NCBI RefSeq assembly: GCF_000970025.1 | Contig: NZ_CP009528.1 | Location: 2,281,168-2,345,167, forward strand | DNA from: Methanosarcina barkeri MS | GTDB taxonomy: Archaea > Halobacteriota > Methanosarcinia > Methanosarcinales > Methanosarcinaceae | Direction: 5' to 3' | Length of the DNA: 64,000 nt | Shown: piece by piece, positions 1 to 64,000 of the stretch | Numbering within the stretch: the stretch's first letter is position 1 | How the letters are laid out: every line of letters starts with the position of its first letter | Made by a program: the position numbers and the translations under genes | The notes under the pieces: model-generated | What the model was told of the DNA's origin: nothing | The model's input: only the letters and a program-made list of their open reading frames with translations | The model's database searches: none

Positions 1-1163
1 GAGAAAACTACACCGAAAACGGGAATTTCTGCTCTGCCCGAGAGTACTTCCGGCTCATGTCTGGAGGAAAGCTGAATTACACCAATGTGGTAGTCGGGCC
101 GATAACCTTAAGCAAGAACAGGCAATACTATGCCAACCATCTGCTGGTTGAAGAAGCCCTGGACATGGCAATAGACAGCGGTGTGGATCTCAAGATATTC
201 GACTCGCAGGACGAGGGAATAGTGGATGCTATCAACTTCCTCTATGCAGGACAGACCCAGTACATAGGAGAGCTATGGCCCCATAATTACTTTCTGAAGC
301 TCAAGCGCGGCAACATGAAGACCCATTTCTATATGCTTTCCAGCCTTGGTCGGAGCAAAGAGGACATGAGCATAGGCACATTCTGCCATGAGAATGGACA
401 TATGCTCTGCCGCTGGCCAGATCTCTATGACTACGGCGTTAGAGATGGCGATTTTGAAAAGAGCGCAGGTCTCGGCTATTACTGCCTCATGAGCGCGGGC
501 AACCATAACAATAATGGAAGGGTACCATCCCCTGTGTGTGCTTATTTGCGTTATCTTGTGGGCTGGTGTGACAATGTGGTGCGCCTGACCAGACCAGAGA
601 AGTACCAGACAGTGCATGGAGACTACAACACGGTCCATATATTTGAGAGCCGGAAACGCCATGAAGACTTCTGCAATGAATACTTCTTGATTGAGAATCG
701 GTCTCAGTTGGACCTTGATAAAGATATACCTTCCAGCGGTCTGGCCATATATCATTGTGATATACTTGGGTCCAATGAGTGGCAGGGAGGAACTCCCACC
801 AAGCATTATCAGTGCGGATTGCTTCAGGCCGACGGACATCTGGACCTTGAAACCAACCGGAATATGGGAGACGATATGGATCTATTCAAAGAGACAACGG
901 CCACAGCCATAAGCCATTCCACTCTGCCATCCTCCAACTTGTGGGACGGCTCGGAGTCCGGCCTGACCATCTCCAACATCTCAACACCCGGCCAGATTAT
1001 AACATTCCAGGTGGGCACATCTGAAGTTAGACCCGCCATACAAGCAATAAAGCCGAGTATCAAAGAAAAAGAAATTCCAAGGCATGCAGAGCTTATAAAG
1101 ATCATGGAAGAAGCCCAGGTTAAGATTGATGAAGGGTTAGAAAAATTAAAGGCAATTGCCTGA
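1..1163 (+). CDS. M6-type secreted metallopeptidase, 5' end outside window
   Basis: The reading frame is open from base 3 with no stop, so the true start lies upstream and only about 386 C-terminal residues are visible. Counting from the in-frame Met at 57, a zinc motif HENGH lies at residues 111-115, followed by RWPDLYD, the HExxH...D arrangement of immune-inhibitor-A-like M6 peptidases (His, His and the downstream Asp as ligands, Glu as base). The middle carries the GLGYYCLMSAG type of segment seen in this family and the C-terminus ends in a charged, helical tail of about 35 residues. Likely an extracellular or surface protease; the signal peptide would be outside the window. Family confidence is good; substrate unknown. 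Confidence 0.85.
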   Translation, partial: ENYTENGNFCSAREYFRLMSGGKLNYTNVVVGPITLSKNRQYYANHLLVEEALDMAIDSGVDLKIFDSQDEGIVDAINFLYAGQTQYIGELWPHNYFLKLKRGNMKTHFYMLSSLGRSKEDMSIGTFCHENGHMLCRWPDLYDYGVRDGDFEKSAGLGYYCLMSAGNHNNNGRVPSPVCAYLRYLVGWCDNVVRLTRPEKYQTVHGDYNTVHIFESRKRHEDFCNEYFLIENRSQLDLDKDIPSSGLAIYHCDILGSNEWQGGTPTKHYQCGLLQADGHLDLETNRNMGDDMDLFKETTATAISHSTLPSSNLWDGSESGLTISNISTPGQIITFQVGTSEVRPAIQAIKPSIKEKEIPRHAELIKIMEEAQVKIDEGLEKLKAIA

Positions 1164-1759
1164 AAATAATCTTTTTAAGGAAACTTTTTTGCCTTATATA
1201 CCTCTTTTTTACTTTTTCACCTTAATCCGGTTCTTCTGCTGATTTCCTACCTAAGCCTTAAAATTTAGCCCCTCTAAACCTTAACCTGATCCCCCGAAAC
1301 CAAGGTTTCCCAGGCCAAAATTCTCTTCAAAACATGGCTGTTTAGGGAAAAAAGCTTATCGATTTTAGCATTCTGCTTCATGTAATGTAAAATTCTCTTT
1401 GAAAACAGGATCTCAACAGCACTTTGAAATATGGATTTAAGATTCTGCTTTATGTAATGTAAAGTTCCCCTTCGAAAACCTAACTTTTTCTTATTTTCTT
1501 TTACTAAAGTGATGACTCCAATTTTATCATTTTCTCATTTACTGGCATTAGAATATTCAAAGATTAATATAATCGTATAGATTTTTATATTATTAAATCA
1601 GAATAAGGAAATGGGTTTCCGGATATGCAAATGCCTGATGCCCTCTTCTTTGCTTACTGAAATTTAATTTAGCCTTCAGACTACCAGAACCAACAGCTGT
1701 CTTTATATAAAATTCAGTGAATGAAATCAATACACTGATAAACTAGGGAGTGAAAAGAC
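1164..1759. other. Intergenic stretch with a 40-bp direct repeat
   Basis: No credible gene between the peptidase and the ferredoxin. A roughly 38-40 bp sequence beginning ATTCTGCTT(C/T)ATGTAATGTAA is present twice in direct orientation, at 1370-1407 and 1442-1480, differing at a few positions. The rest is AT-rich. Confidence 0.6.
1703..1711 (+). promoter_or_regulatory. TATA box of the ferredoxin gene
   Basis: TTATATAAA, an archaeal TATA-box match, lies about 50 bp before the ferredoxin ATG, leaving room for a transcription start about 25 bp downstream and a short leader with a ribosome site (AGGGAG at 1745-1750). Confidence 0.5.
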
Positions 1760-1936
1760 ATGGTAGCAAAAATTAATGCCGATGCCTGCACTAGTTGTGG
1801 AAGCTGTATAGGCGAATGCCCTGCATGTGCAATTTCCCTCAACGATAATGATGTTTCGTTTGTCGTTGAAGATAAATGCAATGACTGCGGCGTATGTTTA
1901 TATGTATGCGTACATGGGGCAATTACCATCGTATAA
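1760..1936 (+). CDS. Small 2x[4Fe-4S] ferredoxin
   Basis: A 58-residue protein. Two CxxCxxCxxxC cluster motifs are present: C10-C13-C16-C20 and C40-C43-C46-C50, the bacterial-type dicluster ferredoxin pattern, so it should be a soluble low-potential electron carrier. The first motif is followed by the usual Pro; in the second the Pro after the last Cys is replaced by Val (CVHGAI). A good Shine-Dalgarno (AGGGAG) sits 9 bp before the ATG and a TATA box further upstream, so it looks monocistronic. Partner enzymes cannot be told from context. Confidence 0.93.
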   Translation: MVAKINADACTSCGSCIGECPACAISLNDNDVSFVVEDKCNDCGVCLYVCVHGAITIV

Positions 1937-1970
1937 AACTCTAAAAATTTATATAAATTCATGGACTACT

Positions 1971-2206
1971 CTAGTGTCAAGTCAAACTTAAAACGTCGTA
2001 AAGTATTTCTTATATCTTTTCATAAGTAATTCTAAGAGTACTTATGAAAAGATATACTGTAACACTAAAGACGAACGTAAAGAGCTTTGTGAACTTATCT
2101 CAAAGAGTAAACAAAATTCACAAAAAATTCTTAATGCTCTGATCTTACTCAATTCTGTGGTCGAAAATATATTACTGCTTTTATCCATATAATTTGAAGA
2201 GGATAC
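1971..2206 (+). pseudogene. IS630-family relic (N-terminal end of transposase)
   Basis: From ATG 2044 the reading begins MKRYTVTL and, after a one-base frame change near 2068, continues as DERKELCELISKSKQNSQK, the helix-turn-helix start typical of IS630 (Tc1/mariner-like) transposases, up to about 2165. The upstream edge (CTAGTGTCAAGTCAAAC at 1971) matches the terminal repeat of the MITE at 8250-8341. The downstream edge holds the unrelated terminus TTGAAGAGGATAC (2194-2206), which recurs elsewhere in the window. No catalytic domain remains. Confidence 0.6.
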
Positions 2207-2275
2207 TTTTTCCGTGTAAACTGTGACCCTGATAATATCGGATTTTGTTTCCGTATTGAGAATTTAATCAATATT

Positions 2276-3052
2276 TTATATAAGTAACCGCCCGTTTTGC
2301 CAGTCATTAATTATTCTGGTAGCAGTCCGTGTTTCGTCTACTTCACCTTTCTTTTGCAGGAAATTGCACTGTATGCCTATCAGTTCAAGCACATCATAGG
2401 AAGCCTCATCTTTAATTGTGATACTATAGAATGACTCGAGAACCGTTTTATTTTCGGCAATTATTTTTTCAATTATCTTCAGAGCGACACCGATTTTGTC
2501 CTTAAGATGGGTTGCATCCTTTATTCCGAGTAGGCCCTGCAGATATTCGTCTTTTTCATCAAAAGGAATCACTCCAGGAGTATCTATGAACATGATGTGT
2601 GAGCCTGCATCCACATGCTGGATGCCTTTCGTGTGGCCGGATACAGGAGATGTGCTTGCCCGGTGTCGGCCTGTAACGCCGTTGATTACTGAAGATTTGC
2701 CAACATTGGGATAGCCCAGGGTTCCGACAAGGATATCCTGCCCTTTTATACCGGCTTTTATAGCGGCCGACGCAAGGATCTGGTGCCTCAGCATCGTTGT
2801 TCCTGACCTGTCCTTGCTGGAAACAAAAACTACAGGTGCAATTCTTGAAAGGCGGGCTTTGGTTTTTTCAAGTTTTTCTCTTGATACAAGGTCTGATTTG
2901 TTGATTACTATAATGAAAGGCTTGTTCAAGCGGATTATCTCGCGCTCAACTTCACTGTTTTGGGTCTCTTCAGGAAACCTGGAATCTATTACTTCAAGAA
3001 GGACGTCAGCTTTTTTGATAACATCTTTTACAAGGGCTTTGTAGCTCGCCAT
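2276..3052 (-). CDS. Circularly permuted GTPase (YlqF/RbgA/YawG-like)
   Basis: 258 residues. The GTPase motifs occur in permuted order: G4 NKSD at 51-54 comes before G1/P-loop GYPNVGKSS at 113-121 and G3 DTPG at 157-160, which defines the YlqF/YawG class. Bacterial and eukaryotic members act in large-ribosomal-subunit assembly, so a ribosome-assembly role is inferred. The protein is compact, with a C-terminal helical part of about 75 residues. It stands alone, with ATG start at 3052; downstream flank carries IS debris and upstream flank tandem repeats. Confidence 0.9.
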   Translation of the reverse strand: MASYKALVKDVIKKADVLLEVIDSRFPEETQNSEVEREIIRLNKPFIIVINKSDLVSREKLEKTKARLSRIAPVVFVSSKDRSGTTMLRHQILASAAIKAGIKGQDILVGTLGYPNVGKSSVINGVTGRHRASTSPVSGHTKGIQHVDAGSHIMFIDTPGVIPFDEKDEYLQGLLGIKDATHLKDKIGVALKIIEKIIAENKTVLESFYSITIKDEASYDVLELIGIQCNFLQKKGEVDETRTATRIINDWQNGRLLI

Positions 3053-3122
3053 ATGCTCTGGCTATGGCACAAGCTGGTATATGAAGATATAGTGTAAGAC
3101 TCTATGCGTATAAAGGTAGGGT

Positions 3123-3215
3123 AATGTCTGGTTCCAGAAACTGGTATCTGGTTCTAGAAAGTGGTATCTAATTATAGAAAGTGGTATCTGGTTCCAGAAA
3201 ATAGTATCTGATCCC
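3123..3215. repeat. Imperfect 20-bp tandem repeat, about 5 copies
   Basis: Units of the form GTATCTGGTTCCAGAAAGTG repeat head to tail with point changes, just upstream of the GTPase gene. Each unit contains the near-palindrome TGGTTCCAGA. Confidence 0.75.
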
Positions 3216-3317
3216 AAGAGGCAAGCAGCTTTCAATAGGTTATAGAATCGAATTGTTAAGTTTAATACAAACTTATAAAAGTAATTCTATTAGTTAAATT
3301 CCAATAGTTATCTAAAT

Positions 3318-3415
3318 GAAAAAAATAAAGTTATTAAGTAAAAAATAAAGTTATTAAATAAAAAATAAAGTTATTAAGTAAAAAATAAAGTTATTAAATA
3401 AAAAATAATAACAAG
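3318..3415. repeat. 20-bp AT-rich tandem repeat, 4 copies plus partial
   Basis: Units AAAGTTATTAAGTAAAAAAT alternate G/A at one position. The array lies directly downstream of the 3' end of the DUF5661 gene. Confidence 0.8.
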
Positions 3416-3432
3416 ACTATAAAGCTTAGTGT

Positions 3433-3711
3433 TTACTTATTTTCCCAGAATTTCTCGGCTTCTTCTTCCATTTCCTCTAGCCTATCATAATAATCCGGAA
3501 ATTCGTTCAGATGAGCAAGTGCGATTTTCCCTGTCATTATGGGATCATCGTTAGTAACATTTGTCAAGGGATCCTGGGTTCCATGTTCGAGCTCAACATC
3601 CATGCCTCTGCGAAACTGGTCAACATCAAACTTATCCCATTTTATTCCAAGCTGTTCCCCGACTGCTTTTGCCTCTTCAGCAGTAAATTGCTTTTTTGTC
3701 AAACTTCTCAC
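3433..3711 (-). CDS. DUF5661 family protein
   Basis: 92 codons, small acidic protein of unknown function. The sequence has the conserved DUF5661 blocks FTAEEAKAVGEQLGIKW, DVELEHGTQDP and KIALAHLNEFPDYY. The frame starts with GTG at 3711, but GGAGTGA overlaps that codon and would place a ribosome site just before the TTG at 3702, so initiation at 3702 (89 residues) is at least as likely. No membrane segment or metal motif. Monocistronic by appearance. Confidence 0.8.
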   Translation of the reverse strand: MRSLTKKQFTAEEAKAVGEQLGIKWDKFDVDQFRRGMDVELEHGTQDPLTNVTNDDPIMTGKIALAHLNEFPDYYDRLEEMEEEAEKFWENK

Positions 3712-3900
3712 TCCAATTGATTATTTAATTTTTAACAATTGTTTAATAATCGCTTGATACTATTGAATAGAACTGTACTTAAGGATTTTCCTGTAAAACC
3801 AGAATATGTATATAATTACTTCACAAAGAGAAACTGTACGTTTGAATAAAAATCTCGAAAAGAAGTGAATAAGACCATAAGAGAGTAAGAGAGAGTAAAA

Positions 3901-4374
3901 ATGTCAGACGAAGATTCTTTATTTATGAAAAGGGCAATCGAACTTTCACTTGAAAATGTGAAGAAAGGAGGAGGACCTTTTGGAGCAGTAATCGTCAGAA
4001 AAGGGAAAATCCTTGCAGAGAGCTGCAACATGGTTACTGCACTTAATGACCCTACGGCCCATGCCGAGATAAATGTAATAAGAGAAGCAGCCCGGAAACT
4101 CGAGACCTTTGATCTCAGCGGCTGTACTATCTACGCTTCCTGTGAGCCTTGCCCAATGTGCCTTGGAGCGATTTACTGGGCCAGAATTGGTAAAGTTGTT
4201 TTTGCCAATACGGCATCTGATGCTCAAAAAATTGGCTTTGCGGATTCTCTAATTTATAGTGAGATATCACGCCCTCATCAGGAGAGAAATATAGAATTCC
4301 GTCAGCTCCTAAGGAAAGAGGCCTTGAAGGCTTTTAAGGCGTGGGAAGAGTCCGAAAATAAAATAGAGTACTAA
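3901..4374 (+). CDS. guaD: Guanine deaminase, CDA-fold
   Basis: 157 residues, the normal length of bacterial-type GuaD. It converts guanine to xanthine in purine salvage. The zinc site of the cytidine-deaminase fold is complete: H54-A-E56 (E56 being the proton shuttle) and PCPMC with C84 and C87. The blocks GGPFGAVIV, NDPTAHAE and CEPCPMCLGAIYWAR resemble Bacillus subtilis GuaD closely, and the C-terminus ends in the domain-swapped type tail FKAWEESENKIEY. A nucleoside or tRNA adenosine deaminase is less likely because of the GuaD-like tail. Confidence 0.88.
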   Translation: MSDEDSLFMKRAIELSLENVKKGGGPFGAVIVRKGKILAESCNMVTALNDPTAHAEINVIREAARKLETFDLSGCTIYASCEPCPMCLGAIYWARIGKVVFANTASDAQKIGFADSLIYSEISRPHQERNIEFRQLLRKEALKAFKAWEESENKIEY

Positions 4375-4446
4375 GAGAACCAATACTCAAATTGAAGAAT
4401 AAAATAGAGTACTGAGAGAGCCAGAACCAATACTCAAATTAAAGAA
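4356..4446. repeat. Two-copy duplication covering the end of guaD
   Basis: About 42-47 bp starting AATAAAATAGAGTACT is present twice in tandem (4356 and 4398); the first copy holds the last codons and stop of the guanine deaminase, the second lies wholly downstream. A local slippage duplication of a gene end. Confidence 0.7.
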
Positions 4447-4786
4447 TAAAATCAGTAATTTAAATTCAATAGGAAATTATGTTGGGTGAATATTTTTATT
4501 GAAAATGTTATTCTATAAATATTTATCTAAAGGAAGAATTATTTGTTGCTACCTATTTACTAAAATTTAAGCTCCTTGCTTTTATCTGTAGGTAAGCTTT
4601 TTCCCGGTTTTTACATAGCGGGAAACTCATTTTTTTATCGGAGCACAATTATATTGAGGGCTAGATTTAATAAAGAGCTCTCCGTCCATATAGAGAGGAA
4701 CTTTCCAAACTCTACATGAAGCTTTAAATGTATTGCCATATATTTTAGATTACAGTAAATAATTTTAAAAGGGGGTTTTCTGGGAG

Positions 4787-7201
4787 ATGTCTGATAACAA
4801 AAGTAAGTATATTCGCTGGTTTGAAGAAACCACGATTGATGATGTCTCGATTGTCGGCGGGAAGAACGCTTCACTTGGGGAAATGTACAGGGAGCTTACT
4901 TCAAAGGGAGTAAAGATCCCAAATGGTTTTTCAGTTACTGCTGAGGCTTACTGGCATACTCTTGAAGCCGGAGGAATTCTGGAGAAACTTAAAAGCATGA
5001 TGGAAGGGCTCGATACCTCGAACATTGCAGACCTTGCAAGAAGAGGAAAAGCTGCAAGAGACCTGATTCTTGGGGCAGGAATTCCGGATGATCTATGGGA
5101 GGAGATCAAGACCGCATATGACCGCCTCTGCGAACAATACGGGGAAGATACAGACGTAGCCGTGCGAAGTTCGGCAACGGCTGAAGATTTGCCTACAGCT
5201 TCTTTTGCGGGCCAGCAAGAGACTTACCTGAATATTCGGGGGTATCCAGGGCTTAGAGATGCGTGCATACGCTGTTTTGCATCTCTTTTCACAGACAGAG
5301 CTATTTCCTACCGCGTAACCAACAAATTTGATCATTTCAAGGTTGCTCTTTCCATAGGAATCATGAAAATGGTCAGGTCGGATCTTGCTTCCAGCGGGGT
5401 TATTTTTACCCTGGATACGGAGACCGGTTTTAGGGATGTGGTTTTTATCACAGGTGCATACGGGCTTGGAGAAAATATTGTTCAGGGACAGGTTAACCCC
5501 GATGAATTTTATGTTTTCAAGCCGACCTTCAGGCAGGGTTTTAAGCCGATTGTCAAGAAAAAAGTAGGGAGCAAGGAGATCAAGATGATCTACGGGCGCG
5601 GCGATTCAAAAGTGCTCACCAGGAATATCGAGGTTCCTGAAGCTGATAGGCTGCGCTTCTGTCTCAGTGACGAAGAAGTTCTCAAACTTTCCGGGTATGC
5701 TATTGCTATAGAAGATCATTATTCCGAGAAGTACGGGGAATCGAGACCCATGGACATTGAATGGGCAAAGGACGGCATAACAGGTGAACTTTTCATAGTG
5801 CAGGCAAGACCTGAAACGGTTCAGTCCCAGCGGCGTAAAGATATCCTGGAAACCTATGTGCTTGAAAAAAGGTCCGAAATTCTTGCAAGAGGCAGGAGCG
5901 TAGGCGACAAAATTGCATCCGGAAAAGCCCATGCAATTCCTGATATCTCAGACCTGCCTTCTTTTAAACCGGGAGAAATCCTGATCGCGGATACCACAAC
6001 TCCAGACTGGGAGCCTGTAATGAAAACCGCGGCTGCGATTGTCACGAACAAAGGAGGAAGGACCTGCCATGCAGCGATTGTCAGCCGGGAGCTGGGAATT
6101 CCTGCAGTTGTAGGAGCAGGCAATGCAACCGAAGTGCTTGAAACAGGCAGGGAAATTACGGTTAGCTGTGCCGAAGGCGAGAACGGGCTTGTATACGATG
6201 GGATTCTTCCTTTTCATAAAGATACCCTGATCCTGAAAGATATGAAACGCCCGAAAACCGAGATTATGATGAACCTCGGAAACCCTGAAGAGGCTTTTGG
6301 CTTTTCCATGATCCCAAACGACGGAATAGGACTTGCAAGGCTGGAGTTTATCATTACGAGCTATATTAAGGTTCACCCGATGGCTCTTGTGCACCCTGAA
6401 AAGGTCAAAAACCTTAAGGCTCTTCGGGAAATCGAGCAGCTTACCCGAGGCTACAGAAGAGAAGATTATTTTGTCGAGCAGCTTGCCCAGGGAGTCGGCA
6501 CCATTGCTGCGGCTTTCTATCCCAAGCCGGTTGTAGTTCGTATGAGTGACTTCAAGACCAATGAGTACGCAAGTCTACTTGGGGGCAGTTACTTTGAAAT
6601 GGAGGAAAACAACCCCATGATAGGGTTCAGGGGAGCTTCCCGCTATTTTGATGAGCGTTACAGGGAAGGATATGCTCTTGAGTGCAGGGCTATGAAAAAG
6701 GTCAGGGACGAAATGGGGCTTACAAACCTTATTCTTATGATTCCCTTCTGCAGAACGATTGAAGAAGCGCGGAAAGTTATTGACGAAATGGAAAAAAACG
6801 GGCTTAAAAGGGGAGAAAACGGGCTTCAGGTCTATGTTATGTGCGAGATTCCGAACAATGTTCTGCTTATCGATGAATTCAGTAAATTCTTCGACGGTTT
6901 CTCAATAGGTTCAAATGACCTGACTCAGTTGACCCTTGGCGTTGACAGGGATTCCGAACTTCTTGCCGCTGAATTCGATGAGCGGGACCCCGGGGTTACT
7001 AAGATTATGGCAATGGCTGTCCAGGGAGCAAAACGTAATGGAAGACATAGCGGAATTTGTGGACAGGCTCCAAGTGATTTTCCTGAAATTGCGGAGTTCC
7101 TGGTAAAAGAAGGAATAGATTCCATTTCACTTAATCCCGATTCGGTTATGAAAATCACTCTTAAAGTCCTGGAGACTGAAAAAGAACTGAAACGGCAGTA
7201 A
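4787..7201 (+). CDS. ppsA: Phosphoenolpyruvate synthase
   Basis: 804 residues, full length. Catalyses pyruvate + ATP + water to PEP + AMP + phosphate, the entry to gluconeogenesis in acetyl-CoA-fixing methanogens. Domains in order: N-terminal ATP-grasp-like nucleotide domain (about 1-350, with GGKNASLGEM and RSSATAEDLPTASFAGQQ), central swivelling phosphohistidine domain with GGRTCHAAIVSRELGIPAVVG (catalytic H428), and C-terminal PEP/pyruvate barrel with GSNDLTQLTLGVDRDS and the catalytic Cys C758 in GICGQAPSD. ATG at 4787 is preceded by GGGAG only 1 bp upstream of the start, with a G-rich run before it; a TATA-like TATATTTTA lies near 4738. Single gene, not in an operon. Confidence 0.96.
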   Translation: MSDNKSKYIRWFEETTIDDVSIVGGKNASLGEMYRELTSKGVKIPNGFSVTAEAYWHTLEAGGILEKLKSMMEGLDTSNIADLARRGKAARDLILGAGIPDDLWEEIKTAYDRLCEQYGEDTDVAVRSSATAEDLPTASFAGQQETYLNIRGYPGLRDACIRCFASLFTDRAISYRVTNKFDHFKVALSIGIMKMVRSDLASSGVIFTLDTETGFRDVVFITGAYGLGENIVQGQVNPDEFYVFKPTFRQGFKPIVKKKVGSKEIKMIYGRGDSKVLTRNIEVPEADRLRFCLSDEEVLKLSGYAIAIEDHYSEKYGESRPMDIEWAKDGITGELFIVQARPETVQSQRRKDILETYVLEKRSEILARGRSVGDKIASGKAHAIPDISDLPSFKPGEILIADTTTPDWEPVMKTAAAIVTNKGGRTCHAAIVSRELGIPAVVGAGNATEVLETGREITVSCAEGENGLVYDGILPFHKDTLILKDMKRPKTEIMMNLGNPEEAFGFSMIPNDGIGLARLEFIITSYIKVHPMALVHPEKVKNLKALREIEQLTRGYRREDYFVEQLAQGVGTIAAAFYPKPVVVRMSDFKTNEYASLLGGSYFEMEENNPMIGFRGASRYFDERYREGYALECRAMKKVRDEMGLTNLILMIPFCRTIEEARKVIDEMEKNGLKRGENGLQVYVMCEIPNNVLLIDEFSKFFDGFSIGSNDLTQLTLGVDRDSELLAAEFDERDPGVTKIMAMAVQGAKRNGRHSGICGQAPSDFPEIAEFLVKEGIDSISLNPDSVMKITLKVLETEKELKRQ

Positions 7202-7579
7202 AAAGCCAAAAAATAACCAGAAAGGTATGAAAAACCAAAAAATAGATATTAATAAGTTAAATTATAAAAAATAGCTGTTCGTACAATTAAAAGCGAAAAA
7301 ATAGCGGTTAATGTAATGAAAAGTGAAAAAAATAACTAAAAAAATGATTCATAGCTGAAAAGAAACCGAATAGGCAGTAAAAAGTTAAAAAAGAGTGGGA
7401 ATTTATTTAGAAAAGCGAGAAGAGTTCAGAAGATAATAATAAAATCTAAAAAGATATTCGGAAAGGAATTTGGAATATAATGAAGTGAACTGGAAAAACC
7501 AGGCTAGAATAATTGAAAGAAGTATCTGAATAATAGATTGACTTAAACTTTATTAATAATATAAGTGGGAGAAATTTTA
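7202..7579. other. AT-rich intergenic region
   Basis: 378 bp with no gene. It is made of loosely repeated AAAAA(G/T)-rich stretches containing TAAAAAGxxAAAAAATA, degenerate enough that no unit can be fixed. Confidence 0.5.
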
Positions 7580-7720
7580 ATGCCTTTTTTAAAATATTGC
7601 CCGGAGTGCCATTCTAAACTTGAAGATGATCTCTTCGAAAAATTTCAATATTGTCCTGTATGTGAGTACTGGACAAGAAAGGAAACTGCAAGACTTGAGC
7701 CATTAATAATCATGGAGTGA
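7580..7720 (+). CDS. 46-residue zinc-ribbon protein
   Basis: Very small protein with two CPxC knuckles, CPEC at residues 7-10 and CPVC at 25-28, 14 residues apart, enough for a single zinc ribbon. Otherwise acidic with a hydrophobic end (LEPLIIME). GGGAG lies 9 bp before the ATG. It is followed after 7 bp by a second zinc-ribbon gene, so the pair is almost certainly cotranscribed. No function can be assigned; zinc ribbons of this size often act as nucleic-acid or protein-contact modules. Confidence 0.75.
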   Translation: MPFLKYCPECHSKLEDDLFEKFQYCPVCEYWTRKETARLEPLIIME

Positions 7721-7727
7721 GACCAAA

Positions 7728-7892
7728 ATGTTTGAATCCTCTGCAAAGTGTGTCCGATGCGGTACACCTCTTAAAAAGCAGGTAATTGGTTCAAATGTGT
7801 TTTATTACTGTAGAAAATGCGGGTGTACATCTTCGGCTATTTCTATCAGGATATCATCTCAAAGTGTAACTCGGCCGATAATTCATTTTTGA
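7728..7892 (+). CDS. 54-residue zinc-ribbon protein
   Basis: Second gene of the two-gene zinc-ribbon pair. Cysteines C8-x2-C11 and C28-x2-C31 (with an extra C33 in CRKCGC) form one ribbon with a 16-residue spacer; the C-terminal third is Ser/Ile-rich and basic. The stop of the upstream gene is 7 bp before its ATG. Unrelated in sequence to the first protein apart from the cysteines. Function unknown. Confidence 0.75.
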   Translation: MFESSAKCVRCGTPLKKQVIGSNVFYYCRKCGCTSSAISIRISSQSVTRPIIHF

Positions 7893-7993
7893 AGAGACCC
7901 GTATCCAGAAGTAACATTCAATAACCCTCAAAACCGAAGATTCACAACAAAACCAGCTCAGGTCAATTAACCAGATATGGCCACAGGCAGGTT

Positions 7994-8052
7994 TTGCTTT
8001 ATATTTTGTTATTTGATCTTTATATTTTGTTATTTCATCTTTATACTTTATT
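7994..8052. repeat. Three 19-bp tandem units
   Basis: TTTATATTTTGTTATTTGATC-like units in tandem (last one degenerate, TTTATACTTTATTAC), abutting the MITE at 8057. Confidence 0.6.
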
Positions 8053-8056
8053 ACCC

Positions 8057-8192
8057 ACTTTCCGTAGATGTACACAAAAATGCCATTTATTTTCTCAATA
8101 CGGCAATAGATTAAAAACTGAACATCGTACTTGATGAGATAACAAGGCAAATCGGCAAATTAATTATACATGTGTGTACATCTGCGGAATGT
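8057..8192. mobile_element. MITE, family 1, copy 1 (136 bp)
   Basis: Ends are inverted repeats of about 21 bp: left ACTTTCCGTAGATGTACACA and right end whose reverse complement is ACATTCCGCAGATGTACACA. The interior has no coding capacity. A diverged full-length copy in the same orientation is at 14273-14409 (137 bp). Confidence 0.8.
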
Positions 8193-8249
8193 AGGTTATT
8201 ACATAGCTTTCTTTTATTGAAAAAAGTAAATCCCAATGTGACCAGTATG

Positions 8250-8341
8250 GACTAGCATCGAGTCAAACACAAAATGTTGTATAAAATCGATTGCAATTAT
8301 TCGGGATCATTGAATCCTTGATGATTGACTCGACATTAGTC
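8250..8341. mobile_element. MITE, IS630-type ends, copy 1 (92 bp)
   Basis: Inverted termini GACTAGCATCGAGTCAA and (reverse complement) GACTAATGTCGAGTCAA, each with TA at the expected IS630 target position. A diverged inverted copy is at 49757-49846, and the left terminus matches the edge of the IS630 transposase relic at 1971. Confidence 0.75.
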
Positions 8342-8431
8342 TAATAATCAAACAAGTAATAAGTCAATGAATTCTAAGGCAAATCTTAAGTTAAACGAAT
8401 ACAAATCTGGATAAGTACAGGCTGTGATTTC

Positions 8432-8632
8432 ATGAATGGAGAAAAAATCGAGAAAAAGATGTTTGAAGAACTCAATTTTATCAAAAAACAACTTGGGGAA
8501 ATTAAGGAGCATATGGTGGATATAGACAGCTTGCTCACCGCAGAAGAAACGGAACTGGTACTTAGAAGTTTTGAAAACGAGGCAAGAGGAAAACTAGTAC
8601 CTTTAAGCCGGTTGGAAGAAATTAAGCTTTAA
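8432..8632 (+). CDS. Probable orphan antitoxin (RelB-type small protein)
   Basis: 66 residues. N-terminal amphipathic helix (EELNFIKKQLGEIKEHMVDIDSLL) then TAEETELVLRSFENEARGKLVPLSRLEEIKL, a layout with a short helical dimerisation part and a toxin-wrapping tail like archaeal RelB-type antitoxins. The tail phrase (E-x2-GK-x3-LxxLEE) is characteristic in my recollection of that group. In such loci a RelE toxin gene follows directly; here a truncated insertion sequence begins within about 15 bp of the stop, so the toxin seems lost. Family assignment is tentative. Confidence 0.5.
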   Translation: MNGEKIEKKMFEELNFIKKQLGEIKEHMVDIDSLLTAEETELVLRSFENEARGKLVPLSRLEEIKL

Positions 8633-9419
8633 AATATAAATTCTCTGGCTCTGTAGAAATCCTTAATTTAATGCAAACTATTTTCACTGCTTTTTTATTT
8701 ATATTGTACACTATCAGTTTAATTTTTAGTTCTTTGACTTGATTATAGAACTTTCTTGCTCTCAGTACTTCTCCAAACTTCCTTTTGACAACAGAGAACG
8801 TTGTTTCCGCTATGTTCCTTTTATTATATTTGATTTTACCAAAGTTCAAATATAGCTTTCTTCTGTATTTTCCTCTTACTTTCTTCCTCTTTCTTTTTCT
8901 TACAGGTATAATTGAATCTGCTTTAATTTCTTCTCTAATTAGAACATGAATTTTTTCAGAATCATACTCCTTATCTAGGACGTAACATTCAGATTTTCTT
9001 GACTTATTTGATTGTCTTATCAGAGCTTTTGCATGTTTGACATCATGATCTGTTTTTTGACTGATTTTCCATCCTAATATCACCTTTTTATCTGTATCTA
9101 CTGCTATTGAAGTTTTCAGGAAGCTCCTTAGGAGCTTCCCTGTTCTTCGTGAGTAATAATGACTTGCATAAGAACTCGTAAACCCAGTTGCATCAATTGC
9201 TGTAATAGAAGCATTTTCTCCATGTGAATAAAATAGTTTTAGAGTTTTTGATAAAATTAGGTTAAACAATGAGGACGGAATTCTGGATACAAACTTTTGA
9301 AGAATAGTGTAATGAGGAACCTTATCAAGGTCAAGTTTTTCTTTTATATTACTCATAAGGTCAATAAGTTCTACAAAATCACGATAGTCTGCGCTTATAT
9401 ACTCTTTCTTTTGCTCCAG
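8622..9419 (-). pseudogene. IS5-like transposase, N-terminus deleted
   Basis: The last ~245 residues are a DDE transposase: TAIDATGF (first Asp), LDKEYDSEKIHVL (second Asp), and RNIAETTFSVVKRKFGEVLRARK (Glu region). The frame continues upstream of 9419 but there it only reads antisense to a different gene, so the transposase lacks its N-terminal part. The C-terminal end runs into GGCTCTGTAGAAATCC (8647-8662), which looks like the IS terminus. The right end was lost together with the 5' part of the neighbouring gene, implying a deletion across the junction at about 9420. Confidence 0.75.
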
Positions 9420-10175
9420 CACATGCTCTGGAATCTTCCCGAAGAGCGGGAAGTTATCCAAAAAACTGTATTTAAGCTCGTTGTCTCCGGCGGTACGAAT
9501 ACGGAAAAACTGCGCCTGGATGCTGAAGACCTGAAGACAGCACTCAGTATTGCCCTGAAAAATGAACTTCCGATCAGAGTAGTCTGTGACAGCTGTGGGG
9601 AAGAGGTTCAGTTGAGGGAAAATCTGGAACTTCATCACACTGCCTGCCAGAACCACAGCTATACTCTCAGGCAGGAAGGAAATTCGAGGATCTATCCTTA
9701 TGATAACCTGGTAAAGGAAATTGATTATCTTCATGCAAGTTCAGGAAAGAAAAATACCCTGTCTCAAGTCCAGAGAGAGGTTTTTGAAAAAGGATTCGAA
9801 TCTCTGGCTAGCAGGGTAAATAGAGTAAAACAGCGGCTTGAAGACGAAAAAGATCTTCTCAGAGACCTTATGGATGCAAACATCTGGCTTTCAACTGCTG
9901 ACAGAAACGAAGCTCTGCTCCTGTATGATACAGAAAACACACAGTTGTCATATACTGAAGCACTCATAGACGAAATTCGGAATATTTTGGGCTTGCAGAA
10001 TAAAGAAGACAGACCTATAGAGTCCAGATCCTTGAAAAATTCATCTTTTGACCTCCATATTGACCTTCATGCCACAAAACTGGAAGCAAGAAGCCAGGTG
10101 CCTGGTTCTGGCAGCAGCAGTAATGCAGCCGTTGGTTTCATAAAGGGACTCAGGTCAAGGTTTAAGCTCAGATAA
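9420..10175 (+). pseudogene. 5'-truncated gene, partner of the VWA locus (AAA-type?)
   Basis: About 250 codons beginning at the IS junction with HMLWNLPEEREVIQKTVFK. The apparent upstream continuation to 9297 is antisense transposase, so the original start is gone. It contains a possible zinc knuckle (VVCDSCGEE, then HHTACQNH), a long coiled-coil helix (RVNRVKQRLEDEKDLLRDLMD) and a Ser/Gly linker with a basic tail. It precedes a VWA-domain gene, as AAA ATPases of the MoxR/RavA type precede ViaA-like proteins, so it may be the C-terminal part of such a partner; no Walker motifs survive to prove this. Confidence 0.55.
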
Positions 10176-10299
10176 ATAAGGCTCAGGCTCAAAAAAGTAA
10201 ATATGAGGTGTTGATACGAAAAATTCAGCCGGTTTTTTGAGCAATCAGGATAACACATCCCACTGGTCTTACTCTTTTTTTTCAAGAAACCGGCTCTGA

Positions 10300-11864
10300 C
10301 ATGATTCTTTTTCTGTCCAGAGACCGGTAGCTTTCCCGCTTGAAGGAGAATTGAGAAGCACTGTTGCTTATCCCGGGATAATTCCCCGTCACTTGCGTGA
10401 GAGAATAGCTGAAGTGATTGCCCTTGAGATTCTCTTTGGACAACCATACGAAATAAAAGATGCTGAAAGGTTCATAGGACTTTTCGGAGCATTTTACCCT
10501 ATCTTTCTCACTCTGAGAAACTCAAGACCATGGCCCGACCTCCAGAAAATTGCAAAAAGAAGCAAAGGGGCCGGAGTCGCATGCCTTTAGCTTCTTCTTC
10601 CACTAATCTATGACCTTATGAAACGTTATTCAGCAACCCAAAGCCGAAATTCGGAAACGGGCTTGTTAAAAGAACTCGATGCTGAAACGGAAGCCATCCT
10701 CAGAGAGTTTGAAAAAATTCTTAAACAAACCTTTCTTCTTGGGGAAAGTTATTCAGACGACTTTTCATCCCGGAATTTTCAGGGTCCTGACATTGCTCTC
10801 CGGCAGCCTGAACTTTATGACTCTGTCCTCAATTTCATACAGCAGGACGGATGTCAGGCTTTTCTTGAAGGAATAATGGAAGGGCTTTATCACAGGATGC
10901 AGGAGTTCATCTCCGAAATGGAAGAAAACCTTGAACTTTTTGATACCCTTGCCCTTCTCTTTCCTGGTAGGAACTGGAGCTATTCTGTAAAGGAGCTTAA
11001 AAAAGAACCTTTTTATGTCCAGCTCAAGATGCTGAAAAATTATTCTGCTTTTTTTGAAAAAAACCTGACCTCAGGAGGATTGTAAATTTTATCGGCAGGC
11101 GGGAATTTGATCCTTCGGCCGACCGCATACGCTACTCTCCTTTTAGAAAAAACCGTATTCAAACTGTGAGGTTTTCGGACTCTATAAATAACCTACTGCC
11201 CATGGAAGTAGCAAAACTCCTTAACCCCGCTTTGAAGCAAATATTCTATGCTGATATGCTTGAAGGAAAGCTCCTGAGCTACCAGCTGCTCGGCAAACAC
11301 TATACCGGTCTTCCTCACATAAAACCAAGAGGGCCCATGATTGCGCTTGTTGATACATCTGGTTCCATGCATGTGGCTCCCCAGACCCTTGAGAAGTCTG
11401 CCATACTTGCAATGGCAAAGCTGATGCTTGCCCAGCAGCGGGACATGAAGGTCATCCTTTTTGCCTCAACAAGCCAGCACCTGGAAATAGAGCTCAGCAG
11501 CAGGAAAAAGATGTCAGAAAGATTTCTTAACTTCCTTCTCTACACTTTTGGTGGCGGGACGGACTTTAATACCGTGCTTGCTTCAGGTCTTAAGTCCCTT
11601 AAGGAAAAGGACTTTCGGGGTGCATACCTGCTTTTCATTACTGACAGCAAGTCAGAAATCTCCGACGAATTTGTCCTGGCTCGCTGGGAAGAGGCAAAAA
11701 AGAAGTATAATGCAAAGGTTTATTCACTGATAGTCGAAAGAAGCGGGGCAGGAGGGCTTTCGCAGATATCGGATTATACATATATGGTTGAAATGGATCA
11801 GGATTTTGATGGCAGTGGAGGAATAGTGAAACTGATAAATTGCAAGACTCAAGAAGCTGATTAA
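10300..11864 (+). pseudogene. ViaA-like VWA-domain protein, broken by amber stop and frameshift
   Basis: One gene read in pieces. The first frame (from about 10300) includes LREEIAEVIALEI-like helices and meets an in-frame TAG at 10588, then continues in the same frame to 11085 as helical sequence. A frame change near 11070 joins DLRRIVNFIGRREFDPSAD to the VWA domain (to 11864), where ALVDTSGSM provides the MIDAS DxSxS, followed by FGGGTDFN and FITDSKSE. ViaA-type proteins work with a MoxR AAA ATPase. With its truncated partner upstream this is a decayed two-gene operon. The TAG could in principle be read as pyrrolysine, but the frameshift argues for decay. Confidence 0.75.
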
Positions 11865-12187
11865 GACGTGTTTATAGTAGACATGGGTTTATAGTAGACA
11901 TTTCACATGTAAGATTTCATGAAATAAAGGAATGCCAGCTCAAGTTATCATTTTATAGAAATTTATCCTACTAAAGGCATTTTTCAGTAAACAACCCAAC
12001 TTTTCCGGTGAAACAACTACCCCCCAAAGAGATGTCTGCACCGGGTCGCACATCAAGTCCCTCATGGCCAGTTTTCTTGGGAGTTCGGAAAGCTTCGAGT
12101 TACTGTTTCCCGGATTTCCTAAATCTACGGGATTGAAACTCTGCTTTCGTTTTCCCCTGTAGTTCTATAACATAGTTCTTAAGATAG
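11865..12187. other. Intergenic region with short repeat and possible relic
   Basis: GTTTATAGTAGACAT is repeated twice at 11870-11900. On the minus strand a frame without ATG is open for about 75 codons (roughly 11950-12165) and reads through NPVDLGNPGNSNSKLSELPR; I do not recognise it. Confidence 0.4.
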
Positions 12188-13900
12188 TCAAATTGATTTA
12201 ATGTAAGGGCCAAGAATCATATCTTTATAAGATCCCCCTGCCGGAACCTTCGGATATAGGATCTCTTCCCTGTCCGTGCAAGCTTCCAAGAAGCAAGGTC
12301 CCTCTGCATTCATAAATGCTTCCATTTTCACTTTCAAATCATTTTTGCTGCTTATCCTCTCTGCGTAACTGAAACCAAATGACCTTGCAATCTCTGCAAA
12401 ATTCACATCTTTTGGCCTTTGTGTTCCTATGCGTGTTCCTTCATAATCCGCATCCTGCAAGTTCTGGACCATACCATCGCTTCTGTTGTTCAGCATAAGT
12501 ATCTTGATTGGAAGGTCCAGCGATGCGATAGTATGCAGTTCACCCAGATTCATCCTCAGACTGCCGTCACCATCGATTGCTATGACTCCTGAATGTGGGT
12601 TCGCATAATGTACACCGATTGCAGTGGGCATGGAAAATCCCATTGTGCCGAAAGAGCCAGAAGTCATGAAAGATTTGGGGCAGTACATTGGCAGATACTG
12701 TGCTGCGAGCATCTGATGATTGCCTACACCAGTGGTTATCTTTGTATTTTCATCAATGTAGTTTACAAGCATTGAAATGACCTCAGCAGCTTGTATGTAT
12801 TCGGATTTCCTGTTGTAATCCAGAGGCCACGACCTTTTCAGGTCTCTTGCACGCATCTGCCATTCCCGAATATCCAGATGGATGTTATGCTTCACAGCAT
12901 AGTTCAGCAGGTCTCGGAGCGCTGTGGCAGCATCCCCCATGAATGTGAATTTCGGGCTGCGCTCGATTTTTATCTGATGCATTTTCTCAGGATTGATATC
13001 AATGTAAGCTATGTCGGTACCTATTGCAAACCCAATCTTTTCCGCAACCCGGTCATCCCATCTTACCCCGATAGCAAAGAAGAAGTCGTTTTCCTGTATG
13101 AGCATGTTCGCGTATGGTGTACCGAACATTCCCAACATTCCCAGGTTCAGCTCATCCCTTTCGTCAACAACACTCTTTGCCATGAGTGTGTTGACAGAAG
13201 GTATTCCGAAAAGCTCATTTAATTCCCTGACGGCCTGGCTTCCGGGCTCCGAGTTCAGGCCGCCTCCAAGGTAGAGCAGGGGTCTTTTTGAGTTGAGCAA
13301 CAGCTTAAAAAAGGCTCTGCATTGTTCTTCAGTCAGGTGCCTGTCATCGTGATAACTTTCCTCAAACTTTGTGACATCCATACCACGATACTCATGTTTT
13401 TTCTTCTGCTTGTCAAGAGGGAAATCTATGACTACAGGCCCGGGTTTTCCAGACTTTGCAAAGTAATAGGCATCCTTCACTATGGTTTCGATGTCATCAC
13501 CATTTGAGAGCTGTATGACCTTCTTGGTTGCATCCTTAAAGATGCCTTTGACGTTAATGTGCTGGAAGGAATCGGTGCCTATCTTATACTCAGGGACCTG
13601 CCCTGCAAATACAAGCAGGGGGATGCTGTCCTCATATGCGTCAGCAACGCTGGTGAGCGTGTTAGTAATGGCAGGTCCGGATGTGACTATGGCTACACCG
13701 ACCCTGTTGCTCGACCGTGAATAACCTGCTGCGCTGAATGCTGCCGATTGCTCGTTGGAATTGACTATAATCTCAATATCACTATGCCCGAGGGCATGAA
13801 ATACCGGAAGTATTGCCGCTCCCGTATAGCCAAAGATGTGTTTGACACCAAGGTCCTCCAGACACTTAACCAGGACTTCTGCTCCATTCATTTCTTTCAT
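12188..13900 (-). CDS. Acetolactate-synthase-like ThDP enzyme (large subunit)
   Basis: 570 residues, the size of acetolactate synthase catalytic subunits (2 pyruvate to acetolactate + CO2, branched-chain amino acid route). Three domains: N-terminal PYR domain with catalytic Glu E50 in NEQSAAFSAAGY, central domain, and C-terminal PP domain with the ThDP/Mg motif GDGSLRMNLGELHT...LMLNNRSDGMVQ (about 443-471). The frame is open to 13933, but GGGAG sits 7 bp before the ATG at 13900 (MKEMNGAEVL), which I take as the start. No ilvN regulatory-subunit gene is next to it, so it may be a stand-alone or related ThDP enzyme rather than the biosynthetic IlvB. Confidence 0.8.
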   Translation of the reverse strand: MKEMNGAEVLVKCLEDLGVKHIFGYTGAAILPVFHALGHSDIEIIVNSNEQSAAFSAAGYSRSSNRVGVAIVTSGPAITNTLTSVADAYEDSIPLLVFAGQVPEYKIGTDSFQHINVKGIFKDATKKVIQLSNGDDIETIVKDAYYFAKSGKPGPVVIDFPLDKQKKKHEYRGMDVTKFEESYHDDRHLTEEQCRAFFKLLLNSKRPLLYLGGGLNSEPGSQAVRELNELFGIPSVNTLMAKSVVDERDELNLGMLGMFGTPYANMLIQENDFFFAIGVRWDDRVAEKIGFAIGTDIAYIDINPEKMHQIKIERSPKFTFMGDAATALRDLLNYAVKHNIHLDIREWQMRARDLKRSWPLDYNRKSEYIQAAEVISMLVNYIDENTKITTGVGNHQMLAAQYLPMYCPKSFMTSGSFGTMGFSMPTAIGVHYANPHSGVIAIDGDGSLRMNLGELHTIASLDLPIKILMLNNRSDGMVQNLQDADYEGTRIGTQRPKDVNFAEIARSFGFSYAERISSKNDLKVKMEAFMNAEGPCFLEACTDREEILYPKVPAGGSYKDMILGPYIKSI

Positions 13901-14241
13901 CTTAAAACTCCCGGAAAGAAACCAAAATGGCACAGGATGTACTATTCACTATAACAACCAAAAACAGCACAACTTGAGCCAGAATAGTTTCTTTTTCTTG
14001 CTCAAGCGAATAGTACTACCACTACTACAGCTAATAAAGAAACAGGTAAACTGGATTCCGCGTAGTTTGTGGTAGAACTTAACATTATAGAAAAAAAGGG
14101 AGAATATTATACTTAAGGATTGCCATGAGTTTTTCTGTCTCTTCAACATCGAGCGAAGGTAAGTAATCAAAAAAAGATTGCAGAGGAACTATTAATAAAC
14201 ATACCCATACAAGCTGAATGTGTCTTTTTTTCAAGTTTCAT

Positions 14242-14271
14242 GTATCCTCTTCAAATCGTATGGGTAAAACT
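14242..14271. mobile_element. Isolated transposon terminus (GTATCCTCTTCAAAT type)
   Basis: GTATCCTCTTCAAATCGTATGGGTAAAACT is nearly the same as the right terminus of the MITE at 62541-62715. It ends exactly where the family-1 MITE (14273) begins, so it looks like an element end cut by a later insertion. Confidence 0.6.
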
Positions 14272-14272
14272 C

Positions 14273-14409
14273 ACTTTCCGCAGATGTACATAAAAATGCC
14301 ACCTATTTTTTTCAATAGGACAGTAACTTAAAAGCTCATCCTGCTTTTACCGAATAATATTGGGCAAATTGGTAAATAAATTATGCATCTGTGTGCATCT
14401 GCAGAATGT
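14273..14409. mobile_element. MITE, family 1, copy 2 (137 bp)
   Basis: Left end ACTTTCCGCAGATGTACATA, right end the inverted partner (ACATTCTGCAGATGCACACA as reverse complement). It aligns end to end with 8057-8192, more diverged in the middle than at the ends. Confidence 0.8.
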
Positions 14410-14558
14410 CGGTTTAACGGCTTAATGATACTATTCTTCTCAGTTCAAGTTTGTAAGTCCTGCCTCAAACGTAGACTCAAGTAGACTCAAATTTAATTTT
14501 AGGACATGCTCTTAGATTTCTCAATTCTGGACATATTCAAGCATATTGGTACCTGGAT

Positions 14559-15263
14559 TTAGTCCACGTGTATGAAACCAGGATTTTGTGCAGGCTTGTC
14601 TCCACTGATAAAGATTCCCATATGAATCATATTTGTTTTTTTATCAGCTGTAGGAGATTCATAACTGAAAGTATGCCAACGTTCTATGAACTCATCATGT
14701 GGAATATACCCTCTGTTGCCAAGTATCCATGGGTCTTCAAAGTACACATTTTTGCTGTCTATGCCTATGACTACCATGTAGTGACTGCTCGCATTCATTT
14801 CCCAAGTTTGATTCTCATCCTTCCAGGCCTGAAGTCTAACTATTACTGGAATGCCCTTATTAATGGAGTCTCTTAAATCGTCCAGTGTCAGGTTCTCCCT
14901 AATCTCAGCTCTAAACCCCATTTTTTCTGCCCCTTCTACTATGCCGCTGGGGGTGGTGCCCTTGCGTTCAGTCTCTCCAAGAGTAGTATTGACGAGCTCA
15001 ATAAACTGGCCTTCTCCCATATCTGTACCGCCCCAGTAGCTTACTACAGCCTGAAAGCATGAAGCCCCACACGAGTAGTTGGTGGATTGGCGCACATCTG
15101 GCACCTGTAACAACATAGTTGTGTTATTCTCAGGAACTACATTTTTAACTTTGATCTCACTGGCGCCTGCAGGCATTCCTATAGCTGTTAATATTACCAA
15201 ACCAGCAACGCTTAGAAGAAATGCTGCTTTTCTTATATTCAAACTCTTATTATCTAGTTTCAT
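14559..15263 (-). CDS. Secreted C39-like cysteine peptidase
   Basis: 234 residues. Residues 12-33 form a hydrophobic signal peptide ending GASE, so export is expected. The mature part is a papain-like C39 fold: catalytic Cys C65 in NYSCGASCFQAVVSYWG, His H161 in SSHYMVVIGID, Asp D177 in FEDPWILG. No ABC-transporter domain is attached, so it resembles the stand-alone BtrH/C39_2 peptidases rather than bacteriocin exporters. Four NxT/NxS sites fit a glycosylated surface protein. Monocistronic; substrate unknown. Confidence 0.85.
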   Translation of the reverse strand: MKLDNKSLNIRKAAFLLSVAGLVILTAIGMPAGASEIKVKNVVPENNTTMLLQVPDVRQSTNYSCGASCFQAVVSYWGGTDMGEGQFIELVNTTLGETERKGTTPSGIVEGAEKMGFRAEIRENLTLDDLRDSINKGIPVIVRLQAWKDENQTWEMNASSHYMVVIGIDSKNVYFEDPWILGNRGYIPHDEFIERWHTFSYESPTADKKTNMIHMGIFISGDKPAQNPGFIHVD

Positions 15264-16088
15264 AGACGTATCCTCACAAAATTCAAATTCGGAGAAGAGA
15301 CCAAGTTTTTGCTACAGAGTATAGAGCAGGCCTCTTCAATTAAAGAGTCGTAGCTAAATAGCTTGAGCGACGATTTGTGTTTTGAATCAAAGTTACGCTG
15401 GGCACCCAGCTGCAAGCAACTGGTTATTCGACTGAAATGAAACTGTTTTATTAGTGTTTGAGTACAGTGTAAAAATTGGTTCAAGTTATTTCTTGACATA
15501 CATTTAATATCAAATAAATAATATTAAGTTTAATATTTATTTATTTAAATACAATACTAAATATTATCATTATATTTATGAGAAATAAGATTTAGAAACA
15601 AAGTAGCTGGAAACAAAGTAGCTGATTAGATGCACAAGATAATAAAAAGCTATGAAATCTGTCAAAGAAACAAAAATCTCATCTTTTTAATCTTGGGTTA
15701 AAACGATAGTTAATTTTTTAGTTGGTTTTGAGAGGTTTTTACTCGTATAAATCAAACTTACCCTGACAACTACTATAAAGGACAGACTCTAAGACGCGGT
15801 CTTAAAGTTTAAATCAATTCTACAAATGGATGATAAGTACTTTGACATTAACTTAAGGATATCATTTTATCCTTAAAGTTAACAGTTTAATACTACAATT
15901 TTTTAGTTCAAACGTAAAATTCTGTTCCGTTGTGAGATTAAGTTGAATTTTAAGACACGCTCTTAGAGTTAAAAACAATTTTTGCTAAAAAGAGACTTTT
16001 CTTAAAAGACAGGCTCTTACTAACATATTCTTAAGCCTGTTATATTTTTGATTCCTATATTTCCCTGGGCTTACTTAAGACAGTATTT
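15264..16088. other. 825-bp intergenic region
   Basis: No supported gene. A loosely conserved phrase, AATTTTA(A/G)GACA(C/T)GCTCTTAGA, occurs at 15953-15968 and again outside at about 14499-14518; related GACAG(A/G)CTCT strings are at 15781 and 16004. These look like decayed element ends. Confidence 0.4.
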
Positions 16089-17330
16089 TTACCCCAGACG
16101 GAGGATCAGGACCATGAAACTCAGATAGAGAAGGAGCAGGATAAGTCCTTCGAACTGTTTGACTCTCCATCCCGTTCGTATAAATAAGATAAGCAGGAAG
16201 CTCATCATCAGCATAAAAGGCGCTATGTAGTAAATGCTGAGGCTGGTTACCATGATAGGGTGGACAAGCCCTGCGCAGCCCAGTATCAAAAGAGTATTTG
16301 CAATGTTTGACCCTATGACATTTCCAAGAGCAATGCCAGCATAATCACTCCGGGCTGCCGAGATGGTTACCATGAGTTCGGGAACTGAAGTCCCAACCGC
16401 AACAAGGCTTATTCCGATAAGTGTCTCCGGAACTTCCAGCAGCAGAGCAAAGAAGACTGCCTGTTCGACAAAATACTTTGCCCCAATTATGATTGCAGCC
16501 CCGCTTGCTATAAGCTTGAGAAATTCTATTAAAAGGCTGGCTTTGTAAAGTTTTTCTTCTGTAACGTCGATGTCAATATCATAATATTCGGGCTCTGTTT
16601 TTGATTTGGTTCTCAATTCAGTTATCGGTTCGTTTTTAGTTCCCATTTCAATTTTGGATTCGCTTTCGTATTTAGTTCTCATTTCAATTTCGGATTCACT
16701 TTCGTGTTTCTTTTGAGCTCTTTTTCCTGTTTTCAAGGTGCCTTTTTTTGTGTCTTCAGAGTTTCGATTTCTTTTTCCGCGTTCCTGGACCTGGGGTTTA
16801 ATTCTTGATTTCAGATCGAAAAGATACTCGAATTTGAAAAAATAAATCATAAAATCTTTAAAATATATCTCTTCTTCGTGTCTTTTCACTTTATCGAGCA
16901 GGAATAAAAGATAGGCAAGATAAAATAAAATAAAAATTAAGGCTTCTAACCTCGAAATTTCGAAGTCAAGCATAAAAAGAAAGAGGAGAACAGAGGCAAA
17001 TAGCATTATATAGCCGTCCCTTCTCAGCATAACCTCTTCGGTCTTGATATTTGTCAGGAGGGCGGCCGTACTTGCAATCAGGCCTATGTTGGCAATATTT
17101 GACCCAAGTATATTGCCCATAACTATCCCGCTTGCTTGCTGGAAAGATGCCGTCAGAGAGGAGGCAAGCTCAGGTACTGATGTGCCCACGGACACAAGAG
17201 TTAATCCTATTACAAATTCGGATACTCCAAACCTTCTTGCAATCCGGGATGATGTTAGTACAAAGAGGTCTGATCCTTTTACGAGCAGTACGAGCCCGCC
17301 AAGAAATATAAGGATATTAATTACAGGCAC
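16089..17330 (-). CDS. Ca2+/Na+ (or K+) antiporter, CaCA superfamily
   Basis: 413 residues, about 10 membrane segments. Two inverted alpha repeats are clear: GLTLVSVGTSVPELASSLTAS...GNILGSNIANIG (about 38-84) and SLVAVGTSVPELMVTISAA...GNVIGSNIANT (about 310-360); the Glu of each PEL and Asn of GSN are the ion ligands in NCX structures. Between the halves (about 155-265) is a charged cytosolic loop containing an internal tandem repeat of YESESxIEMRTK units, unusual for prokaryotic members, which normally have a short loop. Start is GTG at 17330. The loop repeat looks like an expansion in frame. Confidence 0.92.
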   Translation of the reverse strand: MPVINILIFLGGLVLLVKGSDLFVLTSSRIARRFGVSEFVIGLTLVSVGTSVPELASSLTASFQQASGIVMGNILGSNIANIGLIASTAALLTNIKTEEVMLRRDGYIMLFASVLLFLFMLDFEISRLEALIFILFYLAYLLFLLDKVKRHEEEIYFKDFMIYFFKFEYLFDLKSRIKPQVQERGKRNRNSEDTKKGTLKTGKRAQKKHESESEIEMRTKYESESKIEMGTKNEPITELRTKSKTEPEYYDIDIDVTEEKLYKASLLIEFLKLIASGAAIIIGAKYFVEQAVFFALLLEVPETLIGISLVAVGTSVPELMVTISAARSDYAGIALGNVIGSNIANTLLILGCAGLVHPIMVTSLSIYYIAPFMLMMSFLLILFIRTGWRVKQFEGLILLLLYLSFMVLILRLG

Positions 17331-17393
17331 ACTGAAGTGAGAACCCGATATTTATTTAAATCTATCTTTGAACATAAAAGTGACCTGAAGTTA

Positions 17394-17516
17394 TTACCAT
17401 AAACGAAGTTATTCCATGAACGAAGTTATTCCATGAACGAAGTTATTCCATGAACGAAGTTATTCCATGAACGAAGTTATTCCATGAACGAAGTTATTCC
17501 ATGAACGAAGTTATCA
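17394..17516. repeat. 17-bp tandem repeat, 7 copies
   Basis: Near-identical units AACGAAGTTATTCCATG lie upstream of the antiporter gene and next to a MITE. No divergence in the central five copies, suggesting recent expansion. Confidence 0.9.
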
Positions 17517-17537
17517 CCATAAAAAATATTTTTAAAT

Positions 17538-17667
17538 GAGCCTATCCCAAAAGTCATTTCGTTCTTAATCATCAAGAATTTTCAGGATTGTTTTCATGAT
17601 CAGAAACTTGATTGATTGTTCGGAATACAGGATTCAGAGAAGCAATTTTGAGTTTTGGGATCAGCTC
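17538..17667. mobile_element. MITE related to the IS5-type element, copy 1 (130 bp)
   Basis: Ends GAGCCTATCCCAAAAGT and (reverse complement) GAGCTGATCCCAAAACT. Flanked by AAT on both sides, a 3-bp target duplication. The same termini bound the transposase-carrying element at 47013-47827 and a second MITE at 26478-26601. Confidence 0.85.
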
Positions 17668-17778
17668 AATTATAAAACAGGAAATACATCAAAAAATAAG
17701 TAATATAGGAAAACATATTAAAAAATAAATAATAGAGGAAATACATCAAAAAGAAAATAAGCAATACAAGGAAACGCT

Positions 17779-18357
17779 TTAAGTAAGCCTTAGTTCCATC
17801 TCATAACAGCTTTCTTTCTGGCCGCATATATTTTTTACCTTTTTTATTTTCCGAAAGCCTATTTTTTTGTATAAATATATCGCAGGAAGATTGTTTATAT
17901 TCACATATAAGAGAACGGATGATATTCCGTTTACCTTCATCTCTTCAGTACTGATCCTTAATAACCTTTCAGCAAAACCCCGGCCTCTAAAATTTTTGTC
18001 AGTTGCAATTGAGGATATTACTGATTTTTTCTCAAAACCTTTGAGGGAAATTGCAGGTTTAAGGTAGTAGACGCAGTAACCCACGATTTCATCCTTGCTC
18101 TTCATAACATAAAATATATTTTTTGAATTCTTCGAATATCTTATAAGCTTTTCCGAGCTTCCGTTTTTAAATCCTTCGGCCTGGATTCTAAGAACTTCAG
18201 GAAGCATGTCGTCTTCTATAGAAACAATATCTCCTTTTTCTATTGACTTCCATTTTTTTACCAGTAAATTACCAGTAGTATCTTGCAGTAGTTTCTTAAG
18301 ATTCATCAAGTACCCAACTGATCGGGTGTGAATTTTTATAGTACCCATTAAAATCAC
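17779..18357 (-). CDS. GNAT-family N-acetyltransferase (RimI-like), paralog A
   Basis: 192 residues. The C-terminal 110 residues are a GNAT fold: beta strands around VGYCVYYLKP, the acetyl-CoA loop in SIATDKNFRGRGFAERLL (Q/RxxGxG/A type) and the end NLPAIYLYKKIGFRKI. The N-terminal ~75 residues are an extra helical part. A sister gene of equal length and about half identical sequence lies at 19987-20565, same strand, with an insertion sequence between them. The GTG at 18357 or ATG at 18348 may start it; both paralogs share this GTGATTTTNATGGG context. Substrate unknown. Confidence 0.85.
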   Translation of the reverse strand: MILMGTIKIHTRSVGYLMNLKKLLQDTTGNLLVKKWKSIEKGDIVSIEDDMLPEVLRIQAEGFKNGSSEKLIRYSKNSKNIFYVMKSKDEIVGYCVYYLKPAISLKGFEKKSVISSIATDKNFRGRGFAERLLRISTEEMKVNGISSVLLYVNINNLPAIYLYKKIGFRKIKKVKNICGQKESCYEMELRLT

Positions 18358-18515
18358 TCTTGGGCAAGGCCGTTGGTGAAATTCTCTTTTTTAAAGTTTA
18401 CGGTTTCAAACCATTAAAAACTTCCGACTTTTTGGTGACAGAAATTTATCACAGACAAAAATTTCTCACAGCCAAGTAATTATACGCATCTTAGAAAATT
18501 CAATTTTTATTTAAA

Positions 18516-19658
18516 TATAGGAGTTACGCAGTTGGCTCCTAGCATATTGTTTTTTCCAAACTTTCAAATATTTGAATTAATTTAACGTGTATTGGGGATT
18601 CCTTAAGTATTCTGTCACTGCCACTCTTCTAATTTTCATAGCACTTTCAAACCAGGATATTCCACTTTTGATTCTTTGTAATTCCAGTCTAAGAAAAGCT
18701 CTTAATGAGAACATTATATGTGCTCTTTGTGATTCTTCCTTTCTTGCCTGACATTTTTCGACACCACAGAACTGTTTTATTCCCCTATGATATTCCTCAA
18801 TTTTCCATGACTTCTTTGCCAAATCTTCACGTTTTGCTTCATCCATCTCTTGCACATCTGTAACCCAGTGTTGCGTGTCTCCATTTTTTGAAACTATCCT
18901 AAACACCTTTACAAATCCATATGCTTTGAGGTGAACCACACGTCCTTTTGGAGGAATATCTACTGTTTCAAGTGGCACATTTCCCTTGTTGTCAGGATTT
19001 ACCAAACGATTATTTTTCAATCTTGTAAGGAAATGCCACTCTTTCTGTCTAATGGCTTTAAGGTTTTTCACACTTGCATACCATGTATCAAATAAAACGA
19101 ATTTGGGATTAAAACCACGTTCTTCGGCCTTGTCAAGCATATCACGGAAATGGTCATTCTTTGTTTTGTCGTCTACATCGATGTTATAAATTCGAAAATC
19201 GATAGGTATAACGGTTGTACCGTCAGTCCAAACTAAGGTAACCAGGCCTATTCCCTTTACAGTACGATGATGTTTTCCACTCCACATACGACGAACAAAA
19301 GCAATTTCTTCTGCGTATGGTTTATCTAATGTTGAATCATCAACAATTAGGTATCCTCCCTTAAGCTTGACATAACTTTTTACTTCCTCCCATAGTGCTT
19401 CCGTGTCTGGAGGTTGCCTTTGAAGGCAACGAGTAAAAGCATCATGAGAAGGAGCATTAGCTATGTCTGGATAACATCTAGCAGCTTCAGTACAGCTAAA
19501 AACGTTAGAAGCCGCAATGAGAAAATTAATGTAGTCAATGTCGGTACACTTAGGTGGATTTATGTCCATAACTCCGTACGTTTTTAGAGAAACACTAAGC
19601 CATAAGTATATTTATAAAGATATCAAGTTTTCGGCATTTTAACTGCGTAAGTCCTATA
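18516..19658. mobile_element. Complete IS701-like insertion sequence
   Basis: Element 18520-19654 has inverted ends TAGGA(G/C)TTACGCAGTT-like (16-18 bp, one mismatch) and is bracketed by the 4-bp direct repeat TATA (18516-18519 and 19655-19658). It holds one full transposase gene and sits between the two sister GNAT genes. Intact gene, ends and target duplication suggest a young insertion. Confidence 0.88.
18577..19569 (-). CDS. Transposase, IS701-like DDE
   Basis: 330 residues, unbroken. DDE residues are visible in YLIVDDSTLDKPYA (about 74-87), FVLFDTWYASVKNL and SWKIEEYHRGIKQFCGVEKCQ. The pattern WSGKHHRTVKGI and HFRDMLDKAEERGF is typical for this transposase group, which databases usually file under IS701; the family name is from memory. 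It fills its IS nearly end to end. Confidence 0.88.
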   Translation of the reverse strand: MDINPPKCTDIDYINFLIAASNVFSCTEAARCYPDIANAPSHDAFTRCLQRQPPDTEALWEEVKSYVKLKGGYLIVDDSTLDKPYAEEIAFVRRMWSGKHHRTVKGIGLVTLVWTDGTTVIPIDFRIYNIDVDDKTKNDHFRDMLDKAEERGFNPKFVLFDTWYASVKNLKAIRQKEWHFLTRLKNNRLVNPDNKGNVPLETVDIPPKGRVVHLKAYGFVKVFRIVSKNGDTQHWVTDVQEMDEAKREDLAKKSWKIEEYHRGIKQFCGVEKCQARKEESQRAHIMFSLRAFLRLELQRIKSGISWFESAMKIRRVAVTEYLRNPQYTLN

Positions 19659-19830
19659 AATATATCTATTATCAAAACTTATCAATTATTTCATCGAGGA
19701 AAAAGGCCAGCTAAAACCCCAAATTATTATTGTACAAAAGGAATGCTTGAATAAGATCAGCTTTTTTATAAAAAAGCTTTGTTCATAAGGACTTGTATCA
19801 AAAAGTTAGAGAAAAGTATTTAAAAATTAT

Positions 19831-19935
19831 AGAGTTTAAGGAAGTAGAGTTTAAGGAAGTAGAGTTTAAGGAAGTAGAGTTTAAGGAAGTAGAGTTTAAG
19901 GAAGTAGAGTTTAAGGAAGTAGAGTTTAAGGAAAC
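19831..19935. repeat. 15-bp tandem repeat, 7 copies
   Basis: AGAGTTTAAGGAAGT repeated head to tail, the first six copies identical, immediately downstream of the second GNAT gene; degenerate copies continue to about 19975. Confidence 0.9.
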
Positions 19936-19986
19936 AGAGAGTTTAGGGAAGTCTAAAGTTTAAGGAAATATAGAAAGTCCTGAAAA

Positions 19987-20565
19987 TTAAAGAATTCTTA
20001 ATTCCATTTCATAACATGTCTCTTTCGAGCCGCATATATCTTTTATTTCTTTAATTTTCTTGAAGCCCACTTTTTCATACAACTTTATAGCAGGAAGGTT
20101 TTCCGTATTTGCATATAAAAGAATCGAAGATATTCCATTTAACCTCATTTCTTTAATGCTTTCTTTTAATAAATTCTCTCCATGGTGCTTTCTTCTAAAA
20201 TCCTTATCTATTGAAATTGAATAAATTACGGACTTTTTCTTAAAACCCTTTAGAGACAGAACAGGCTTCAAATAATATATGCAGTAACCCACAACCTGAT
20301 CATAGCTTTTTGTCACATAAAAGATCTTTTTCATTCTTTTTGAATATCGTTTAACGCCATTTTGGCTTTTAGTTCCAAAACTTTCGGACTGAATTCGGAT
20401 AATTTCAGGAAGCATGGAATCCTCTACAGATACAACGTTTTTTTTCTCGATCTGTATCCATTTTCTTATAAATAGATTAGTTATTATATCCTTCACCAAT
20501 CTCTCAAAACTCGTTACATATACGTTGAATGTAACCTGAATTTGTGTTAGACCCATAAAAATCAC
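19987..20565 (-). CDS. GNAT-family N-acetyltransferase (RimI-like), paralog B
   Basis: 192 residues, paralogous to 17779-18357 over its whole length: shared MLPE(V/I)xRIQ, (K)RYSKxxKxIFYV, VGYC(V/I)YYLKP, LKGF(E/K)KKSVI and C-terminal ICGxKExCYEMELR. The acetyl-CoA loop reads SISIDKDFRRKHHGENLL, less canonical than in paralog A because R/Q-x-x-G-x-G is altered to RKHHGEN, so cofactor binding may differ. Upstream leader is similar to that of paralog A, supporting a duplication that included the promoter region. Confidence 0.83.
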   Translation of the reverse strand: MIFMGLTQIQVTFNVYVTSFERLVKDIITNLFIRKWIQIEKKNVVSVEDSMLPEIIRIQSESFGTKSQNGVKRYSKRMKKIFYVTKSYDQVVGYCIYYLKPVLSLKGFKKKSVIYSISIDKDFRRKHHGENLLKESIKEMRLNGISSILLYANTENLPAIKLYEKVGFKKIKEIKDICGSKETCYEMELRIL

Positions 20566-20791
20566 TTATAAGCAAGTGTAACAATTTGCGAGCTTATCTC
20601 TGGATAATTCTTTAGTTCTGTGTCTGATTAATTGAATTTTCCGCTTCTTAACAAATATACGAGTGGTTTCCGATTCCATGTCTCCAGGAATACTCACAGC
20701 TTTTGAAGTGGAATTTAAGATCTGAAGTTTAGAATAAGTAAATTTTAAACTATTTTCCAGGATCAAAAAGCTTTTAACCCCCCTTTTATAC

Positions 20792-21217
20792 TCACCTTTC
20801 AATCTTCTCTTCTGGAACAGTTGTTAACCTAGAGTGCTTGACTCCCTTTAAACTTATAATTTTTTCAGTCAGCTCTATTATTTTCTCCCCTTCTCCCTGC
20901 AGAATTATTACCTCAAAACACAAATTTGGCTCAATATGGAAGTGCACTGAGGAATTTATCAGATCCAGGTATTCGTGCTGAATACTTGCCAAGGTGCTCG
21001 ATACCCCTTTTATTGAGCAATCATATACTATAGAAATCGTTGCAGCTCTTTTGCCCTTGATCTGCTGCATCCACTCATAGTGCTGATTATATGTTCTTAT
21101 GGCATCCCTTATCCCCTCAGATCGAGAGGAATATCCTCTCTTCAGAAGAGCTTTGTCAGATTTACCCAGAAGTTCTCCAGGTAGGGAAACCCCTATTCTC
21201 ATAAGCTTCCTTTCCAT
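20792..21217 (-). CDS. nikR: NikR-type nickel-responsive repressor
   Basis: 141 residues. N-terminal ribbon-helix-helix DNA-binding domain (RIGVSLPGELLGKSDKALLKRGYSSRSEGIRDAIR) and C-terminal ACT-like metal domain. The four nickel ligands of E. coli NikR (H76, H87, H89, C95) map onto H81, H92, H94 and C100 with the same spacing, so the high-affinity site is complete. An upstream extension to 21262 is open, but GGGAGGGG lies just before the ATG at 21217. Methanogens need nickel for F430, hydrogenases and CO dehydrogenase; no nickel transporter gene is adjacent, so the regulon is elsewhere. Confidence 0.92.
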   Translation of the reverse strand: MERKLMRIGVSLPGELLGKSDKALLKRGYSSRSEGIRDAIRTYNQHYEWMQQIKGKRAATISIVYDCSIKGVSSTLASIQHEYLDLINSSVHFHIEPNLCFEVIILQGEGEKIIELTEKIISLKGVKHSRLTTVPEEKIER

Positions 21218-21299
21218 ATACCCCTCCCGAAAACAAAAATTTTCTGTTAAGTACCTATTCACTCATCTGGTGGTAAAACTCAACAGTAAGCCTAGCGGA

Positions 21300-21834
21300 A
21301 AAAACTAATAATAGACCCCAAATTCTCCGCTGTGATTTCCAGAATTATATTCTTATATTTGATAGTAATCTCGTTGCATAAATAGTAATCGAAAGATGTA
21401 TGAAATATAAGAAAGTTATTAAACTTAGAAATCCATCTAAACTTAGAAATCCATCAGCTTTTCAAAGTGTAGGGATAAAAATTTTTCCTGCCGGAACTTC
21501 TGCTTTTGTCCGGGTAATTTGTAGGAAAAGGGTGTTCCTGCAAAAACTGGTGATCACCATAAGTATAAAGTGAAATAATTTTACCTGCTTATTTTCAAGC
21601 CAGTTGTTTGCTGTAAATAAGTTTCAAGGTCGAATGATAGTGATTCTGGTGTCTGAGCTATAAAACTATAATTTTTTATTAGTATCCATAAAATCGGCAG
21701 TAACCTTACGGATTCCCAAAAAGCTTATTAAAGGCAGAGTTCTATAGCGTGAAACACATCTACGCTGAATTGGCTAACAATGAATTATTTTCTTGCTTAT
21801 CAATTTAGTTTATTTAAAAAAAGAGTTGAAAATT
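21300..21834. other. Intergenic region between nikR and FKBP genes
   Basis: No gene. Contains a 17-bp direct repeat (AAACTTAGAAATCCATC, near 21420-21455). The divergent arrangement means both promoters lie here. Confidence 0.45.
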
Positions 21835-22587
21835 ATGGCAATCCAGAAAGGCGATTTCATAAAGTTGAACTACACAGGTAAGTTCGAAGACGGCAGGATT
21901 TTCGACACAACAGACGAAGAACTTGCAAAAAAGGAGGATATCTTTAATCCGCGCGGGCTTTACGGCGGAGACGTTGTTATTGTCGGGGCAAATCATACTA
22001 TTGAGGGCCTTGATGAAGATCTTGAGGGAAAGGAAGTCGGCTACAACGGAAGCGTTGTAATCCCTCCAGAAAAGGCTTTTGGCCTGAGCGATCCCAAACT
22101 TGTAGAAACACTTTCTATCACGAAACTGAAAGACCGAAATGTTCATCCTGGTTTTCCTGTTGAAATAGACGGCAGAAGAGGAGTTGTCAGCAGGGTTATA
22201 GGCCGCAGAGTCACTGTAGACTTTAACAGCCCTCTTGCAGGCAAGACCGTTACCTACGAGTATACCATTGAAAATGTTCTTGAGACTGAAGTTGAGAAAA
22301 TTCAGGGTCTGCTTGCCCTCTATACCGGCCTCAGGGATATGGAAGTAGAGACTGTTGATGGCGTTGCAAAGATTTATATTCCTACAGGTTTGACCTTCAA
22401 CCAGCGCTGGCTTATGGCAAAGAATAGGGTTGCATCCGAACTTTTCAAGTATGCTGACCTTAAGGAAGTCCAGTTCATTGAAAAAATTACAGCTGAATCC
22501 GAAACTCAGGTACCAGCCGAGGCTGAACCCGAAGCTGACCTCAAAGCTGAACCCGAAACTGAGGAATCCTCAGAGCCGGAAGTCTGA
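21835..22587 (+). CDS. Long archaeal FKBP-type peptidyl-prolyl isomerase
   Basis: 250 residues, the long class of archaeal FKBPs. N-terminal FKBP domain (GDFIKLNYTGKFEDGRIFDTT) with the flap/IF insertion domain between, as in SlyD (IVGANHTIEGLDEDLEGKEVG, then VVIPPEKAFG), then a ~100-residue C-terminal domain (VEKIQGLLALYTGLRDMEV...FNQRWLMAKNRV) and an acidic Glu/Pro tail. Cytosolic chaperone and prolyl isomerase. An earlier in-frame start at 21793 lacks a ribosome site; ATG 21835 begins the conserved domain. Confidence 0.93.
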   Translation: MAIQKGDFIKLNYTGKFEDGRIFDTTDEELAKKEDIFNPRGLYGGDVVIVGANHTIEGLDEDLEGKEVGYNGSVVIPPEKAFGLSDPKLVETLSITKLKDRNVHPGFPVEIDGRRGVVSRVIGRRVTVDFNSPLAGKTVTYEYTIENVLETEVEKIQGLLALYTGLRDMEVETVDGVAKIYIPTGLTFNQRWLMAKNRVASELFKYADLKEVQFIEKITAESETQVPAEAEPEADLKAEPETEESSEPEV

Positions 22588-22739
22588 TTTCAGCTTTTAG
22601 TTGTTCAGAGAGGCGAAGAGCTCATTCTCTTCGCAAATTTTATATACCATAATCGGGTTTGTTGTATACGCTTCCCGGAATCTCATGGTAATCTGTACCT
22701 TTCCCTTTGCGGAAGCTGTAAGAATAATTCTTTCAACCT

Positions 22740-22824
22740 GCTGAGGTAGCCCAGCGGACCACGGCGCCGGTCTTGAAAACCGGTAGCGCCTTGCGCTACG
22801 GGAGTTCGAATCTCCCCCTCAGCG
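22740..22824 (+). tRNA. tRNA-Ser (anticodon UGA)
   Basis: 85 nt. Acceptor GCTGAGG pairs with CCTCAGC, discriminator G at 22824 and no encoded CCA. Anticodon stem CCGGT/ACCGG holds loop CTTGAAA, giving anticodon TGA. Long variable arm TAGCGCCTTGCGCTA marks a class II tRNA. T arm GGGAGTTCGAATCTCCC is standard. A TATA-like TTTTATATACC is at 22637-22647. Confidence 0.97.
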
Positions 22825-23559
22825 TTAATTTCTTAGTTTTTTTCTAAAAATAACTATAGCTTTTATAAGTTAAGCTTGAATATATTTTGGCTGTAAGTCA
22901 CCGCATATTTTGAAGAAATTATGATTCTCTGGACCTGTCTAAAAGTAATTGACATAACATTTTTTCGGTATCTATAGGCTCTTTTTATTAATGGGTGGTT
23001 TTTATACCTCATTGGTGCGAAGAGCCGCTCATGATCATGACCGAGAGTGAAGGCGAGACTTCTCTCTTTTACTATTTTACATATCAGAATTTCTAGTTAA
23101 AAAAGGAGCTTTACTGCCTTCTCGGGATCTAACAGTCATGTTATACCTTCGTAATCCTTACCCAAGTCTTAATAACAGTTTTTCATAGTCTTAAAAAAGT
23201 TTTTCTTGTTATGTGCAGCCTTCTTTGATTAACAGGTCAACACTGATAAGTACACTCAATCAGACTTGGTTTCCATTTAACGGAAGCTATATTTATAAGT
23301 TTAATATCAGTATGTTTGATATTTTCAGATTTAATATTTGTAACTTTAATATTTCATTTAACATAGGTTTAATTATAATTTAAACTCAGACTTAATAATC
23401 ATTTAAAACGCGCTTAACTTTAACTGCATATTAACTAACTATAATCGCAATTTGCTTCAGTTGCAATTCACTGCAACAGCACTTTACTTCAAAAGTAATC
23501 AATTGAAGTCGTGCCTAAGCATAATTTGACATAAAAATCATACTCAGGAGCAGTAATCA
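22825..23559. other. 735-bp gap between tRNA-Ser and htpX
   Basis: No protein gene. Apart from the structured segment at 22979-23066 it is AT-rich, with many TTTAATAT/TTAATATTT strings at 23295-23390. Confidence 0.5.
22979..23066 (+). ncRNA. Candidate structured RNA (two hairpins)
   Basis: GGCTCTT (22979) pairs with AAGAGCC (to 23028) around a second inner pairing AATGgGtGG/CCTCATT, making one long hairpin. It is followed by GAGAGTGAAG...ACTTCTCTC, a second hairpin ending in TTTTAC. This could be a small RNA, a leader or only an element end; strand is assumed from the T-run. Confidence 0.3.
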
Positions 23560-24444
23560 ATGAAACGAAAGTGGGAACGAGATTTGGGACTTCAGGGACG
23601 GATGATTTTCACGATGTTTCTTCTGGCAGCAGTTTACTTTTTATTCCTGGTGTTTCTCTCGTACAACGGGACTCCAACAGTGGTCATGATGCTTTTTGTA
23701 GGCTCTTTCATGGCCATCCAGTACTTTTACTCAGATAAACTGGTGCTGTGGTCAACCGGAGCACATATCGTTTCTGAAAGCGAAGCCCCACAACTGCATG
23801 GGATAATTACGCGGCTCTGCGCAATAGCTGATCTCCCGAAACCGCAGGTGGCGATTGTCAGGACTCAGGTTCCGAATGCTTTTGCAACAGGCCGAAACCA
23901 GAACAACGCTGTTGTTGCAGTTACAACAGGAATTATGGACAAACTCTCTCCAGCCGAACTTGAGGCCGTGATTGCTCACGAGCTTACCCATGTCAAGAAC
24001 AGAGATATGGCTATCATGACAATTGCCAGTTTCATCTCAACTCTGGCTTTTTACTTCGCCCGTTACGTCCTCTACTTTGGAGATATGGGAGGAGACAGGA
24101 AAAAAGAAGGTGGAGGCGTTTTGCTTGTCTGGCTAGTTTCACTTGCAGTCTGGGCTATCAGTTTCCTACTTATTCGAGCCCTTTCTCGCTACAGGGAATA
24201 TGCCGCAGACAGGGGCGCAGCCATTATTACCGGACAACCATCGAACCTTGCATCGGCCTTAATGAAGATAAGCGGAGTCATGTCCAAGGTCCCACGTGAA
24301 GACCTCAGGTCAGTAGAGGGAATGAATGCCTTTTTCATAATCCCTGCAATCTCAGGTTCTTCCATAATGGATCTGTTTTCCACTCACCCGTCTGTGGAAA
24401 AAAGAATAGCCAAACTTGAAAAGATGCAGCAGGATCTGGGATAA
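23560..24444 (+). CDS. htpX: Membrane zinc metalloprotease HtpX (M48)
   Basis: 294 residues. Two N-terminal membrane helices (about 17-35 and 38-55), then VIAHELTHVKNRDM with HELTH at 140-144, two more hydrophobic segments (about 153-170 and 184-204) and RYREYAADRGAA with the third zinc ligand E213. Cleaves damaged membrane proteins on the cytosolic side. AGGAG lies 9 bp before the ATG. The next gene encodes PspAB, and PspA/PspAA follow 3 kb later on the same strand, placing HtpX in an envelope-stress neighbourhood. Confidence 0.95.
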   Translation: MKRKWERDLGLQGRMIFTMFLLAAVYFLFLVFLSYNGTPTVVMMLFVGSFMAIQYFYSDKLVLWSTGAHIVSESEAPQLHGIITRLCAIADLPKPQVAIVRTQVPNAFATGRNQNNAVVAVTTGIMDKLSPAELEAVIAHELTHVKNRDMAIMTIASFISTLAFYFARYVLYFGDMGGDRKKEGGGVLLVWLVSLAVWAISFLLIRALSRYREYAADRGAAIITGQPSNLASALMKISGVMSKVPREDLRSVEGMNAFFIIPAISGSSIMDLFSTHPSVEKRIAKLEKMQQDLG

Positions 24445-24456
24445 CCTGATGTACTC

Positions 24457-24562
24457 GTAAAATCCAGGCCACAGGACAAATCCTTGTCACAGAGCGAATT
24501 CCAGTTATAGGACAAATCCTTGTCGTAGGGCGAATTCCAGTTATAGGACAAATCCAGGTTAT
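24457..24562. repeat. 46-bp tandem duplication in the htpX-pspAB spacer
   Basis: ACAGGACAAATCCTTGTC(A/G)... GCGAATTCCAGTTAT is present twice with a third partial copy. It fills the space between the two genes of the pair. Confidence 0.75.
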
Positions 24563-24642
24563 AAACTCTCATTAACAGGCACGAATCAAGAAAACGAATT
24601 CATACCGCGAATTAAGAACATGACTTAAAAAGGAGAAACTAA

Positions 24643-25242
24643 ATGGGTCTTCGCGATTTAGTGGACGCAGTTCTCGGGAAGAGTACGCTTCCAAAAGCAA
24701 AAAGTGAGAAACTATTTGCAATGTCTACAGCCAGTATTACTCTGGAAAGCAATCTCGGTTTAAAACCCTCAGGATCGGCAGGGATCTGCTTTAAGCCAAT
24801 AGGGGCTTCAGCGTATGAATCTACACGAAAAGAAATTCAGGAGCTCCTGGAATACAGTTCAAAGGAAACAGAAACCGATTTCAGGCTGGAAAACGACGAG
24901 TTCAATTTCCTGTGGGCTATTTTTAAAGACCCGGATTTAGAAGACCTTGTTGCAAACATTCACCTTGTAAGTGAAACCCTTGAAGAACGCGGCTTTGGCG
25001 GGCAGCTTCTCTGTGCTATTTACAGGTTTGACAGCGAACCCGAAGCCGGGAAAGCTGGCCGTGGAGAAACTGTTTACTGGATCTATAATTTTAAGCAGGG
25101 AACTTATTATCCCTTTGTCCCGCTTTCCGGCAAGCAGAGAGACAGTCCCTTTGAATTTAAGTTGAGATCGGAAATGGAAAGGGAAATGCCTATCGAAGAA
25201 AATGTAGAAAAGTGGTACCCTCTTTGGGGAATTCCATTCTAA
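24643..25242 (+). CDS. pspAB: PspA-associated protein PspAB
   Basis: 199 residues, soluble, no membrane segment. N-terminal MGLRDLVDAVLGKSTLPK, then conserved blocks LESNLGLKPSGSAGICFKP and WIYNFKQGTYYPFVPL, and a C-terminus ending EKWYPLWGIPF, which match the PspAB family that accompanies PspA or HtpX in archaea and actinobacteria. AGGAG 7 bp before ATG. Exact biochemical role is not known; here it follows htpX by 198 bp. Confidence 0.85.
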   Translation: MGLRDLVDAVLGKSTLPKAKSEKLFAMSTASITLESNLGLKPSGSAGICFKPIGASAYESTRKEIQELLEYSSKETETDFRLENDEFNFLWAIFKDPDLEDLVANIHLVSETLEERGFGGQLLCAIYRFDSEPEAGKAGRGETVYWIYNFKQGTYYPFVPLSGKQRDSPFEFKLRSEMEREMPIEENVEKWYPLWGIPF

Positions 25243-25395
25243 AAGACTGTGACCTAAAAGACTGTGACGCCGAGAAGTTCAATCTATTTTATCCGAGAAG
25301 TTCAATCTATTTTATAACTCTTTTTCCTTAATTTTTAATTGAGTCCATTCAACTTGGTCATTCATAATCAAGCTCAGGTTTTGATCAAATTGGGG

Positions 25396-26370
25396 TTAAT
25401 TTTTGATTAAGCTCAGTTTTAATCCTTGAGTTTTGAGCTCTTCAATAAGCTCTTTTGAATAATCGGGAACTGCACCTGGTTTTGATGCAACATACGTTCC
25501 AAGGATGCAGGCGATTGAAGCGGCTTTTGAAACTCCGTACCCTGAGAGGTAGGTGTAAAGAAAGCCTGCGGAAAAGGCATCTCCGGCTCCGACAGTATCT
25601 GCAACCTCGACAGGAGTTGTTTCTACCTCCTCATAAATGCCTTTATGGAAAACAGCGGCTCCTCTGGGTCCTCTTGATATACATATCACGGAAATTTCAG
25701 GATATTTTTCGGTAGCCAGGAGGCAGAAAGCTTTGTAAGAAGTAAGAGGTTTGCAGGTGCCGGGAGTGCCAGAAAGCATGCAGGAAATACTGGCGGCTTC
25801 TTCCTCATTCAGCTTTAAAATCGTCGTGTATTTTAGCGAAGAGAGTATCCATTCTTCTTTGTAATTACCTGTCCTCAAGTTTACATCGTAGAAGAAATAT
25901 TTTGCTTTTATTTCCGAAAACAGCCTTTTCAGAGTTTTTCGATTTTCTTCCGACCTCTGGGCAAGGGTTCCAAAGCAGAAAACATCCCATTCTTCCCTGG
26001 AAAGAGCCTCAAACTCCTTTTCTCCCGGTGTAATTGAATCCCAGGCAACGCCTCTGTTAATCGTGAAAACCGGAATTCCTTCAGCCTGAAGTTGAACAGT
26101 AACCGTTCCTGTAGGTCTTTTTTTATCAATTAAGATGTAAGAGGTGTCGATCCCCATTGCTTCAGCCCTGGTAAACAGGCTTTTTCCAAGTTCATCTCTT
26201 CCGACTGCCGTGATCACAGCCGGTTTTGCTCCCAGTTTTGCAAGATGGGCTGCAAGGTTCAGCGGAGCTCCCCCAAGGTGGGCTGAACCTTTGATAATAT
26301 CAAAAAGAGCTTCCCCAAAGGTAAGGGCTTTAATTGACTTAATGCGGCTGGAATGAGAATTTTCATTCAT
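25396..26370 (-). CDS. PfkB-family sugar kinase (fructokinase-like)
   Basis: 324 residues. Ribokinase/PfkB fold: N-terminal substrate motif GSAHLGGAPLNLAAHLAKLG and C-terminal signature DTVGAGDAFSAGFLYTYLSG whose GAGD Asp is the catalytic base. The GGAPLN string and overall length are typical of fructokinases. The frame is open to 26415, but the second in-frame Met (26370, MNENSHSS) is nearer the fold. It points against the flanking psp genes, so it is not part of their operon. Substrate is inferred only. Confidence 0.85.
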   Translation of the reverse strand: MNENSHSSRIKSIKALTFGEALFDIIKGSAHLGGAPLNLAAHLAKLGAKPAVITAVGRDELGKSLFTRAEAMGIDTSYILIDKKRPTGTVTVQLQAEGIPVFTINRGVAWDSITPGEKEFEALSREEWDVFCFGTLAQRSEENRKTLKRLFSEIKAKYFFYDVNLRTGNYKEEWILSSLKYTTILKLNEEEAASISCMLSGTPGTCKPLTSYKAFCLLATEKYPEISVICISRGPRGAAVFHKGIYEEVETTPVEVADTVGAGDAFSAGFLYTYLSGYGVSKAASIACILGTYVASKPGAVPDYSKELIEELKTQGLKLSLIKN

Positions 26371-26477
26371 CAATACGGTATATTGATTTATGAGTGATAA
26401 TACTTTGACATGCAAATGCCGTAAATAAAAAATTTAACAAGCTTGAGATCCCAGTTATACAGAGTTATTTACACTAT

Positions 26478-26601
26478 GAGCCTATCCCAAAAGTCACTTT
26501 ATTCAAAATTGTTAGGAATTTTCAAAGTTGTTTCCATGATCTTGATTGATTATTCGCAATACAAGACCCAAGAAGCAAATTTCAAGTTTTGGGATGAGCT
26601 C
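26478..26601. mobile_element. MITE related to the IS5-type element, copy 2 (124 bp)
   Basis: Ends GAGCCTATCCCAAAAGT and (reverse complement) GAGCTCATCCCAAAACT, flanked by TAT on both sides. It aligns over its length with 17538-17667 and shares only its termini with the 815-bp element at 47013. Confidence 0.85.
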
Positions 26602-26747
26602 TATAAATAGTTTTCATATCTTTATAATTTTTCTTCAATTTTCGGACTGATCCATGTAAGTTCTCAATTTCTAAAAACTTTAAAAAAACAGTTTTATGAA
26701 GATAAACCAAATAATTGTATATTTATAAAACTTGTTATATAGTTGTA

Positions 26748-27094
26748 TGAAGAAAAATCTGCGCTCAACCTGCTCGCTTTTTCTTGTCTTTCTTTTTTAC
26801 TGTCGGATTTGTGGTGTTGGGAAGCGCAGAAAAAGCTAATAATAGCTCAAAACAAAATTATACATTTAACGAAAGTAACTACTCTCATCATTAGAATGGC
26901 CTAAGTTCGCCGACAAGTAACTATATATGAGGATATCCAAGAAATACTTATATTTTTACTACAAAATACAATTCTTCACTGTTCTCAAATAATTCAACTG
27001 TGGTATTTTATTGGAACTTTTATGGTGAACTTTGTGAGTTTAGAATGAAACCAGATTCAGAGGTAGCGGATAATTATTCATTAAATTTGATAAA
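26748..27094 (+). pseudogene. Relic of a secreted/surface protein
   Basis: Starts MKKNLRSTCSLFLVFL, a signal-like segment, changes frame at about 26800 and then reads VGFVVLGSAEKANNSSKQNYTFNESNY with two stops, continuing as TYIFTTKYNSSLFSNNSTVVFYWNFYGE. The Asn/Ser/Thr-rich text resembles Methanosarcina surface proteins with PKD-like domains. It is cut at about 27095 by transposase-derived sequence. Confidence 0.55.
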
Positions 27095-27473
27095 TTGTTT
27101 TATACCAAAACAGGATATGAACAGCTGGATGAAAAAATCGCTAAGACGAAAGAGAAAAAGGAACAGCTGTTAAAAGTACTGGTTTTTCCAGAGATTCCGT
27201 TGCATAACAATGCAGTGGAATTAGCAGCAAGGGCAAAAGTCAGAAAAAGAGATATGAGTCTCCAAACCATAACAGAGGATGGAACAAAGGCAAACGACAC
27301 ATTTATGACGATTGTTCAGACAGCAAAGAAACCGGGGGTAAGTGCATATAAGTATGTAATAGAGTAGGCAGTGCATTTGAGATACCATTTCTGTCTCAAC
27401 TCATCACAGAGAAAAAAGCTCATTGAGTGCAAAGTGAAAACTTATCACTTAATTTGAAGAGGATAGGACTGGA
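27095..27473 (+). pseudogene. IS66-like transposase C-terminal relic
   Basis: Reads IPLHNNAVELAARAKVRKRD...GTKANDTFMTIVQTAKKPGVSAYKY, the C-terminal end pattern of IS66-like transposases (PLxNNxxE...TAKxxGVxxYxY). After a frame change at 27365 it continues VGSAFEIPFLSQLITEKKAH and stops. It ends at the element terminus AATTTGAAGAGGATAG (27458-27473). The matching relic at 54485-54655 confirms the frame repair. Family name is tentative. Confidence 0.65.
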
Positions 27474-27684
27474 GGATAATTTATAGATAGGAATATAGGT
27501 AAGCTAATTATATTATTCTAATTACTCTAACGAAAAATTACTCTAACGAAAACAAATAGACAGCAAGAATACCAGAAATACCGGGTTAGGTACCGGAACA
27601 GATTTGTCAGGAATAATAAAGAAAGCATGAAAGTCTCAGACCTATTCGGCTTGAGGTCTTTTAAAAAAGCAAAGGGGAAAATAC

Positions 27685-28437
27685 ATGGGATTATTCAAAA
27701 GGATGGAGACAGTATTAAAATCGAAGATGAATACAGTTCTTAACAAGGTGGAAGACCCACGGGAAACGCTGGACTATTCCTATGAGAGGCAGCTCGAACT
27801 TCTCCAGAACGTGAAGAGAGGAGTTGCGGAAGTTACAAGCTCAAAAAAGCGCCTTGAGCTCCAGCGTGTAAAACTGGTTCAAAATATAGACAAGCTTGAA
27901 GGGCAGGCAAGAGATGCAGTTGCCGCTGGTAGGGAGGATCTTGCAAGGCTGGCACTTGAGAGAAAAGCAGCCCTTGCGCAACAGATCGAAGGAATCGACA
28001 GGGAAATTGCAGATCTTGAGAAGCAGCAAGAAAAATTGATAGCTTCGGAAAAGCGCCTTTCAACGAAAGTGGAGATTTTCAGGACCCGGAAAGAGTCGAT
28101 TAAAGCCCAGTACTCAGCTGCTGAGGCCCAGGTAAAAATAAACGAATCTGTTACCGGCATCGGTGAAGAAATGGCAGATGTAGGCCTTGCACTCGAAAGG
28201 GCAGAAAATAAAACCGAAGAAATGAAAGCGCGGGCTGAGGCAATTGACGAGCTTATGGAAGCTGGTACACTCGAAGATCTTACAGGCAGCAGGGACGAAA
28301 TTGATAGGGAACTTTCAAAAATCAGTGCCCAGAGTAACGTAGAATCCGAACTTGCCAGGCTTAAGGCCGAATCCGGAAAAGGGCCTGAAAAAGCGAAAAC
28401 CGTGGAAGAAGGTACGGAAGAACGAAAGGGGGTCTGA
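27685..28437 (+). CDS. pspA: PspA/IM30/Vipp1 membrane-stress protein
   Basis: 250 residues, almost wholly helical and coiled-coil. N-terminal amphipathic helix MGLFKRMETVLKSKMNTVLNK, then EDPRETLDYSYERQLELL, the usual PspA/IM30 start, and long heptad-rich helices to about residue 225. Expected to bind stressed membrane and oligomerise as an ESCRT-III-like scaffold. GGGG lies before the ATG. The stop is 2 bp before the start of pspAA, so translation is coupled. Confidence 0.93.
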   Translation: MGLFKRMETVLKSKMNTVLNKVEDPRETLDYSYERQLELLQNVKRGVAEVTSSKKRLELQRVKLVQNIDKLEGQARDAVAAGREDLARLALERKAALAQQIEGIDREIADLEKQQEKLIASEKRLSTKVEIFRTRKESIKAQYSAAEAQVKINESVTGIGEEMADVGLALERAENKTEEMKARAEAIDELMEAGTLEDLTGSRDEIDRELSKISAQSNVESELARLKAESGKGPEKAKTVEEGTEERKGV

Positions 28438-28439
28438 AG

Positions 28440-28718
28440 TTGATAATCAGGATTATGGGTGAAGGCCAGTACAGGGCACCTGAAGCTCTCTGTGACGAAC
28501 TGAACCAGATTGATAATCGGATCGTGGTTCTTGTTGAGGAAGGAAAAGTCGAGGAGTTCCGAAGCGAACTTGCCAGATTGATCTCCAAAATAAAGGAAAA
28601 AGGGGAGCCTATTGAAGCGGAAGAGCTTCTGAAATCCGACATTATCGTACCCCCTGAGGACCTGAGCCTTGAAGAAGCAAAAGACGTGTTTAAAGGTGCA
28701 GGAATTTTTGAGGATTGA
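28440..28718 (+). CDS. pspAA: PspA-associated protein PspAA
   Basis: 92 residues, starting with TTG at 28440, 2 bp after the pspA stop; AGGGGGTC lies 5-6 bp upstream. It reads MIIRIMGEGQYRAPEALCDELNQIDNRIV and ends in PPEDLSLEEAKDVFKGAGI, matching the small PspAA domain that pairs with PspA in archaea and actinobacteria. Function is presumed regulation or partnering of PspA. Confidence 0.88.
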   Translation: MIIRIMGEGQYRAPEALCDELNQIDNRIVVLVEEGKVEEFRSELARLISKIKEKGEPIEAEELLKSDIIVPPEDLSLEEAKDVFKGAGIFED

Positions 28719-28734
28719 GGCTGTAACCTAAGAA

Positions 28735-28935
28735 CAAGTCCTAAAACAAATCTATGAACAAGTTTTAAAACAAATCTATGAACAAATCTATGAACAAGTT
28801 TTAAAACAAATCTATGAACAAATCTATGAACAAGTTTTAAAACAAATCTATGAACAAATCTAAGAACAAGTTCTAAAACAAATCTATGAACAAATCTAAG
28901 AACAAGTTCTAAAACAAATCTAAGAAGAAATCTAA
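28735..28935. repeat. Tandem AT-rich repeat after pspAA
   Basis: Alternating units CTATGAACAAAT and CTATGAACAAGTTTTAAAACAAAT (12 and 24 bp) form a compound array of about 200 bp directly behind the psp operon. Translated on the minus strand it is open but gives only a low-complexity repeat, so I do not call a gene. Confidence 0.85.
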
Positions 28936-28990
28936 AAAAATAACTTTCCGGCACCGAAAATAAGAGATAGCAGGCCTCTAAGGCCTGCGT

Positions 28991-29440
28991 TCACCGAATA
29001 ACCATTACTGGAACCGTTGAATGCCTTAAGACCTTTTCTGCAACACTACCAATCAGGAATTTTTTGATGCCTGTCAGACCCTGTGTACCCATTATTATAA
29101 GGTCAATATTGTTTTCCTGGGCATATTCAAGGATCTTATCAGCAGGAATGCCTTTCAGGAAAGTAGGCTTAACTTCAAGCCCGGCTTCTTTTCCCAGTTT
29201 TTCGACATAGTTAATTGCAGCTCTCCCCTTATTCGTAAGATATTCTTCCAGTCCTTCGCTCCAGCTCTTAACCGTCCGCGTAGTTACTGCATGCTGAGTC
29301 GAAATTACATAAAGAGCGTCTACTTCAGCATCTGCAGCCTTTGCGAGATTAATTCCATAAGAAGCTGCTCTTTCTGCATTCTCCGAGCCGTCAGTTGCAA
29401 TCAAAATTCTTTTGAAATGACTTCCTTCCATACTATCCAC
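28991..29440 (-). CDS. Universal stress protein, UspA family
   Basis: 149 residues, single Usp domain. N-terminal strand RILIATDGSENAERAASYG and C-terminal ATP-binding motif GTQGLTGIKKFLIGSVAEKVLRH (G-x2-G-x9-G-S) indicate the nucleotide-binding subgroup. Start is ATG 29440 or the second ATG four codons later. Placed convergent to the psp operon. Confidence 0.93.
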   Translation of the reverse strand: MDSMEGSHFKRILIATDGSENAERAASYGINLAKAADAEVDALYVISTQHAVTTRTVKSWSEGLEEYLTNKGRAAINYVEKLGKEAGLEVKPTFLKGIPADKILEYAQENNIDLIIMGTQGLTGIKKFLIGSVAEKVLRHSTVPVMVIR

Positions 29441-29576
29441 CCCCTTTTTGATACTATAAAGACATATTTTCTATTCTTGCTTTAAAATTCATAGGCAGTG
29501 TGACGAAAGTTCTGTAAAATATGATTGACTCTATATCTTTTTTCTTCACCACAAAAAAATAGGATGTAGAGTCAAT

Positions 29577-29790
29577 GGTTAATCTATTCTCATTCATAAA
29601 AGATTATCTTGTCGATCAGGAAGACAAAATTCGCCAGTTAATTACCTGATTTTAAATTTTGTCATGGAGAAGGAAGCCTTCCTCCAATCTCGTGCATAAC
29701 GTTATGAGCGTACTGATTAGCGGAAAGCCAGTAGAAACGACTACAAACACCGAACTCTCCTTACCAAATATGGAGAACTTGAATTTTTAA
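29577..29790 (+). pseudogene. IS256-like transposase, N-terminal relic
   Basis: MVNLFSFIKDYLVDQEDKIR starts at 29577, hits a stop, and continues in pieces as NFVMEKEAFLQS, RYERTD, RKASRNDYKHRTLLTKYGELE, the conserved start of Mutator-type transposases. At least three stops and a frame change. The C-terminal half of the same kind of protein follows in the opposite orientation. Confidence 0.65.
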
Positions 29791-30300
29791 AGCTTCAGTT
29801 CCATTAAAGCTTCAGTTCCGTGAATTTCCTTTTGAAACTCAAGTATTTGAAAAGTATTACGAGGTTGAAAAGTCCATATTCTTTTTATTTCCTTGTTAGT
29901 TCTCTCCATTATATTTGGTGTCCTTATTCTTTTCCAATGACTCTGTGGAAACTGCATATAGTTCATTACATCATACTGAAAATGTTCAAGAGTATCAGCT
30001 GTACTTTTATATCTCATATTATCCAGTTCCCTTATCAAGTCCTGTAACTTCTGACGATCTACCAACGCTTCTTTTATTTTCTCTGATACTTCTTTGTGCT
30101 TCTTTTTTGGAACCTTTTTTGGAGCTTGTCTTATCAGATGAACGTGACACATCTGCCAACCTGATCCAATAAAGGATTCTCTAACTGCTTTTTGTATTCC
30201 TTTATGACCATCAGAAACAACTAACTTGACGCCTCTTAATCCTCTCTCTTTAAGGTCTTCGAATAGACCTTGCCAGAAAAAACAGATATAATCAGTACAA
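29787..30300 (-). pseudogene. IS256-like transposase, C-terminal relic in inverted orientation
   Basis: From about 30300 leftwards: FWQGLFEDLKERGLRGVKLVVSDGHKG (catalytic Asp in the SDGHKG block), SFIGSGWQMCHVHLIRQ (CxxH motif of the family), and RTPNIMERTNKEIKRI near the end with the conserved Glu. The open frame from Met 30152 is 121 codons but lacks the N-terminal half, which lies next to it facing the other way. Confidence 0.75.
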
Positions 30301-30605
30301 TTTGTTAAATTCCATTGAACTCTGTAGAATTTATCAACTCTTTAACTGCCGCGTTATTATTAAAATGTATTATGCCCAAAATAGGCAATAGTAATAGGCA
30401 ATAGTTAGAGATCAACTAATTTTACACACCTATTTACAGACCTGAAACGAGTAAAAATCAGTTTAAAGACTTTGAAAAACAAAATATAGGGCAAAATATT
30501 GTAGATTGGTTGTCCTTATGTTCAAATAAGTATTTAACAATATTATAGCAAATATTATATCAGATATTATAGTAAAATTTTAATAGATTTTAAAGAGGTT
30601 TTATT

Positions 30606-31847
30606 CTGGAGCTTACCTTTAAAGGCGGGTGCAGGGAAGTAGGACGTTCGGGTTTGCTGATAAATAAGGAGGTTCTGCTTGATTATGGCATAAAGACCGG
30701 GGATATCCCGGAGTATCCTCTCAACGGTATGGAACCGAAGGTTGTGCTCGTCTCACATGGGCATCTTGATCACTGCGGGGCTGTTCCAAACCTGATGTAC
30801 CAGAATCCTGAGGTTTTCATGACACCGCCGACTGCAGATCTTACTTTTCTGCTGGGAAAAGATACCCTGAAGCTTGCAGAAAGAACGCTATCAGGAGTAT
30901 CTCCTTTTGATCCCGATGACCTCCAAAAACTTGCCAATCGAACACAAAAAATCGATTATAACAAGCCTTTCAAAAGTCATGGGTACAGTATCTGCTTTTA
31001 CAACGCAGGTCATATCCCTGGAGCATCTGGAATCTTCCTTGAGTCGGAGTCTGGAGAAAGCCTGTTTTATACCGGAGATTTCAGCCTTAAAGAAACAAGG
31101 CTTGTACCCGGTGCGGCTGAGTTTCCTGAAGCTGATACTCTTATTCTTGAGAGCACATATTTTGGGGAAGAACATATCCCGCGAAAAGAGACTGAAGAGA
31201 GGTTTATCGAATCAATCCTTAGTACTCTAGATAGGGGCGGCACTGCCCTTATCCCTGCCTTTGCCATAGGCAGAACTCAGGAGATACTTATGCTGCTTGA
31301 TGCTCATGGAATTCAGGCTTATGTGGACGGCATGGGCAGGGACGTTTACAAGATCCTTAAAAAATATCCGGAATACCTTAAAAATCCCGAACTTCTTAAC
31401 CGGGCTTTCGGACGTGCTATTCCCGTAAAAGACCAGCATCGAGATTCAGTACTCAAAGAGCCTTCTGTTATTGTTACTACAGCCGGAATGCTGAACGGAG
31501 GGCCTGTACTTTACTACCTGAGCCGACTTTACAAAGACCCCAATTCCAAAGTCTTGCTCACAGGCTACCAGGTTGAAGGCACAAACGGCAGGCTTGCGCT
31601 TGAGCACAGATTTGTTGAGACCAGGGGAGATATCCTCAATCTCAAGCCCAGGGTAGAACAGTATGACTTTTCTGCACACAGTGGAGACAGTGAGCTCAAG
31701 AAGCTTGTGAAGGATTTCTGCAGAAAAGGCACTCAAAGGGTTTTTGTAATGCATGGAGATAAAACCGAAGCTTTTGCAGAGTGGATTTTAGAAGAAACCG
31801 GTGTGGAAGCTTATGCACCTGCAAATGGAGAATTATTTTCTATCTAA
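30606..31847 (+). CDS. Beta-CASP metallo-beta-lactamase ribonuclease
   Basis: 413 residues if started at CTG 30606. MBL motif 2 is H51-G-H53-L-D55-H56 in VSHGHLDHCGAVPNL, followed by NAGHIPGA and TGDF; the beta-CASP part has LIPAFAIGRTQEIL, TTAGMLNGGPVLYY and YDFSAHSGDSELK. Family members are CPSF-73/RNase J relatives acting in RNA processing. The first ordinary start codon (TTG 30654) would cut off ELTFKGGCREVGRSG, the conserved first strand. No ATG/GTG/TTG exists between the stop at 30591 and 30654, but AGAGG (30594-30598) sits 7 bp before CTG 30606. Confidence 0.92.
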   Translation: MELTFKGGCREVGRSGLLINKEVLLDYGIKTGDIPEYPLNGMEPKVVLVSHGHLDHCGAVPNLMYQNPEVFMTPPTADLTFLLGKDTLKLAERTLSGVSPFDPDDLQKLANRTQKIDYNKPFKSHGYSICFYNAGHIPGASGIFLESESGESLFYTGDFSLKETRLVPGAAEFPEADTLILESTYFGEEHIPRKETEERFIESILSTLDRGGTALIPAFAIGRTQEILMLLDAHGIQAYVDGMGRDVYKILKKYPEYLKNPELLNRAFGRAIPVKDQHRDSVLKEPSVIVTTAGMLNGGPVLYYLSRLYKDPNSKVLLTGYQVEGTNGRLALEHRFVETRGDILNLKPRVEQYDFSAHSGDSELKKLVKDFCRKGTQRVFVMHGDKTEAFAEWILEETGVEAYAPANGELFSI

Positions 31848-31918
31848 GCAAGAAAAGAAAAATAGCAGTCTTTTTAGCCTGCGAAATGCTTAAACCCGGA
31901 CGACTCTAATTAGTTTAC

Positions 31919-32464
31919 ATGATTCTCAATCCTGAATCCGAAGTGCTTAAAACACTCTCAAAGAGTATACTTCTGGCTGCACGGACTGCCCCGAAAGCCA
32001 AAGGTGTAGACGATATAGTGACTGCCCTTGTCGAAAAACCTGATATCGAAGTGCTTGCCTCGACAATGGAAAAACTGGCGGATGAAAAAGGCGCAGGCTT
32101 TGCTTTTCTAAAAAGGGATGCTGCAAATCTTCGAAATGCAGGGACTGTTGTCCTAATCGGTGTTGAAACCAGCGGGGCTGCAGGTCTGAACTGTGGAGCC
32201 TGCGGTTTTGAAACCTGCACTGAGATGCTGAACCGGAAAAAAGTAGAGGGAGATTTCAGGGGCCCGAATTGCATGCTCAAATATGTAGACCTGGGAATAG
32301 CTATAGGTGCAGCCGTTGCAAAAGCCAAGGATTTCTGCATTGACAACAGAGTGATGTACTCAATTGGTGCGGCAGCTAGAGTTTCAGGCTTGCTTGATGT
32401 AGATGTGGTTTTTGGAATTCCTCTGAGCGTAACCGGGAAAAATATCTTTTTTGATAGAAAATAA
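31919..32464 (+). CDS. DUF2148 ferredoxin-domain protein
   Basis: 181 residues. Contains the family cysteine cluster in GLNCGACGFETCTEML (C-x2-C-x4-C), plus a further Cys in GPNCMLKYVDLGIAIGAAV, which could hold an iron-sulfur cluster, and the C-terminal IGAAARVSGLLDVDVVFGIPLS block. Function unknown; a redox role is inferred. Start ATG 31919 is only 72 bp after the RNase gene. Confidence 0.85.
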   Translation: MILNPESEVLKTLSKSILLAARTAPKAKGVDDIVTALVEKPDIEVLASTMEKLADEKGAGFAFLKRDAANLRNAGTVVLIGVETSGAAGLNCGACGFETCTEMLNRKKVEGDFRGPNCMLKYVDLGIAIGAAVAKAKDFCIDNRVMYSIGAAARVSGLLDVDVVFGIPLSVTGKNIFFDRK

Positions 32465-32541
32465 GACATGTAAGAAAATAAATGGTCAATTTGTATTATT
32501 GGTATTATTATTAATATCATATTTTTATATCTTGGAAAAAG

Positions 32542-32643
32542 GGCTCTTCGTTGTTTTGTGTGGATATTTTCGTAATGTCCTCATAAAAACCAATGAATTT
32601 TCGAGTTGAAAATCATCTTATCCACAGGGAATAACGAAGAGCC
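32542..32643. mobile_element. 102-bp inverted-repeat element (MITE-like)
   Basis: Left 25 bp begins GGCTCTTCGTTGTTTTGTG and ends GGATA; the right end as reverse complement begins GGCTCTTCGTTATTCCCTG and also ends GGATA. About 4 mismatches over 25 bp. No coding content. The right edge coincides with the start of an IS1-like transposase relic, so it may be a duplicated terminus of that element. Confidence 0.7.
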
Positions 32644-33000
32644 GGAAAACGAGACCTAAAACCACAATTTTTTGACGTTGCTTGTCAGAACAAAAACTGC
32701 AAGCTTTATGGTCTTACTAACCAAGGCAATATTACTGGAAATGAAACTTACATAAATCGTGAAAAAAAACAAGAAGATATGTTTACCGCCACCACAAGTG
32801 TGGCAAAGTATTCAATGATCATACAGGTACCTTTTATCATGACCTGCATAAAGATGAGCAAACTATTGATTTAGCTCTGAGTTTGAACAAGGTTGTAAGA
32901 GATGGACTAAGGTCGCTGAATTTTATTCCTGTTAGTGTGTTAATGGATTATTTGAGATGGGTCAATGAAGAAAGAAATCGAGTGCTACGCGCTCGATTAA
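32644..33000 (+). pseudogene. IS1-like transposase N-terminal relic
   Basis: Reads QFFDVACQNKNCKLYGLTNQGNITGNETYI, then after a frame change near 32765 TRRYVYRHHKCGKVFNDHTGTFYHDLHKDEQTIDLALSL. A C-x4-C zinc knuckle and a single surviving Cys in HHKCGK correspond to the N-terminal zinc finger of Methanosarcina IS1-type transposases. The catalytic part is missing. Confidence 0.65.
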
Positions 33001-34092
33001 CTATAAATAACTTATTTCAAATTAAAATTTGAGAACTTAATAGCGAATGCTATAAAATTATTCAGTGTAATATTATTTTTTGAAAAATGTAAGTGAAAGT
33101 TATAGCTTAAGAATTTTAAAATCTGATCAATAATATAGTCTACTTTGAAAATCAGTAGATAAAAAATAAGATCAATTGGTTTTTATCATTCGGAAGCCAG
33201 TCTGATCGGAACTACTGATTTAAAACCGCAATGCTAATAGCAATTGCAATTAAAACGCAGTTTCGATACATTTAGTAATCTGTTTAATCAAAAAGCTTCT
33301 TGGTAAATATTGATAAGAAATTGGAATTAAAACAAGGCATGGAAGACTTTGTATAGTTACCTTAACGAATTTCATGAAAATAAGGTTTGTGTATATTGAA
33401 AATTTTTCAATAGTCATACTGTATGTAAATCTGGTAATTCACAAAAGATCTAATTTGTCATCAATTCTATCACTTTATACACTTTTTATTAATTACTCAT
33501 ACTAACTGTAAAAGCATTTTTGAAATCAATTATCCATATACCATCAGGATGACTTGCTTTTGACAGTTTCAGAAACTCATACTTTGTAATTAGCTTTTCT
33601 TTTAGGAAAGGGCATATAAAGTGGATTTCTTTGGAACGCATCTCCAGAATGCGCTTTTTCCATTTAGAATCCCTATAGCTGACTGTTGCTCCAACTTCCC
33701 CATTATGAACACAGCCGAGGGGTTTTAGTGTGAACCTTGCAGTTATAGAAAGAGGTTAATTAACAAAATTATGAAGTACTTACACTAAAAATTTTTAAAA
33801 AAGTTGCTGAAAGCTGAATATTTTAAAATTTAATGTTTAACGACTCAGTTTCATAATTTAGTGATGAATATATAACTAAAATCACTAGATTTTGGAACTG
33901 ATTACAATCCTTGTGATTATGCTTATAGATTGAAGGCTTCACATATCGAATATTACTTTTTATTGGAGACTGAGTTCTTTTTAAGAATTTAGATTTTCAA
34001 TCACGAAATTAAAAAATCACTAGATTTTGGAACAGAGTCTGTTTAACTTCTAATTTATAATTCTAACCTAAGAGCAGAAATTTTCATGAACC
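33001..34092. other. 1.1-kb gene-poor region with one small relic
   Basis: On the minus strand 33755-33493 is open for about 87 codons without a proper start and reads DSKWKKRILEMRSKEIHFICPFLKEKL...HPDGIWIIDFKNAF; it looks protein-like but I cannot name it. Elsewhere the string AAATCACTAGATTTTGGAAC occurs twice in direct orientation (about 33880 and 34013), each near a GACTGAGTT/GACTCAGTT string, suggesting another decayed element. Confidence 0.4.
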
Positions 34093-35160
34093 TCATGTTC
34101 TCTGCAGATAAAATGCTATTGGAAACCCTATTATTGTTGGAATCCAGAAAGAAAATACCCTGTAGCTGAGTACAACAACAACAGCAATTGAGCCAGGCAC
34201 TCCCAGGCCTGTATAGAGAGCAGCCATCGAGCTCTCTACAACACCAATTCCGCCTGGCAGGAGAAAAGCTATTTTTCCTAAGAGAATAGGGAGCCCATAT
34301 CCAACGATTAGTATCTCAAACCCTACAGGAAACCCTGCGGCTATGAAGAAGAAATAAAGGGTCAACATATCGAAACTCGTAAAAATCACAGCCCCAAGAA
34401 GCGGGCGTTGCCAACCTCCGTTGCTTAAAGTATCAAGAGCTGCAAAAATCCGGTTTACTGAAGCCTTGGTTGGAGCAGGCTTGTAGGATTTATGCAAGAG
34501 CCGGGCAAAGTAAGCCGCTATCCTGACAACAATAAGTGTGAAAGCTGTCCTGTTTTTTAATCCCCAGTTTACTGCTGCAAAGCCCAGACCAAGTAAGGTG
34601 AGGACTAGAATAAAAGCAAAAAACTGCACCGAAGAAAGGTTGTGGGTAAACAGAAGATGAAGAATTCCGGATATAGCCAGTACTGTCAAGATCATATTGT
34701 TGAAAATGGTGGGCAGGGTACTTGCAAGTCCTGCGCCTTCGGCACTAATACCATATTTCCGTACCCATTGGTAAGTCGCTGCAGCATTTCCGAAAGGACC
34801 TCCTGCCAGCATGCCTATACTTGAAGCGGCGAGCGTTATTATAGCTCCTTTTAATATTGGGATAGTATGTTTTACTCTTACTGCGATGGAATTTATAAGA
34901 TAACCCGCTCCCAGGTAACTGACACCCTGGCCAAGAGCAGCCAGTAGCACAGCCCATGGAATCATTGTCTCGATAACATGCGCGGATGCTTCAACCGAAG
35001 CAAGCTGTGGAAGAATAAGGTTAACAGCCAGCCCTATAAGGATAAGTGTTGGAACGTAGCGGCCTATTTTTAATACCATAGGTGTGGGAGATAGCAGACT
35101 TCTGTGGATATTGTTCTCACTTTTTTTCCCTGATTTACCTTCGTTCCGGCCTATAATCAT
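34093..35160 (-). CDS. Flippase-like membrane protein (UPF0104/LPG_synthase_TM)
   Basis: 355 residues with about 8 membrane helices. Belongs to the membrane domain shared by MprF and AglD-type proteins: SSIGMLAGGPFGNAAATYQW, and the C-terminal LLPGGIGVVESSMAALYTGLGVP with the typical PGG(I/L)G-x-x-E motif. No catalytic LPG-synthase domain is attached. Probably a lipid-linked intermediate flippase or polyprenyl-related transporter. GAGGA sits 8 bp before ATG 35160, so I keep that start. Confidence 0.88.
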   Translation of the reverse strand: MIIGRNEGKSGKKSENNIHRSLLSPTPMVLKIGRYVPTLILIGLAVNLILPQLASVEASAHVIETMIPWAVLLAALGQGVSYLGAGYLINSIAVRVKHTIPILKGAIITLAASSIGMLAGGPFGNAAATYQWVRKYGISAEGAGLASTLPTIFNNMILTVLAISGILHLLFTHNLSSVQFFAFILVLTLLGLGFAAVNWGLKNRTAFTLIVVRIAAYFARLLHKSYKPAPTKASVNRIFAALDTLSNGGWQRPLLGAVIFTSFDMLTLYFFFIAAGFPVGFEILIVGYGLPILLGKIAFLLPGGIGVVESSMAALYTGLGVPGSIAVVVVLSYRVFSFWIPTIIGFPIAFYLQRT

Positions 35161-35235
35161 TTAAAATCCTCTATCCAAGACATTCACATTTAAAATTTAT
35201 TCCAAGCACGATCGGACACAGTACTATAGAACACA

Positions 35236-35290
35236 TTTTATATGGCTATACTTTTTGGCAGTCTTTATATGGCTATACTTTTTGGCAGTC
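35236..35290. repeat. 25-bp tandem duplication
   Basis: TATATGGCTATACTTTTTGGCAGTC occurs twice with a 1-bp difference in spacing, in the spacer between the divergent flippase-like and DUF1294 genes. Each copy has a TATA-like string. Confidence 0.7.
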
Positions 35291-35398
35291 ACTTATTTAC
35301 AATTTATTTAATACTGTAATTATATTTATCTTTCTCAAATAAGTATTATCGAGTAACATTTCACAGCCTTTAATTATTATTAGGGAGAATTCTTTCCC

Positions 35399-35671
35399 AT
35401 GACAGAGACTGTATATCTTCTTTTTCCTATTATTTATGCTCTTATTAATGCAGCTTCATATGCCCTGTATGGAATTGATAAATTCAAGGCAAGAAAGAAT
35501 AAATGGAGAATTTCAGAACAGAGCCTGTTGCTTGCTTCTTTCTTCGGACCAATCGGTGCACTCCTCGGAATGCAGCAATTCAGGCACAAGACCCAGAAAC
35601 CGATCTTCAGATTCCTGGTGCCTACGTTTTTAGGAATTCATATCCTGTTAGTGCTCTGGATCAATCTCTAA
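35399..35671 (+). CDS. DUF1294 small membrane protein
   Basis: 90 residues. N-terminal helix, then YALYGIDKFKARKNKWRISEQSLLL, a basic DUF1294 signature, helix FFGPIGALLGMQQFRHKTQK, and C-terminal helix. Three membrane segments. Function unknown. GGGAG precedes the ATG by about 10 bp. Confidence 0.88.
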   Translation: MTETVYLLFPIIYALINAASYALYGIDKFKARKNKWRISEQSLLLASFFGPIGALLGMQQFRHKTQKPIFRFLVPTFLGIHILLVLWINL

Positions 35672-35756
35672 GACGAAGGAACTCAGCTTTAGGCTCAACA
35701 AATAACAAAAACGGTTAAACGAGTACAAGAGATAGAAAATATATCTGTGAAGGAGA

Positions 35757-35872
35757 GATAAGCTTAGAGAGAAAGTAAGCTTTAGAGAGAAGTAAGCTTT
35801 AGAGAGAAGTAAGCTTTAGAGAGAAGTAAGCTTTAGAGAGAAAGTAAGCCTTAGAAAGAAAGTAAACCTTAA
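35757..35872. repeat. 17-bp tandem repeat, about 6-7 copies
   Basis: AGAGAGAAGTAAGCTTT units, later ones degenerating to AGAAAGAAAGTAAACCTT, following the DUF1294 gene. Confidence 0.85.
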
Positions 35873-36012
35873 AATGAGTGTACAAACTAACATTATTTCT
35901 ATTTTTTTATAAAACTTTTTGATAGTATTCTTTTATAGAATATAAGGCATCACAGTTTTTATTCCTTATCCTTTATCAAATCACGCTCTGAAAACTGTTT
36001 TGAAAACTGCAA

Positions 36013-36787
36013 AATGACAGGTAAAGGCAGAAGACAGGATAAAAATTGCCATTGCGGGAGTCGGAAACTGTGCAAGTTCACTTATACAGGGAATTGAATA
36101 CTACCGACAAAAAAGGGCATGGATTCTTTCGGCCTTATGCATTGGGAACTCGGGGGCTACTTGCCGTATGAGATTGAGGTGGTAGCAGCTTTTAATATCG
36201 ACCGGAGAAAGATAGGAAAAAGATATATTAGAAGCTATATTTTCGTTTCCAAACTGCACAATGCTTTTTCTGTCCGAATATTCCTCAGACAGGGACAAAG
36301 GTAAATGCAGACCTTTTCAGGAAACGGGGAGTAAAACTGGAAAGTACTTATTAACTTAACACTGAAGAAAATACCGATTCTTAACATGCTCAACAGGAAC
36401 AGGCTTGACTCCAGGAATAAATCGAAAACCAAAGCTGTCCAATCAGTAATTGAAGCAAGACTTGATAGCAGAAATATCTACGTATGTCCGCGATTACACT
36501 CCCTGGCAGAAAGATAATGTCTGCTTCCTGGAAATGGAAGGAAAACTCTTCGGAGATGTACCCATGAAAGATGTGCCCATGAACCTGGAACTCAGGCTTT
36601 CGGTTAAGGATTCCCTAACTCGGCAGACGTGGATCGATGCAATCAGATTCTGTAAGCTAGCTCTTGACAGAAGAAAGGAAGGGGTTCTTTATTCACTCTA
36701 GGCGTATTTATGAAACATCCACCTGAACAATATCCCGATGATGAAGCATATCGTATGACTGAAGAATTCATTGCCAATAACCTGTAA
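36013..36787 (+). pseudogene. myo-Inositol-phosphate synthase relic
   Basis: Frame pieces match an archaeal inositol-3-phosphate synthase: the NAD-binding start [21 protein letters not shown], then (shifted) [33 protein letters not shown], and near the end FGDVPMKDVPMNLELRLSVKDS, CKLALDRRKEGVLYSL and FMKHPPEQYPDDEAYRMTEEFIANNL in a further frame. The middle is deleted (about 775 bp left of some 1.1 kb). It would have made L-myo-inositol-1-phosphate for archaeal inositol lipids. Confidence 0.85.
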
Positions 36788-36938
36788 TTAAGGTGCAGTT
36801 CTAGAAGAACCCCAAAAGAACCTGAATATAAAATTAGTTTGAATTTGGTTTCCCTGAAAGTTTTCAGGGAAATTCAAGGCTTGAGAGAGCCAGATGAATT
36901 GATTTGGAGATACATTTATTTGGACTTTGGAGATGCAC

Positions 36939-37223
36939 TTATTTGGGCGATATCTCTTCCACCTCTTCAGCTCCGGCATCGAGTTCCTTTTTCTGTTGAG
37001 AGTCAAACTTAAGTAAAAGGGCCTGGAACTCTCCAATGTGTGTTTTTTCCTCTTTTGCCACATCCATAAGCACGGCTTTTATATTCGCATCTTTTGTTAA
37101 GTTTGCCATCTGCTCATAAAGGTTTACAGCATCAAGTTCGGCAATAATTGCAGCTCTTAGTATTTCTTTATCAATATCTTCTTCAGATATGCTTTTAAGA
37201 TCTATAGGTATTTTGGATAACAA
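36939..37223 (-). CDS. Ferritin-like diiron protein (encapsulated-ferritin type)
   Basis: 94 residues, TTG start at 37223 preceded by GGGGG. Two helices with the iron-ligand pattern IIAELDAVNLYEQMA (Glu) and VAKEEKTHIGEFQALLL (Glu and ExxH), as in the short EncFtn/rubrerythrin-like group whose active site forms between two subunits. The C-terminus is an acidic tail LDAGAEEVEE. No encapsulin shell gene lies in the window. Likely iron oxidation/storage or peroxide defence. Confidence 0.75.
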   Translation of the reverse strand: MLSKIPIDLKSISEEDIDKEILRAAIIAELDAVNLYEQMANLTKDANIKAVLMDVAKEEKTHIGEFQALLLKFDSQQKKELDAGAEEVEEISPK

Positions 37224-37322
37224 CTTGTTATTCCCCCTTGTTTACATGTATGTGGATATAAAAATAAATACGTTTACTATATTGCACTTACCAGATTACA
37301 CTTACCAAATCAGGGAATTGAA

Positions 37323-38468
37323 TCAGCCGTAGCTGATCCTGTAAATTGCATTATTCTTGTCATCCGAAACAAGCAGGGCTCCGTCAGGCATTACAAGGAC
37401 ATCAACAGGTCTTCCCCAGGCTGCAAGTCCTTGAAGCCAGCCATTGGCAAAAGGTTCATAACTTACAGGCTTTCCGTTCTCCAGCCTGACAAGGGAAACC
37501 CGATATCCGATTGGGATTTTTCTGTTCCAGGATCCATGTTCTGCAATAAAAATCTGGTTTCTGTACTCTTCAGGAAACATTGTGTCTGTGTAAAAGGTCA
37601 TTCCAAGAGCAGCAACATGCGGCCCCAGTTTCATTTCGGGAGGTGTGAATTCCGAGCAGTTCCTGAGTTTCCCAAATTCAGGATCCGGAATATCTCCCCC
37701 ATGGCAATAAGGAAAACCGAAATGCATTCCCTTTACAGGTGCCCTGTTAAGTTCATCCGGAGGCGCGTCATCTCCAAGCCAGTCCCTTCCGTTGTCAGTA
37801 AACCATAATTCTTCGGTCCTGGGATTCCAATCAAATCCTACACTATTCCTGACACCCTTTGCAAAAATCTCAAGCTGGCTTCCGTCGGGCTCCATTCTCA
37901 TAATTGTTCCATACCGTTCGTCCTCTCCCTCCTTATTACAAACATTGCAAGGCATTCCTACAGGCACATACAGCTTTCCATCAGGCCCGAATTTAATGTA
38001 TTTCCAGCCGTGAGCGCGGTCGGACGGAAAATTATCGTTCACCACAACAGGTTCAGGCGGATTTTCAAGCCTTGCTTCGATCTCATCATAGCGGATCACC
38101 CTGGAAACCTCAGCGACATATAGCGAACCGTTCCTGAACGCCACCCCGTTTGGCATGTCCAGGCCCTCAGCAAGCACAAGAACCTCGTCGGCTTTACTGT
38201 CATTGTTCCGGTCAAGAACTGCATAAACTTTTCCTGTATCCCGGCTTCCGACAAAGATAGTGCCATTAGGGCTAAGCGCCATTGACCTTGCACCCTCAAT
38301 ATTCTCAGCATAATATCCAATGGAAAAACCGGGAGGAAGCTCGATGCAGTCAAGTCCTATCCCGTTTTCTCCGCAGTCATTAAGTGGTATGGTTCTGAGA
38401 GCCGCGTAAGCTACAAAAATAAGTGCAATGACTGCAAAAAAACCAAGTATTATTCTTGTTCCTTTCAT
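37323..38468 (-). CDS. Sorbosone-dehydrogenase-like beta-propeller protein
   Basis: 381 residues from ATG 38468 (GGTGGGGG just upstream; an in-frame extension to 38498 overlaps the next gene). Residues 1-25 form a membrane anchor or signal. The rest is a six-bladed propeller of the PQQ glucose/sorbosone dehydrogenase (GSDH) type: GYYAENIEGARSMALSPNG, YGTIMRMEPDGSQLEIFAKGVRNSVGFDWNP, LWFTDNGRDWLGDD, HGGDIPDPEFGKL, AEHGSWNR. Extracytoplasmic. Methanosarcina are not known to make PQQ, so true substrate and cofactor are open. Adjacent ATP10-like gene suggests one transcript. Confidence 0.85.
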   Translation of the reverse strand: MKGTRIILGFFAVIALIFVAYAALRTIPLNDCGENGIGLDCIELPPGFSIGYYAENIEGARSMALSPNGTIFVGSRDTGKVYAVLDRNNDSKADEVLVLAEGLDMPNGVAFRNGSLYVAEVSRVIRYDEIEARLENPPEPVVVNDNFPSDRAHGWKYIKFGPDGKLYVPVGMPCNVCNKEGEDERYGTIMRMEPDGSQLEIFAKGVRNSVGFDWNPRTEELWFTDNGRDWLGDDAPPDELNRAPVKGMHFGFPYCHGGDIPDPEFGKLRNCSEFTPPEMKLGPHVAALGMTFYTDTMFPEEYRNQIFIAEHGSWNRKIPIGYRVSLVRLENGKPVSYEPFANGWLQGLAAWGRPVDVLVMPDGALLVSDDKNNAIYRISYG

Positions 38469-38494
38469 TTCCCCCACCATTTTTTGAGATTTTA

Positions 38495-39067
38495 TCATAT
38501 GAGAATTTCTGCAGTCTCAAAAAGTTCTCTTTCAGTCTCAGGTCTAGAATACCCTTGTCCTTTCCAGCGGATAATTCCTTTCTGATCCAGCAAAAAGACA
38601 TAGGCAAGGTTCGTATCTTCCATTCCAAGAATTTTCTGATAGCCGGAGTAATCTCCATAATAAGTAACTACATTGCCATGTTTTTCTACTGGAATCCCAC
38701 TTCTCATACCTGAGTCGATTACCCAGGAGACGATCTTCCAGGCTTTGTTTATCATCGGAATTTCATAGATTGCAAACCTGCTGTCTTTTCCGAATTTCCT
38801 TTCAAAAGGCTGAACCCAGGAATCAATCATATTCTGGGCACTACGCACAAAAGCAATACAGACGAGTGTTACCTTTCCCTCCAAAGCACCTGGAAAATTT
38901 ACGACGTCACCGACAAGTGCTTTTGATGTGATTTCCGGAAAAAGCTGTCCGATAATATTTTGTTCAGTTTTTTCAGGATAGACATCCCTCTGATTAATTG
39001 CCTCATTCTTCGAAGATTCAACCTCTTCTGAAATAATCTGCTCTAAATTCTCCTGATCTTTTTTAAT
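38495..39067 (-). CDS. ATP10/thioredoxin-fold protein with abnormal start
   Basis: About 190 residues. The C-terminal 150 residues (VVNFPGALEGKVTLVCIAFV...GYVFLLDQKG-like) resemble the thioredoxin-fold ATP10 family, with SGMRSGIPVEKHGNVVTYYGD and LAYVFLLDQKGIIRWKGQG. The frame is open back to 39121 yet contains no ATG or GTG; the first TTG (38884) is inside the fold. ATT at 39067, giving (M)KKDQENLEQIISEE, lies 4 bp behind GGGGGGAG. Either a rare ATT start or a start-codon mutation. Overlap with the GSDH gene's upstream frame indicates an operon. Confidence 0.65.
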   Translation of the reverse strand: MKKDQENLEQIISEEVESSKNEAINQRDVYPEKTEQNIIGQLFPEITSKALVGDVVNFPGALEGKVTLVCIAFVRSAQNMIDSWVQPFERKFGKDSRFAIYEIPMINKAWKIVSWVIDSGMRSGIPVEKHGNVVTYYGDYSGYQKILGMEDTNLAYVFLLDQKGIIRWKGQGYSRPETERELFETAEILI

Positions 39068-39301
39068 TAAGCTCCCCCCATTTGGAATTAGAGAATAAAG
39101 ATGAAAAGACGTACAAATTATACAAGTTTATCATATGTGACGACATAATGAACAGGTGGGAAATTCAAAGGCATTTTTATCCATAGAAAACCACATCCGA
39201 AAGTGGTAGTTGTGGATAGGAAAATACAATCGGAATCGTACAACAGGAAATGATCTTTTTGCGTTAAAATGAATATTGTAATTTTACAAATAAAAACCCT
39301 A

Positions 39302-39376
39302 CTCAACTGATAGAAGAAGCCAGGGAAGATGTCAAATCGGGCAGACTAATGGATAAACAACGAATCTTTGAATAAT
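39302..39376 (+). pseudogene. Antitoxin C-terminal relic
   Basis: Reads QLIEEAREDVKSGRLMDKQRIFE then stop, the C-terminal phrase (EEAREDVKxGRxMD) of small archaeal type II antitoxins. No start and no toxin partner remain. Confidence 0.4.
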
Positions 39377-40316
39377 TCCTAAGATATGTAGCGTTTTTAA
39401 ATACAGCGAAAATCGTACCGAATACCAGGGCCTAAAAATTGCAGGTATAGCATCCGTTTTCACGAATTTTTACATAGACGTCCCCATATTGAGAATCAAC
39501 ATGTCTAGACCCGCTAGTCAAATATCAAATTTAGAAAACAAGGTAATTCAAGAGCTTAAAAGTGAAGTTTTACAGTTCAGAAAATCCACGGATGAGAAAA
39601 CATCCATGGAAACGAGGAATATCCATGGAGACGAGAGAAAATCCATGGAAAACAAGATTCTGGATATTATAGCAAGCTAAATGGGCGTTTTGAAACGGGG
39701 GTGATGATTTTAAAGAAAAGTATCAGCGGCATTTTTAAAGCATGAAAAACGATACTGCATACAAAAAATAGATTAAAAATATAAAAAACCGATTACATTA
39801 GGCGTTTTCATAAAACTTGAATTTCATTACGAATTTAAGGAATATGGGAACAATAGAAAACATAAACTAAAAACAGGTATATAAGGACTCTTTATTGGTT
39901 GCTTAACAAGATTTGACAGTAGAAAAACCAATTAAAATAGAAAGAGTTATATGTTTGAGTAAACATATCACCATCGTGGGCCAACCCAAAGTATCAAGAC
40001 CAAACAAAAAAATCCTGTGAACTGTCTCAGCCGATTTCGAATCCTCTTTATTAGGAAGCAGGAATTCGCATCGGCCAGCCCACGTTTTTTCTATTATTAC
40101 GATCTCGTTTTCTGTGCTTGTATTCCTCTTTTAACCAAGTCGTCTTTAGGTATTTCAGGTAGAGGATTATCCTCAAATCCTTTTATGATATTGAATTTTT
40201 GAGTTTTATATTATACGAATTATAAAATAATAAGATGTTAAGTTTATATGAAAAATAACTCAGAAATTGTGGTAGCTGGATAATTACGGTAATTGAAGAT
40301 TTCTTTGGTTTTTGTT

Positions 40317-40385
40317 TCTGGCGGCGGGTTTTTGTTAGGAGGGGGCGGGGCGGTGGACTTATTTTTTGGGTGGGTTTTTGAGTTC
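40317..40385. repeat. G-rich repeat, copy 1
   Basis: GGCGGCGGGTTTTTGTT...GGAGGGGGCGGGGCGGTGGACTTATTTTTTGGGTGGG; a related copy lies at 42146-42231 in the same orientation, on the other side of the AAA ATPase gene. Four or more G-runs in each could form a quadruplex on the plus strand. Confidence 0.7.
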
Positions 40386-40667
40386 ACTTATGAGAATTCT
40401 GCAGGTTAATAGCGATAATAAGCATTTCTTAGTTGGGTGGATAAAATGAATCTATCAAACTTTGTAATAATAGTCCCCTTTTTGATTTTTTCATTTTAAC
40501 TACTGTAATTCACTTAAATAGCTTTCATCATAATGATCAGTTTAGATCTAAACCTTTCATTATAATGAAAAGTATAAAGGAAGAAGAAGGATCAGGTATG
40601 TTTTTGTGTGGAAAATGATTCTTGGAGTGGAATGATTATGAATGAGTGTACTTGATTGTGAAATTAT

Positions 40668-41957
40668 TCATTCGAGAAGCCATTTCCATACCGGTTTCAA
40701 AATAATTTTTTTTCCTCCTGCATCAAGTATGTCGTCCTCTTCAAACGTCAGGATAAGCCCACTGTCCAGTTTATAAGTCGTCATTGCCTCTATTAATCCT
40801 TCAATTTCTCTCTTTCTTGTTTCTGGACTGTTCAGGTCCACTGAAACCTGAATTGCTTCCTTGATCCGCATCCCTTCCCTCAGCACAAAATCACATTCCT
40901 TTTTTTCGGAATGATAATACAGTTCTTTTTCTCTTCTAAGAAGTTCAACAAAGACCAGGTTTTCAAGCCTCTGCCCTTTGTTTTCGGAAAAATTGAAAGC
41001 TACTGTTTTCAGGAAACTGTTGTCAATCGTGTAGATTTTTGAAGACGATACCTTCTGCTTTTTCAGTGAGTAGTCAAACCTGGGGAGCTGGTAGAGTAAA
41101 AACACATTCTGGAAGTAATCAAGGTAGTTTTTGATCGTACTTAAACTCTTTATTCCGGTTATTTTTCTCAATGTGGGATAGGAATACGCTCTGCCCACAT
41201 TGGAAAGCAGGAACAGAACCAGGTCCTTAAGAGCTCTTACCTCTTTTATATTGTAGCGGACCAGAACGTCTTTGTTCAGGATATCTTCGAAATACCCTCT
41301 GGATAGCTCAAGGTCCCCACTTATCAGGACAAGCGGAAAGCCTCCTTTTTCGAAGTATTCCAGAAAATAGCTAAATATCTCAGCTTTTCTGGAGCTTGTA
41401 AGCATGCCAGATTCTATTTTTTCTCCTGTGATTTCGATACCCTTCAGACGCAGTAACTCCCTGAAGGAGAAAGGAAAGAGTTTGAGCACTTTGTTTCTTC
41501 CGGTCAAAAATGTAGAAATTTCTGAACTGAGAAGCTGGGAATTCGAGCCTGTAGCAAACACTTTTTTGCCTTCTTTGTAGAGGTTGTTCAGCCACCTCTC
41601 CCAGAGTGGCACATTCTGTATTTCATCAAAAAAATAATACACCTGCCCTGTTCCGCTTTTGTCCAGCTCCTCCCTATAAAACTCAATTATGAGGTCCTGC
41701 AAATCCTGAAAATTCTTAACTTCAAAATCCGAAAGCCGGATATCATCAAAGTCCACATAAAACTTAACTCCTTCCAGCTGCCCGGCTATCAATTTCAAAA
41801 GCGAACTCTTCCCACACCTCCTGATCCCCGAGATGATAACGATTTCATTTCCCCGGAGGTATCTCTCAAGATCTATATCGCGGTAAACAAGCTCCTCCAC
41901 TTTCCTGAAAGATTCTTGCTGATCGATTATTACCTGTCGAAGCTGGCTTTTCTCCAT
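40668..41957 (-). CDS. AAA-type ATPase with DUF4143
   Basis: 429 residues. Walker A ISGIRRCGKSSLLK (44-51 core), Walker B/Glu YYFFDEIQNVPLWERW (about 107-122), sensor region VFATGSNSQLLSSEISTFLTGR, then winged-helix and C-terminal DUF4143 nuclease-like domain (ELLRREKELYYHSEKKECDFVLREG). This is the archaeal/bacterial DUF4143 ATPase group, often variable accessory genes. Start ATG 41957. It is bounded on both sides by copies of a G-rich repeat, so it may be a transferred cassette. Confidence 0.9.
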   Translation of the reverse strand: MEKSQLRQVIIDQQESFRKVEELVYRDIDLERYLRGNEIVIISGIRRCGKSSLLKLIAGQLEGVKFYVDFDDIRLSDFEVKNFQDLQDLIIEFYREELDKSGTGQVYYFFDEIQNVPLWERWLNNLYKEGKKVFATGSNSQLLSSEISTFLTGRNKVLKLFPFSFRELLRLKGIEITGEKIESGMLTSSRKAEIFSYFLEYFEKGGFPLVLISGDLELSRGYFEDILNKDVLVRYNIKEVRALKDLVLFLLSNVGRAYSYPTLRKITGIKSLSTIKNYLDYFQNVFLLYQLPRFDYSLKKQKVSSSKIYTIDNSFLKTVAFNFSENKGQRLENLVFVELLRREKELYYHSEKKECDFVLREGMRIKEAIQVSVDLNSPETRKREIEGLIEAMTTYKLDSGLILTFEEDDILDAGGKKIILKPVWKWLLE

Positions 41958-42145
41958 CTAAGTTAGATATCTGAAAGCTGGTTTATATAGTTTTCTTTGG
42001 CATTTTACTAGTGTTTATAAAAGAATGTGAAATTGTAATGTAAAGTTTAAAAAGAGATATCTAAGTTTAATCACCTTCCTTGGGTCTGTAATCTCTAACA
42101 AAATCAACGAGATTCCACAGGAGTGAAAACGTTTATGAAAATTTC

Positions 42146-42231
42146 CGGCGGCGGGCTTTTTGTTTGGAGGGGAGACGGGCGGTGGACTTATTTTTGGAGG
42201 CGGGTTTTTTGAATCGATTTTTTGAGTGAAC
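42146..42231. repeat. G-rich repeat, copy 2
   Basis: GGCGGCGGGCTTTTTGTTTGGAGGGGAGACGGGCGGTGGACTTATTTTTGGAGGCGGG aligns with 40317-40385. Both copies extend into TTTTTTGA(A/G)T sequence. Confidence 0.7.
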
Positions 42232-42357
42232 CACGCCCGTAAGCCCAATTTTGAAGAATTTCTGAACTCAGGGCTGGTTAGAAGAATTTCGATGAATCTT
42301 AAAATGGGGTACCATACGACTGCGAAGCAGGCGGCGAAGACCGAAAAAGATTGAAAA

Positions 42358-44076
42358 TTACCTTGAAATTTGATATGTAATGACAAAAATAATCAGAGAT
42401 ACCATCATCAGACCAAAAACAGTTTCTCCCATTACTAACGGTTGCATTAACGTTATTGATATATCAGGCTGTATATTTGGAAAACTGTATCCTGTAAAGG
42501 TAGTGAGACTAAAGTAGAGATAGTCAATCAGTTTGACTTCTCTCCCTTGAACAATTATACCATTTATCTTCCAGAAACAAAAACCAAATAGAATAATACC
42601 AATCATAGAAGAAAAAATAGGATTCCAAATTTGGTCTCCATGCCCTGCTAAAACTTTTAGGATAAATCCGTCAAAAACTCTTGCTCTAATATTATTCTTA
42701 AAGCCGCCCTTTGTAAGTAAAAGTTTTCGATAAGACTCATTTGCCCTATAATGAGAATGTTTTGCTTGAAGACTGTCACCATTGGATGAATAAAAGTTAT
42801 ATAATTTTGTATATATTTCGAAGGACGATTCATAAAGAAGTTCTTTCCTATATGAAGATAAGAAATCTGCAAATTCAAAAAGAAATTCTTTCCTATCGTC
42901 AAATAAGAAATCTGCGTTTACAATAGCTATCATGTAGTTTTTTAGTACTGGTATTTTGTTCCAAAGAGAAATATTTTCATTAGGCTTTTTATAAAATACT
43001 AAATCATCGAATTTTTCCTTAATTTTATAAGAAATTTCCCCTTTTTGATATGCATCAATTAAATCTTTGTAGAAAATAACTTTGAAAATATTAAGTGATT
43101 TACCATAACCGATATACCTTATAATTTCTGCTTTATTTAAAGCATTTAATACAAAAACGGAATCACTCTCAAAGTCCTCAATTTTTTTGACGTCAAAAAT
43201 AATTTGTTTATTTAATATAAATAGAAATAGTTTTTCAGTAGAGAGAGTATCTGCAACGAATTCGTTAATCTCTTTTTCACTAATCTTAGTAGACTTAAAG
43301 AAAATGGCATTTCTAAACGTCTTTGTTTCATCAACATATGAGCTAGATATATTTGAACCTATGAGCTTAGTATCTTCTAAAATGGATTTAGAATCAAAAA
43401 TAGTGCCTACTAAAGATGCCTGTCTTATATCAGCATAACTAAGATCTGCTCCACTCAGATCTGAATAAGCTAAATCAGATTTTGAAAGATCAGAATAAAG
43501 TAGGTTCGCTTCAATTAATTTACATCCTCTTAAATTTGCATTTTCGAGAGTAGCATATTTCAAATTTACTCTGCTAAGATTCGCACCACTCAAGTCTGAA
43601 TTTGTTAGATTAGCATATCCTAAGTCAGCATTCTGAAAATTTACTGTAGTGAGACTATAATTTTCTAATCTTGCGAATATCAAGCATGCTCCTTTTAAAT
43701 TGGTTCTGAAAAATTTTGCTCCCTGCAAATCAGCTCTTGGTAGATGTGCATCTTCTAAATTCGCTTCTTTTAAATCTGAACCTTGAAAATTTGCGGAATC
43801 TAAGTTAGCTTTTCTTAAATTTGCTTTATAAAAAGATGAGCCCTTTAAATTAGCTAAAATTAAATTAATGCCTCGTAAATCAGCGTAGTTTAAATTGACT
43901 TTTTGAAGGAAAACACCCAAAATTTTGTTATCTTTTAGAAAATTTAGCTGATCCTGGGATGGTTTCTTTCCTTCGATTTTCTGATGCCAGTAACAATATT
44001 CACTACCTTCTTCAGATTCAAGAGGACATTTAAAGTTGTCATAAGTACCTTTGAACTTATACTTGCATCTACCCAT
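42358..44076 (-). CDS. Pentapeptide-repeat protein fused to an ion-channel domain
   Basis: 572 residues from ATG 44076 (AGGAG 8 bp upstream). Three parts: (1) residues 1-40 with a Cys/His cluster (GRCKYKF...FKCPLE...SEYCYWHQ) likely to bind zinc; (2) about 55-235, some 25 A(D/N)Lxx pentapeptides forming a right-handed beta-helix; (3) a helical linker and at the C-terminus two membrane helices around YLYFSLTTFTGYSFPNIQP, the pore loop of two-TM K+-channel domains, but with TGYS instead of TGYG. Predicted membrane-anchored channel or channel-like sensor. Comparable fusions exist in cyanobacteria. Flanks are relic-rich, hinting at transfer. Confidence 0.85.
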   Translation of the reverse strand: MGRCKYKFKGTYDNFKCPLESEEGSEYCYWHQKIEGKKPSQDQLNFLKDNKILGVFLQKVNLNYADLRGINLILANLKGSSFYKANLRKANLDSANFQGSDLKEANLEDAHLPRADLQGAKFFRTNLKGACLIFARLENYSLTTVNFQNADLGYANLTNSDLSGANLSRVNLKYATLENANLRGCKLIEANLLYSDLSKSDLAYSDLSGADLSYADIRQASLVGTIFDSKSILEDTKLIGSNISSSYVDETKTFRNAIFFKSTKISEKEINEFVADTLSTEKLFLFILNKQIIFDVKKIEDFESDSVFVLNALNKAEIIRYIGYGKSLNIFKVIFYKDLIDAYQKGEISYKIKEKFDDLVFYKKPNENISLWNKIPVLKNYMIAIVNADFLFDDRKEFLFEFADFLSSYRKELLYESSFEIYTKLYNFYSSNGDSLQAKHSHYRANESYRKLLLTKGGFKNNIRARVFDGFILKVLAGHGDQIWNPIFSSMIGIILFGFCFWKINGIIVQGREVKLIDYLYFSLTTFTGYSFPNIQPDISITLMQPLVMGETVFGLMMVSLIIFVITYQISR

Positions 44077-44228
44077 TAAACTGTCTCCTATACTTTCAAA
44101 AAAATGCAAAAGCTATTTAAATCAATCTAAAAAATCTAGATTTGAAAATATTGCATTAATTTCAAAGACTAAAAGACTATAATGAAAAATTAAAATTTCC
44201 TATCTCTTTTAGCAAACTGTCTATACTC

Positions 44229-45281
44229 TTATCCAAAATAATTCTCCTCCAACTTCTCCCCCCTTCCCTCCTGCTCTCTCGCATAAGCCACATACTTCCC
44301 GCTCTCCTTATCGAAAACGAACCTGTAAACCGTTTTGAAATAGGCCCAGTATTTAACATACTGATATCTCGCATCGCTCAGCGTAACATTTACCGAACCA
44401 TTTTCTTCCGAAATGCTGTAAACAGGATAATCGATTTCCTGAGGAACGGCTGTGCTGTAGAGTTTTCCGGCTCTTTCAACGTATGCGGAGGCGTCGGGAA
44501 CGGCGCCGGTCACGTTGATTTTTTCGATATAATCGCTTTTTTCGATCCCGGACCAGTAGCTCACTTCCATAATCCTGTAATGGGTGGAGTTATACGAATA
44601 CGCGGAAATGAACTTCCCTACAGACGAAGGATATGTATCCTGATAGCTGATTTTTGCGCCTTCCGAGCCGGAAATATAATTCACAAGAAATAGTTTTGCC
44701 ACCGGCAGGACCGCAATCCAGACCACAAGCACAATTAAAAGCGCGGGATAGAGTTTGCTCCGGTTTTTCGTGACAAGGGCACAGAAATTATTGAATTTTC
44801 CCTTCCACTTTCCGCGGCTTTTCATGTAAGCCACAAGTAAAAAGAAAATGGGCAGCAAGGGAAGAATATTTGCCAGCGGATCGAAAAAATAAATGGCTCC
44901 GAGAGTAGATGTTTCAGTGCTAAACGGATAAAAGGGACGCATTTTCCAGCTTGTAGCGTAATCAAGGTAGACATGGGAAAATATGGCTGCAAAGCCGGCG
45001 GCTGTAAACAGGCGGTCTTTTGTTTTAATCCAGATGAAAAGCGTGACAAGCAGGATGAAAAGGATTGAGTGCAGGAACTCCCTGTGGCCGAGAAGATAGA
45101 AAAGCTGGTTTCGCGCTTCGTGGCTTACGCTGCCGCTGATGAGAGCAAACAGGAAGTATGGGATAAAATCCAGGTCAGGAAGAATTGCCAGAAAACCGAG
45201 AGCATTTCGCTTTTTTCCTTTGAAGCCGAGAGCCAGGGCAATCAGAAAGCCGATTCCCAGGTGGGAGAGTGAATTTACCAT
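44229..45281 (-). CDS. YdjM-like membrane metal-dependent hydrolase
   Basis: 350 residues. The N-terminal 180 residues are a membrane domain with His/Asp motifs of the LexA-binding YdjM family: SLSHLGIGF, ILPDLDFIPYF, HREFLHSILFILL and IFSHVYLDYATSW. A C-terminal extracytoplasmic domain of about 150 residues follows (AYSYNSTHYRIMEVSYWSGIEKS...YRFVFDKESGKYV). A broken paralog of this second domain is at 46634-47012. Enzymatic substrate unknown; phospholipase or phosphatase activity is suggested for relatives. Confidence 0.88.
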   Translation of the reverse strand: MVNSLSHLGIGFLIALALGFKGKKRNALGFLAILPDLDFIPYFLFALISGSVSHEARNQLFYLLGHREFLHSILFILLVTLFIWIKTKDRLFTAAGFAAIFSHVYLDYATSWKMRPFYPFSTETSTLGAIYFFDPLANILPLLPIFFLLVAYMKSRGKWKGKFNNFCALVTKNRSKLYPALLIVLVVWIAVLPVAKLFLVNYISGSEGAKISYQDTYPSSVGKFISAYSYNSTHYRIMEVSYWSGIEKSDYIEKINVTGAVPDASAYVERAGKLYSTAVPQEIDYPVYSISEENGSVNVTLSDARYQYVKYWAYFKTVYRFVFDKESGKYVAYAREQEGRGEKLEENYFG

Positions 45282-45816
45282 TTACTTTCTTCCTCAACCA
45301 ATTTTTATCTTTATTTAGTTTTTAACTTCACTCCTGCCTCTACTGCACTTTTATTTTTATTGTTACCTGTAATCTTATATTTAACACATCAAAGCTTTCT
45401 TGGAGATCCTGAATACATTTCTTCAAAAATATCTACAGTTTGTATCTTTTACATTTAAATAGTTTGATGATAATTATATTTTGCACTTTGAATTGCCAGA
45501 TGCAATTTGATATGTGTTCGAAGAGACTCAAAGCAGATTGATCTGCAGCGAGAAATGTTCAGGGATAAAATTGTTTACGATAGAGCAATTTGAACAGATT
45601 CCTGTAACATAACTAAGGGGTAAAGCGTTTCGCGGGGCAGAATTTGTAGTGGGATCATTTGTAGTGAGGTCATTTGTAGGTGATCTTTTGTAGTGAGATC
45701 ATTTGTAGGTGATCTTTTGTAGTGTGATCTTTTTACTGATAAGTATAGATCTACATTTAATTCGGATTCCATAACAAATTTTGCAAAACCGGCGATCAAT
45801 AAGAGGGTAAAACAAC
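45282..45816. other. Intergenic region upstream of sod
   Basis: No gene. Holds the tandem repeat at 45637-45735 and, nearer the gene, the sod leader with GAGGG at 45803-45807. Confidence 0.45.
45637..45735. repeat. Compound tandem repeat upstream of sod
   Basis: TTTGTAGTGAGATCA and TTTGTAGGTGATC units alternate about seven times within 160 bp of the SOD start; GATCA/TGATC gives each unit a small inverted symmetry. Confidence 0.75.
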
Positions 45817-46428
45817 ATGACTAAAGGATTATACAAATTACCGGATTTGAAATATGGATATGGCGACCTAGCACCTTATATGTCCGAAGAGCAACTCAAG
45901 TTACATCATGACAAGCACCACCAGGCTTATGTTACTAATGCAAATGCAGCTATAGAAATGATGGACAAAGCAAGGAAAGAAGGGACTGACTTTGATTATA
46001 AGTCAACTGCAAAAGCCCTTTCTTTCAACCTGGGTGGGCATATCCTTCACAATTACTTCTGGTGGGAGATGACCCCTGAGAGCAATGCGAGCAAAGAGGC
46101 CGTGGGTGAACTGGCCGAGGTGATCAAAGATAACTTCGGAAGTTTTGACAGGTTTAAAAAGGAGTTTACCCAGGTTGCATCAAGCGTTGAAGGTTCCGGA
46201 TGGGCAGCCTTAACCTTCTGTAATGATACAAATAGACTTATGATCATGCAGATCGAAAAGCACAATGTAAATGTAGCTCCGGATTACCCTATCCTCATGG
46301 CGCTCGATGTGTGGGAGCACGCTTACTATATTGATTACAAGAACAATAGAGGTAAGTTCATAGAAGGATTCTGGAATATCCTCAACTGGGAAGAAATCGA
46401 TAAATATTTCACGAAAATCCAGAAGTAA
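45817..46428 (+). CDS. sod: Superoxide dismutase, Fe/Mn type
   Basis: 203 residues. All four metal ligands are present: H30 in LHHDKHHQAYV, H78 in HILHNYFWWEM, D164 and H168 in DVWEHAYYIDY. Cytosolic, removes superoxide. Whether iron or manganese is used is not settled from sequence; the GGHILHNYFWWEM context is typical of archaeal Fe-SODs. GAGGG ribosome site 9 bp before ATG. Monocistronic, with a hairpin and T-run after the stop. Confidence 0.96.
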   Translation: MTKGLYKLPDLKYGYGDLAPYMSEEQLKLHHDKHHQAYVTNANAAIEMMDKARKEGTDFDYKSTAKALSFNLGGHILHNYFWWEMTPESNASKEAVGELAEVIKDNFGSFDRFKKEFTQVASSVEGSGWAALTFCNDTNRLMIMQIEKHNVNVAPDYPILMALDVWEHAYYIDYKNNRGKFIEGFWNILNWEEIDKYFTKIQK

Positions 46429-46459
46429 CCAGAAAGTTGCTTTTTAAAGATTTCATGCT

Positions 46460-46504
46460 ATTCCGATTACGTTTACCATTATTGGAAAAATAAGTAATCG
46501 GAAT
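46460..46504 (+). terminator. Hairpin with T-rich tail after sod
   Basis: ATTCCGATTAC (46460-46470) is perfectly inverted as GTAATCGGAAT (46494-46504), followed by TTATTTTTTC. It lies 32 bp behind the SOD stop. Confidence 0.55.
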
Positions 46505-46633
46505 CAAATTATTTTTTCGGAATCAGATTATTTTCAGGGGTAGTTTTTTATTGAGATCAACTCCAGCTTATTTAAACGAGCTTTCTATTCTCAAAATAAA
46601 AATCAATTGACCTCAAAATCGCCTAAAGTAAGT

Positions 46634-47012
46634 TCATTCAAAATAGTTTATATCAAGTTTCTTTTCCGGTCTTCCGTAATGGCTTTCATACACCTCGTAT
46701 TCTCCGCTTTTTCTGTCAAAAACGAACCGATAAACCGTATAGAAATAAGGCAATTTGTCAACATACGGATTTCTGGCGTCGCTCAGAATTACAGTTACGA
46801 GTCCTTTTTCTTCAGAACCTTTTTCTTCAGAAACCGAATATACAGGATAATCAATTGCCTGGGGGACTGAGGCACTGTAAAGTTTTCCTACCCTTTCGGC
46901 ATAGGCCTGAGCGTCAGGGACCTCTCTTGTTACTACTTTTTCAACGTAAAAGCTTTTTTTGATTCCTGACCAGTAGCTGACTTCCAGAAGCTTATGATAA
47001 GTATCACTATAC
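46634..47012 (-). pseudogene. C-terminal fragment of a YdjM-like paralog, cut by IS
   Basis: About 125 codons paralogous to the last third of the protein at 44229-45281: HKLLEVSYWSGIKKSFYVEK, DAQAYAERVGKLYSASVPQAIDYPVYSVSEE, YTVYRFVFDRKSGEY and final NYFE. It has no N-terminal domain: the insertion sequence begins at 47013, and the missing part is not found beyond it. Confidence 0.8.
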
Positions 47013-47827
47013 GAGCCTATCCCAAAAGTAATATTATGCTGAATTATAAATCTACTTTTATATCCTTTCGTGAAATCGATGACGTTCTATGGAACTCCAT
47101 AGTACCTTATCTTCCTCTACGGAAAACACATACAGGAAGGCCACGTGCAAATATGAGGAAGTTAATGAATGGTATTTTTTACGTTGTTCTGACTGGTTGT
47201 ACGTGGAAAGACGTTCACAGGAGATATGGATCTAAGTCAACAGTTCATAGATTTCCTCTATATCTGTGTGAACATTGTATTTATCTGAAGATTTTCAATG
47301 GGCTTTTAAACAAAGGTTATGACTTGAAGAAAATAGATCTTTCTCATTGCTTTACTGATACAAAGGATATTCCGGCTAAAAAAGGGGAAATATCGGCTAC
47401 TATGGACACAAAAAAATAAAAGGAATAAAAATAAGCGTTTTAGTAGACTTACAGGTTTTACATCTCTCGATTATCATTGTTCCTGCAAATAAAAATGATT
47501 CTACACTTTATATACCTACAAACAGGCCTTCCAAAGTAACAGCTGATGCAATGTGTGATACAGCTAAAATTAGAAAATATAACAGGAAAAGAGGAATAAA
47601 GTCTAATATACCAGTAAATAAAAGAAATCGGAAGAATAAAAAGAGAGGAAGATCAATAAAGGTAGATCAGGAAGAATACAAAAAGAAAAGCATAGTAGAA
47701 AGTTTCTTTAGTTGGATATAGTCATGCAAGAAAGTATTTCCGAGATATGAAATTAAAGAGACATCATATTTAGGAGTTGTAATGGTAGCAGTAATAATTA
47801 GAGTAAATGAGCTTTTGGGATAAGCTC
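47013..47827 (+). mobile_element. IS5-type insertion sequence (815 bp), transposase in two frames
   Basis: Ends GAGCCTATCCCAAAAGT and its partner GAGCTTATCCCAAAAG. ORF A (about 47034-47419) reads VLWNSIVPYLPLRKTHTGRPR...TGCTWKDVHRRYGSKSTVHR; a -1 shift on the A6 run at 47378-47383 joins IPAKK to RGNIGYYGHKKIKGIKISVLVD in ORF B, as in other two-frame IS5 elements. ORF B meets TAG at about 47718 where relatives have Lys, then continues to RVNELLG. So the frameshift may be programmed but the TAG suggests the copy is dead or amber-read. Confidence 0.85.
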
Positions 47828-47888
47828 AATAAGTAATTTTCTTATATCTGTACAAAATGATTATGTATATTTTCCGGATGTTGTTAAA

Positions 47889-48386
47889 ATGAATTTTGAA
47901 TTGAAAAAGTGGAAAAAAACCGATGTTGAAAACTTTTTCAAGTATTCCCACAATACAAAAATTACAAAAAACATGAGAGATTCTTTTCCCTCCACTTTAG
48001 ATAACTGCAGAAAAACTGTAGAAAGCTTTAGCTGTAACGATGAAACACAACAGTGCTGCAGAGCAATTGTTGTGAACGGAGAAATTGCAGGGTGCATTGC
48101 ATTATTCCTTAAAAGCGGTGTTTATTGTAAGAATGCAGAAATTGCATACTGGCTTGGTGAACCTTTTTGGGGCAGGGGAATAATGAGCAAATCAATAAAA
48201 CAGCTTTGTCGGACAGCTTTTGAACAGTATGATATTGTCCGGATATTTGCAGAGCCTTATGCACAAAATATCGGCTCAAGAAAAGCTCTTGAAAAAGCCG
48301 GATTTGTTTTAGAGGGCATAATGAAGAAAGATGTCTATAAAAATGGTAATTTTTTTGATTATTGTATGTATGCTCTCGTGAAATAA
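47889..48386 (+). CDS. GNAT acetyltransferase, RimJ/RimL type
   Basis: 165 residues. GNAT fold with IVVNGEIAGCIALF, the acetyl-CoA loop WLGEPFWGRGIMSKSIKQL (G-x-G), and the RimJ/RimL ending YAQNIGSRKALEKAGFVLEGIMKKDVYKNGNFFDYCMYALV. Probably acetylates a protein N-terminus or a small amine. ATG 47889 begins the fold; no strong ribosome site. Not a paralog of the RimI-like pair at 18-20 kb. Confidence 0.9.
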   Translation: MNFELKKWKKTDVENFFKYSHNTKITKNMRDSFPSTLDNCRKTVESFSCNDETQQCCRAIVVNGEIAGCIALFLKSGVYCKNAEIAYWLGEPFWGRGIMSKSIKQLCRTAFEQYDIVRIFAEPYAQNIGSRKALEKAGFVLEGIMKKDVYKNGNFFDYCMYALVK

Positions 48387-48504
48387 CTTGTGAAATCACT
48401 TCTGACTTATCAATGGTACAAACATTCTCAAATCCGAATTATAGAGAAACTTTAATTTCTAATTGATCAACAACTCAAGTGTTCTTCGAAAGAATTGAGT
48501 ATGC

Positions 48505-48996
48505 TCATAATTCACGGTTATGCTTTTTTTCGTTTCCTAATCGAATGGTCCGTACGATGAAGAATATTACTGTGCCAAATATGATTATCATAAAAATAGG
48601 TAAAAAAATGATTGACAAAGGCTGCGCAGTTACTGTATGATAATTCAGGTAAAAGAACATAGCTAAGATCTCAACTTTCATGAATATAATTAGATTCTTT
48701 GTACTGAGGTACACAGCTTCTTTGTTTTCATCTGTTATTTGAACAGGAACATTCCAAATCTGTGGAAAAAAAGATACTACAGTCATGAAAATATAAAGCA
48801 AAATACTTATGGTTGGTAAAATAAGGGTTTGATATTTACTTCCCCAGCTATCGATTTCACCCAGTGCATTATAGTGCATAGGAACTTGTTGAGGAATTTG
48901 ATCCCACTGTGTGTAAATAAAAACGATCATCCCGACTAAAAATAGAAGTCCTATAATTTCCAAAGCAAGTTGGAGTTTAGTATACTTCAATTTCAT
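48505..48996 (-). CDS. DUF1648 membrane protein (SdpI-related)
   Basis: 163 residues from ATG 48996, which has AGGGAG 9 bp upstream; the open frame to 49062 lacks one. Four membrane helices. The extracytoplasmic loop QIPQQVPMHYNALGEIDSWGSK is the DUF1648 signature seen in SdpI-like immunity proteins and sporulation-related membrane proteins. Function not known here. Confidence 0.82.
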   Translation of the reverse strand: MKLKYTKLQLALEIIGLLFLVGMIVFIYTQWDQIPQQVPMHYNALGEIDSWGSKYQTLILPTISILLYIFMTVVSFFPQIWNVPVQITDENKEAVYLSTKNLIIFMKVEILAMFFYLNYHTVTAQPLSIIFLPIFMIIIFGTVIFFIVRTIRLGNEKKHNREL

Positions 48997-49233
48997 AGTG
49001 AGATTCTCCCTAATAAATAAAACACAAGCTTCTATTGCTTGTATTATCTGTCTTTGGCACATGTCCTATTTTTAGTAAAAGGGAACAAACTCTTCAATTG
49101 TACAAAATATATAGGCAGCATATAGCGCTAATGTACTTATAACTTACTTCTACAAGAAGCTAAAAATGGAAGAAGAGATTGTTTTAGATCTCCTATTCAA
49201 TAGTCCCTTCTTAAGTATCTTCACTGTGGTCTC

Positions 49234-49729
49234 TTAAATATGTGACCATCTTGCAAAGTACAGCATTCCTTCTTCGTACACACCAGTGATATTTACTATG
49301 GCAACATTTTAGCATCAAATGATGTGTCTATGAACTGATTATTTCCTCTGTATATTCCCACATGAGTGGCAAGCCAGTATATTCTACCGTTCTGGGGAAC
49401 GTCTTTTTGCCAGAAGATCACATCTCTGGGAGATGGAGAGCTTGTATTTACATAATCTGTATTATTTTTCATATCAGGTACTTTCTGGAAAAATATATCT
49501 TTGGCGCCTACCTAGCTGTATACTTGACATACTAAGTGAGAACAGTCAATGGCAGTTGTATTATTGCCCCCATGTACGGATTTAACTCCAAGTCAGTTGT
49601 TTGCGGCTTCTACTGTTGCGTTTTCTGAGGTTCCGATAGGAGCTGCTACTCTAGGGGGTATGAATGCTATTAAAATAGCCAGAAGGAATGGGACTATTAA
49701 TCTTTCTTTACTTCTCTTCTTCTCTTCAT
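49234..49729 (-). pseudogene. Secreted NlpC/P60-type peptidase, decayed
   Basis: Signal-like start (LIVPFLLAILIAFIPPRVAA), then the NlpC/P60 core TTAIDCSHLVCQVYS with the catalytic Cys and ATHVGIYRGNNQFIDTS with the catalytic His. Damaged by a frame change near the start, TGA in place of Trp (NN*LG), TAG after VYS, and a frame change near the end that recovers VNITGVYEEGMLYFARW. It would have cleaved a cell-wall or pseudomurein-type peptide. Confidence 0.75.
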
Positions 49730-49756
49730 TTTTTTCTTATCAATATCCGTGTTTTT

Positions 49757-49846
49757 ACTGGTGTCAAGTAATCATCAAGGATTCAATAATTCCAAATAAT
49801 TGTAATCGATTTTATGCGACATTTTGTTGTCGACTCGACGTTGGCC
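49757..49846. mobile_element. MITE, IS630-type ends, copy 2 (about 90 bp, inverted)
   Basis: Reverse complement aligns with 8250-8341 through CGAGTC(A/G)A...AAAATGT...ATAAAATCGATT(A/G)CAATTATT...TTGAATCCTTGATGATT. One terminus is more decayed. It sits between the dead NlpC/P60 gene and a truncated transposase. Confidence 0.7.
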
Positions 49847-49876
49847 TAATTATTGTAAAGGCTTGTTTATTATACC

Positions 49877-50674
49877 TTAAAATAAATTTATTTTCACAAC
49901 AGCATCAAGATCTTTTCCAGAAAGTTGTTTAATGCATTCACTAACAGTTTTTCCAGCGAACTCCTTGCTTTTTGTCTTAGAAAGTCTCTCTTCAACAGAA
50001 ACAAGAATAGGATCCATATTTTTCCGTATTCTTGAAACAAAATATCCCCCATTTTCCTCAACCCTTGCAAACATCTGAGTTTTGTAAAAACCAAGATCAA
50101 CAAGCAGAATACGGGCTTTGATCCAGGGACCTATTTTTAATGTCTTTATCTCAGCTGTTTTTTCAGAATACAGGGCAACTGTTTTAGGTCCGTTAGCAAC
50201 TGCACTTACCATAACTCCAACTTTTATTCCTGCAGCTACTGTTCTTGATCTTGCTGCAGGAAATTTGTCTGCTAACGAGGAATGGAGACGAACAATTGTG
50301 CTATCCTGAATGACAACATCTTGGAAGGTTTCGAGTTTCTTGCTAAGTTTCCTACCAGGTTCTTTTGCAAGCTCTTCCATGCCATGAATTACACACTGGT
50401 GAAGAAACTCAACAAGTTCTGGAGTGAAACGATAGTACCAGCTGCTATCACTTATGTTTTTTCGTGACTCAGTTTCATATTCTTGTTTTAAACTGGCAAG
50501 TGTACGCTGCAAGCGGACACCAAAACCGAGAGTTAAAACCCAAAAGATAATGACAGGGTAAATTTTACGTTCACGTACTATAAGACCAGTTTCTTTGGCA
50601 GTTTGCCTTAACCACTCTTCGAGAAACATTTCCCGAAGAGAGTCTTCAAGAGTAGGTGGGGGACGAGGAGACAT
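49877..50674 (-). pseudogene. IS4-like transposase, C-terminally truncated
   Basis: 265 codons from ATG 50674 (MSPRPPPTLEDSL). N-terminal helical part, then QDSTIVRLHSSLADKFPAARSR (first Asp), AAGIKVGVMVSAVANGPKTVALYSEKTAE and LLVDLGFYKTQMFARVEENGGYFVSRIRKN (second Asp). The terminal third with the catalytic Glu is missing, as IS4-type enzymes are about 400 residues. The open frame upstream to 50758 lies outside the conserved part. Confidence 0.75.
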
Positions 50675-50995
50675 AGATACAGAGATATTTAGATTACTAA
50701 TATAAAAAAACACATACAAGAGAAGGAATTTAATGCTTAACCGATGACGTATGAGCAACTATGTGGTGTATTCAGAAATCAAAAACGATATCATTCAATT
50801 TTCACCAAATGCCACTAAAAAGCAAAATTATTTGCATCTGTTGTAATCGTACTATCAGGAAAAATATTGATTTTCAAAAAAATACTGCGGAATGTGGATT
50901 CTATATTCGTTTTTATTCAAATAGCGAGACGGCCAACTATTTATATCCAGCCGGATAAAATCTCTTTAAAGGTAAATTTCAGGAGGTTTTTAGAC

Positions 50996-52045
50996 ATGGA
51001 GATTGATGCTGTAGACGAGCTGGTTTTTAGTGTAATCGAACAGGTTGCAGCTGATAACTGTGACTTTGATAAGGTCATTGAGTTTGTCGTTTCCTTCTCA
51101 GATGAGCATTCGCTTTCCCAGGAAATCTTACTGAAACTTTCATCTATTTTTAACAAAGATGCAATGTACAGGGAGAAATATGTAATTATCAGGGCCTGTG
51201 CTTCGCTCTTCTCAGGCAAAGCCCGGGAAGACGCCCTTATGGAAGCAGGAAAAACAGCTTTTCTACTAGGACTTGATGAACTTGCTGTACGGGAATTCAA
51301 AGAAATACTCCAGCAGAACTCCCAAAATGTCGAAGCACTTTGCGGGTATGGAGCAGTTCTGGCGACGGAAGGAAAAAACGAGGCTGCACGGGTTCAATAC
51401 GAAAAGGCCCTGGGATTCAATCCTTTCCATGTAGATACGCTTTGCAATTACGGCTGCCTGCTTTACGGGCTCAACAAAATGGATGAGGCCGAAGAAGTAT
51501 ATAGCCGAGCTTTGATTCTTGACCGGGATAATGTGAGCGCACACTGCGGGTATGGGATTCTACTTTCTAAACGCGGGCAAAAGACCAAAGCAAGTTACTA
51601 CTATACTCGAGCTCTTGAGCTTGATCCTGGTCATGTGGAATCCAATTTTCGTTATGCTCGTCTCCTTGAAGAAAAAGGAGAACCCCTTGATGCCGAGAAA
51701 CATTACATAGTAGCCCTCAAAGCCGATCCTGATGATCCGCGCCCGCACCTTTTCTATGCCCGTTTGCTTGCAGAGAACGGGTTTATTCACGGGGCAAGGG
51801 TGCATTTCAGGTGTGCTCTCAAACTGATTCCTGAGGATGTTGAAGTTCATTGTGAGTACGCCAGGCTGCTTGCCAGATTTGGACACAGACATGAAGCTGA
51901 GGTACAGTACAAAAAAGCCCTCGAGCTTGATCCCAGACATTTCGGGACTCTGAACGGTTACGCAGAGTTGCTAAAAGAAAAAGGGCAGTATGCAGCCGCC
52001 GAAGAAATTTACAGGCAGGCTGAGTTCTCTAAACGGAGTGCCTGA
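50996..52045 (+). CDS. Tetratricopeptide-repeat protein
   Basis: 349 residues from ATG 50996, which has AGGAGG 9 bp upstream; the open frame upstream is not coding. After an N-terminal helical region, eight or more 34-residue TPRs run to the end, e.g. VEALCGYGAVLATEGKNEAA, VDTLCNYGCLLYGLNKMDEA and FGTLNGYAELLKEKGQYAAA. Cytosolic protein-interaction scaffold. Repeats here have an unusual shared phrase (H/L)CxYGxLL in the first helix. Partner unknown; the next gene is convergent. Confidence 0.9.
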   Translation: MEIDAVDELVFSVIEQVAADNCDFDKVIEFVVSFSDEHSLSQEILLKLSSIFNKDAMYREKYVIIRACASLFSGKAREDALMEAGKTAFLLGLDELAVREFKEILQQNSQNVEALCGYGAVLATEGKNEAARVQYEKALGFNPFHVDTLCNYGCLLYGLNKMDEAEEVYSRALILDRDNVSAHCGYGILLSKRGQKTKASYYYTRALELDPGHVESNFRYARLLEEKGEPLDAEKHYIVALKADPDDPRPHLFYARLLAENGFIHGARVHFRCALKLIPEDVEVHCEYARLLARFGHRHEAEVQYKKALELDPRHFGTLNGYAELLKEKGQYAAAEEIYRQAEFSKRSA

Positions 52046-52067
52046 TTAAGGAATGCCTAATAAACGA

Positions 52068-52793
52068 TTAATATAGCCTGATCGGTTCAATTCCCATTTT
52101 TTCCATCAGGCAGGCAGGGATATCGAGTACATTCAGGGCCGAATCTATAACAATTCCATCGGAAGTTGCCAAAACTATTTTTTTTTCTGGATTTCCTCCT
52201 TCCGTTTTCAGTTCAAAGTCTGCGATTTTTGAGGTTCTTGCCTCGCCTGAAATTCCGTATTCTTTCATTTTGTGGCGGATGAAACCTGCAAGCTCTCCGC
52301 TCCGGCTGATCTGGGCGTCAAGGAGAAAAATGACTGATTTTGGACCTGTCTCGGAAAGAAACTTGAGGACTGCATTGAGAGCTTCCTCTATATCTTCGGC
52401 CTGTTTTGCTTTGCTAAAATAGTAGCGGGTATCTCTTATGTACCCGTCATCACAGAACCACATAGGTTCTTTTTTTATCAGGCTGTCCACACTCAGCAGG
52501 ACATTGTACCCGTCAAGAAGGAGATCCCTATCTTTTATGCCGGTACATGCCACTTTTTTATTTATTCTGGAAACTATCCTGTCCGGGGGCATGATTACTC
52601 TTGTGAGAATGTATCGTTCTTCAAGGCTGAGCTGGAAGTGGTCAGCTACGAAACGGATGGTCGAAAACTTTGAATAGCCCCACCGGAGTATGCTCCGGAT
52701 ATCCCGTGCAGGTTTGAGTAATTTTTCTTTGAGTAATTCCTCTTTCAGACAGGAGCCGGAAAGATCGGCTGAACTTGCATGCGTATCTCTCAT
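52068..52793 (-). CDS. DUF434/DUF5616 protein, PIN-like
   Basis: 241 residues from ATG 52793 (GGAG 9 bp upstream); the open frame to 52934 includes no ribosome site. N-terminal helices (LKPARDIRSILRWGYSKFSTIRFVADHFQLSLEERYIL), then DRDLLLDGYNVLLSVDSLIKKEPMWFCDDGYIRDTRYYF and SVIFLLDAQISRSGELAGFI with conserved Asp residues as in PIN-type nucleases, and VLATSDGIVIDSA. Nuclease activity is a hypothesis. Divergently arranged to alanine dehydrogenase with about 200 bp between. Confidence 0.8.
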   Translation of the reverse strand: MRDTHASSADLSGSCLKEELLKEKLLKPARDIRSILRWGYSKFSTIRFVADHFQLSLEERYILTRVIMPPDRIVSRINKKVACTGIKDRDLLLDGYNVLLSVDSLIKKEPMWFCDDGYIRDTRYYFSKAKQAEDIEEALNAVLKFLSETGPKSVIFLLDAQISRSGELAGFIRHKMKEYGISGEARTSKIADFELKTEGGNPEKKIVLATSDGIVIDSALNVLDIPACLMEKMGIEPIRLY

Positions 52794-52990
52794 TAATGGT
52801 TTCTCCTTTTGGGAAGGGAGTTCTTTAAATGAGTGAAGATATATGTTATATATACATATTTGCGGAAATAAAAATAATAATGTGATCTCAGACCATCGGT
52901 TTGCCTCTTTGGTTTTTATTTCAGTTCTGTTCAATTTTATCTTGGTTTTCAGCTGTGAGCCAGCTCACGGTTCCGGCTGGAGGGTTTATT

Positions 52991-53971
52991 ATGGAAATAT
53001 TATGGCTGGCTCAGGAAGAAGTAACAAGTGTTATAGATATGAGTTCTGACATGCAGGTTGTAGAACGGGCTTTTAGGCAGCATGGGCTGGGCAGGGTTCA
53101 GATGCCTCCCAAGTCCTACCTTTACTATACGGCGTATAACGGGGATCTGCGGACAATGCCTGCATATCTTGAAGAGGAGAATATTACTGGGGTGAAAATT
53201 GTAAATGTCCATCCTGGAAACCCGGATCGTGGGCTTCCCACGGTAATGGCACTTATTGTCCTTATTTCTCCGGAAACAGGCGCTCCTGTGGCAATTATGG
53301 ACGGAACCTACCTGACTGATATCCGGACAGGAGCTGCAGGAGGAATTGCTGCAAAATACCTTGCAAGAAAAGATTCAAAGGTTATAGGCCTTGTTGGTGC
53401 CGGAAATCAGGCAAAAACCCAGTTAAAAGCTCTCTGCGAGGTTTTTGAGCCAGAACTGGTAAGGGTTACTTCCAGGACAAAGGAGAGCTCTGAACAATTT
53501 ATCCGGGAAATGGCAGATATTACTCCCTGTGAAATCCGTTACGAAGAAAACATTAAGAAGGTCTGTGACTGCGATATCCTTGTTACGACCACTCCTACCA
53601 GAAAACCTATCGTAAAGGCACAATGGATCAAAGAAGGCACTCACATTAACGCGATAGGGGCTGATGCAGTAGGAAAAGAAGAACTTGACCCTGAACTTTT
53701 AATCAGGTCCAAGATAATTGTGGATGATGTTATCCAGGCCCTTCATTCCGGAGAAGTAAACGTTCCTCTCTCCAAGCACTACATCTCGGAAAATGATATT
53801 CATGCTGAGCTCGGTGAAGTAATCGTTGGCCTGAAACCAGGCAGGACAAGTGATGAAGAAATTACGATCTTCGATTCAACAGGTCTTGCCATTCAGGATG
53901 TTGCAAGCGCGCACCTTGTTTATGAGAGAGCTGTCAGTAAAGGGCTCGGCAAGCATGTTCTTATGTTCTAA
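52991..53971 (+). CDS. Alanine dehydrogenase, ornithine-cyclodeaminase family
   Basis: 326 residues. mu-crystallin/OCD fold: substrate part QMPPKSYLYY and GVKIVNVHPGNPDRGLPTV, conserved DGTYLTDIRTGAAGGIAAKYLARKD, and NAD-binding GLVGAGNQAKTQL (about 134-146). Relatives in Archaeoglobus and Methanosarcina oxidise alanine to pyruvate reversibly, so this name is preferred over ornithine cyclodeaminase. The start is ATG 52991 with GGAGGG 6 bp upstream rather than the frame's upstream Met at 52901. No operon partner. Confidence 0.88.
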   Translation: MEILWLAQEEVTSVIDMSSDMQVVERAFRQHGLGRVQMPPKSYLYYTAYNGDLRTMPAYLEEENITGVKIVNVHPGNPDRGLPTVMALIVLISPETGAPVAIMDGTYLTDIRTGAAGGIAAKYLARKDSKVIGLVGAGNQAKTQLKALCEVFEPELVRVTSRTKESSEQFIREMADITPCEIRYEENIKKVCDCDILVTTTPTRKPIVKAQWIKEGTHINAIGADAVGKEELDPELLIRSKIIVDDVIQALHSGEVNVPLSKHYISENDIHAELGEVIVGLKPGRTSDEEITIFDSTGLAIQDVASAHLVYERAVSKGLGKHVLMF

Positions 53972-54045
53972 CCCCCGAGTTCCGTCACCCGAGTTCCGTC
54001 ACCCGAGTTCCGTCTCGGGAGGACGGTTCCGTTTCGCTCATTTCG
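53972..54045. repeat. 14-bp tandem repeat and GC-rich hairpin behind alanine dehydrogenase
   Basis: CCCGAGTTCCGTCA occurs three times from 53976, the last running into CGTCTCGGGAGGACG. Inverted GC-rich strings there could terminate transcription. Confidence 0.6.
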
Positions 54046-54144
54046 TTCGCTCAAGCGGGGCAATTTCTAGAGATATGCACGAATTTTAGGGAGAACTATC
54101 CAAGTTGCACTTTGGGTCACATGATATAGTTTTTTTAAGAAAGG

Positions 54145-54298
54145 GTTGATCGCAAGTCTTTTCAAAAAACTGCTTGCCTGCAAGCCTTTTAAAAAAGGCT
54201 TGAGTGAAAACCCCGTAACGTTTGGGTTTGAAAACCTTATCCATAAACTCTATCCTGCGTGATCGCAAACCTTTTTAAAAAAGGCTTGACCGAAAACA
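54145..54298. repeat. Palindromic repeats AAGCCTTTTTAAAAAAGGCTTG
   Basis: Three imperfect copies of (G)CAAGCCTTTT(T)AAAAAAGGCTTGA(C/G)(C/T)GAAAAC, at about 54149-54175, 54180-54210 and 54259-54297. Each is a near-perfect hairpin of about 10 bp stem with a conserved 3' tail GAAAAC. Confidence 0.7.
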
Positions 54299-54484
54299 TG
54301 ACAATTTTTGATTTTATTCGAATACCCAGCTAGCTTGCGGCGGAGATGGAAAACTTCCTCGGTAACCGTTAATGGTAAATAATTTCTGGATACAAAAAGT
54401 AAATCTTGGTTTTAAGATTTGCATCTGCATTTAGGATACGTATATATAATGTTCAGCGGCATGACCTTTTGAATAGGTTCTAAG

Positions 54485-54655
54485 ATATCCTCTTCAAATT
54501 GAGTGGAAATCCCTCAATTTCAATTTTCACTCAATGAACTTTTTTCTCTGATAAGTTGAGCCAGAGATGGCATCTCAAATGTATCTCCGACTCTATCACA
54601 TATGTACGGATATGCACTTATTTCCAGTTTCTTTGCTGTCTGATTAATCATTAAT
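54485..54655 (-). pseudogene. IS66-like transposase terminal relic
   Basis: Minus-strand frame QTAKKLEISAYPYICDRVGDTFEMPSLAQLIREKSSLSEN then stop, followed by CACTCAATTTGAAGAGGATAT, the same element terminus as at 27458-27473. It preserves the C-terminal reading that is frame-broken in that other relic. Confidence 0.65.
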
Positions 54656-54747
54656 TTTTCAAAAAGTCAGATCACATTGAGTAATTTTATAGCATACACG
54701 AATCCAGTGTATTTCAATAAAATTGTACTCAACAGGCACTTAGCAAT

Positions 54748-54888
54748 AGAAAGAAATACACACAATTTGAGTTATTCCGAAAACATAAATTCAAGGGAAA
54801 AGAGTTATTAAAACAATATGTAACAGAAGATGTCGATCTATTTGAAAATAAATATAGAAAACTAACAAATCAACTTTATCAAGAATGA
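54748..54888 (+). pseudogene. Unidentified C-terminal gene fragment
   Basis: In-frame text RKKYTQFELFRKHKFKGKELLKQYVTEDVDLFENKYRKLTNQLYQE ends in a stop. Basic and helical, no start codon. Perhaps a transposase tail; not recognised. Confidence 0.35.
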
Positions 54889-55099
54889 TGTTTATCTCTA
54901 TGCATAAAAAATTGCTATCTCTTAAGGTTTTAATTTAACTTACATTTCACAATATTTTTCAAATCAATATTTTTTCACGTTAGCTCATATAAAATATCTT
55001 CAAATAACAGATAGTCAAATTGGAACTTGGAAAAATTAAATATTATCAGTAACTCGTATAAAGGGTAATATGCAGCTTTACTTTTATAGCTGCATTTTC

Positions 55100-55469
55100 A
55101 TAAAACAAACGTAGGCTGAGAGGGTAGTTTTTGTAACTTACAGCATTGTCTGGCTTGAATAGACTATCACCCTACACTCCTACGGCTCTCCGGCAATTTA
55201 ACATGTTACAGCTCTGCAACTGCAGAATCTGGCAATTTTCTACGAGCTTACGATCTGTAGAGAGCAGAGGGATATTTGGTTCTCGGCCTATAAATTAGTG
55301 TTGTGGGGGCTCGGAGAAGTGTATTTGAATGTCGGAATTGATGTTGCTAAGAATGTGCATGAAGCCTGTATACTGACTGAAAGTGGAGAACAAATTGGAA
55401 ACTTTATTCAAATTAAGAATTCAAAAAGCAGCGTTCAGAAGTTCAGGGTACATTTAGCGGCGCTCCTTT
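55100..55469 (+). pseudogene. IS110-like transposase N-terminal relic
   Basis: From about 55315, YLNVGIDVAKNVHEACILTESGEQIGNFIQIKNSKSSVQKF is the start of the DEDD domain of IS110 transposases (GIDVAK block with the first Asp). The frame then runs into an unrelated MITE at 55470. The upstream 200 bp carry inverted GC-rich strings that may be the IS110 left end. Confidence 0.7.
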
Positions 55470-55606
55470 GGATAGTGTGCCAATTTTTCTGTAAAATCAT
55501 AAATATCAAAAAGTTATGGAGTAGAAAATTCCATATCGGAAGATCAATTATCTACATAGTACGTAAAAACTTGAATTCAAATTTACAGAAGATTAGGCAC
55601 ACTGCC
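55470..55606. mobile_element. MITE with GGATAGTGTGCC ends (137 bp)
   Basis: Left end GGATAGTGTGCCAATTTTTC (continuing to TGTAAA) and right end, as reverse complement, GGCAGTGTGCCTAATCTTCTG (continuing TAAA). Interior AT-rich without genes. It interrupts the IS110-type frame. Confidence 0.75.
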
Positions 55607-55632
55607 TAAGAAGGCTTCACCGATATTAGTGG

Positions 55633-55800
55633 TTAATCTGCTGAGAAAAAAGTAAGAGCCGTAATAGCGAAACCAAATGTTGTAATTGTCAGGGTTATCA
55701 GCGAATAAAACCTATCCAGAACTTTGCTTTGTTCATCGAATAGATCTTTTTCGATGTTTCTTTGTATGGATTGGATTTCATCCTCTACCTTTTTATCCCG
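55633..55800 (-). pseudogene. Membrane-protein C-terminal relic
   Basis: Minus-strand frame KVEDEIQSIQRNIEKDLFDEQSK VLDRFY followed by one hydrophobic helix (LITLTITTFGFAITALTFF) and stop. A TGA precedes it in frame and no start exists; an ATG with good ribosome site lies in another frame just upstream, so a frameshift is likely. Confidence 0.35.
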
Positions 55801-56446
55801 AAGGTTTCACCCTCCACCATATCGTGCCCCCACTCTCAATTTTTGGATATTCTTCAGCTTGATTCGGTTAATATATCCTGAAAAGAGAATTTTGAAAGAG
55901 TTTTTATCATAAAATGTGCCCTTCAATGCTGTTTATTTTCTGTTCGATAAATCCTTTTAAAATTATATTTATACAATATTTATTATTGTTTATATATTTA
56001 GATTAATAAAAGTCATTTCCTATAAGATTCAAATTCATAGAGAAGAATTTTTGAAGTAATTACCGATAGATAGGTAAAGTGCACATTGAAAGCAACAACA
56101 TTTTAGAACTTCAAAAATTCACATTTAAGGCATCAGAGATTCTGGAATCCGACCACGGGAGATGTTGTACTAAAGCTCATCTGTTTGTAGACATCGAGAC
56201 ATTTTGGAATACCAGCTGGATATGGATGAGAATTACGTATTTAAAACGCCTCTATCACAAAAAATCCGACAGTAGTAACCATAGTTGACAGAACATAAGC
56301 AAATCTAATAAAATTTCAACTCATTGGGCATCGGTGAAGTAATATCCTTTCCGTACGCTGTCGATTTTTGGGGCAAAAGGTAGTTCACATTCTTTCACGT
56401 TTCCTGTGCGCGCTTGTTCAGTGGTCAAAATATCGAAAACCTACAC

Positions 56447-56690
56447 TTAATTTTCTGCTTCATTAATTTGATAAAACAACCTATAATCTCCAACTCCAAA
56501 GCCGGTATGTAACAATTATGGTTCCTTTGAGTTCTCTTTAATTTCCGTTACTATCCGGCATAGCATGGTGAAGGGTATACCTTTAAGCTCACCTCGAGTA
56601 TTGACTGGATCAAAATCTTATACATTATGCACGGATGATAAGAGGTATGTCTAGAACCGTTATACCTGATTTCAAATTCACTAAAATCCA
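56447..56690 (-). pseudogene. RelE-like toxin relic
   Basis: Minus-strand text VNTRGELKGIPF...VTEIKENSKEP, stop, LLHTGFGVGDYRLFYQINEAEN resembles the RelE end (K-L-x-G...VGDYRxxYxI). No start and a nonsense codon. Weak. Confidence 0.35.
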
Positions 56691-56734
56691 TCTCATCTAC
56701 AAAAGATTTCAACCAAGTAGTAGATATGATCTAA

Positions 56735-56832
56735 AGGAATGAGATGATTAAAGGAATGAGATGATCTAAAGAATGAGATGATCTAAAGAATGAGATGATC
56801 TAAAGAATGAGATGATCTAAAGAATGAGGTCT
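56735..56832. repeat. 17-bp tandem repeat, about 6 copies
   Basis: Units GAGATGATCTAAAGAAT, first two copies slightly longer (AAAGGAAT). In a gene-poor stretch (55.8-57.0 kb). Confidence 0.85.
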
Positions 56833-57092
56833 CGAATATCTGGATGTAAAGTCCAAACTTGATCCTTTGAAAATTTAATGAAAACCATAAACCAAAAAAT
56901 TAGTAAAATATTATATAATATATTAGTATATTCAAAGCAGAACCTCAATTAACTGAGAGAATTGTCGGACAGCCTCTAAAGGATGGGGTGGCCGCCCGCA
57001 ATTTGATTTAATTTTCGATAATTCTATTTGGTTCAGTTATGGTTTTTGTCAGGTTCAGTTATCATTTATACTTGATTCATCTGCCGTTTTTG

Positions 57093-58634
57093 TTAATTTC
57101 CTGGTTTTACTTTTCTGTAAAGGAACACAGCAAGCAGAGAAACTGCTCCGTAAATGATCTCAAACCCGGGAGCATCTGTTTTATTCTCAAGTGCGTATTC
57201 AACACTTGAAGTGTTTATTCTTGAATCATTCTCTCCATTAAGGGCGGCAGCTTTCGATCCATTCTGGGGATCAAGTTCCACATTGGAAATTCCGCTATCC
57301 TCAGTTTGGTTGTAATAGGTTCCGTTACCGCCTGCTTCAACAGCTCTGGTTACGTTACCGGAACTTCCATTTGCACCTGTTGCGTTTTCGCCAGTTTCGT
57401 TATCCACGGTTGTATTGTTCCCAGAGCCGTTTTCAACAGGATTGGTAACCATAACAGGATGGGTAACAATTACTGCGGAAGTTTTTGAATCTGTTCCATT
57501 TTTATTTGTAGCGCTGAAGGTAACAGTGTAAGCCCCCATTGTCGTAAACACATGAACCGGATTTTCCTCAGTAGAGTCGATCTTCCCGTCACTCTCAAAG
57601 TCCCAGCTCCATGAGTCTGCATTTTCGGACAGGTCGGTAAACTGGACTGCAAGAGGAGCAGAGCCATTGCTATTGTTCATTTCGAAGTTTGCTTCCGGAG
57701 GTCCGAGCTGCTGTGACTTGGATGATGAAATAAGAGGTAACTTATCAGAGTAGGTGCTTTGCGAGAGCCTGTATTCGGAGTCTGCAATTCCGTCTCCATT
57801 CGCATCTACTGCTGTATCCGAAAAACCTGTACCTTCAGGTTCTGCCCAGAAATTACCTCCAAGATAGGGGCCGCCTACAATATTCTCACCTTCGGTCTTT
57901 TCTGTGTTGTAGGCATTTCCAACTCCATTTTGAACCTCTGCATTGGCGGTGTTGTTGAAATAGTTATTATAAATCAGATTATCATCACTCTCTGGACAGA
58001 CAAAAAGGCCGTAAACGTCGTTTAAGGATACATTATTGCCTGTAAGCGTGTTACTGTCGGAAGTGCTGATATGGACGCCAGTGTCTTTATTATCCGAAGC
58101 CGTATTTCCGGAGAAGGTATTATTGGTTGAGGCCGATAATAGGATCCCATATTCTCCATTATTTGTAACCACGTTATTTGAGAGCGTATTGCCTTTTGAG
58201 TTCAAAAGATAAATTCCATAGCCGTTGTTCTGAATTTTATTATTCTCAATGATGCAGTTATTACATTCTGAGAGACAGATTCCGGAATAGCTGTTTTTTG
58301 TTCCTGTAATCCCAAGTCCACTAATTTTTACTTTATCAGCCTGCAAGGAGATTACATGATTGTCTGAGCTCTTAGCCGTAATCATCGTGTCATCAGGATT
58401 CCCGGATTCCGAAGATATTACGAGGTTATCTTTGTCTATTTTGATATTCTCGATATAGGTTCCGGGTTTTAAGATAATTACATCACCTGAGACTGCATTG
58501 TCCAATGCGGTTTGTATCGAATCTCCAGGCTGGACGTAAACCTCAGCCGCAGCTCCGATGCCCGAGCCTAATGTTAAGAGGAGAAAAACTTCCAATAAAA
58601 TAATTAACCTGTTCAATTTGATTCCCCAGTACAT
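57093..58634 (-). CDS. Surface protein: NosD-like beta-helix, PKD domain, PGF-CTERM
   Basis: 513 residues. Signal peptide about 1-29 (LLEVFLLLTLGSGIGAAA). Residues 30-255 form a right-handed parallel beta-helix with periplasmic copper-binding NosD-type repeats (NGYGIYLLNSKGNTLSNNVV and similar). Residues about 312-395 are a PKD domain (APLAVQFTDLSENADSWSWDF...NPVHVFTTMGAYTVTFSATN). A Asn/Thr/Gly-rich linker precedes the C-terminal tail APGFEIIYGAVSLLAVFLYRK, a PGF-CTERM archaeosortase signal, so the mature protein should be lipid-anchored at the cell surface. Many NxT/NxS sites. Confidence 0.93.
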   Translation of the reverse strand: MYWGIKLNRLIILLEVFLLLTLGSGIGAAAEVYVQPGDSIQTALDNAVSGDVIILKPGTYIENIKIDKDNLVISSESGNPDDTMITAKSSDNHVISLQADKVKISGLGITGTKNSYSGICLSECNNCIIENNKIQNNGYGIYLLNSKGNTLSNNVVTNNGEYGILLSASTNNTFSGNTASDNKDTGVHISTSDSNTLTGNNVSLNDVYGLFVCPESDDNLIYNNYFNNTANAEVQNGVGNAYNTEKTEGENIVGGPYLGGNFWAEPEGTGFSDTAVDANGDGIADSEYRLSQSTYSDKLPLISSSKSQQLGPPEANFEMNNSNGSAPLAVQFTDLSENADSWSWDFESDGKIDSTEENPVHVFTTMGAYTVTFSATNKNGTDSKTSAVIVTHPVMVTNPVENGSGNNTTVDNETGENATGANGSSGNVTRAVEAGGNGTYYNQTEDSGISNVELDPQNGSKAAALNGENDSRINTSSVEYALENKTDAPGFEIIYGAVSLLAVFLYRKVKPGN

Positions 58635-59192
58635 TCAAAGTATGGGTGATACTTCGATTAATTAACCGGGAATTAATATAAAGCAATATAAGTATATTGG
58701 TACAAATTATAATTGCACTATGATATTAATATTCATCTTAAATTATAGTTTAACAAATTATCGTTAATTTATTCAATTTAACTTAACATTATACCACTCA
58801 GATTAAATTAATCAAAGAAACTTTATATAAGCTAGTGCTATGGAAATTTATTTATAAATCATTATAATTAAGAAAAGTACTATGAATGAAGTGTTGTCTA
58901 TGTATTAACGTATCATAATCAAGTTGCCATGACACTGATGTAAAAAATCAAAAAAATATAAAATATCGGAAAGTGACTTAACTAATGTGAAATCATCTTA
59001 ACTGAAACGAAAAATAAGCAAACTGATTTTTAATGTGCCTGAGTAATTATAGACAAAGTATAAGGAAAAGTAAAGCTTTGATCTGTTGATATTAATATAT
59101 TACTCTCTATTACCTCAAGTTTCACTTATTACTCTCTATCACCTCGAGTCTATAAGCTATCTGAACCAGTGCTAACCTAATTAAGGCTACCG
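58635..59192. other. Intergenic region
   Basis: 558 bp upstream of the surface-protein gene, strongly AT-rich (TTAATTTATTC and similar). TATA-like TTTATATAAG is at 58822-58831. No gene or clear repeat. Confidence 0.4.
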
Positions 59193-59348
59193 TCATAACA
59201 AGTACGAGATGATTGCAAGTATGATAAAGATTATGACGAGCCACTTTGCAATGTCCATTGATAAACCGGCAACTCCCCTTGCGCCCAGTATATATGCAAT
59301 CAATGCCAATATTAGAAAGACCACAGCAAGTCCTATCAAACCCGGCAT
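59193..59348 (-). CDS. DUF1328/UPF0391 small membrane protein
   Basis: 51 residues, two membrane helices with a short polar loop: [22 protein letters not shown] then [21 protein letters not shown]. The GARGVAGxS loop and the AKWLxxIF second helix fit the UPF0391 (YtjA) group. GGGGGAG lies 7 bp before the ATG at 59348. Too short for most gene callers. Function unknown, stress-related in some bacteria. Confidence 0.8.
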
Positions 59349-59628
59349 ATTTCACTCCCCCAGTGATTATTTACCCGATAAACCAATTATTAGATTAAAG
59401 GTATTTATAATTTGACTGTCGAAGTAAGTCGTCTTGTTATATATTGACATGTTTTTTTAATTGGAATCGTCCCTTTTAAAATTTGATATAACTTTTTTAA
59501 GTCTTTCCTAGATATCGCAATTAAACAGTATCAGATAAAGACAAAGGAAAATAGAAGAAAATGAAGGAAAATAAGAAGAGTCAGCAAGAGTAAAAAGAAA
59601 ACTGAAAGAGACTACAGGCCAGAAAGCC

Positions 59629-60813
59629 TTATGGAACAATCTTTCTGGCTTCAATATAATATCTCTTCTCATTTTCCTTTCCAAGGGAAAAAGATTTTCT
59701 TGGAAGAACCCCTTTCTTTTTAATTAGAGAAAAGAAATCGCTCTGTTTTAATGAGGGGAGGAAGAAACCGATATTACCCTGTTTTTTTCCAAGTTTTTCC
59801 ACAACTTCAGGATCATGTTCATATTCGATCGAATAATTCTCAATGATCTCGTCAAGGGTTTCAACCTCAAGATCGTAAACAGGATTATCAAAAACCAGCA
59901 CACCAGACCTGTCTTTTGTAATAAATCCTATTGAATGTCCTGCAACCGGGAAATCGGCATTTGAGGGGGAGGTGCTAGTTTCTTCGATTCTTGCATCAAA
60001 TTTTTTGAGCAGTTCTTCAGGTTCAATTCCGCTTACAACCCTGTGAATAGGTTCAAAGGACAGCCCGGGGTCGTGAACATTTACAAGTTCAACCATTGCG
60101 TATCTTGCAGGATGATCGGCCTGTACGGTCCCTTTAATTTGTTCCCAGAAGCTCTTTGCAGCAGCAAGGCTGTGGTTTCCATCACCAACAAGAAGGGTTC
60201 CCAGGTTCAGGATTTTCTCCGAAATTTCTTTAATTATCTTTTCATTACTGATCCTGTAACCTGCAACGTGGCCGCCGTTTTCCATCAGGTCAAAATCATA
60301 AACCTTGTCTTCTTCACAAACAAAATTATCAGGGTTTCTGGGGATAACCGAGAAAGAAGGGTCATCATATAACACTAAGATGTGCGAGAGTTCCAGTTCT
60401 GCGTTTTCCCTTATCCTAACTCTTGCTGGAAGCCTTTCTTTAATAGTGCCTTCCGTTGGTTTGATAAATGATTCGGACCCGTTGAACTGGTATTCTTCCA
60501 GGTCTATTGCAACAACAAGCCCGGTTCTTTTCTTATCTGAGACCGAACGCCTTACAAGAATAAAACAGGGGCCGTGGTCAACGAGAAGTTTTTTGTAGTC
60601 ACTTATAGTTTTATGAATCTTATTTACTCTATTCTCATCTAGCGGAAGATATATTTCCGGATAAATTAAATTAAAAGTAGAGGGGGTATCTCCAATAAAT
60701 TCTTCAACTCTTTTCCAGTATTCCGGATCCTGAGTGTGCTGATCACAGGCAATCACTGCCCACTTTTCCCAATTATCTTTTGGAAGAAGAATGCGTGGAA
60801 CATGTAAAACCAT
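59629..60813 (-). CDS. DUF1015 family protein
   Basis: 394 residues. Conserved family blocks: CDQHTQDPEYWKRVEE at about 24-39, LPARVRIRENAELELSHILVLYDDP, LLVGDGNHSLAAAKSFWE (the GDGNHS motif) and LVNVHDPGLSFEPIHR. No membrane segment. Domain of unknown function, widely distributed and often near amino acid or serine metabolism genes; nothing adjacent supports a pathway here. Leaderless start at ATG 60813 is possible, as no ribosome site is evident. Confidence 0.88.
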   Translation of the reverse strand: MVLHVPRILLPKDNWEKWAVIACDQHTQDPEYWKRVEEFIGDTPSTFNLIYPEIYLPLDENRVNKIHKTISDYKKLLVDHGPCFILVRRSVSDKKRTGLVVAIDLEEYQFNGSESFIKPTEGTIKERLPARVRIRENAELELSHILVLYDDPSFSVIPRNPDNFVCEEDKVYDFDLMENGGHVAGYRISNEKIIKEISEKILNLGTLLVGDGNHSLAAAKSFWEQIKGTVQADHPARYAMVELVNVHDPGLSFEPIHRVVSGIEPEELLKKFDARIEETSTSPSNADFPVAGHSIGFITKDRSGVLVFDNPVYDLEVETLDEIIENYSIEYEHDPEVVEKLGKKQGNIGFFLPSLKQSDFFSLIKKKGVLPRKSFSLGKENEKRYYIEARKIVP

Positions 60814-60916
60814 GGTATGTTAAAAAAAGAGAGAGAATATAAAGATTTCTAAATTCCTTTTCTGAGTACACAGATTAAAGAAAAGCAAATTTATAAAAAT
60901 AAATTTATAAAAAAGT

Positions 60917-62287
60917 TTATTTTACTGTGCTGTATCCGGCATTTTTCCATGCAGTCATGCTGCCAAGCACATTATATACATTATTATAGCCATTCTTTTT
61001 CAAAATAGAAGCTGCTATACTGGAACGTCTGGAACTGTCACAATAAACAATTACCTGAGAGTCCTTTGGAACTTTATCCATGTTTTTATTAAGTTTCCCA
61101 ACGTATATATGTTTAGCTCCCTGAATGTGCCCTTCATTCCATTCTTTTTCCTTCCTCACATCCAGTAGTGTCATCTCCTCGTGCTTCTCCAGTTTATTCT
61201 TCAGATCGTGGACCGAGATCAAACTAACTTCGTCTACGGGTAAAGCTTTCATATACCAGGCTGAAATTCCGTCGTTCAAAAAACCCGTTATATTGTCATA
61301 GCCCAGACGGACCAGATACCTTACAGCAGTTTCAAGCTGTTCTTTTTCCTCCAGCACGAGGAGTATGGGTTTATTATAAGGAAGAACCCAGCCCGCAAAT
61401 GAAGGTACCACTCCGAGCCAGATGCTGTAGGAGTTTCTGATATGCGCTCCTCCAAAGGAATGAGGCATGCGCATATCAACGACCACTGCTCCTTTTTCTA
61501 TTTTCTTCCTGAACTCCGCGGGTGAAAGCGGCTTCGGAGTAGGCAGGCCCTGCAGCAGAGGAGGTCCTTGCAGGTTGTACTGTTCCATTTTCTTGAAGTA
61601 AGGAGGGAAATCAAGCTGCTCTTCAAGTTTGAACTTAATAAATTCTTCTCTGTTTGTTTTCTGAAGAGCAGGATTCTGTACACGCTCAAGTCCAAGCGTA
61701 CTGTAGTCCCGTTTAGCAATAGCTCCTCCGCAAACCGAGCCTGAGCCATGTGCAGGACATAGTATTACTCCATCTCCCAGTGGAAGGATTTTGTTAAATA
61801 TACTGTCGTAGAGATTTGCTGCCAGCCCTGGAGCTTCCCCTGGGCCATAGAGATCGATTCTTCCGGTATCGCCTACAAACAGGGCATCTCCTGTAAAAAC
61901 CATTACTGGCTCTTTTCCTGTATCAAGGTCTGTCAGGACATAGGACATACTCTCGTCGGTATGTCCCGGAGTATGTAAAGCCGTCAATTCCATTGAGCCT
62001 AAATCAAACTCCTGGCCTTCATTCAAGTAGTTCCCGTATTTGAAATCCACTCCGTGGCCATGATAAATCTCTGCGTCTGTAAGCTTCTTCAATTCCAGGG
62101 AACCGATTACGTAGTCTTCATTTCTGTGGGTTTCAAAAATATATTTTATGTTCATACCCTCTCTTCTGGCAAGTTCGACATAGACCTGACAGTCTCTTCG
62201 AGGATCGATAACTATGGCTTCATTTTCCGAACCAATGAAATAGGAAAGATGAGCCAGACCTTCAGATTTAATGCGTTCAAATATCAA
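60917..62287 (-). CDS. Metallo-beta-lactamase fold enzyme with two rhodanese domains
   Basis: 456 residues, TTG start at 62287 behind GGGGGGC. Residues 1-230 are an MBL domain of the persulfide-dioxygenase/glyoxalase II type: IFETHRNEDYVIG replaces the usual THxHxDH, with HTPGHTDES, TGDALFVGDTGR and CPAHGSGS. Then a first rhodanese domain (about 260-350, VVVDMRMPHSFGGAHIRNSYSIW) without a catalytic Cys, and a second (about 365-456) with VIVYCDSSRRSSIAASIL, whose Cys is active-site. Likely thiosulfate/persulfide sulfur handling. Confidence 0.88.
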   Translation of the reverse strand: MIFERIKSEGLAHLSYFIGSENEAIVIDPRRDCQVYVELARREGMNIKYIFETHRNEDYVIGSLELKKLTDAEIYHGHGVDFKYGNYLNEGQEFDLGSMELTALHTPGHTDESMSYVLTDLDTGKEPVMVFTGDALFVGDTGRIDLYGPGEAPGLAANLYDSIFNKILPLGDGVILCPAHGSGSVCGGAIAKRDYSTLGLERVQNPALQKTNREEFIKFKLEEQLDFPPYFKKMEQYNLQGPPLLQGLPTPKPLSPAEFRKKIEKGAVVVDMRMPHSFGGAHIRNSYSIWLGVVPSFAGWVLPYNKPILLVLEEKEQLETAVRYLVRLGYDNITGFLNDGISAWYMKALPVDEVSLISVHDLKNKLEKHEEMTLLDVRKEKEWNEGHIQGAKHIYVGKLNKNMDKVPKDSQVIVYCDSSRRSSIAASILKKNGYNNVYNVLGSMTAWKNAGYSTVK

Positions 62288-62540
62288 GCTAAGCCCCCCT
62301 TCGGCTTTATATTATGTTTATGAAATAAGTTTTTGCTTGTTGCAGATTTCTCTTTGCCTAATTATATAACCGCATATTTCATATTTTTTATGAAAAATCC
62401 CATACCCAACATTTTATAAAAAATTATCTCGTAATAATTCAGGATGTATCCATAAAGCCTGTAAACATTAACTACAGTACAGTTCCCAATAAGAATCAGA
62501 AAACCATTCTAGATGTGCTTTTATGTAGAAAAGAAAAAAG

Positions 62541-62715
62541 GTATCCTCTTCAAATTCAATGGAGAATTTTCCAACTCGAAAAATTCACAACAATTTAATT
62601 ATACAGTTATAAAGTTGAATGCATCGCTTGAGGTTATTTTTCAAACTTAATTAAATTTTTAAATTTTCAGTAAATACATGAAATTTACTTTTACCCATAC
62701 AATTGAAGAGGATAC
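62541..62715. mobile_element. MITE with GTATCCTCTTCAA termini (175 bp)
   Basis: Left end GTATCCTCTTCAAATTCAAT, right end (reverse complement) GTATCCTCTTCAATTGTATG. The same 13-16 bp terminus occurs singly at 2194-2206, 14242-14254, 27460-27473 and 54485-54500. No coding content; the right end almost touches the helicase stop. Confidence 0.75.
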
Positions 62716-62723
62716 GATAAAAT

Positions 62724-64000
62724 TTATTTTTGCCTGATAATATTTTTGACCCGCCTGTCCCATTCCGTAGACTCGAAAAGCTCCTTCAGTTCAGGAGAAT
62801 CATCGATAAAGCAGAAACCCCAGTAAACCGCAGGCATGAACTCCCTTTTCCAGTGATCCTTTTTCTTCTTGTCGAGGAACTGGTAGGTTTCCGAAGACGA
62901 GAGGCGGCTTACGAACCCCAGAACCTTTACAAGTTCAGGGATAGTCTTCTGGGTCGAACCGAGTTTCAGGCATTTAAGCCTGAGGCTGTCTATTTTTCGG
63001 AAATCGGGCTCGAAATTCAGAGTTTTTAAGATCCGGTTTTTCTCAGGCATCGAGAGGTGTCCACCGTTATACTTGAGGGAGTTTAGGGCCTGAAGTTTTA
63101 GCAGCCATTCGACTTCCCCGAAAACCTTGGGTTTATGCTGCCTTGAAACATCCCCGAGTCTGCGGTCTTCATAAGCTTCCCGCTTGAGCTTATTTATATT
63201 GCCTGCAAGCTCTGCAAGTTCTTCTGCATCCCTAAGTTCCCTAACCCGAAACCTCAGGGTAGCCCGCATGAGTTCACGCTTTTCCCGCTCAAAAGCTCCT
63301 ATGTCTTTCTCCTCGGTCAGTGCAAGCAGGCGTGAAAAATACTTTGCCCGGATGGATGTTGGAGGAAGCCTTACCGGGATTTCCCGAATCTGAGCCCTTT
63401 TTCTTTTTCCCTTCCCTTTTCTTTGAGGTCCAAATTCTACCTTCTTAATCTCGATCTTTCCTTCCTCGATTGCCCTGGCTGCATCGCCTTCTGAAAAAAG
63501 TTCTTCAAGGCGGATCTCAGGCTGTAGCATCTGCACCTGGTCAACCTTTTCCCCGGAAAAAACACCTTCTCCAAAGCGCTGGTAGAGAGAATCAATACTA
63601 TCCGAAATCTCGAAGATATTGCCCTGTTTCTTTCCTGAGATTGAAGAAAGCCTTGTCACCCTTCCTACCTGCTGTTCAAAGAGCCGCATACTCAGAGTAG
63701 GGCGCAGCAAAATAAGGGCTTCAAGTTCCGGAAAATCAAACCCTTCAATCAGCATACCTACGGTGCATAGAACATAAGGTGGCTTTCCCATTTCCCTGAA
63801 AGCTGCAAGAATGGCATTTTGTTCATTTTTGGGTAGTTCCGAGCTTATAAAAACGGCGTCCTGAAACTCACCTTCAGGGGTATAATTCTCAAAATTTAAA
63901 GGCAGGATAGGCTCAGGGTCCTTTTCGGATTCAGGGATCGAAATTTCCCCATTGAAGACAGAGGAGGTAAGCTTTGCATGGAAAGCGTTAATTTCCTTAT
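62724..64000 (-). CDS. Superfamily-2 (DEAD/DEAH-type) helicase, 5' part outside window
   Basis: At least 425 residues; the frame is open to the window edge, so the N-terminal ATPase core is upstream. Visible: helicase C-terminal motifs, VLCTVGMLIEGFDFPELEALILLRPT (motif V) and RLFEQQVGRVTRLSS (motif VI with arginine fingers), then a long basic region (RKGKGKRKRAQIRE) and a helical C-terminal domain unlike standard DEAD-box proteins. Resembles restriction-type or archaeal DEAD/DEAH helicases with large C-terminal extensions. Cellular role unknown. Confidence 0.85.
   Translation of the reverse strand, partial: KEINAFHAKLTSSVFNGEISIPESEKDPEPILPLNFENYTPEGEFQDAVFISSELPKNEQNAILAAFREMGKPPYVLCTVGMLIEGFDFPELEALILLRPTLSMRLFEQQVGRVTRLSSISGKKQGNIFEISDSIDSLYQRFGEGVFSGEKVDQVQMLQPEIRLEELFSEGDAARAIEEGKIEIKKVEFGPQRKGKGKRKRAQIREIPVRLPPTSIRAKYFSRLLALTEEKDIGAFEREKRELMRATLRFRVRELRDAEELAELAGNINKLKREAYEDRRLGDVSRQHKPKVFGEVEWLLKLQALNSLKYNGGHLSMPEKNRILKTLNFEPDFRKIDSLRLKCLKLGSTQKTIPELVKVLGFVSRLSSSETYQFLDKKKKDHWKREFMPAVYWGFCFIDDSPELKELFESTEWDRRVKNIIRQK

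Follow-up and report, generated by a model that had tools for sequence, protein, structure and literature searches.

How do four genes of a membrane-stress module come to lie on one strand within 5.2 kb, and to be parted there by a kinase gene and the debris of mobile elements? The question is raised by a locus of Methanosarcina barkeri MS, contained in a stretch of 64,000 nucleotides that was analysed as a whole and is referred to here as the window; positions are those of the window unless chromosomal coordinates are given. The initial annotation left a choice between one ancestral psp operon opened by insertions and two co-located units. Comparison with related genomes leads to a third answer that retains part of the second: the region very probably consists of two independent transcription units of a known four-protein membrane-stress module that an IS66-linked move placed side by side secondarily.

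The genes and their families

The genes htpX, pspAB, pspA and pspAA are all intact, encoded by the plus strand and confined to 5.2 kb, as initially annotated. The first of them (23560-24444, plus strand) encodes an M48 zinc metalloprotease with a HELTH motif at residue 140 and two strongly hydrophobic stretches (residues 15-33 and 187-205). Its score against the NCBIfam model PRK02391 is 475 bits (cut-off 341), and the HEXXH zinc site, the N-terminal membrane helices and the family match together identify the product as HtpX (M48B). The htpX leader (23182-23559, plus strand) belongs to a conserved block, hereafter block A, that can be aligned with the relative G064 from 23182 and with the relative G084 from 23131. 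The product of pspAB (24643-25242, plus strand) matches PF22742 (8e-77, 258 bits, cut-off 27), and the gene is paired with htpX in nearly all relatives. PspA (27685-28437, plus strand) is an ESCRT-III-like member of the PspA/IM30 family that matches PF04012 over residues 2-231 (93.5 bits, cut-off 33.9) and resembles solved Vipp1/PspA chains. The gene pspAA (28440-28718, plus strand) starts 2 nt past the pspA stop codon, and its product matches PF22743 (2e-31, 108.5 bits, cut-off 27). Compared with two close relatives, the four genes have dN/dS values of 0.03-0.13 (about 0.1 for htpX), indicating purifying selection.

All four genes are thus members of known families, and the four-protein archaeal module has been published. 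Ravi et al. (2024; PMC11237479) described a two-gene pspA-pspAA cluster (for example AAM04874.1) and a system of a membrane metallopeptidase with PspAB; the protein families are those of the window (including PF22743 and PF22742), whereas the window has the two pairs in tandem, 2.4 kb apart, with pfkB between them. The bacterial psp operon (pspFABC) and the HtpX of the Cpx and heat-shock responses belong to the same broad families as the PspA and HtpX of the window. In contrast to the bacterial operon, the scanned proteins of the locus include no recognisable PspB, PspC or PspF type, and the PspA falls below the cut-off of the E. coli-type equivalog TIGR02977 (70 bits, cut-off 243).

One module without one operon

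PspAA and PspAB occur jointly in the same 29 of 61 genomes of the family, and not one genome has only one of them. In a check of 19 further family genomes that lack the pair, no PspA exceeded the cut-off, and HtpX was either missing or represented by a distant paralogue (about 45% identity or less), with the qualification that several genomes with joint absence are less than 95% complete. In two Methanosarcina metagenome-assembled genomes htpX and pspAB carry stops or frameshifts, and pspA and pspAA are absent. One of these stops is a TAG in place of a conserved tryptophan; TAG can be read as pyrrolysine in Methanosarcina. Since the pairs are kept or lost jointly even though they are unlinked in the genus, linkage is not needed for joint retention. 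Genome content thus suggests that the four proteins probably function as a single module although their genes do not form a single operon, each pair having a promoter of its own.

PspA counts among the ESCRT-III-like membrane proteins (PMC8281802); damaged membrane proteins are the substrates of the membrane protease HtpX (PMC9263693). Judging from these families and from the co-occurrence, PspA would polymerise on damaged membrane and protect it, while HtpX would degrade damaged membrane proteins. PspAA and PspAB are probably soluble partners of PspA and HtpX, respectively, because neither contains a transmembrane stretch and their genes lie directly beside pspA and htpX. In Haloferax volcanii the level of PspA rises under salt stress (PMC9239133). 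Searches of the PDB with the predicted structures of PspAB (pLDDT 76) and PspAA (pLDDT 88) returned no significant match (best E values 0.012 and 1.1), so no mechanism is drawn from the folds.

The interval between the pairs and the right flank

The pairs are separated by 2442 bp that hold, as had been annotated, an opposite-strand pfkB, a MITE, a decayed gene and an IS66 relic. The sugar kinase gene pfkB (25396-26415, minus strand; PF00294) has its likely start at an ATG near 26367. The MITE (26476-26609), bounded by 15-nt terminal inverted repeats (26478-26492 and 26587-26601), is inserted in the tail of block A; it is missing from the corresponding place in G064, and related elements number more than 20 copies in the window genome. 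A decayed gene for a signal-peptide or surface protein follows (26747-27008, plus strand, with recognisable sequence from about 26750). It is assigned to block A because G064 has it within its own htpX-pspAB-pfkB block.

The IS66 relic (27008-27468, plus strand) sits at the junction. It has a natural right end, at about 27465-27468, that is common to other copies, and a truncated left end, past which those copies extend for about 220 bp. Its 90-aa ORF (27095-27370) matches the transposase C-terminus, and with 44 bits against NF033517 (cut-off 180), over the C-terminal 79 residues only, it is a remnant; of a complete IS66 element the relic keeps that part of the transposase and the right end. 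The best other copies in the window genome are 76-83% identical to the junction copy. Behind the relic, the pspA-proximal half of the ancestral msvR-pspA intergenic region (27470-27684, plus strand) opens a second conserved block, block B, in which pspA and pspAA are followed by the convergent gene usp for a universal stress protein (28991-29440, minus strand). A multi-copy IS256-type relic (29494-30278, minus strand) lies immediately behind block B. An Rfam scan of 22600-30500 found nothing except a tRNA.

Gene order in Methanosarcina and beyond

The chromosome of the window species measures 4,533,209 bp, and the 2.4-kb proximity of the pairs is unique to it among the complete Methanosarcina chromosomes examined. 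The four genes were not found contiguous in other Methanosarcina: in 10 other complete chromosomes the distance between the pairs (pspAB to pspAA, from coordinates) ranges from 74 kb to about 1.9 Mb, and in draft genomes they are on different contigs. Each pair keeps a neighbourhood of its own. Most Methanosarcina genomes have a convergent pfkB behind htpX-pspAB, which contradicts the earlier view of pfkB as an insertion. In other Methanosarcina, pspA-pspAA is flanked by a divergent msvR on one side and by usp on the other, the convergent usp being conserved in Methanosarcina and the nearest genus. The proposal of one ancestral operon opened by insertions is contradicted by a genus that has two units in two conserved neighbourhoods. 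The suggestion of two co-located units stands as far as the units are concerned; their co-location, by the comparative map, is recent and derived.

Elsewhere in the family the two pairs converge, tail to tail. Among 80 named loci, 46 are convergent (three with usp between the pairs), four, all from Methanoperedens, are co-directional, and 30 lack pspAA in the stretch that was fetched. The order of the window, htpX-pspAB-pspA-pspAA, occurs in none of the 80 and in no other surveyed Methanosarcina genome. The convergent locus of Methanolobus, Methanococcoides, Methanomethylovorans, ANME-2 and Methanothrix comprises the same pairs, each co-directional and tightly coupled, but there they meet tail to tail, with no pfkB and usually with 3-120 nt between them. 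Methanoperedens, like the window, encodes the four genes on a single strand, but there they run pspA-pspAA-htpX-pspAB, with about 0-65 nt between the pairs and no insertions. Judged from the sister genera, the ancestral arrangement is convergent, not co-directional. A probable series would lead from convergent pairs through the insertion of usp (nearest genus, g11) and the separation in Methanosarcina to a secondary approach in the window species.

In a tree of the four concatenated proteins the window genome (G000) is sister to G084, then joined by G064, deep inside the genus; some deeper nodes of this tree are weakly supported. Given that nested position, an adjacency retained from an ancestor would require about eight independent breaks at one point.

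Break points and a proposed history

Block A is collinear with G064 up to about 27010-27045 and block B begins at 27470, directly past the right end of IS66; the relic fills the space between. In relatives, about 6 kb to the left of pspA, ending in the divergent msvR, are conserved in 14 of 17 block-B loci. The window genome has this left flank at chromosomal positions 2439569-2445419, about 137 kb away. The displaced msvR flank stops at 2445419 and is followed by an IS66 fragment (2445441-2445636) with the same right end and orientation as the relic at the junction, and the two half-regions rebuild the ancestral msvR-pspA spacer minus only about 10-15 bp. Three things are shown by the comparison: both halves of the split region survive, each break point carries IS66 remnants, and the species is nested within the genus.

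In the history that fits these features, unit A would consist of htpX-pspAB with the convergent pfkB behind it, and unit B of pspA-pspAA with the convergent usp behind it and, in relatives, the divergent msvR in front. The two units would have parted in the ancestor of Methanosarcina. In the lineage of the window species the msvR-pspA region would then have acquired an IS66 element, and this element would have recombined with a second IS66 copy. The outcome would have been a shift of pspA-pspAA-usp over about 137 kb, up to the end of htpX-pspAB-pfkB, while the msvR half stayed in place with an IS66 scar. As judged from sequence, IS66-IS66 recombination is the most likely cause, and this the most likely order of events. 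G084 may share some of this history, as it too has lost the msvR neighbourhood, at a break about 10 bp away with no IS66. Copies only 76-83% alike point either to an old event or to elements that had never been close. What once stood to the right of block A was looked for in relatives without success. An aminotransferase gene now follows the IS66 scar; it turned up beside htpX-pspAB in no relative, so that a strictly reciprocal exchange goes beyond the evidence.

The rearrangement itself is new, and it corrects the operon story: the parts of the module have been unlinked, shuffled and rejoined, yet they are kept or lost as a set.

Chance, selection and artefact

Was the rejoining favoured by selection? 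A transfer of pspA-pspAA to the side of htpX-pspAB might restore module linkage or shared control, an attractive idea insofar as co-occurrence marks the four genes as one module, the pairs are adjacent in most relatives outside the genus, and a segment moved at random would come to rest within about 2.5 kb of a given locus in only about 0.1% of cases per genome (2 x 2.5 kb / 4533 kb). Several relatives, however, have the pairs just 74-219 kb apart, so that local shuffling makes chance adjacency far likelier. Moreover, there is one case only, the opposite-strand pfkB and 2.4 kb of debris would be expected to prevent co-transcription, and no motif common to the htpX and pspA upstream regions was seen. 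We therefore regard selected proximity as improbable. Chance is sufficient for the proximity, because of these short distances and because Methanosarcina genomes are heavily rearranged; strains of M. barkeri show very little synteny among them (PMC4582637).

A single ancestral operon htpX-pspAB-pspA-pspAA, split by the insertion of pfkB, the MITE and IS66, is less probable still, the comparative map speaking clearly against it. It would account for the shared strand of the four genes and for the mobile-element remnants between the pairs, and co-directional four-gene clusters are known in Methanoperedens. Against this, the order exists in no Methanosarcina or sister-genus genome, where the pairs are separated or convergent, pfkB is a stable neighbour of pspAB, and the conserved left flank of pspA sits elsewhere in the same chromosome. 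An assembly error at a repeat is equally hard to credit: the junction does fall on a repeated IS66 relic, but this is 460 bp long and its best other copies are divergent enough that reads would not confuse them, the assembly consists of two contigs and is 99.9% complete, and a real event would explain the scar at the old site.

MsvR and the displaced pspA flank

The displaced flank directs attention to the regulator it carries. At 17 loci, spread over Methanosarcina and two neighbouring genera, pspA-pspAA adjoins a divergent msvR whose product is an MsvR equivalog, and a TTCG-N8-CGAA box lies 39-41 nt from the msvR start, with none near pspA. The window contains no MsvR box (TTCG-N7-9-CGAA) upstream of htpX, pspAB or pspA. 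Nor was a common motif found between the htpX and pspA upstream regions of up to 23 loci, in each of which only the ribosome-binding region is conserved. The adjacency of msvR and pspA is lost in the window species and in G084.

It is conceivable, if speculative, that MsvR, a redox-sensing repressor, is coupled to pspA-pspAA through the conserved divergent promoter region in Methanosarcina and the nearest genera, and that the IS66 rearrangement cut this coupling as it put the pair beside htpX-pspAB. This would amount to a natural rewiring of the envelope-stress response from redox control to another control. Literature searches on MsvR together with PspA returned nothing relevant, and the conserved divergent msvR-pspA pair, broken in the window species, is apparently new and unreported.

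MsvR has been characterised as a redox-sensitive regulator of M. acetivorans, with MA1459, a hypothetical protein, given as its neighbour (Isom et al. 2013; PMC3729527). The MsvR and PmsvR of that species are like the regulator of the relatives, an MsvR equivalog with a TTCG-N8-CGAA box, while the window species departs from that locus in having msvR and pspA 137 kb apart. In what is likely the M. acetivorans genome, the ORF between msvR and pspA is made of repeats, and pspA-pspAA comes next. Rather than some unrelated hypothetical gene, msvR in Methanosarcina hence has pspA-pspAA as its neighbour, and a connection of redox sensing with membrane stress in methanogens becomes open to direct testing.

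Genome rearrangement around the stress genes

The block lying at 57095-61589 of the window is found approximately 4-5 kb to the right of pfkB in G083 and G048 but approximately 31 kb to the right of it in the M. barkeri MS genome (G000), and the 27-57 kb segment of the window is therefore probably a mosaic. The htpX block has a tRNA-Ser (TGA) gene (22739-22825) at its left edge, next to the following synteny break. Since a full-length further copy of the IS66 relic sits at another such break (L247:9492-9974; G000:C2:2809491-2809973), several rearrangements in G000 appear to be marked by IS66 relics; at that break, the G000 counterpart of the right flank of htpX-pspAB in the relative G064 ends at 2810363.

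In 17 loci (L110, L112, L114, L117, L119, L121, L123, L125-L129, L134, L136, L138, L140 and L144), pspA-pspAA is adjoined by a divergent gene for the redox regulator MsvR, and in all 17 a single MsvR-type box lies at a distance of 39-41 nt from the start of msvR. In G000 and its relative G084, msvR no longer adjoins the pair, and the G000 gene lies on the minus strand at C2:2444514-2445251 (L246:8515-9252).

Sequence elements and gene content

Just 5' of the pspA ribosome-binding site is an inverted repeat, AGACCT-N10-AGGTCT (27645-27672), whose arms co-vary in part among close relatives (ACC/GGT versus ATC/GAT). Tandem repeats of 36 nt occur between htpX and pspAB (24473-24555) and directly 3' of pspAA (28745-28934).

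Two Methanosarcina MAGs, G073 (L245, contig C90) and G072 (L241, contig C394), have each lost the genes of the module together: htpX is nonsense-mutated, pspAB is a pseudogene, and pspA and pspAA are absent. Elsewhere in Methanosarcina, G063 carries an additional, second pspA-pspAA pair without msvR as a neighbour (L115), and G075 a second PspAA gene (L105).
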